A stretch of 35,790 bases of DNA from Spirogloea muscicola (taxonomy: Eukaryota; Streptophyta; Zygnematophyceae; Spirogloeales; Spirogloeaceae). The notes beneath the pieces were generated by a model that saw only the letters and a program-made list of their open reading frames with translations, was not told where the DNA came from and searched no databases. A program made the translations under genes and the position numbers. The stretch is taken from the NCBI GenBank assembly GCA_009602725.1, contig WELB01000144.1, forward strand, positions 355,734 through 391,523, given 5' to 3'. Positions 1 to 35,790 of this stretch are shown one piece after another. Positions within the stretch are counted from its first letter, which is position 1. The number at the start of each line of letters is the position of its first letter.

Positions 1-18
1 TGGCGGCGGCGCCCGCAG

Positions 19-3000
19 ATGGAACCGGCGCCGGCGCCGGCGCGGCTGCAGATGCAACGCCGCGCCGCTGGCGCTGGCAGCTCGGGCTCCATTGCCGCGC
101 GTCCCGTTGCCGCCGCATCTCTGGCCTCGGCGCCGCACGCCGGCTCCGCGACGATGAGCGCCTCGCTCGACAGACAAACCCCGCTGGCGACGGCAGCGCC
201 GCAGCCTCTGCGCGTCGACGAGCTCGGCGCGGTCGGGGGGCCGGAGACGACGGCGCCGCCGGCAGCAGCGGCCACCGTGGAGGCCGGGAGGCCGAAGAAG
301 GTGGTTGTCGTCGGCGCCGGCTGGGCTGGCCTCGGCGCCACGCATCACCTTGCCAAGCAGGTCCTGCCGCGCCGCCATGCCGAGCCCAGCTGCACGCACA
401 GTGTGCCATGAGAAGCTGCTGTCTTGCAGCTCTTACTACTGGATGAAGCCGTTGAAGATGGTGATAAGAGTGACTTGACTGATGGATGACAGTGTGTTGC
501 TGGCGCTAATGTCGCAATGCCGTCAAGCCTTGCAGAAGACAGAGATTGTCTATCAAGCGACTCTGAGGATGCCTTCTCTGAGCTTGTCACAGGGGTTTGA
601 CGTCACACTGCTCGAGGCTGGCCCGCAACCTGGAGGCCTAGTCGCTGGGTGGAAGACGGAGCGCGGCAGGTCCGTTGAAGTTGGCATTCACGGTGCGTTC
701 TTGAGTGAGAATATTATTTCTACATTTATTTTATTCCAGATTCCTTCTGGAAGGTACTTTTACTCATGCAAGTCCTTTGTTGACCGCATGCAAGAGCAGG
801 CTTTTGGTATCCGTACCGCAACATCTTCTCTCTCACCGACCATTTGCAAATCCAGCCTTTCACTGACTGGACAACATCGTCGCAGTACTCGCCGGCTGGT
901 CTTGAGGTTTGTCTGTGACACTTTCTTGACAGTCAGCCCGCATTGCATGACACTAGACAGCCTTTGACATCTTGACGAGGTAGCGGGAGTTTCAGCAAGT
1001 TTTGCTGCTAATCCCTGCAACAGTCAGGTTGAAGCAGGTGGAGTCATGACTTGTGCAAGGTCTTTTTGCAGGTGGAGTCGCCCATTTTCCAAGACCAGCC
1101 ATGGTTGCCCAGCCCGCTTGGGACTTTTGTATGGACCAAGGCAAGCTCTCTACCCAGTTATGATTGTAACTGCTTCATGAGATCAATTTGAAACCATAGT
1201 GTGGAACAGCAAGTTTCCCTGTCTTAGTTGGCGTACTACGCAGGCAGAAGCATTTGGTATCAGAGAGGGCAAGGGAAAGGCCAGTAAATGATGTAGAGCC
1301 AACGACATTGTGCAGTTCAAGAGACTGCCATTGTGGGATCGCTTGACAGCCCTCCCTCTCATGTATTCAGGTTTGAGAATGAGAGACTGTTTGTCAGCCA
1401 CTCATGTTGGATAGAGTTCCTTAACAGTTGAGGAAAATAGCGCAGCTCTTACTTGGCTGCTTGACCAAATTTGGCTGCTTGACCAATTATGTAAGTGCAG
1501 AGCACTTCCCCAGGTAGCATAAGAGCTCACACTTGCTTACTCATGAAGGTTCTGACTCCCTAAATTGGTTCATCGTATGTGTTATTCAGTCATTGACTTT
1601 GACAACAGTCACGACGCCTGGACACGCTATGACAAATGTGAGTACCTCTGTCTATCCTATAGAAACAAGCAGCATTGTCTCCAAAGTGAAGTGCTACCAC
1701 TGCTCCTTGCCTCTTAGAGTGCGTTCTTCCCACATTTCTGATTGAATGTCACAAATGGCTGAAATTTAAGTCTACTTGTGCTCCTTCTTTCAGTAACAGC
1801 AAGGGAGCTGTTCAAGCAGTATGGTTGCAGCAGCCGAGTGTATGATGATGCATTCAATCCGATGCTCTTAGTGGGGCTCTTTGCACCTGGCGAGCAATGC
1901 TCTGGCGCAGCCACCCTCGGCATGCTCTACTTCTTCATATTGGCGCACCAGGTCCGCCACACTCAACCACAAACTAGCATAGCCAAACCCACAGTGGATG
2001 AAGCTTCAAGCATAAGGACAAGTGCCTGTCATGACAATCAGCAGATCCATCTGCAAGACTCTTTCACGTGCTTCACGCAAGGTGGGAATCATAATTGGAA
2101 AGTGTGTGAGCTACTGAGAGCAATATGAGCCTGTCACAGGCTGATTTTGACGTAGTCTGGTGTAGAGGGACAGTAGGGGAGAAGATCTTCAAGCCCTGGG
2201 TGGAGTATATGAGCTCGCTTGGGGCCAAGTTCCTTGCAAACAAGAGGATGACAGATGTGACATTTGACGAGAATACTGGCAAAGTCAGTGGTGTAGTTTG
2301 TGGTGACGAGACATATGATGCTGATGCTGTAGTTTTTGCTGTTGGCATCAGCGGCATGCAACAAATTGTGGGAAAGAGGTGTGTAATGTAAAGCCATCTT
2401 CCTTGATGGCCGATCAAGGAAGATGCAGCGTATGGTTGTCTGCTGAGCTTTTCATTTGCATGTCCATCTCAAAGATATCTTTCACACCACTTTCATGAAG
2501 TTGCAGTACAGATGACAGCTTACATTCCTCTCAATCTTGCAGTGAAATGCTCAAGTCACGGGAGGAGTTTGTCAACACAGCCAATCTTGGTGCTGTGGAT
2601 GTACTCGCAGTCCGCCTATGGCTGGATCGCAAGGTGATGTCTTTAAGCAGAATGTCTTAAACTTCCTAGATGAGCATCTTGCTCTGAACCTTGATCTGCT
2701 TTACACGTGTGCTGGTGATGTGCTCCTGCCACTGAAACATAAGTATACCTTGTCAGGTCGACATACCGAGGCCAAGCAATGCTTGCTTTGGATTCGATAC
2801 AACCACTGGCTGGACGTTTTTTGATCTAAACAGTCTCCATGACGAGTACAGAGACGAGCCTGCTTCAGTGGTAGAAGCCGATTTTGTAGGTTCTCCACTT
2901 GTACATAACCCTTTCTTGATGAGTTACTTAGCTGTCTTGCCGTCCTACTTGCAAGCATCCTATGGGGTATAGCAGCTTCATCATTGCCTGGTTTGTTTTC

Positions 3001-4118
3001 CCCAAGCACAAGTTAACACCAGCATTATGCTACTTCGTCTTGTCAATGTTCTGTGGTCGTCATTCCTGCATTGCTCCTGTTGAACATTGGTCGACCCTGT
3101 CGCATTCCTTTCTAATACTGTTGCTTGATGAGTGCAGTATCACGCAAATCAGTTCCTTCCCTTGACTGATGAGCAAGCCGTGGCCAAAGTCATGGACTAT
3201 CTGGCCACTTGCATACCTGCATTTGCTGAGACCAGAGTCCTTGATAAAGTTGTTGTGCGCTTTCGGCGAGCTGTCACTCACTTTTTCCCAGGTGTGCCTC
3301 AATGCCTTAGCTCAAATAAGCAGCAGCTAAGCACTGAGCAACTCACCAGATAAGAGCCTTAAGGCGGATACTTTCTCACACGACCAAGACGAAATCTACT
3401 CAGGATGAGAGTAGACTTTTTGCAGCAGATTTGTGTATTCGCTTGAGGTATCTCACTTGCTAGGTGCATGGGCCTTTGCTTGCCTGGTTCACTTTACTGA
3501 CTAGTCCTACGTGCGAGGTTGACCGAATAGCTTTATCTGCTTTTGCTGATGTTGCCAGGCTCCTATCAATACATGATGAGAGGGACTACCAGCTTCCCAA
3601 ACGTCTTCATGGCAGGCGACTGGATAGTGAACGAGCATGGGTCATGGTCGCAGGTGCACATTGCAGCCACACTCGTGTCTCTTGCAGTGCAACATCGTCA
3701 CCCTCGTACTTCATGGTGCAGGGCTTGTAGTCCAACTCTGCAGTACAGATTCATCACAAGAAAGGTTGCTTCTCAGAATGTTTTGCAGCCCAGCTACATT
3801 TTTTATCTCACCTTTACTCAAAACATAGTCACTTTCAAATTTCTGTGTACCTCTTGTATGCACAAGAAGTGCCTAGAAATTGTCAAATTGTCAATGTTTG
3901 GCCATTCTGATGTATTCGACTTCTGAAACTTGCAGGAGAAGGCATATGTCACTGGTCTAGAGGCGGCCAACAATGTTGTGCGCCACTTTGGAGAGGGCCG
4001 TTTAGCAAACATAATCCCAGTGGAAGACGACGAGGTGCATGTCAGCATGCTGCGGGCTCTGAATCGTCAGGCGCGGGCCGCCCTCTCGCAGCTCCCATTT
4101 GCGAGCTTCTTCTTGTAG
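19..4118 (+). CDS. FAD-dependent oxidoreductase, phytoene-desaturase/amine-oxidase superfamily (plastid-type)
   Basis: Thirteen exons: 19-360, 593-692, 800-906, 1072-1140, 1316-1370, 1590-1637, 1794-1951, 2140-2378, 2543-2633, 2757-2885, 3138-3291, 3559-3653, 3936-4118. Together they make 1770 nt, or 589 aa, with all phases consistent. An Ala/Pro/Ser/Arg-rich leader looks like a chloroplast transit peptide. It is followed by the dinucleotide-binding motif VVVVGAGWAGLGATHHL, the segment GIHGFWYPYRNIF and the C-terminal FAD-binding segment FMAGDWIVNEHGSWSQ. The order and spacing match the plant family I remember as Arabidopsis At3g09580-like; its substrate is unknown to me, so I do not call it a carotene desaturase. 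The start at 19 gives the leader. Met at 154 is an alternative, and coding could extend left of the window. Intron 4 (1141-1315) has a GC donor. The neighbour on the right is convergent. Confidence 0.88.
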
Positions 4119-4765
4119 CAGCAGCTCGAGCTGCCCACATGAGTAGGCCCCCAGACTTTATCTTCGAGCACCTCGACAAAGTCCTTGTGCTGGCTGCCAT
4201 TGCTGACTAGCTAAGGTCAAGGCTGGTCAGCCCATCAAGCGGCAGGCGCATGAATGTCGGCACCTCATGACTTTATCATTCTTTTAGCAATCAGCTCCTC
4301 AGTACGTTAACCGTGTCAGATTATCCTCAGCATTAGGATCCCTGCGCAGGGCACATCACCTGCAGCAATTTGCAGCAACCTTCCTAACTAGAGGTCAAGA
4401 CTATTCTAAAGACTTCCTAGTGAAGGCACATCCTGCCCATCCTGGCTCCCACCAGTGTTTGATTACACCTACACAGAGGCCCTCCCCATTGTGCAGAGAA
4501 GGTTAGTCGCAATCTTAAGAGACACATGCCCTGGCACTGGCATTTATTGGGTAGGTGTATTGATTAGCCGCTACTGCAATGTGCAAGCTGGTCACCCCTG
4601 CTGCAGGGAGCAGCCAACTCCTATTGCTACTTAATGGCAGGCAATCACAACTGCAATGCATCGGCCAAGTGATGCTGGACATTGAAGCTGCGTCACTGTG
4701 GGCCCACACTGCAGGTCTGTGCGACAGTCCTGCCCAACAATTTTAGCAGGTTCGCAAAGGGCCAG
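4119..4765. other. Convergent intergenic spacer between the stops of genes 1 and 2
   Basis: This 647-nt space separates two tail-to-tail genes and must hold both 3' UTRs and polyadenylation sites. I see no conserved reading frame, repeat or RNA gene in it. Confidence 0.6.
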
Positions 4766-7700
4766 CTACACTCCGGCAATCTGGAGCATGTCAGCTGTGC
4801 TGACAATCTTCTCGCGGGGCTTCCCCGCCAGCGCTCCCCGCCACACCTCCTCAGCGTCGATGCGCTGCCACCCCGCCAGGTCGACTGGCCGCGCGCCACT
4901 GTCTGCCAGACGGTTCAGCAGCTGCAGCCGCCCACAATCACTCGCGGGTCGTGGCAAACGGCCCGCCCAGCTGTCCTCTGCAATGGACGCTACCTGCGGC
5001 AATTGCAAACCCCTCATCAGTCTCAGTCTTGCCCATCTCAGTCTTGCCACAGGGAAAATATGGGCTGTGCTGTGACTTGCTAAACCCACAACTCTATACT
5101 CTAGCTTTGCATTAATTCAGCAGCTACCGCTTAGAAGGACCTTGAACAGACATATTGAGATGTCTGAGTCGAAGCTGTATTGCTAGACGAGAATGAGTTT
5201 ACAAGAAGGCAACTGAGACAACTAGCAGATTATTCATTGTTAATAGAGGAAGGCAATATTTGTAGTTGCCACTCACAGTCTCCTCTGCGTCGATGAGGTT
5301 GGTGGCAATCACGCCTGTTGGCCCCCTCTTCAGCCATCCCACAACATAGAGGCCATCGTCATAGTGCTCAGCCTTTGTGCCCCAGCCACCAACATCGTCC
5401 TGCTGCTCTGAGGGGACCTCCCTGAGCACCCTTCCCAATCTGTTAGGTACAATGCCTGCATCATCAACAGGTGATGCATAATTAACTATGTCAGGCCTTT
5501 TGGTGAACCCATAGAAATTTGCAAGCAACTGACACGGCTGCCACTCATTCAGAAAGGTCTCCAGATGTGCAGGATCTACAAGATTGTTGGAGCTCTCAGT
5601 ATATGCTCCGGCATGCAGGACCGCAAAGCCTGCTAACTCCGAGAATCAGCTCTTGGTATTGCAGACTGACGCATCTGCAGCCAGGAGGATGCACGGGCTG
5701 CCTGGCCTAGCACCTTTGGCATGATCAAAGTGCAGCCCTGTAACTGGGATGGACTTGTAACCAATGCTCCGAAGGACAAGCCTGCAAAGAGCGATCTGCT
5801 CATATTAGCACTATGAGCATCTGGGTACAAGACAGTGGAACGACCTGATCTTTGGCCTCAGGAATCTCAGTCTCCATTTGGTTGGTGAACCCAGCCAGGA
5901 TGCTGAGCTGCGCTTACCTTAGCAGGCGCCACTAGTAAACAACAGTCAAATCATTTCTTCTTGTTAATTTTGTTGATTATGAAATGAGAAACAACTACAA
6001 AGGAGGCACATGCTCACCCGCAGGGTATGTCCTCAAATTCGCCAAGGCCAATGGCCCGCTGAGGCTTCCCAAGCCCTCCAGCTGCAGATCAACCTTACAT
6101 CATGGCGAACGAGTCTCTCATTCCCGTACTGTGACATTTCCTTCGTTTTCAGTTTTATGCGACAGAACTCAGCAGATAGTTTGGTTCCTGATACACGCCA
6201 CCAGCTGCACGTGCTTCGAGTGCCTAAGTCGTGATGGAGCCTGGCTCTCTGACTTACATGCAGAATGCAAAAGCCCTGCACCTCACTGGTCAAGAGGTGA
6301 CACTTGCCAGAGGATGCAAAGTAATTGACTACTATTCGTTACGTTGATGTTAATAGGACACAGCAAAGCAAGGAGGCGCACGCTGCAAGGTGGTCTTCTC
6401 AAGGCGCACGCCGTTGACGTGGGTGTTATCCATGTTTCCCAGGATCTCTGTGGGCCTTCTGAAGAAGACAAAGTACACCTGCCGCGCCGCCGGGCCGACC
6501 GCCTGCGCGCCAGTCCGGACCGCCTTCTGGAAGAGCTCAAAGACCCGCCTGTGGCTCCTGTTGACCTTCAGCTCTGCCTACCATGCAGACAGGATGACCA
6601 TTCAACAGCGCCACTTACTGGTGGCTACTGCTCTTTCCCTGATGACTTCACATTGAAGCTGCAAGCCAATGTGGAAGCCAAATGGCCTAATAAGACCTGT
6701 AAAAGCAGCAAGCGCACAATTCGATCCTCTAGCATGGCTTTTGTGTCTGGATTACATTTCACCCCTTGATCTCCACAGCAATCTCTCAGGAGCCATGAGC
6801 TTATGAAAGTCGCTGCTAATCAGCACATCAGGGTGCTCCACAATCACAATGGAGGAGCAATCACATGTTGCAAGTGCATGCAGGTACCTTATCTGCTTCA
6901 GAGATGTCAAGGTCCTCCGGGGAGACATGTACGTGTATTGACTTCAGATCTGCAAGCATAATTCATGCCTATTAGACGTCAGCAATCACCTTGAGCTACG
7001 TAGGCATAGATGTATAATAAGAAGGCTTATATTAGACAGTACTGAAAGCCTCAAGGAGGAAGTCAAGACGGCACCCAGATTGCAGCAGATGTTCCTAGTA
7101 AGCTTGGAAATCATGCACCTTCTACATCAGAGGTATATGGACTAAGGGACTATTCAGAATATCTGCAGGGCTTCGGAATGACGAATTGAGTATTCAACTC
7201 TCTGTATATATATATCTAGTTGCATAATTAGTGCAGGTTAACAGGTAGGCTAAGTGCTGCACTACAAGGCAGAAATCCCAAACAAGGTCTGGATAGAGAG
7301 GATGGTCCAGGCGGTACTCACTGAGCAGCTCACGGAGCTCCCGAGCTGTGCAGGCGGCCTGCGCAGGGCCCCGCCTCCCGACCAGGTACACTTTCCTGGA
7401 GCAGGCTGGGCGGCTTGCACTATGTCAGCTCAACCTGGCCACAATTCAACTAACCAGCTCCAGAGTACACCTGGAGCTTCATGTAACTCCACCAGTGTAT
7501 GCACCTTGTGACGTGCATAAAGCCTCTTGCTTCTATCCTGAAGGCTAAGTACATGCTGACAACTGGAGGTAATGCATGCATTCGCCTAAAGCAACAGCAG
7601 GTGCTGATTGCTGAAGGATTCAATAAAAGAAAACACTGCATTGCAAGTCTATAAGCCAGAAGTCCTTCACACGAGCTCCCTGATGGAATTGGGTGGCACC

Positions 7701-9797
7701 TGATTGTGCTCTTGCGGAGAGCGGTCAGAGCGTGCGCCGCGATGTCAGTCGCAGCAAGCTCATCGGGATCCCGCAGGAGAATGCGTGCGACGTCCAGCGC
7801 CACGTTGCCCTGGCTTTTCTCACTCGCGCACAGGCAGGCTGGCTCAGAAGACCTGCTGACTTGGTCAGCGGCCACTGCCTATTGTCCCTCTCTGCTCTCT
7901 GAGTGTCACAGAAGACCCCAAAAATTCACTTCGATGAATCTGTTACCCGACAGTATTGAAATTTGTCTACTTTCCATCTTGATTCCATGTAGGATGCTCT
8001 CTATGAGCACAAACCTCACCTAATGTCACTGGGACACAACTTAGAACCGAAGATGCAGGCTTGGGTCCTGGCGAGGGTCGGCCTAAGGATCTGGTATGAG
8101 ACTGACGGTGCCCCCGGGCTTGCCTGGCCAAGTACAACGGCTGACTCGTGGGCATTGAGATCTGGCGCGAGATCTGCGTGCCATGGGTGGCCGTTGTACC
8201 ACCACACGAACTCCCGCGCTGAGTGCATGCCTCCAAGGTCCTGTGCATAGGATGCCACCTAACATAAGGGGTGAATCGTCTTAGATATTCGAGACTGCAG
8301 CATTCCATGCTAAGCCTGAAAGTTGCAAGCTTGATAAGTCAAGTTGAACCCTTTTCATTAGCTCGTCCAACCTCATGATTTTCAACTGCAAGCAAGTACA
8401 TTGATATGTTTTATTCTCATTAACAGTGCATCGAGAGACGAGCCAATGCCAGGAATGCTGGCTTGCCTCGCCAGGGATGCCCAGCTGGCGGTCACTCTCG
8501 GCACCGTATGCCAGGATCACCTGCGTCAACATGCCACGGGCTTAGCAAGCAGCTCCCTAAGTCCAGTAATTAGCATAAGCCATATCAGGGAGTGCATGAA
8601 GATTATCAATACACTGTACTATATCTACCAACATGCCAATTTACTTGCTTGCTTATCCGCTTGAACACTGAAGTACAAATGGTAGGAGGATGGAGCAGGG
8701 ATGCACACCCCATGGTAGTGTCGACGAAGCTGCGCCAGCGACACGTCGCGGCCGAGTGCCACGTTGCCCACAAAGCGGCACCGGGCGTCGTTCGTGGCCA
8801 GCGCCGCAAATTGGTTATTGACCAGCTGCAGGCCGCCAGCCAGAGTACCAGTACTGGCAACGTTGTCAGTCGGGGGCAGCTTATGCTAATGCAGAAGGAG
8901 GCCTACGAGCGTTCCAGCAGTAGTGACAGCCACAACAGCCACCAGGTCTAGCCCTGGTGTAGACTAATATTGATATCAACTACAATAATGACTACCGACC
9001 ATATTTCAGTATCGTGCTTTAGGGTTAGGGTTGGGGCTCACCTTGGTCTCGGGGTGGTCGGGCGCAACGCCGGAGCGCACGAGGCCAAAGGGCGTCGGCA
9101 GCTGGTCCAGGACGTCGACACGGGCGGCATCGCCAAACTGGCGCAGGAGCTGGGGACCCAAGTGGCGTCAGCATTAGAGCGCGGGCCGGCTAATGGGATT
9201 AAGGCGGCATCTATCGCGGCCAGTCTTACTTCACAAATTGCGGCCAGCAAGTCTGTCAGCAAGTCTACGCCGACATCAACGTGATGAAGGCCACTCTGGT
9301 CTTTCTTAACACTCTGACAGCTGACTAGCTCCTACATCTAAATCCCATCCCACAGATAGCATTCATTTGCAACATACAACGTATGCATGTGATTATTGTA
9401 GGAGGCCATGGCGGCGGCGGTCACTGGGCCGCCTGCTGACCTTCTCAGCAGTGTAGAAGCCAGCAGGGCCACTGCCAACTACGCAAAACTGGAGGTCCTT
9501 GCTTGCAGCAGGGGCTACTGGGAGCAGCTCGCCAGCAGCGGCGGTCGATGGGGCCCCAGTCAGATGGCGGCGAGCTGGGAGCGGCGGTCCGCCGCAGCGC
9601 CGCAGGAAGGTCCGGAGGGCTGCCGCTGCCGTCGTCGCGGCAGGCGGAGGCGGCATCAGCTGCGCAGCTTTGTGGGTTTCGGCTACAGACTTGCTGCAGG
9701 CGCTGGTGGGGCGCTGCTGTGCCCGGTGCTCTGTGGCGGCAGGGGTGGAAGAGGGTGGTGGCTGCCGCCGCCTCTGCGTGCTACGGCACAGTGGCAT
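4766..9797 (-). CDS. Mitochondrial NADPH:adrenodoxin (ferredoxin) oxidoreductase
   Basis: Transfers electrons from NADPH through FAD to a mitochondrial [2Fe-2S] ferredoxin, for Fe-S cluster and cofactor synthesis (family knowledge). Exons in gene order: 9797-9441, 9149-9042, 8825-8709, 8520-8467, 8240-8124, 7809-7700, 7395-7322, 6949-6888, 6577-6382, 6081-6018, 5781-5714, 5455-5277, 4993-4766. They total 1734 nt, 577 aa, phases consistent. Diagnostic segments are the FAD motif CVVGSGPAGFYTAEK, LPTPFGLVRSGVAPDHPETK, the NADP motif VVLGQGNVALDVARILL, VYLVGRRGPAQAACT, and GLYVVGWLKRGPTGVIATN near the C-terminus. The first about 100 residues are Ala/Arg/Pro-rich, as expected for a presequence. 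Met at 9656 is an alternative and perhaps better start. Introns 4 and 5 both use GC donors (GAG|GCAAGC and CAG|GCAAGC). Gene 3 lies divergently across a GA microsatellite. Confidence 0.93.
9018..9036 (-). repeat. Telomere-like repeat in intron 2 of the adrenodoxin reductase gene
   Basis: Plus strand reads ctttagggttagggttgggg, about two and a half degenerate plant-type telomere units. The tract starts about five bases after the splice donor of this minus-strand gene, so in the transcript it reads as CCCTAA units. Confidence 0.8.
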
Positions 9798-9828
9798 AGA
9801 GGGTGGGACAGGGAGAGGAAGCGGGAGG

Positions 9829-10038
<210 letters not shown>

Positions 10039-10109
10039 TAAATCTGCCAGTGGGTCAGATTACCTGCTGTCTCTCTTGCAGCACAGGCAACGTCTCGTAG
10101 TCGCCTGCC

Positions 10110-13100
10110 ATGCCCCCGCGCTCAGGTGAAGGCGACGGCAGCGCCGGCATCGCAGCTGTCAACAGCGACAGGCCCGGCAGCGGCGGCGGGGAGAGGTCGC
10201 AGCCCAATTCCCTGGCGTCACAACTATGGGAGCTACCGCTGCCGCCGGAGCGCGTTCACTTCGTCGACTCGGCGGTGGCCTTCCAGGAGGTCGCCGCCCC
10301 GGCGCTCGCCAGCGCCGCCGTGCTGGGCCTCGATGCCGAGTGGCGCCCCACCACTGCACTTCAGTAAAACCCCCTAAACCCTAACCCCAAACCCCAAACA
10401 CTTAAACCCTAAATCCTAGACCCTGACCCTCTTGCCGACTCGCGTCGTCGTTGTTGCGACGTCGTGTGTCAGCGAGCTCAGGCTCATGCTGTGCACCAGA
10501 AAGCTGGTCGAGCCTCAGCTCGTGGCTGCACAAGGGCTTGTCAATGACCGTCCAGTATTCGGGCTTTCATTAGCGACCTCTATGTATTGACTCGTGGTCA
10601 CTGAGCGGGTCAGCTTAGCAGCAGGTGATGTACATCTGTCAATGTGCTTGCCTCTGTACTTGGCCACTCGAACCCTCCATCACTCAAAACACACTCCATT
10701 TTCCTTGCCGCCACTGCCACATGGCTCAGTTAAGCGCTGCTTTTGCTGCCGTCGATGCCGCACTCTTGCCATAGAGTAGCGAGGACAATATGGAGAGGCC
10801 CCACCGTTGTCAGCAGCTGCGACGGCGTCCATGAGAGCCCGGGAATGGTGAATGCGGCAGCACAAGCCCTGGTCATAGCCTGTTTTCCTGGACTTAGTCA
10901 CAAAGCTGTCACACCTAAGCCTTCGCAACTCAGACTCGTGCTCTCGAGCTTCTGGTGGCGCTTCCAGGGGCAGCGCATCGCGCGTGTCCATCCTCCAGAT
11001 TGCTTGCCGACCCGCCGGCAGTGGCGGCAGCTGCTCTGTCGTGCTTGTGCTGGACATGCTGGCGCTGCCACCGGCGGCGTTCGCGGGCACCCTCGGCGCT
11101 GCGCTGCGGGCGCCGGCCGTGCCCAAGCTCGGCTTCCAGTTCGCCGACGATGTGCGCCGCCTGGCGGCCAGCCATCCGCACGCCGACGCCCGAGGCTGCT
11201 TCGACATTGTCCGCATCCACTAACCTCTCATCAATATTTTGATTATACACCCTAGAGCCTGCATCAGCTCAGTGTATTTAGTGAATTTAGTGTACTCACG
11301 AAACACTAGTGAGTACAATAGAACTTAGTGTAATCAGAAATTCAGTTGTGAGTTAGCGTGCAGAGATAGGGGTCCTCTGTTAAGCTCAGCACCCGTGTCT
11401 CAGGTGGCACCGTATGTCGACGTACGTGTGCTGGAGGAGCGTGTGGCAGCTGCCGGCAGCCGGCGGGCGGCGCCGGTGGTGCCTGGCCGGGGCCTGGCCC
11501 AGGTTGCCGAGGCCACGCTTGGCCTGCACCTCTGCAAGGTAACTGAACTCGCACAATGATTTCCAAATGATCACTCAAGAGATATAATCTAGATATGAAT
11601 ACTTAATGGAGCTTCATGGACTGCAGAACAACCGGTAACAGCCAGTGGCAAGCATCTGGAGCTGATTGTGTGACAATGTCACTGAGGATTTGCCTCCTCC
11701 CTCCTCCCTCCCTCCTCCAGGACCTGCAGTGCTCCGACTGGGAGGCGCGGCCGCTGAGCGCGGCCCAGCTGCAGTATGCAGCAGCCGATGCCTACTGCCT
11801 GCTCGCCATCTTCGACGCTCTCGCTGCCAAGGAGGCCACGGCTGGAGGAGGAGGAGACGGGGATGGTGGCAGCACTGACGACCAGACCAGCGTTATAATC
11901 GCAACCCAGTGGTGGCGACGGCCCCCATTGGCGCCGCATGAGCTCAGCGGAACCCCCATGGGGCTCACCGAGCTGCTCCACGAGTACGACAGCCTGAGCA
12001 GGTGGAAGGCCAGCGACAGGCCCGCACTCGACCGAGGCAACGCTCCTGTCGCGGTGGCAAGGGCGGCACTGGCGCAGCTCCCCGGCGGCAGCGGCAGCAG
12101 CGACAACGAGTGGTGGCGGCCGCACGCTGGTTCGCTTTCGCTGCGAGAGCTGAACAGCCGACGGAGAGGCAACAAGGTGCGGAAGAGTGTGCGTGCCACT
12201 AAGCGTGTGATCGCCGGCAACAACGATGAGACGGAGAAGAGAGAGGGAGAAGGAGTGGAGCAAGCGGCGAGCGCCCGCCGCAGCAGTGGCAGTGGAGGCG
12301 ACGAGGATGCTGGCGAGTGGCAAGGCCCGCCGCCGTGGTCCCCGGCACTCGGCGGCGACGGCCGGCCCCGATTCCTGTGCGATGGCATGGTGTGTGAATC
12401 TCATTCTTTCTGTTACATCAACCCTCGCAATAAATTGCTCACTCTCCAAGAGATTCCTGTTGGTCAGCATCTGCACTCGCTGCAATTGTTGAGCTAATTC
12501 CTGTTAAGCTAAGCTCTAATACTCCTGAACTGATTTCAAATCTTAGCCGCATTTTGGGTGCTCGCCACCAGGTGGAGGGTCTGGCACGGCAGTTACGGTG
12601 CGTGGGCATCGACGCAGCCTCGCCGCACAGACCGGCAACGGCGGCGGGCGCAGACCCGGCGCGGCGGCTTGTGGAGCAGGCGGTGGACGAGGGGCGCGTG
12701 CTGCTCACGCGCGACCTCAAGCTCCTGCGGCGGCGGCTTCTGCCGCCCCACCTGGCGTATCGCGTCCGCGCGCTTGGCAAGCAGGACCAGCTTCGCGAGG
12801 TGAGGGCCGTCCTGATCATCAATGCTCAAGCCCTCCTACTCCCTGAACCTTCTAAATCTTCCTTAACCCTAAACCCTCAACCCTAAACCCTAATTTCTTA
12901 ATCTCTATCACAGCCAAAGTTTGCCCCTGAGACCCCGTACTCTTCCACCCGGTAGGTGTAATATACACAGTTATTAACAAGGTGATAATTTGATCCAATC
13001 AATATACCACTTGTGAGCTCTTCTAAGGCGTCTGTGTGTTCAAGTCTTAACCCAGACAATAATACCTTGTCCAGAACTTCGTGATCCTAAGCTGAATTTC

Positions 13101-14148
13101 GAAAGGCAAACATCTTGTTGCCGATCTCTCAGGCAATAGTGCAGGTTCAACAGCACGACTTGATATATCTGGAACTTTTATCTCGCTTGGCAGGTCATTG
13201 CTACTTTCGGGCTGGCAATTGTGCCCGAGAAGCTGCTGTCTCGGTGCACGCGGTGCAATGGAGAGTTTGCGTCGGCACCGCTTGATGCTGCGGCTGCTGC
13301 CGCTGCTGCGCCCTGGACACAGGTCCTTCCTGAGTGCGTGCTTCGCGGTGACATCTCCGAGTTCTGGCAGTGCACGCGCTGCCGCCACCTCTATTGGGAG
13401 GTAAGTCGCCAACAGTACGAAGCCAACTTGACTTGCAACCTGTATATTAACTCCATTCTTCGAGATCAGCATGACACCACAATCTGAAGTAGCCCAGTAA
13501 TCATGTCGACGGTTTCAATGCATCAGTGTTCATCCTTACATTAGCTCATGCATTGCTAGACCTTGAACTGAAGCTGCTTGGTCCTACGTTGTCCACTGCT
13601 CCGTTGCCTCATCTGTGGGTTCTAGATCTAAGCAGACTAAGCTCTACCTTAGTTCTGGCTAGATTGGGAGTCGAAGGACTTAGCCCACGTATTTCGGATC
13701 TTGCTGTGCAGCCATAGCACTCAGCTGACTAGAGCACACCACTCAATCTGGATGAGTTCACACTGTAGTGATTCTTCCGCCAAGTTCTGAGCTGTATGCT
13801 TGCTTCAGTCATCATGTGTCTTGGGCCATTACTTGCTAACACAGCTGGGACGACTGACACATGCGCTCATCCTCCTGTTCCCACGTGCAGGGGTCGCAAT
13901 TTGATCGGGCGCTGCGCCAATTTGCAAGCGAGTTCTGCCAGGCCGCTGACGTGGGCGAGGGCAATGCGGCCAGTGAGGAGCTCCCGCCGCAGAGGAGCAG
14001 TCTCCTAGACGGGCAGGCGCTAGAGACTGCGGCGCCAAAGCCAGCCAGCCGCTCGGCACCCAATCGGCCGCGTTCAGCGGCCACGGCAGACAGCTGTGTC
14101 TGCAAACGGACCAGACCGCGAAAGCCTGCATGCATTGCTCCTCCTTGA
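10110..14148 (+). CDS. 3'-5' exonuclease with C-terminal Mut7-C RNase domain and zinc ribbon (EXD3/mut-7-like)
   Basis: Seven exons: 10110-10363, 10968-11208, 11404-11538, 11721-12389, 12572-12799, 13194-13400, 13891-14148. They total 1992 nt, 663 aa, with consistent phases. The N-terminal half is a DEDD exonuclease: VLGLDAEWRP carries the first D and E, LGFQFADDVRRL an Asp, and QYAAADAYCLL the Tyr and last Asp of the DEDDy type. A Gly/Asp/Ser-rich linker in exon 4 leads to FLCDGM then LRCVGID and EGRVLLTRDLKLL, which are Mut7-C (PF01927) hallmarks. CTRCNGEF and FWQCTRCRHLYWEGSQFDRA form the paired-Cys zinc ribbon. The last about 60 residues are low-complexity. Known relatives act in RNA 3'-end trimming and small-RNA pathways; the substrate here is unknown. 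Intron 1 carries a telomere-like tract and a dispersed repeat copy. Confidence 0.92.
10369..10430 (+). repeat. Degenerate telomere-like tract in intron 1 of the exonuclease gene
   Basis: A run of CCCTAAA-type units with drift (CCCTAAACCCTAACCCC and similar) begins about five bases after the donor GTAAAA at 10364. It is the longest of the intronic tracts. Confidence 0.85.
10560..10705 (+). repeat. Dispersed repeat copy in intron 1 of the exonuclease gene (LTRGH variant)
   Basis: About 145 nt are similar (roughly 80% by eye) to 35346-35500, which lies in an intron of the last gene. Shared pieces include a gactcgtggt core, gcaggtgatgtacatctg and cacactccatt. One frame reads ISDLYVLTRGH then stop, the variant here of the family motif SDLxxLTRGY. 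The copy lies in the sense orientation of its host gene. Confidence 0.8.
12862..12893 (+). repeat. Telomere-like tract in intron 5 of the exonuclease gene
   Basis: Three imperfect CCCTAAA units start about 62 bases after the donor at 12800. Confidence 0.75.
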
Positions 14149-14423
14149 CATATTCCATGCAGTCACAGCAATAAATCTCAATTGCAATTCAATGCAATTG
14201 CAATTGACTTCCGAGGATGTCAGAGTGCTCAGTAAAGAAGCTGCAGCATGGCACGGTTGTAGAGGGCCAACTTAATCTACGCCTTGCGGCGGGAAAAATG
14301 GTAATCTGCTTAGACCTGCTGGTACAGTTCAGCAGGAAAGGTCAGCATTAGTTATCAAGACTGCCTGGACTGCAGGTTCAGTTGACAAATGCATTGCGCG
14401 AGCAATTGGCACAGAGCAATTTG
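14149..14423. other. Convergent spacer between genes 3 and 4
   Basis: The space is 275 nt and AT-richer than its flanks. It contains an AATAAA-like site at about 14169 and an imperfect run of CAATTG/GCAATT steps at about 14180-14205. No coding signal is visible; it presumably holds the two 3' ends. Confidence 0.6.
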
Positions 14424-15564
14424 TCACTTGAAGAGCTTGTACTTCTTGAGGAGCGGCGCGACATCTGACTTGCGGTAGGGCTTGGTAGCCAGGCACGTTG
14501 GGATGCTCTCGGGCTTCTCCAGCCACAGCTTGTGGGCAATGCCCTCAGAGTCCAGCCTGCTGGCAAGGTCAACGAGCTGCGCCTCGCCCGGAACCTCCAG
14601 AGTGACCTGTGGCAGAACGGGTCAAAGTCAGCTCCAGCAAAGTCAGCTCCAGCCCTGCCCTGAACAAGAGCATCTCAGAGTCAGCCGCTGTTGAGGAAGT
14701 AAGAGACTTCCATCAGAGGGTGATGGCTGTGATTGGCCAGATCAGAAAAAGAATAGACAATATTCGAAAGGATTAAGGTTCTAGGATTTGGGTTTAGGGG
14801 GTTTGGGTTTAGTGGCCAGATAAGCGCTTAAGCATACAGGCGAATCAAATGGCCTGATAGGAGGCCTGATGGCGGAGTTTAGGACTTACTGTTAGACCCT
14901 AAACTCTGAATCCTAAACCCTGACCGTGTGCATGTCATTAATGGCGGCTGGCCCACAGTAGGCCTTGGTGGCGGCGTCGTTGCGGTGCTGCCAGACGGCG
15001 GCGACGGCGGCGTGGCAGCCCTGGGCCACGACGCTGCCCAGCGGCCAGCCCAGGCCACCGGGCGCCACCAGGTCGCGCCGCAGCACGACGTATTGCACAA
15101 TTGGGTCCTGGAATTGCAAGAGGCATGCACATTAATCAGTTACAGTAGTATGAGTGCTGTCGTGCCCTGATTTGGCGTAGTACATTCAGGACAGGCTTAA
15201 TAGGCCTCCCGCTAGCGGGACTTCATAATGCAGCATCTATCCTCATCCTGTGCCAAATTGGAGACCGTAATCAATTTGGCTCACATTAGCGCACAACATC
15301 CGGAGACGGTAGTCAAGTAAGGGAAAGATAGCAATTAAGATTTAGGTCTAGCATATATACCGGCAAAACGCACGCCGGACTTTGGCGGGCCGTGAAGTTT
15401 AAGAGTTGACGAGACCCTAAACTTAAACCTAAACCCTAACCTTAAGTGCTGCTGGAGGACTGTCGTAGGCCGGAGAGGCAGAGCCGCCGGCTCGGGCTGC
15501 GCCGCCAGCCCCGGCGGCGAGCGCGCCTCACCTGCGGGTCGGCGGCGTCGGCGGCGTCGGCGGC
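14424..15564 (-). CDS. PTRHD1-like peptidyl-tRNA hydrolase (Pth2 fold), 5' end lost in assembly gap
   Basis: Exons in gene order: first exon visible only at 15564-15532 (runs into the Ns), then 15107-14925 and 14606-14424, ending in TGA. Exon 2 encodes IVQYVVLRRDL and GWPLGSVVAQGCHAAVAAV, the Pth2-type core with its conserved His. Exon 3 encodes VTLEVPGEAQLVDLASRL, IAHKLWLEKPE and the C-terminal KKYKLFK, which match the animal PTRHD1 protein closely. Known members are thought to release peptidyl-tRNAs that dissociate early from ribosomes; activity of the PTRHD1 branch is less certain. The gene is divergent from the leucyl-tRNA synthetase gene, with both starts inside the gap. The visible first exon encodes Ala/Asp repeats ending in ADPQ. 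Both introns contain telomere-like tracts. Confidence 0.88.
14780..14812 (-). repeat. Telomere-like tract 1 in intron 2 of the PTRHD1-like gene
   Basis: Degenerate TTTAGGG-type units on the plus strand (for example ggtttagggggtttgggttt), about 110-145 bases from the donor of this minus-strand intron. Confidence 0.7.
14894..14922 (-). repeat. Telomere-like tract 2 in intron 2 of the PTRHD1-like gene
   Basis: CCCTAAAC / CCTAAACCC units on the plus strand lie two to thirty bases from the splice donor at 14924. In the transcript they read as TTTAGGG units right after GTCAGG. Confidence 0.75.
15412..15446 (-). repeat. Telomere-like tract in intron 1 of the PTRHD1-like gene
   Basis: Imperfect CCCTAAA units on the plus strand, 85-120 bases from the donor at 15531. 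Confidence 0.7.
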
Positions 15565-16265
15565 NNNNNNNNNNNNNNNNNNNNNNNNNNNNNNNNNNNN
15601 NNNNNNNNNNNNNNNNNNNNNNNNNNNNNNNNNNNNNNNNNNNNNNNNNNNNNNNNNNNNNNNNNNNNNNNNNNNNNNNNNNNNNNNNNNNNNNNNNNNN
15701 NNNNNNNNNNNNNNNNNNNNNNNNNNNNNNNNNNNNNNNNNNNNNNNNNNNNNNNNNNNNNNNNNNNNNNNNNNNNNNNNNNNNNNNNNNNNNNNNNNNN
15801 NNNNNNNNNNNNNNNNNNNNNNNNNNNNNNNNNNNNNNNNNNNNNNNNNNNNNNNNNNNNNNNNNNNNNNNNNNNNNNNNNNNNNNNNNNNNNNNNNNNN
15901 NNNNNNNNNNNNNNNNNNNNNNNNNNNNNNNNNNNNNNNNNNNNNNNNNNNNNNNNNNNNNNNNNNNNNNNNNNNNNNNNNNNNNNNNNNNNNNNNNNNN
16001 NNNNNNNNNNNNNNNNNNNNNNNNNNNNNNNNNNNNNNNNNNNNNNNNNNNNNNNNNNNNNNNNNNNNNNNNNNNNNNNNNNNNNNNNNNNNNNNNNNNN
16101 NNNNNNNNNNNNNNNNNNNNNNNNNNNNNNNNNNNNNNNNNNNNNNNNNNNNNNNNNNNNNNNNNNNNNNNNNNNNNNNNNNNNNNNNNNNNNNNNNNNN
16201 NNNNNNNNNNNNNNNNNNNNNNNNNNNNNNNNNNNNNNNNNNNNNNNNNNNNNNNNNNNNNNNNN
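15565..16265. other. Assembly gap (701 Ns)
   Basis: The gap removes the first exons and the shared promoter region of the divergent PTRHD1-like and leucyl-tRNA synthetase genes. Flanks are very GC-rich (ggcggcgtcggc repeats on the left, gccgccggcgcc on the right), a typical cause of gaps. Reading frames that run through it are artefacts. Confidence 0.99.
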
Positions 16266-19200
16266 CGCGCGCCTTCGACGCCGCGCCCGGCACCGCCGGC
16301 GCCGCCGCCGGCGCCGGCGGCAAGTTCTTCGCCAACTTCCCGTACCCGTACATGAACGGCCGCCTGCACCTCGGCCACGCCTTCACCTTCTCCAAGGTCT
16401 GCGCCTGGCCCAGCCGCCGCGGCTCCTGCTGCCACCATGGCCGCCGCTGTCAATCCTAATTTGAAGGTCACAGGTTCGAAGCCTGTAGGGTCCGTTGAAG
16501 TGAAGAGGCGCTGCTGGCCCAGCTTGGGATCAGTCCTTCACGCGGATCAGACCTCCAGGGCGACGTTCTCCGCCGTCTGATTCTGATCTGCACTTGTTGA
16601 CTAGAGTTCATTGAGTGCCGATTAGCAGGAGTCATTAAGGATAGTCTCATGTTTTTTGCGCCTTCCGGCCTTTTCCGACCTTGTGCATACCTTTGGGCTG
16701 GCCTCTCACAGCCAGTGCCGTATCTTGGAATAGCTATCTCTTCGCGCTGCGGGCCCTCATGCTCAGATTGTAGAAATGGAAGTTTGTTACAAATCTCAGC
16801 AATGAGACATTTGTAGGTAATAGGTAATGTAGGCCTCTGGGGCTAAGGCTAGGTCCGCGACCTCCACTGCGCTTCTGCCACCGGTGGCCTCTGGTAAAGC
16901 CACCCGTCGCCTTGCTTTATTGCCACTTGCTGTTGCTGCGGTGCCAGCTAGAGAGCCAGCCTCCCTCTGAACCATTGCGGCTTTCCACATCCTTTTGGCA
17001 CAGCTTATGCCTTCCTGTGCGAGAGGGATGCCAGCTTAGTCACGCTAGTGCCGTCCTTTGAAGCCAGGCCAGGAGGCGCTGCCATTTGCTGCAGGACCTT
17101 GACCATCTCCTCACTGGTTGTCTCCTTGCTTACGCTTCAGGTGGAGTTTGCAGCGGCGTACCATCGCCTTCAGGGCGCCCGCGTGTTGTGGCCGTTTGGC
17201 TTCCATTGCACCGGCATGCCCATCAAGGTCCCTAAGCTGAAGCACTTGCGCACCCCAAAACCCACCCACCAGTCCTGCAAGAACACCAAGTTTCCCCTCT
17301 GACCTGATCTAGTGACCACTGGTGCTATTGTTAGGATAGAGTTAAGGGTTTAGGGTTTAAGGATTCAGGAATTTAGGGTCTAGGGTTTAATCGCCAGTCT
17401 TTCTGTGCAAGGCGTGCTTGATCAACGTGTTCTTGATTGATCTTCTGAGTTCCACACGGTTTTGTTGTCAGACTCGGGACTTAGTATTAGTTGCATTTTA
17501 CCAATTGAAAGCCTGTCTGATGAGGCCTGCCTGCATTGCACATCCTGCATCAATATCCGTCCAAGGAAACCTTGAGTTCTAGCTTCAGAGGGATCCTGAA
17601 TTAATCAGGCAAAGCCTAAGCTTCTGATTGCTGGCTTAGAAAAGTCCAGGCCAATGCGCAGAGGGCCCGTGCTTTGGCAAGGCCCTCAGCTGCCAGGGTT
17701 CTCTTAAGCCCTTAAGTGTTAGTTTAGCCCTTAATGGTCACTGCACAATGGCGTGCGTAGGCGTGTGCGGACAAGCTGCAGCGAGAGTGCCAGATGTTCG
17801 GCTGCCCTCCAAACTTTGCCGAGGCAGAGGTCGAGCCTGAGCCCGTCGGGCCGCCTGCTGCCAGCGAGCCCCCGCCAGCTGAGGATAGTGATCCCACTCG
17901 GTTCAAGGCCAAGAAGGTATCCATATTTAGGTGCACATATAGTGGCCAATTAGACTCGATCATGCGTGCATTTTTGCAGAGACATTGTCTCACCTTGTAT
18001 GCAAGTCATTGACCTTAGGTACTGCGGGCTAATGCGCAGCAAATACTGTGCATGCGCGTGCAGTCTAAAGCTGTGGCCAAGACTGGTCATGCCAAGTACC
18101 AGGTGATATATCTTCGCCCAAGCTGAAGCTCCCTAGAACTCTTGTGCGCGTGCTCTAGTATATAGCACATGGCAGCGCTCAGACAACCCTTATGAAGCGG
18201 CATTTTGGCCTTGTCCTCTGCAGTGGGAGATAATGAAGTCGCTCGGCCTGGATGACAACGAGATTGCCAAATTTAGGGACCCGACCTACTGGCTGAAATA
18301 CTTTCCCCTTGTTGCTGTGGTGAGTATGTGGGAGGTCAAGACATTGCTGGACCCCTGTCTAGATTGACTACTGTGTGTGCCACCTTTATGCAGATCAAAT
18401 CATTAATCTCCAGCTGAGAATATGGAAGTCGAAGCTCTTATTGATTGTTTTGTCCTGATTCCTAGGATGACCTGAAAGCGCTGGGTCTCGGGGTGGACTG
18501 GCGGCGGTCCTTCATCACGACCGATTACAACCCCTATTATGATTCATTTGTCCGGTGGCAGTTCAACGTTCTCAAGGAGAAAGGCAAGGTGTTGTTTAGA
18601 AGTGCAAGATATTGTTACCATCTGGCAGCATACTTAAGGACAGTGTCTTCTTGGGGCTTCCACTTGATTTGTGGAGCTCGTCAAGCAAGTGCATGTATCA
18701 TAGCAGATGCTACTGTGGGTTGTATGCATGTTGTGGGAACCATCTGATATCTCCTTTGCTGACCAGCCAACAAATCTGGCACCCACAGCTACACAAAGAC
18801 TTACAGACTGCACAGATGCGTACGATAGAAGAACTGATGCTTTGAAATAGTGGCCAGGTCGTCAAGGACCGCCGTTATACAATATACTCCCCTCTCGATG
18901 GTCAGGTTAGTCCAAATGCGTCCTTCTTGAGTTATCATAGAAGTCATAGGAGTCGATGGCTTGCCAACTTTGTAGCATGCACGACCTCTGTGCTACTAGA
19001 AGGGAGGACTCAACCAGCAAGCTCTCTATACAATGCACTGCTGGTCAAGCAACTGAAGAGGCTGGGTGCCACTGGCAGCCGTGCGCCGACCACGACAGGG
19101 CGTCCGGCGAGGGGGTGCTACCGCAGGAATACACGCTGATCAAGATGGAGGTCTTGCCACCACTCAAAGGTACGTATATTAGAGACAGTAGACGTCAGAC

Positions 19201-22200
19201 CAGAGACTAAATGACTTCAATTGAAGTTAGACTGGCAGGCTCAGATGCCACACACCTCAAGCCCTGTGGCGTAGATCCGTGTGCCTCTTGCTTATTAAGT
19301 GCAGATGTCACCACAACTCCGTCTGTCTTTGACATGCGAGTGTCAACTAAAGGCAGCCTTAATGGTTATAAATGGGCTTGGCTCAGGATTTTGGTCTTTG
19401 ATTGTCGGTTCTTAGTTTTTGAGTCAAGATTATTAGATACGAACAAGCAAAACATCTAATCTTTTCTCCAAGTTAGAAAGTAAACTTTTTTCTTTATTAG
19501 AATAAGTAAATGCTTTCTTTTGTTGCATTTTGAAAATTCTGCAATCTTGGGTCAAGCAAACCTCCTTGAGTGTGTCTAACCTGCTCCATAGTCTCACTCT
19601 TTGACTGTTGAAGGCAAGCTTGCGCCTCTTGAGGGGAAGAGGGTGTACCTGGCTGCGGCCACGTTGCGACCGGAGACCATGTACGGTCAGACGAACGCGT
19701 GGGTGCTGCCCGATGGCAAGTACGGTGCATACGAGGTCAATGATACAGATGTCTTTATCATTACTGAGCGCGCTGCCCTCAACTTGTCCTACCAGTATCA
19801 CTCTAAGGTATGCACAAGCCTTTCCAGACCGAACCCTAAACTCTCAACCCTAAACCAGACCTAATTCTTAATCCGTAGACTTTGGGTTTTGCATGGCCCC
19901 TCCACTGCATCTGCATCCCACATTCATGACTAGATTCTGACAGTCGAAGACGATATACTGTGTACAGGAGGTTGGAAAGCCAGTGTGCCTGGCAGAGTTA
20001 ACTGGACACGACCTCATTGGGCTCCCTCTTCGAGCGCCCTTGACCAGCTACGATGTCATCTATGCCCTGCCCATGCTTACCATCCTCACTGATAAAGGTG
20101 AGCAGCCTCCAAGATGTCTTGCTGTATTCGGATGCTCTGCTTCAGTTGTATATGTAATTGCTTGTAGAATGGTGTGCATTTGGCACTTGGCACACCACGT
20201 GCATAGCAGGTTAACTAATATCATAGGGCGTTTCTGTTTGATATGTCAGGCACTGGCATTGTGACCAGTGTACCCAGTGACTCCCCGGATGACTTCATGG
20301 CCCTGAAAGACTTGACGAGCAAGCCAGGTTGGCTACATCCTGCAGTCAACTTCTGTGTCCACATCTGCATCCAGTGTGCTCATTTGGTCTCCTCCAGAAT
20401 TACTTGCAGTCCCCCCAAGCTTATTTGGTTCGTCACCGACAGTTGCCATCCACTTGGGTTTATTCGGGCCTTATCAGCGAAATATATTCACCCACTAATA
20501 TTGATCTCATCAGGAACTTTGTGCTTGTTCCTGTCTTCATTGTACAGCACTGAGGGCCAAGTATGGGGTGGAAGACAAGTGGGTGCTGCCCTTTTCAGTC
20601 ATACCCATCATCAATATACCTGGCTTTGGGGACATTGCTGCTGAGAAGGTTTGCATGGACTTGAAAATCAAAAGCCAGAATGACAAGGAAAATCTTGCGG
20701 AGGCAAAGCGTCTGACTTATCTGAAGGTGAGCAGTCTCTTTTTGCCATGTCAGTGGTTAGGTTATTGAGTTCTCAATCAAGGTCTGTGACTCTGTCAGGA
20801 GCTACGATGGTCATGGAGAGGTCATGGGAGATATGATGTGATGTCATGCTGCTGCTCCTTGCTTCTGGTACCCCTCGTTGAAGGACATGCGGTGCTTGAA
20901 GCAGAGGAGCCATGCTTCTACGTGGTCACTTTCAGTGGCTTGCCACAGATCGCACTTCGTAGTGGGTGAATATGTGCTACCACTGAATTGTGCAAGTCTT
21001 GGTGCCATGGGCTCGTTCACTGGCAGGGCTTCACTGACGGCGTCATGCTGATCGGCGAGCACAAGGGCAAGAAAGTCCAGGAGGCTAAGCCTCTAATCAA
21101 GAAGGTCAGCCTCTGGTCAAGACGCTCTCGATCTACTATACAAGGCAGGACACAGCCCGTCATTTTCATCAGCTTGGCCTGTGTGTCAGAGTCAGTCTCA
21201 TTCGATCTAAAGGGGGCCTGCAAGGACTCTGGTTTCTGATGTCTTGTTGGTGCCTGCTGCATGGCCATGAGGCAAGCAGATGCTGCTGGAGGCAGGGCAG
21301 GCCGTGCTGTACAGCGAGCCCGAGAAGAAGGTCATGTCACGGTCGGGGGACGAATGCCTGGTGGCTCTTACAGACCAGTGGTGAGTGTGCACTTGTGCCT
21401 TGGCTATGTAAAATTTCTTGATTGCAAAGGTTTACTCTTACATCATTGTTAAGTGTGGGAGAATGTGGGCAGTGATTGTGGCGGACCAAGTTTATTTGAT
21501 CTCAGATAGTGTGTTAGGTACCTTACTTATGGAGAAGAGGAGTGGAGGGGGCTGGCGGAGGAGTGCCTCAAGGTCATGGAGCTCTATGCAGAGGAGACGA
21601 GGCATGGTTTCGAGCACACACTTGGTTGGCTTGACAAGGTCAGCTTGTCAATATGTACCCCAGCCTACCCACACCATCTCCAGAAGAGGCAGGAGTACTT
21701 GACTATGTGACCAGATCTGCCACATTCATGTTGTCCTTGATGGGTTTTCTTCATCCAAGGTATCTGAGGAACAATCTAATAATGTACATGGTCTGTTTGT
21801 CTCTCTTGGCAGTGGGCGTGCTCTCGTTCCTTTGGCCTGGGATCAAGGATACCTTGGGACCCTCAATACCTCGTCGAGTCCCTCTCTGACTCCACAATCT
21901 ACATGGCCTATTACACTGTCGCTCACATACTCCATGTGAGGCCCAGAAATCTCGCTTGTCCGTCCATCGCATGCCCGTGTTGTATTGAACCCCTTAAGCA
22001 CTCGATGTGTTGACTGACAGTCACCTCAGGTTAGATGTCCGCACTGCAGAGATTGTCAAGTATCAGCAAGATGGCAGCAATAGTGTCCACCTTGTTTGGC
22101 GGCGTGTAGGACTGGTTGTTCTCACACTGAATCGCAGTCGAAGAAAACGGTGACTATTCGTCTGCTGATTGTACAGGGTGAAGACCTTTTTGGACAAAGG

Positions 22201-25200
22201 CCTGGACAAATAAAGGCCGAGCAGATGACACCAGAAGTCTGGGACTTTCTCTTCAGGGATGGCCCATTTCCAGACACCGATATTGACGCTGACATCCTCA
22301 AGGCATGTCAATGTCTTGCCGACACTGAAGCACATGACCTCGGACTCCCAATCACGGTTGGGCCATGTTAGTATAATACAGGAAGACAGATGTGCCTAGT
22401 ATTCATCAGCTGATGTTGACAGTGCCCCTTTGAGGTCTCATCAAGTGCAGAGTGCGAAGGAGGAGTTTGAGTACTGGTACCCATTTGACTTGAGAGTGTC
22501 GGGCAAAGACCTAATTAACAACCACTTGACTTTCTGTATCTACAACCACACTGCGTTCTTCCCAAGGGTATCACAATCTTTCAAGCAATATGTTGGTGCA
22601 GACTAAGGATGGCTTGCTGACATCAGGCGGCACACTATTGCAAGTCTTGTTGCCTTATCAGTAAGCAGGGTCAATACAAGCTTAAGGAGACTCTGAGGTT
22701 GCTTATGTACAACTCCACAGGAAAAGTGGCCCAGGGGCTTTCGTTGTAATGGACACCTACTGCTCAACTCCGAGAAGATGTCCAAGCAAACAGGCAACTT
22801 CAAGACCGTGAGGGATGCTGTTGGTGAGCCTTAGTAGTAGCCTAGGATAGATGTATCAGGACACTGAACAGAACATCGTATCAACAAAGCAGCAATGACT
22901 AGCGTAGCTGCTCCTATGGAAGTTGTTCACGGACTAGTGAAACCTGCCAGTGACCATTGCAGATGACTCTTGCTGTGAGGATTGTTTGTGGCTTGTTGCA
23001 GCCCTGCTCTGCCCTGTAGGTGTAGTTGTCCTGATAAAAGAATATCATCACAATGATATCAGAAAATGGCCTGATAAGAACAGGTTCTGCATGCAAATGA
23101 GCATTTCAGCATAGCTTGTGTTATAGAAAGCTGGCTGGTGATCTGATTGAAGCCCATTCATGTGTGTCCTTTGTATGCGTCTGGTTGGCACAGATGAATA
23201 CTCTGCCGATGCAACTCGATTTGCTCTAGCTGATGCTGGGGACACAGTAGATGATGCCAACTTTGTGGCGACGACCGCTGATACAGCCATACTCCGTCTT
23301 ACCAAGTACATCATTGCTGGCCCCTCCCAATCTGTTTCTCATTTGCAAGAGCAATGTTCTCTGTCTCAGAGTAAATTGTTGAACCAGATATGAAAATGTT
23401 GACGTTAAGCTTACAGAGATAATCTGGCCATGAGGAAGGCTTTGATTGGCTGATGATAAGCAAATGATATGTGCATCAGGCTTTTGTGCTGAATGATATT
23501 TATATAATGCATAGTGTGTTCATAGAAATGAAGTAAACTGGTGCTTCTGTGATGCAGAGAGCTGGCGTGGATGGAAGAGGTGATTGCTGCAGACTCCAGC
23601 CTAAGGGGCGATGAGACAGAACTCACATTTGCAGACAGGGTCTTCCAGAACGAGATAGAAGTTGCCATCAACCGGACAGAGGCGAATTACAAGAACATGA
23701 TGTTTAGGGAAGCCCTGAAAACAGGCTTCTATGACTTCCAGGTAACCTAGTTCTACAATTTATGAATGGCATATCGTGGCCAGAAATGCAGCTTGTCTTT
23801 GAGCCGTTCTAGATACTGGGTCTAAGTGAAGGTCCAATGTTGTCCAAATTAAGTCTTATGATTGTTTGTTCTGATGACTGAAGCTTGCAAGAGATGAGTA
23901 TCGTCTTTCCTGCGGAGTTTCTGGGATGAGGCGGAGTCTCATTCGCCGTTTCATGGAGGTGCAGACACTGCTAATAACTCCTGTAAGTTCAGTTCCCACG
24001 ACTCAGCATGGTGACAATTACAACTGCGTAAATTTAAGGATGAGCCTGCAAGCTGTGGTTGATCATATACACTGTCCTTATTGCACAACGCAAACCATGT
24101 GGCAGACTGTGGCTTCCAAGCTCTGCAATGCTTTCTCATTCCTCCACTGCTTGAAGTAGCACTGAGGCACTTAAGTCGACTCTGCGAGGAGAGGCTTAGG
24201 ATAACGTAGCTTTCCGTCTAAGTGTATTTATGGGCACATATTTTGTACTTTCCAAGAGGTATTTGCTTAACAGCTTCACCTCAAATCTGCTGCCCAGATC
24301 TGCCCGCATTACGCCGAGCATGCATGGACAGAGGTTCTGGGGAAGGATGGACTTGCAATCACTGCTGGCTGGCCATCCAGCAGTCCGCCAGACTACACAC
24401 TTCAGAGCGCCAACAAGTACCTTCAGGTGCACCGATGCAATTTAGAATTTACCGTGGCTTGGAGCTCCTTATTATCTTATGTAAATTTGATGCTGGACCT
24501 TGCTGCAGTGTACACAGTGGACGAACTTGTTCAATGCAGAAAATCTGTCTGCCACTCTTGCTAGTTGCGCTGCATCTCAATTACACTCGTCTTCATGCAT
24601 TTCAGGACACGATAACTGATTTCAGGAAATTGATGAGCAAGCAAGCAGCCTCTAAAGAGGCCAAGAAGCCCTCTGCAGCGGCACCTGCGACTGCACAAGC
24701 AGATCAGTGCCTGGTCTTTGTGGCAGAGACATATGGGGGCTGGCAGGTAGCGCCACGTGCAATCTGACCCGACAAACAATGAGAAGCGTTTGTCAGCTCT
24801 CCCAAAAGCATGAGCAAGCACAAAGCTTAACGGGTTTGCAAATCATTGCTACTGTGCTCCTTCTTATGCATGACTCATTGAGGCCAAGTTGTAGCATCAT
24901 GCTGAGTTGGTAAGCTTGTGACTTGGTATCAATGTGGTCATTGGTGAGTGAAGGAGGAGTGCTTGAAGCTGCTACAGACTCACTATGACAGAGAAAGAAA
25001 GAGTTTTCCAGATGATGCAACGCTCATTTCTGCTCTCAAATCCAGTCCTATTGCAAAGGTAGCAACAATGACAGCTATTGCTCGCACAGGTTGCTCAACG
25101 TACAAAGCATGACTATCTTGTCTCCTTTCACAACTCCTGTTGGCATTTTCTCGCTCAGTATATGTCTGCTGAATGCGAATTTTTAATGTCCTTCTTGTCG

Positions 25201-27690
25201 TGTGATATCTGTGGCACGTGCTGCTGTTATCTAGGAGTCTGTGGTAGCTAATTTGTGGTGTGGCATATCTACATTGTGCCACATTATCGTATTATTATTG
25301 CATGTATTCTTCCGTTTGGCTCATTTCTGTCATAGCACCTTGCTTGAAGATGGGAGACTTCAAGAAGATTATGGGCCAGTGTATGGGCTTCCTGAAATTT
25401 AAAAAGGACGCCGCTCTTCTGACTGGCCCACAGGTATTGCCTCTGGCAAAATGCAACTTGGGGTATGAATGTTCTAACATATACACAGAGGAGTATTAAG
25501 CTGGTGCAGATCTCAGAATCTTACAAGAAGTATGAGATCGCATGCATTTCTGTGCGGCGGGTCATGAGAAGACTTGTGCGGAATTTACAAGGATAACCTC
25601 TGTTGTTATAGTCTTTCATACTGTGCATTGTAGCTGGGCACCTTGCTAAGACATTTCTTTCTTTGACACTCAGGCTCTTGAGCTACGGCTTCCCTTTGAC
25701 GAAGCTGCTGTGTTGCTGGACAATGCAGACCTCATCAAGGTACACTTAGCCACAGCAGCTGCATTGGGCTGGTATTCTTGCTTGCTAGAGACATGCTGAC
25801 GTTCACTCAACAGCAGGCAGTACATTTGAGCTGTACAGTGGTCAACTGCACTCGCCTTGTTAAAGTAGGAGAAATGAACCTGAATATTGTCATAGTGGGG
25901 CTATTGCTGAGTGCAGAGGCAGCTCGGCCTTGAGAAGCTGGAGGTGCTCCCGACTTCCGATGAGGCAGCATTCAAAAGGGCAGGGGCTCAGGCATCGCGG
26001 ATCCCGACGGCAGTACCCGGCAGCCCTGTAGCTGTATTTTTGTCGCCTCAGCAGGCTGAGAGGGTCAAAGCAAAGGTGAAGAGAAAGGCCAAGATGGGCT
26101 GCCATTTGCATTGCCTTTTATTAGAAATGCAGCTTCCATCATGCATTGCTGCAGTATGCTTTCCAATGTAGATTTCACATGTGACATGATCAGGCGGCCT
26201 GACCTGCGGCACATCAATGGCCAGGTGTACCTGCGGCCAAAGTCATCCAGCGAGGCGGCAGTGAGGCAATGCCTAGCCATGCTGGGGTCTGACATCGAGG
26301 TCCACGACGTGACTGGTGCCCCGTCAGAGCCAGTGGTAGCAGCTGCCTGTGAGGCTCCACACCTTGATCCACTCCAGAAGGTCATTAAGCCTCGAGCAGA
26401 TGGCTGTCATGTAGCCATCGTGCACGCGTAGTAGGAGTCCTCTTGACAAGTCTGACCTTCTGCTAGCTTGGTACTAGAGTCACTATGAAGTTTGTGTGTA
26501 TTATGTCTTAAAGCAGGCTACTCTTCTCCTTGTTGCTGCATGCTTTGCTGCCTTCTGATGATGCTTGCTCAAATTGGAACAACAGCTTTCTCAGTAGAGG
26601 TTTGGTATAACTTTGTCGGACCGGACCTTGATGGACAGCTTTCAGCCTGGGCCTGTTGTACCTGTGCTGAGCTTGCTGCAGCTTCTGGAGCAGCTGCCGT
26701 GCTCCAGGGGGATGGCCTGCTAGTGGCCGGCACCGCCAGCATCCTGCGCTACTTGGGCAATGCTGCACCCATGGGGTCGTCAATGTATTCTCGGGATCCT
26801 GCAGGTGACAGTCTTTTATAATCATCCCCTGTTGTTTCTCGGTGGTCCTTTCTAATTTCCTCTGCTGTGTATTCTGCCTCAGGAGGGGGGTTTTGGTGGT
26901 GGCATTTGCGGGGGTTACACTGCATTCACTCAACTGTTCAAACAATTGTAGACAACTGAAGAAGTATAGCTACAGGAGGTATATATCTCATCTTGGACTT
27001 CACATCGTGAGCATCTTGTTTGGATGGCTGCTGCAGTACGAGCGGAGACTGACGAGATCCTGGACTGGATCACAAGCAACCTCCAGCCATCCATCTCGAA
27101 CGGCGACCCTAATGCAGCATTGAGTGCTCTCGAGCACTGGCTTCCTTCCTGTAAGCACTTCGCTTTGCCTCCTATCATGTACTTAACACCAAGATGTGGT
27201 GCCTTCTGTCCACACAATGCTTCTCAATATCTGCAGTCTAGGCAGCATGTTTTGGCACTAGTAAATAGGATACATTTTGACGTGATATGGTTGGGTGAAC
27301 AGGGAGGGCCCGGAAGTCAAGAAGCATCGCAGACGTTCTGCTGGCAGCCGTGCTGAGGGATATTCAGAATGACCTTGCAAATGGCCCCTATGTCAGGACG
27401 AGGACTTGGCTCCAGGATTTTGGTCCTGCCCTTTCATTCGTTTGAGTTGACAGGGAAAGAACAAGTATGGAAGTGCACCATATTTTTGGGTTGAGAGAAC
27501 GATGAAGCTTGATGAAAGGATGTGAGCAGCCCATCCAGCGAGCAGGACACGCTGCATACAGGAACGCGCTATGACAGCACATATATTACTTGAATCTGTC
27601 AATCATCGTGGCAATGACGCTGATATTGCAGACCTACCAGAGTTGTCAGAGTGGTGGAGTGAAAATGTGACAACGGCAACGACTGACTAG
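16266..27690 (+). CDS. Cytosolic leucyl-tRNA synthetase, with probable C-terminal GST-like domain (5' partial)
   Basis: Charges tRNA-Leu and edits mischarged tRNA. Exons: <16266-16396, 17141-17227, 17761-17916, 18064-18102, 18224-18319, 18466-18588, 18858-18905, 19079-19169, 19614-19807, 19968-20097, 20250-20327, 20548-20726, 21027-21104, 21280-21380, 21518-21638, 21813-21935, 22177-22302, 22451-22567, 22721-22823, 23194-23305, 23558-23741, 23884-23982, 24298-24426, 24606-24746, 24954-25058, 25350-25433, 25674-25739, 25917-26075, 26225-26380, 26600-26804, 27037-27150, 27303-27422, 27632-27690. This gives about 1283 visible aa, phases consistent. The class I HIGH motif is HLGH in [13 protein letters not shown]. 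Editing-domain segments are [14 protein letters not shown] and [16 protein letters not shown]. The KMSKS motif reads [22 protein letters not shown] and [14 protein letters not shown] follow the eukaryotic type. Intron 17 has a GC donor, and four introns end in AAG. The junction at 26075/26225 is the weakest. Confidence 0.9.
16470..16486 (+). other. tRNA T-arm / pol III B-box-like sequence in intron 1 of the leucyl-tRNA synthetase gene
   Basis: ACAGG-TTCGAAG-CCTGT forms a perfect 5-bp stem with a 7-base T-loop, and 16473-16483 fits the pol III B-box consensus GGTTCGANNCC. A near A-box (TGGCCCAGCCGC, 11 of 12) lies at 16406-16417. The preceding sequence does not fold into an acceptor stem matching the bases after the T-arm, so this is not a complete tRNA. 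It may be a tRNA-derived SINE remnant, since a dispersed-repeat copy follows at about 16678. Confidence 0.5.
16678..16715 (+). repeat. Dispersed hairpin-module copy inside intron 1 of the leucyl-tRNA synthetase gene
   Basis: Reads like the family consensus ccttgtccattcttttgggc followed by TGGC-(about 6)-CACAGCC, which can form a GGCTG/CAGCC hairpin. It is preceded by a gcc-ttccggcc stretch similar to the one before the copy at 28408. Confidence 0.65.
17340..17390 (+). repeat. Telomere-like tract in intron 2 of the leucyl-tRNA synthetase gene
   Basis: Several TTTAGGG-type units with drift (gggtttagggtttaagg and similar), about 113 bases after the donor at 17228, in the opposite sense to the tracts in introns of gene 3. 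Confidence 0.8.
19830..19862 (+). repeat. Telomere-like tract in intron 9 of the leucyl-tRNA synthetase gene
   Basis: CCCTAAACTCTCAACCCTAAACC begins 22 bases after the donor at 19808. Confidence 0.75.
26186..27690 (+). other. GST-like domain encoded at the 3' end of the leucyl-tRNA synthetase gene
   Basis: Exons 26225-26380, 26600-26804, 27037-27150, 27303-27422 and 27632-27690 encode about 217 residues of glutathione-S-transferase-like fold. [20 protein letters not shown] resembles the first strand and helix. [17 protein letters not shown] is the strand-helix end of the N-terminal half. [11 protein letters not shown] and [12 protein letters not shown] match the C-terminal half. Splicing from exon 28 (25917-26075) into 26225 stays in frame. 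A second in-frame option is donor 26042 to acceptor 26193. Alternatively, exon 28 reads through to a stop at 26169 and a separate gene starts at ATG 26186. The bounds of exon 26600-26804 are uncertain on the left (acceptor GTAGAG). Related GST-like domains on other aminoacyl-tRNA synthetases dock proteins in multi-synthetase complexes; that role here is inference. Confidence 0.65.
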
Positions 27691-28008
27691 TGCCATGCCG
27701 CCATGTGCACTGAACAACAGCAATGTGCACGCAAAATGCATGAAAGCACTCAACCAACAACGTGATGGCCAAGCAGCATCGGCGGCATGAGTCCCTTTGC
27801 AGTCACACCATACAAGGTTCTTGCAACTACGGCAGTTGCAAAAGAGGAGTCTGACTGCCACAACAGCTCATGTTGCAGAAGCTGTGTGTGGCAGAGCTGC
27901 CCTTGCGTAACGCTCTCATGCAACTGCCTATTTCTCAGAGCGCTGCACGTTCAACATTCATCTCCCAGGCTTCTGACCATTTTCAATAGGAACAAGAGGT
28001 TTATTTGA
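27691..28008. other. 3' flank of the leucyl-tRNA synthetase gene
   Basis: No reading frame with recognisable content. It likely contains the 3' UTR and polyadenylation site. It ends at a telomere-like tract that marks the start of the repeat-rich block. Confidence 0.55.
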
Positions 28009-28033
28009 GGTTTAGGGTTTAGGATTTAGGGTC
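28009..28033 (+). repeat. Telomere-like tract at the left edge of the repeat block
   Basis: gtttagggtttaggatttag type sequence, three imperfect units. This is the only such tract in the window that is not inside a recognised intron. Confidence 0.75.
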
Positions 28034-28139
28034 TTGCAGATGTGGGCATTGTTGCACGCCACTGGTTCCTCGTACCAGCAGTTGGTGGCTGGACTTTCTG
28101 CAGCGGCTTGCCAGGGGGGTCATCGATCATCGGCAGGGA

Positions 28140-28352
28140 CAGCAAGGGGAGCTGCCCGGCTTCAACGCCTGCTGGGTCGCTTGCCCAGGTGTTCCGCATG
28201 CAGCTATCCATATCCTTCCAAACGGTCCTAGGCTCACGCCGTGCACTTGTTGGCAGGCCGCGCTATGGTTGCTACTTCTGAGTCTCGTGGGGGTGCCTCG
28301 TTTCCAGCTGCAAGTTAGTCCGACTTGCGGGTGCTGACTCGGGGTTACTAAG
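28140..28352 (+). repeat. Full-length-like repeat copy: GSLAQVFRM module plus LTRGY terminus
   Basis: Matches, in reverse complement, 31485-31660 across about 200 bp. It begins ggcttcaacgcc, contains the frame GSLAQVFRMQLSIS, and ends gtgctgactcggggttacta, frame SDLRVLTRGY-stop. An in-frame TAG splits the last part here, so this copy is not an intact reading frame. Confidence 0.75.
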
Positions 28353-28407
28353 CTCCAGTATCTTCGCTGTAGTATCTTGCATAGCTGTGTGGGTGTCGCC
28401 GCCTTTC

Positions 28408-28475
28408 GGCCTTGTGGACCTTGTCCATTCTTCTGGGCTGGCTAATCATAGCCCCCGCCCCCTCTGGAAGAGCTC
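28408..28475 (+). repeat. Hairpin-module copy, plus orientation
   Basis: ggaccttgtccattcttctg then ggctggctaatcatagccc. The GGGCTGGC/TAGCCC arms can pair. It is followed by cccctctggaagagct, the degenerate tail of the module. Confidence 0.7.
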
Positions 28476-29004
28476 ACTGCTTTAAGCCCTAGCTTGACCT
28501 AAGCCCTAGCTTTTGGAAAGGAGCTGTTTCTGTTTGCCTCAACAGTGTATTGACTTGATACGGCCTCACTTTTCAGTTATGCGCACCGCTCGACTTCCAT
28601 CTCAATGGCAGAGCTGGTTCTCGTTACTCACAGCCAGTCGTTCCGTATGTCTTTTTCCCGCCATTTCAGACCTTCTGTTCATTGGACTGGCCTCTCATAT
28701 TTAATCACGGAAATTACTGCCATACAATTCAGACAGCTGTTTCTCTTTGCAGGAGCCCCCTTTTCTCTTGGGCTCACCCCCCACGATAAGAAAAAGCATT
28801 CTTCCAGTTGAGGGCGATAGTTGTGATTGGCCAGTCTAGAAAAAGAACGAAGAAGGTCAACCCTCACATTACCATCCCCCCCTTTTGGACTTGCTTTTGC
28901 CTGAACAGTGTGTGGGCTTAAACTGGCAATCCGTTCACCATATGTGCATCGCGCGCCTTCCTCTCGTTGGATGAGCTCACGCTTTGATCCTTTGCTGCTG
29001 GTTG

Positions 29005-29090
29005 AAAGTTGCTCTCCCAAAGGGGGCCAAGTGCTGTGAACAGCCAGCCCAAATAGACCAAGCGGGGCCGAGAAGGGGCCGAGAAGCGCT
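29005..29090 (-). repeat. Hairpin-module copy, minus orientation
   Basis: gctctcccaaagggggccaa then gtgctgtgaacagccagccc is the reverse complement of the module consensus, with moderate divergence. Confidence 0.65.
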
Positions 29091-29149
29091 GGAAAACATC
29101 TCTAAGCAAGGGCCATGTAGGACGATCACTTAGGAACCTCTAGACAGCA

Positions 29150-29262
29150 GCCGCGAGTCAGAAAGACTAGCTGCCGGGAAGCAGTCCCCTTGACGAAAGC
29201 CAGAGACTGCAGCTAGAGCACGCCCAGTCCGCGGATGCAAGGCGTGGGCCACCACGCTGGAG
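29150..29262 (-). repeat. LTRGY-terminus repeat copy, minus orientation
   Basis: gactagctgccgggaagcag followed by tccccttgacgaaagcc and gcaaggcgtgggcca. The same succession occurs at 30870-30980, also in this orientation, so these are two copies of one longer unit. Confidence 0.7.
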
Positions 29263-29487
29263 GAACATGCACTCTCAGGCTATAGACTGTGGACCCGCAT
29301 CCCGGAGACTAGTTTCTCCGACCTGCGGCTGCTCAACAGGGTATAATGAGCACCCAGTGCCAACTAAAGTCGCTTTGTGCTTTTGCGCTTTTCTGGCCCC
29401 TTCGAACATTGTTCACCCATTTTCTGGGACTGGCCGCTCACACAGGCATCGCCCTCTTCGCTGCGGCCTCCGGCATTCGTCAGGGGG

Positions 29488-29690
29488 ATAGTTTAGCGGC
29501 AGCTAGTGAGGCTCCTCACTCGTAACTACTAAGTGGTCCATCCTCCCCCGTTCTGCCATAGCCTCTTCAGGCCCCGCAGTCGCTGCTTAGCTCGTAGTTT
29601 GGCCCCTTCGAACCTTGTCAATTCTTTTCGGGCTGGCTTCTCACAGCCCTTGCCCCCAGTGGGAGAGCCACTTCTTCTACGGGAGGAGTC
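29488..29690 (+). repeat. Left arm of a near-identical inverted repeat pair
   Basis: From cgtaactactaagtggtcca to about agtgggagagccacttcttc, it matches the reverse complement of 31020-31215 over at least 160 nt with only a few differences by eye. It joins the degenerate LTRGY end to a hairpin module in one unit. Confidence 0.85.
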
Positions 29691-30396
29691 TCTCTTTTCT
29701 ACGACATGAGCAGGCGCATGCGAAACACCTGCGCTAGCGAGCCAGCGGCGCTGGAAGTCCGCCTGCTCGCCCCGCCTGCGAGACACAGAGCAACCCTGGC
29801 CAACAAGTATCCTGCGAGTATGTAAATAACGGAAAGGCCAAAGCGGCCAAGTACCGTTAGGTGGCCAAAGCACATCTGACGACGCCAACAGACCAGGGGC
29901 TGGTGGGAGTTGGAAAAGCCCACGATCCGCCCGCCCCGCCGACCATGCCGCGTCAGCGGGGGTCACGTGCGACGGCCTCCGAGTGTTTGTCGCGACGTGC
30001 ACGTCGGCCGGCGGCCCGCCCGCGCGGATCGCGGCGCCAGCGGCGGCGGCGCGCGCGGAGATGCGAATCAGTGCCACGACCGATGTGGTGACGGCGGGGG
30101 TCAGGGGAGCGGCTCCTGTGTGGTCACGGCAAAGTGACAGCGGGCCCGCGCCGATAAGCCGTCTGGCGAAGTGCGGTGAATAATCTAACACTCCCAGCGG
30201 CCATCGCCCCAAAAGAGAGCCTGTCCAAAAGTAAGGGTATGAGCAAAATCCGACAGTTGAAAATTGGCGCCATCAAAAGGGCTCCTCCGGCTTCCGTCAG
30301 GGCGACGTCTTTCCGCCTGCTAGCTACTCAGACTTGCATCTACCGACGAGAGGTTACTGAGAGTTCGCTTACTGCTGTCTCAGTCCTTAGCACTCC

Positions 30397-30550
30397 GACT
30401 CCTTCAGACCTTGTCCATTCTTTTGGGCTGGCCTCTCCCAGCCACCAGTTAATCTGGCCGCGCTTGCTCTCTTCTCCGACTCCTTCAGACCTTGTCCATT
30501 CTTTTGGGCTGGCCTCTCCCAGCCACCAGTTAATCTGGCCGCGCTTGCTC
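30397..30550 (+). repeat. Exact tandem duplication of a hairpin-module copy (about 80 bp unit)
   Basis: The unit from ctccgactccttcagacctt through aatctggccgcgcttgctc occurs twice back to back (about 30397-30470 and 30477-30550) with no visible difference, so the duplication is recent or a sequencing/assembly effect. Confidence 0.88.
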
Positions 30551-30667
30551 ACGGGGAGGTCGGCGGTTGGCATGGGAAGCCAAGCTTGTGCAGATCCATG
30601 CGTTTGGCGCAAGATAAGATAGAAGTGACTCTCCCAATGGGGGCAAGGGCTGTGAAAAGAAAACAAG

Positions 30668-30980
30668 TGGCACTCCCAATGGGGGCAAGGGCTGTGAGCC
30701 AGCCCGAAAAAGTATTGACAAAGGTTCGAAGGGGCCAAAATGATGGAGGGGCCTAAAAATCGCTAAGCAGATACGGAGGGGCCTGAAGATGCTATGTCAG
30801 AACGAAGAAGAAGTGGCTCTCCCAATGGGAGCAAGGGCTATGTCAGAACGGGGGAGGATGGCCCACTCAGTACTTACGAATTAGGAGCTTCAAATCCGAC
30901 AGACTAGCTGCCGGGAAATTATCCCCCTGACGAAAGCAGCGAGAGCACGGCCAGCACGCAGATGCAAGGCGTGGGCCATG
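30668..30980 (-). repeat. Composite minus-orientation repeat copy
   Basis: Holds hairpin modules at about 30668-30735 and 30808-30845 and an LTRGY terminus at about 30870-30915 (frame AASLSDLKLLIRKY-stop), followed by the shared unit ccccctgacgaaagcagcga to gcaaggcgtgggccatgg. It is a diverged relative of 31020-31215. Confidence 0.7.
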
Positions 30981-31019
30981 GACCGCTGAAGAAGCAAGCG
31001 CGGCCAGATTAACTGGTGG

Positions 31020-31215
31020 CTGGGAGAAGAAGCGGCTCTCCCAATAAGGGCAAGGGCTGTGAGAAGCCAGCCCGAAAAGAATTGACAAGGTTTGAAGGGG
31101 CCAAACTACGAGCTAAGCAGCGACTGCGGGGCCTGAAGAGGCTATGGCAGAACGGGGGAGGATGGACCACTTGGTAGTTGCGAGTGAGGAGCCTCACATC
31201 CGACAGACTAGCTGC
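31020..31215 (-). repeat. Right arm of the inverted repeat pair with 29488-29690
   Basis: Reverse complement of the left arm, including the segment gcagtcgctgcttagctcgt. The arms are about 1.3 kb apart. It ends at the LTRGY-type terminus gactagctgccgg. Confidence 0.85.
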
Positions 31216-31334
31216 CGGTAGGAGAAGGGAGAAGGGAGACGGACAATCGCATACGATATACCTGAATCCACGAGCCAGCGGCGTTGAAGTCAGCTCACCG
31301 CGCCTGGGGGACACAGCGCGCCGCGCTGAGGATT

Positions 31335-31530
31335 CAAAGTGCTCGCCCATAGAGAAGAGGGGCTGGCAAAGCCAGCTCAGAAAAGAATGGACATTGTCCA
31401 AAGCCACAGAAAGAGGAGCCAGAAAAAGGACCACTACAAACCACTGCAAAAAACATAGACGATGCAGAGGGAAGCTCAGTACCCACAAGTGAGCAACATC
31501 AGGTCTGAGTAGCTCGCTGCAGGGAAAGAA
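31335..31530 (-). repeat. Left arm of a second inverted repeat pair
   Basis: Reverse complement reads gttgctcacttgtgggtact then gagcttccctctgcatcgtc and ends ctctatgggcgagcac. It pairs with 32040-32245 at roughly 80% by eye. Confidence 0.75.
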
Positions 31531-31660
31531 GCACTCCGCCGAGACCCAGAGGCGGCGGCCATAGCACGACCTGCTCGCGTGCGGAGGGCAAGGGAGCGTT
31601 GAAGCGATACCGCCAGGCGCATGCGGAAGACTTGGGCGAGCGAACCGGCGGCGTTGAAGC
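31485..31660 (-). repeat. GSLAQVFRM module with LTCGY terminus, minus orientation
   Basis: On the minus strand an open frame runs through NAAGSLAQVFRMRLAVS and ends SYSDLMLLTCGY-stop. Same order as the copy at 28140-28352, but here without internal stops. The enclosing open frame begins at 32006 in unrelated sequence. Confidence 0.7.
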
Positions 31661-32039
31661 CGGGCATCGCCCCTGGCAGACCCGGCCGCCGGTCAATGGA
31701 TGGGATAGGGGCTGGATAAGCCAGCCCAGGTAAGGATGCCAGCTCAGGAACCCTGGTAGTCAACAGCCGTCGGGGTTCCGGGGCGGAGGAGCTGCGGCGC
31801 CGCCATGCCACGAGGGGGAGAGAGGGCACGTGGGAGGGCGGCCCAATGCGCGCCTCCGAGCTCGTGGGGCGAGCAAGTTCGCAATTATGGCGGCTTGGCC
31901 AGGCCGGCGAGCGCGTGCCAGCGTGCGGTTTGCGCAGGTCGGCGCCGGCGCTGGCAGTAGCGGCAACGAGACTTCGGAGAGCGGGTGAGGTTCCTTCTTG
32001 GGTCATCTCTTCTTCCTCCGCCTACTGTCACTGTGGCCT

Positions 32040-32245
32040 CTTCCCTGCAGCGAGCTACTCCGACCTGATGTTGCTCACTCGCGGGTACTGAGCTTCCCTC
32101 TGCATTGGGAGAGCCACTTCTTCTGCATCGTCTTGTGTTTTGTAGTGTTTTGCGGTGTTGTCCTTTTGGCTTTGAACATTGTCCATTCTTTTTAGGCTGG
32201 CTTCGCCAGCCCCTCTTCTCTATGGGCGAGCACTTTCTTTGTGGG
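32040..32245 (+). repeat. Right arm of the second inverted repeat pair
   Basis: Contains gctactccgacctgatgttg (frame SYSDLMLLTRGY-stop) followed by cattgggagagccacttctt. Then comes a hairpin variant, ggctggcttcgccagcc, a perfect 7-bp stem with a 3-base loop, and ctctatgggcgagcac. Confidence 0.75.
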
Positions 32246-32292
32246 CGAGCACTTTCTCTATGGGCGAGCACTTTATTCTGTGGGCGGGGTTG
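32219..32292 (+). repeat. Short tandem repeat, about 20-bp unit, three and a half copies
   Basis: Units read ctatgggcgagcactttctt with minor changes (tctatgggcgag, ttgtgggcgag, tctatgggcgag, ctgtgggcggg). It lies at the end of the inverted-repeat arm and repeats the end of that module. Confidence 0.8.
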
Positions 32293-33272
32293 AAGGTGGG
32301 GGAGGAAAGTTGGTGTATTTGGAAGAAAGGGCTCGCCCATTGAGGATAGGGGCTGAAAAAGCCAGACCAAAAAAGAATGAACATAGTACGAGAAGAGGGC
32401 CAGGGGAAGGAGGGGCTAGCAAGGCCAGCCCAGAAACGAATGAATGAGGGGAGGGGGGAGGAGGCGAGACGGCGAAGGGAGGGAGGCGAGGGGGAGAGGA
32501 ATGGGGGCGAGTCGGTGAGGGAGGTGGGCACGGCAGGGGAAAAAGCAAGGTACTAAGAAGCCCGAGAAGAGTTGTCAAGGTCCGAAGGTGCCAAAGAAGC
32601 AAGACTCGTCCAGGAGAGGGGCGATGGCTGGGAAAGGCCAGCCCAAAAGGACAAACGTGGGAGGAGAATCGGCAAAATGCGCGGGAGAGAGAGAGCAGGG
32701 AGGTCAGGACATGAGGGACCGCCGCGGAGTCGGCGACGGACCGGCGCTGCTGCTGGCCTGAGCGCGCTGCCCAGGCGGAGCCGCAGTCGCAGACCGTGCT
32801 GCGCGGCAGAGACGAGCGAAGGAGCGCAGTCAACATTTGGAAAGCGCAGCCACAGTGTTGCCGGCGTTCATGCCTCCATGTCCGCGCAGGCTGAGGCGCA
32901 GCCCTGCACGGAGTGCTCGAGCGGCACCAAGGGCCTGACCGTAGAGGACGCGCGAGCTGGAAGGTGGGCATCACTTGGAACAGCTTCAAGGGCTGCCGAC
33001 GACAAGGTGGAGAGCCCACCAGACTGGGCCAGCGGAAGACGAACTCCGGCGGATGGCACGCTGCCTGCAGGGCCCGGCTCGTGGACTGCAGGCAAGAGAC
33101 CCTTAGCAGATTACACGGCATTGTGATGCAGTGCTGCAGACACGCTCGTGAGCTGACCGCCCGCAGTCCTGCCTTGTAGATCTACAACGACCTGTCGGCC
33201 AACAGGAGTCTGCAAGCTCCGTGAAGCCCTCCAGGCTTCCAGACAGGCAAAAGCGAGTCGCCTTGATCTGCC

Positions 33273-34285
33273 ATGAAGCCATTTCATGGTGGCGCTCGCA
33301 GCGCAAGGCTGGCGTTGCAGTTGCTGCTCTGCCTCGCAGCTCTCTGCGTCCCCGTGGACGGCCTGGTGAATGCTGCACACGCTTATGACTGTTGCTGCAA
33401 AGATGACGCGGCCTGGACAGTTGTTGCTCTGGACGCGTAACCCATTTAAATTCCAATTAACTCTAGCATTGTTAAGCTCAGTCCACCAGTTGCAGCTGTA
33501 CCATCAAGTAAGAGTTGTTTCAGTGTCTCAGTCTCGCTGATGTCCCCGTGCCTGTGACTGACCAGCTCTGCAGCTTACTCGGTGTCACGGACTTACTCGT
33601 GGCCATCGGCCTGCTCAGCGCGCCGTCGGTCTTGCAAAGTATCAGCCCCACAGCCACGGCCCTCTGTCGAGTGGACGGGACGGTGTCGGACCTTCAATGC
33701 TTGTGCAGCGATACGCTCGGTGGTGACATAACGCAGGTCCGCTATCATTAGCTTAATACTATCTCAGACTGCTTCTCCTCTACAATCACATACAGTTACT
33801 TGCAGGTGATGACCTGGCAACTTGCATCGACCGTGCCTGAATCAAGGTCTTGGAGCTCTTCACACTGATCAGCCTGAGCTGCCAACTTATGCAAGTTGTC
33901 GGAACACAGACACAGACACCAGGCGTGGTACTGCTTGATGAGCATGAGTTGGTGCATGTCTTTGCCAGCTGTCTGCTGAGCTTGCGGCGCGAGATGTCAA
34001 CCTTATCCTGGGCCTCAACAAGTGCAATTTTGCAGTCTACTACAAAGATGTAAATGGGAACTGCTTCCTCTTCACAGGTGGGGCACCGCAGCAGACTTAA
34101 CATGCTGATATACGTGCTGCGGAGATGGCGGTCCACTCACTTACAATCACCTAAGCTTGCGCAACTCAGTAGCAAATGCTCTAGGTGCTGCAAGGCTGAC
34201 TCCTTTTGAGCCTGCTTGGCTTCCCACAATGGTGACTCCTGATGGCACGTCAGTCATTTTCCATGCCGCACTTGTTGTTCCTTGA
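33273..34285 (+). CDS. Putative small secreted Cys-rich protein, family not recognised
   Basis: Model with five exons: 33273-33419, 33524-33736, 33847-33894, 33969-34077, 34185-34285. It totals 618 nt, 205 aa, all junctions in phase and one stop (TGA 34283). The N-terminus has basic residues, then ALQLLLCLAALCVPVDG, a typical signal peptide. Next come YDCCCKDD, a second Cys-containing region (LCSLLGVTD, LQCLCSD) and LNKCNFAVYYKDVNGNCFLF, which suggests a disulfide-stabilised secreted or wall protein. Two donors are weak (GTTGTT, GTTGTC), one acceptor is AAG, and no homologue came to mind, so exact exons are provisional. An alternative is that the protein continues into the proline-rich stretch that follows, as in pherophorin-like wall proteins, but I found no in-phase splice of reasonable length. 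Confidence 0.5.
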
Positions 34286-34859
34286 TGCTGATGCTGATGA
34301 GAAGCCATTGCTGTTTGTCCGGGACTCAGCATTTGCCCCATTCCCACCACCACCACCGCCGCCCCCACCACCGCCGCGGCCACCACCCCCACAATCTCCG
34401 CCACCATTGCCTCCACCTCCGCCTCCTCCCCAGCCACCTCCGTCGCCTCCACTGCCGCCGCCACCACCTCGCCCTCCACCACCATCGCCTCCATCTCCAC
34501 CTCCTCCACCGCCATCTCCGTCGCCGCCGCCGCCACCGCCTGGGCCTCCGCCACCATTGCCACCACCTCCGCCTCCTCCACCTCCGCTGCCATCGCCGCC
34601 GCCGCCACTGCGGCCGCCGCCGCCTGGGCCTCCACCACCATTGCCACCACCTCCGCCTCCTCCTCCGCCACCTCCATCGCCTCCGCTGCCGCCGCCGCCG
34701 CCTGGGCCTCCGCCACCACTGTCAACACCTCCACCTCCTCCGCCGCCACCTCCGTNCGCTGCCGCCCGCCACCGCCGCCGCCGCCATGGCCGGCGCCGCG
34801 GCAGCCCAAAGGCTCGCGCTCGTGGTGGCTGCCGCCATCTCTGCTGTATTCTTCGGTGA
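34242..34859 (+). CDS. Proline-rod coding stretch (hydroxyproline-rich wall-protein type), boundaries unknown
   Basis: From 34338 to 34755 the frame beginning at Met 34242 reads almost only Pro, with Ser, Leu, Arg and Gly interspersed (PPPSPPLPPPPPRPPPPSPP and similar). Third codon positions vary among A, C, G and T while first and second stay C. This is expected for selection on Pro codons rather than for a plain trinucleotide repeat. Such rods occur in pherophorins and extensins of green algae and plants. An ambiguous base at 34756 breaks the frame, and after it Pro codons continue in another frame (about 34767-34790), so a sequencing error is likely. It overlaps the end of the preceding gene model and the start of the next. 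Which of them owns the rod is unresolved. Confidence 0.4.
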   Translation: MARQSFSMPHLLFLDADADEKPLLFVRDSAFAPFPPPPPPPPPPPRPPPPQSPPPLPPPPPPPQPPPSPPLPPPPPRPPPPSPPSPPPPPPSPSPPPPPPGPPPPLPPPPPPPPPLPSPPPPLRPPPPGPPPPLPPPPPPPPPPPSPPLPPPPPGPPPPLSTPPPPPPPPPXAAARHRRRRHGRRRGSPKARARGGCRHLCCILR

Positions 34860-35706
34860 GCGAGAAAATCCCACATGCTGCAAATTAGCAAAGTGTCTTG
34901 GCCTTCGGTCACACGCCGCCGGCGATATTGAGCACCCAATTGGCCACCTAATTCGCTGTGTGCTCTAGCGCATTCTGGGCCTAGCTTTGTTCATTCTCAT
35001 TACTGGGCTGGCTGATCACAGCCCACCGGCCTCCACTGGAAGAGACTCTCTCTCTCTCTCTCTCTGCTCCACTGGACCTTGGAGACATCATCTTTGGGCT
35101 GGGCTCTGAGAGCTGATGCCCCGACTGGGAACTCTTCTCTAATGCGAGATTCGCCGCTTGCGTGCAACAGTGGCGGCGCCGGCCGTGCAGGCGGCGGGCA
35201 TGCACCCGGCGGGCGTGGGCATGCACACCCACAAGAAGGCTGCCGTCTGCCCTTCCACCCCTCTCCAGGTCGGTATCGATTTCATTAGCTATTCTGCAAC
35301 ATATTCGCCTTAAGACATACGGCATGGTGATAGAAGTCTCCTCCTTTACAGGGTTTCGGGCGTCAGTTAGCGACGTTAATGTGCTGACTCGTGGTTACTG
35401 AGCGGGTCAGGTCAGTAGCAGGTGATGTACATCTGTTAATGTGCTTGCCTTTGTACTTAGGCCACTTAGGCTCTCCATTTGTCAATACACACTCCATTGC
35501 TGCACGCTGTAGCCCTCCCTTTCTTCTCTCACTCTCTCTCTCTCCTCAGTTGTCCTGCTTTTCTGATTGCTGCTTTGGCGGTCCATCTGTCTGCCACAGC
35601 AATGCGACTTCTACATTGGCAAGGCGGGCAAGACCGCCATCCCGACGTACAAGATTGGCGCGACCACCAAGGACAAACTGCTGTCGGCTGACGCCATCTA
35701 CTACAA
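34786..35706 (+). CDS. Putative secreted protein, 3' partial, family not recognised
   Basis: Exons 34786-34855, 35171-35268, 35600-35706 and onward past the window. Phases agree at both junctions. The start MAGAAAAQRLALVVAAAIS followed by AVFF and VAAPAVQAAG reads as a signal peptide with an AxA-type cleavage zone. The mature part begins MHPAGVGMHTHKKAAV and continues CDFYIGKAGKTAIPTYKIG then TTKDKLLSADAIYYK. The donor at 35707 (GTGCGG) is a guess. I recognise no family. Intron 2 contains a dispersed repeat copy (35346-35500), and the intron and downstream sequence hold CT microsatellites. The ATG directly follows the proline-rod stretch. Confidence 0.5.
34975..35130 (+). repeat. Two hairpin-module copies flanking a CT microsatellite in intron 1 of the last gene
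   Basis: tttgttcattctcattactg then ggctggctgatcacagccc at about 34985-35030, and tctttgggctgggctctgag then agctgatgccccgactggga at about 35090-35130. Between them lies (CT)n at 35046-35065. Confidence 0.65.
35346..35500 (+). repeat. Dispersed repeat copy with LTRGY terminus in intron 2 of the last gene
   Basis: Frame reads ASVSDVNVLTRGY-stop at about 35362-35400, followed by gcgggtcaggtcagtagcag and gtgatgtacatctgttaatg. It is the partner of 10560-10705 in gene 3 and lies in the same orientation to its host gene. Confidence 0.8.
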
Positions 35707-35763
35707 GTGCGGGCCTCCTCCCTCACTTGACGCCTTGACAGCTTTCCTGTTGCCTCTCTTTTA

Positions 35764-35790
35764 CTCTCTCTCTCTCTCTCTCTCTCTCTC
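35764..35790. repeat. (CT)n microsatellite at the window end
   Basis: Pure CT dinucleotide running off the window; its length is unknown. Confidence 0.9.

Follow-up and report, generated by a model that had tools for sequence, protein, structure and literature searches.

We analyzed a 35,790-nucleotide stretch of DNA from the alga Spirogloea muscicola (the window; contig WELB01000144.1, positions 355,734 to 391,523, forward strand). Its plus strand carries a gene of 32 visible exons, from position 16268 onward, whose spliced translation is a eukaryotic-type leucyl-tRNA synthetase (LeuRS) running into a 167-residue domain resembling glutathione S-transferases (GSTs). The start codon lies within or 5′ of an assembly gap at 15565–16265. 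Exons 1–27 encode the class I catalytic core, the anticodon-binding domain, and a LARS1-type domain, and an editing insert is an expected part of the LeuRS encoded there. The Pfam families tRNA-synt_1, Anticodon_1, and RBD_LARS1 all scored above cut-off, and human LARS1 in the Protein Data Bank (PDB) matched the C-terminal part at E 5e-35. The translations of all three gene copies described below contain MNGRLHLGH and a KMSKS-type segment, both of which we take to be LeuRS signatures, the former of the HIGH type. By these features, the synthetase is classed as the eukaryotic/archaeal-type cytosolic enzyme, LeuRS-A. A 73-residue piece of its core was matched at 30 loci in a genome-contig collection, every one (30/30) with an archaeal title, and had no match among viral contigs.

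A search of the genome (153 Mb, 471 contigs) with the tail identified two more copies of the gene, on contigs C15 (88% DNA identity) and C280 (84%); the window copy is on C144. Exon lengths are identical across the three copies for 31 of the 32 exons, with exon 1 measuring 129, 120, and 117 bases, a whole-codon difference. Splice dinucleotides are kept in all copies for 31/31 introns; these are GT-AG apart from intron 17 (22303–22450), which is GC-AG with the donor GCATGT in all three. A single stop terminates each translation, at a position common to the copies (following SFV, TSV, and ISV; TGA, TAA, and TAA). Identity was 0.89–0.99 for exons (three pairs) and 0.53–0.94 for introns (ends trimmed, two pairs). 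A run of N sits at the start of the LeuRS in each copy (in the window, the gap already noted; 3434–4103 and 4100–4124 of the two other fetched loci), so the LeuRS of each copy is read without its N terminus, with 1,234 residues of the protein visible; the run in C280 adjoins a long poly-T run. Short interstitial repeats resembling TTTAGGG, the plant telomere type, were seen at ∼17343–17390 (in an intron) and 28008–28035 (intergenic) of the window and also 5′ of the GluRS gene on contig C9. The genome as a whole seems to carry three diverged homologous sets (84–88% DNA identity here). GluRS, eEF1B-gamma, and several GST genes likewise occur in threes, and a triploid hybrid or similar genome is possible.

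Table 1. Features of the LeuRS-GST locus, in window coordinates
Feature	Position	Strand	Basis
LeuRS exons 1–27	16268..25739	+	exon list, three-copy comparison, Pfam
Exon 28, LeuRS end (LGLEKLEV...GSPVAVFL) and 11-letter linker	25917..26075	+	three-copy alignment
Intron 28, phase 0, GT-AG	26076..26224	+	149/149/147 bases across three copies; in-frame open in C280
Exon 29, GST-like domain, part one	26225..26348	+	three-copy alignment, dN/dS
Exon 30, GST-like	26682..26804	+	best solved-GST matches pass through here
Exon 31, GST-C helices	27037..27150	+	three-copy alignment, profile comparison
Exon 32, last, including stop TGA (TAA in the two other copies)	27303..27445	+	three-copy alignment
Earlier-proposed separate start ATG, rejected	26186..26188	+	in-frame TGA in C15
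Earlier-proposed last exon, outside the gene on present evidence	~27632..27690	+	3′ of the common stop

The initial annotation had taken exon 28 as the end of the LeuRS and had read on, in frame, through five exons of a GST-like fold. In the three-copy alignment, exon 28 is indeed the LeuRS tail and is followed by the phase-0 exon 29 and further in-frame exons, which contain the motif TASILRYLG. Four of the five proposed GST exons (29–32) were retained. The fifth was discarded: it lies past the common stop, is poorly conserved, and is missing its acceptor AG in C15. The alignment of the three copies 3′ of the stop is broken by gaps. By our reading, the terminal tryptophan helix is probably supplied by a segment of exon 32 and not by a fifth exon. 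Other exon boundaries were also considered. A longer exon 29, reaching to LQK or SSSR, was set aside; the three copies do not agree in that part, and a phase 1 junction at CCT|GTGAGG suits all of them. Exon 28 has a second in-frame acceptor at 25923; we prefer 25917 because human LARS1 carries two extra residues there, and the computations on exon 28 took 25923. The alternative junction from 26041 to 26194, also put forward initially, did not hold: its donor scores −2.5 vs. 1.0 to 11.0 for the gene’s 31 donors, and the added segment has an in-frame TGA in C15. Acceptor 26194 alone scores 5.7 vs. 4.5 for acceptor 26225; its frame is mismatched to the phase-0 donor at 26075, and its use would place the C15 TGA inside the protein.

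We compared selection on the two parts of the protein using dN/dS from Nei–Gojobori counts in the three copy pairs. The ratios were 0.083, 0.079, and 0.088 for LeuRS exons 2–27 and 0.090, 0.120, and 0.088 for the GST exons, with dS alike in both (0.18–0.21 and 0.15–0.23, respectively). Read in the other two frames, the GST exons gave 1.9–4.0. Moreover, their variable columns numbered 7, 5, and 34 at codon positions 1, 2, and 3 (binomial p = 2e-8). On these counts, the GST exons are under purifying selection like the LeuRS core. Exon 28 (from 25923) gave ratios of 0.418, 0.396, and 0.415 with 4, 5, and 8 variable columns by codon position; it can therefore be regarded as a loose linker joining two constrained parts.

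The locus could instead comprise a pair of neighboring genes: a LeuRS of plant type with its end near 26171, and a small GST-like gene beginning at ATG 26186. Read through intron 28, the LeuRS of the window copy does stop at 26171, and the frame from ATG 26186 is open as far as the domain, as it is in C280. In C15, however, a TGA lies in that frame between the ATG and VYLRPK at the start of the domain, which makes a separate start at this ATG impossible in that copy; a separate 5′ end close to it was among the observations that the initial annotation had named as speaking against a fusion. In C280, moreover, intron 28 is 147 bases long and open, so that LeuRS and GST form one frame even unspliced and no LeuRS stop precedes the domain. 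Such stop-free read-through introns account for 2 of 93 intron copies, both in C280. Two genes would also be separated by a gap of just 14 bases, and starting from the next in-frame ATG (∼26279) would remove the first strand, whose codon changes between copies are mostly synonymous. Intron 28 has splice sites that are shared by all three copies and ordinary for the LeuRS gene: its donor ranks 10th and its acceptor 19th in strength among the gene’s 31 introns (leave-one-out weight matrix). One whole-genome search, run with an E limit of 10, gave 15 matches, of which 12 were the four GST exons in the three copies and the other three had E values of 0.38, 0.75, and 1.97; it revealed no stand-alone paralogue of the domain (best candidates scored, 18/18). 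We give very little credence to two separate genes.

Both forms might be made from one gene, alternative polyadenylation or retention of intron 28 yielding a plain LeuRS and splicing yielding the GST-tailed form. The intron is short, its retention in the window copy and in C15 would put a stop 31 codons downstream of the donor, and the linker exon is weakly constrained; because exon 28 evolves fast, a transcript could end there. Retention in C280, however, would not end the protein, and we consider this dual output unlikely. Chlorophytes usually signal polyadenylation with TGTAA, which the window copy does not contain in 24480–27150; this absence is uninformative because none occurs between the true stop and 29821 either. 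The gene structure in all three copies, the TGA of C15, the unspliced open frame of C280, and the failure to find a stand-alone copy agree with the fusion initially proposed and, at the DNA level, support LeuRS and the GST-like domain being encoded as one protein in all three copies.

We next consider the nature of the tail. With phmmer against the PDB, its best match was 4iel, a GST (E 7.4e-5), followed by 6nv6 (8.4e-4); a three-copy profile gave 4.5e-4 and 3.1e-3 for these two entries, and synthetase-type domains were absent from both the single-sequence and the profile match lists. Searched alone against Pfam, the domain matched only GST_N_3 (E 0.017 and 0.068; 15.9 and 13.9 bits, under the cut-off of 22), with no match to GST_C, and the full-length protein had no GST match. 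NCBIfam yielded FzlA at E 0.0014 and a pair of GST families with E values close to 0.1, all of them far under cut-off. Using hhalign, we compared the tail with four synthetase-type GST domains (EPRS, Arabidopsis GluRS, AIMP3, and MetRS) and obtained a probability of 92.5 and an E value of 4.9e-7 over residues 51–159. Smith–Waterman z scores were 6.4 for EPRS, 6.4 for Arabidopsis GluRS, and 7.0 for MetRS, with 0/500 shuffles as high in each case, and −0.1 for AIMP3, with 257/500 shuffles as high. One of the genome’s own stand-alone GSTs, on contig C92 and presumably theta-like, scored 73 with z 7.4 (100 shuffles), as well as the synthetase domains did, so the pairwise scores alone leave the nearest relative unfixed. 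The profile comparison and three of the four pairwise comparisons speak for a relationship to the synthetase-type GST domains, though not for any one nearest branch. The GST kinship first assigned to the tail is well supported. In non-eukaryotic collections, an alignment search found no relatives among viral contigs or genome contigs, and no phrogs family (0) matched at E 0.1.

In another reading, the tail would be a working enzyme, a glutathione transferase or peroxidase, joined to LeuRS as a redox link and not a docking module. Glutathione S-transferase is the annotation of the top PDB matches to the single sequence, and a Ser-rich stretch comes after strand 1. Nevertheless, the residues expected of an enzyme are missing. 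Catalytic GSTs have a cis-Pro before strand 3 and a Glu-Ser pair as their glutathione motifs; when the tail is aligned with 4iel, A-A takes the place of the V-P preceding strand 3 and G-T that of the glutathione-site E-S, which argues for a non-enzymatic domain. Its 167 residues are of synthetase-type size and fewer than the 201–254 of the GST chains among the matches listed (the exceptions in chain length there are a chain of 180 residues from a synthetase complex and further entries that are not GSTs), and the profile match to the synthetase-type set likewise counts against catalysis, which we regard as very unlikely. Docking appears the likeliest role because the domain resembles the GST domains of GluRS, EPRS, and MetRS and is without the cis-proline and the Glu-Ser motif.

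The place of the tail was examined against human LARS1. In the phmmer alignment with the full-length protein, query residues 2–276 of 426 correspond to human residues 831–1101 of 1176, the last ∼70 with low confidence; two shorter LARS1 chains align up to query residue 218–219, themselves ending soon after. Thus, the GST tail sits where the human C-terminal extension is. This extension, presumably the domain called UNE-L, resembles the tail in its place in the protein and differs in that there is no clear homology between them, with the alignment ending at query residue 276.

We also inspected the genes for GluRS, MetRS, and eEF1B-gamma in the same genome. The three copies of GluRS all apparently start with MA(T/V/A)D(G/C)GSFEVDLPG ahead of the catalytic core. 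No GST domain was found on any of the three in the DNA comprising the conserved ATG and ∼1.4 kb upstream, although an exon further off is possible. This upstream DNA is mostly unalignable between copies except for one block ∼200–400 bases upstream, in which 76 and 47 of 100 columns are identical, with frame-breaking gaps; beyond it lies a different gene, which we take to be NPH3-like. A single-exon profile search is insensitive (the best stretch in the window’s own exons, with self left out, reached E 0.11); absence is argued chiefly from the conserved ATG and the upstream DNA. MetRS on contig C213 (191898–197632) appears to start with MGEGDELAAD and has tRNA_bind matches downstream; no GST domain was found on this one copy, examined singly, which makes the claim weaker than that for GluRS. 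A human query for cytosolic MetRS gave strong matches on one contig only; three others, on C189, C135, and C29, were weak (E about 1e-3), in a genome in which other genes come in threes. Further tRNA_bind matches were seen on C367, C45, C71, and C32. There are three copies of eEF1B-gamma, each with a GST_C_2 match ∼1 kb off on the same strand.

We conclude that the gene probably encodes a cytosolic LeuRS with a C-terminal, noncatalytic GST-like domain that most likely serves as a docking module. The gene structure, its conservation in three copies, the selection on it, the GST-type similarity, and the missing glutathione motifs were observed; we infer the single mRNA, the fold, the docking role, and the partner. 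The GST-like tail would begin just past the point where clear homology to human LARS1 fades and would pair with another GST-like surface, either a second copy of the same tail or a translation factor of GST-like type, for example eEF1B-gamma. This pairing would tether LeuRS into a translation assembly, and the tail would thereby do the job of the human LeuRS C-terminal extension.

Several known systems offer comparisons, here drawn from parts of the cited sources. Pairwise contacts in synthetase complexes are described as driven by GST-like domains (PMC3930741), and the C-terminal appended domain of human LeuRS as needed for complex assembly (PMC4394549). The superfamily table of AARS Online lists GST on CysRS, GluRS-E, MetRS, and ValRS, and the text seen of a trypanosomatid synthetase paper calls a GST-like domain common on GluRS, ValRS, CysRS, and MetRS. 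In the open-licence literature, as far as its texts were available, we found no report of a GST domain on LeuRS; outside it, in subscription journals or protein databases, an unremarked annotation may exist. None is reported in passages of PMC4394549, PMC11580382, PMC7564348, PMC4301749, PMC8319005, PMC6792207, PMC5662610, PMC6723311, and PMC3930741. The tail is like the GST-like domains of GluRS and EPRS in its similarity over residues 51–159, which include the SILRYL and S-(I/L)-A-D motifs, and in its length; unlike that of GluRS, it is on the C terminus of LeuRS, in an organism whose own GluRS appears to start without one in all three copies found. With the MetRS/AIMP3 system, it shares a docking-type GST domain and a pairwise z of 7.0 to human MetRS, whereas the synthetase and the end of the protein are different, AIMP3 gave no pairwise signal, and on the one MetRS examined in this genome no GST was found. 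The vertebrate ValRS also has a GST-like domain on a synthetase, which according to passages of PMC4394549 tethers it to eEF1B; that domain is N-terminal and on ValRS, and a tethering role of the one described here is a prediction.

Multi-synthetase complexes of eukaryotes are commonly connected through GST-like domains, placed on GluRS, MetRS, ValRS, and CysRS in the portions of the sources seen. A GST on LeuRS together with a GluRS apparently without one suggests that these connectors can move between synthetases. Such movement would make it possible to test directly what selection maintains, the complex’s architecture or the inclusion of one particular synthetase. More tentatively, and with considerable doubt, the GST docking domain may have changed owner in this alga, lost from GluRS and now on the C terminus of LeuRS, with LeuRS nucleating the assembly instead of GluRS or MetRS. 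The fusion may point to a distinct synthetase complex in Spirogloea muscicola. LeuRS is reported, in the part of PMC4394549 seen, to be a leucine sensor in animals, a role that is disputed; a docking tail on it could also matter for nutrient signaling. If the change of owner is true, it would represent a rewired complex, whether a synthetase or an elongation-factor assembly, and a natural experiment on the purpose of such complexes.
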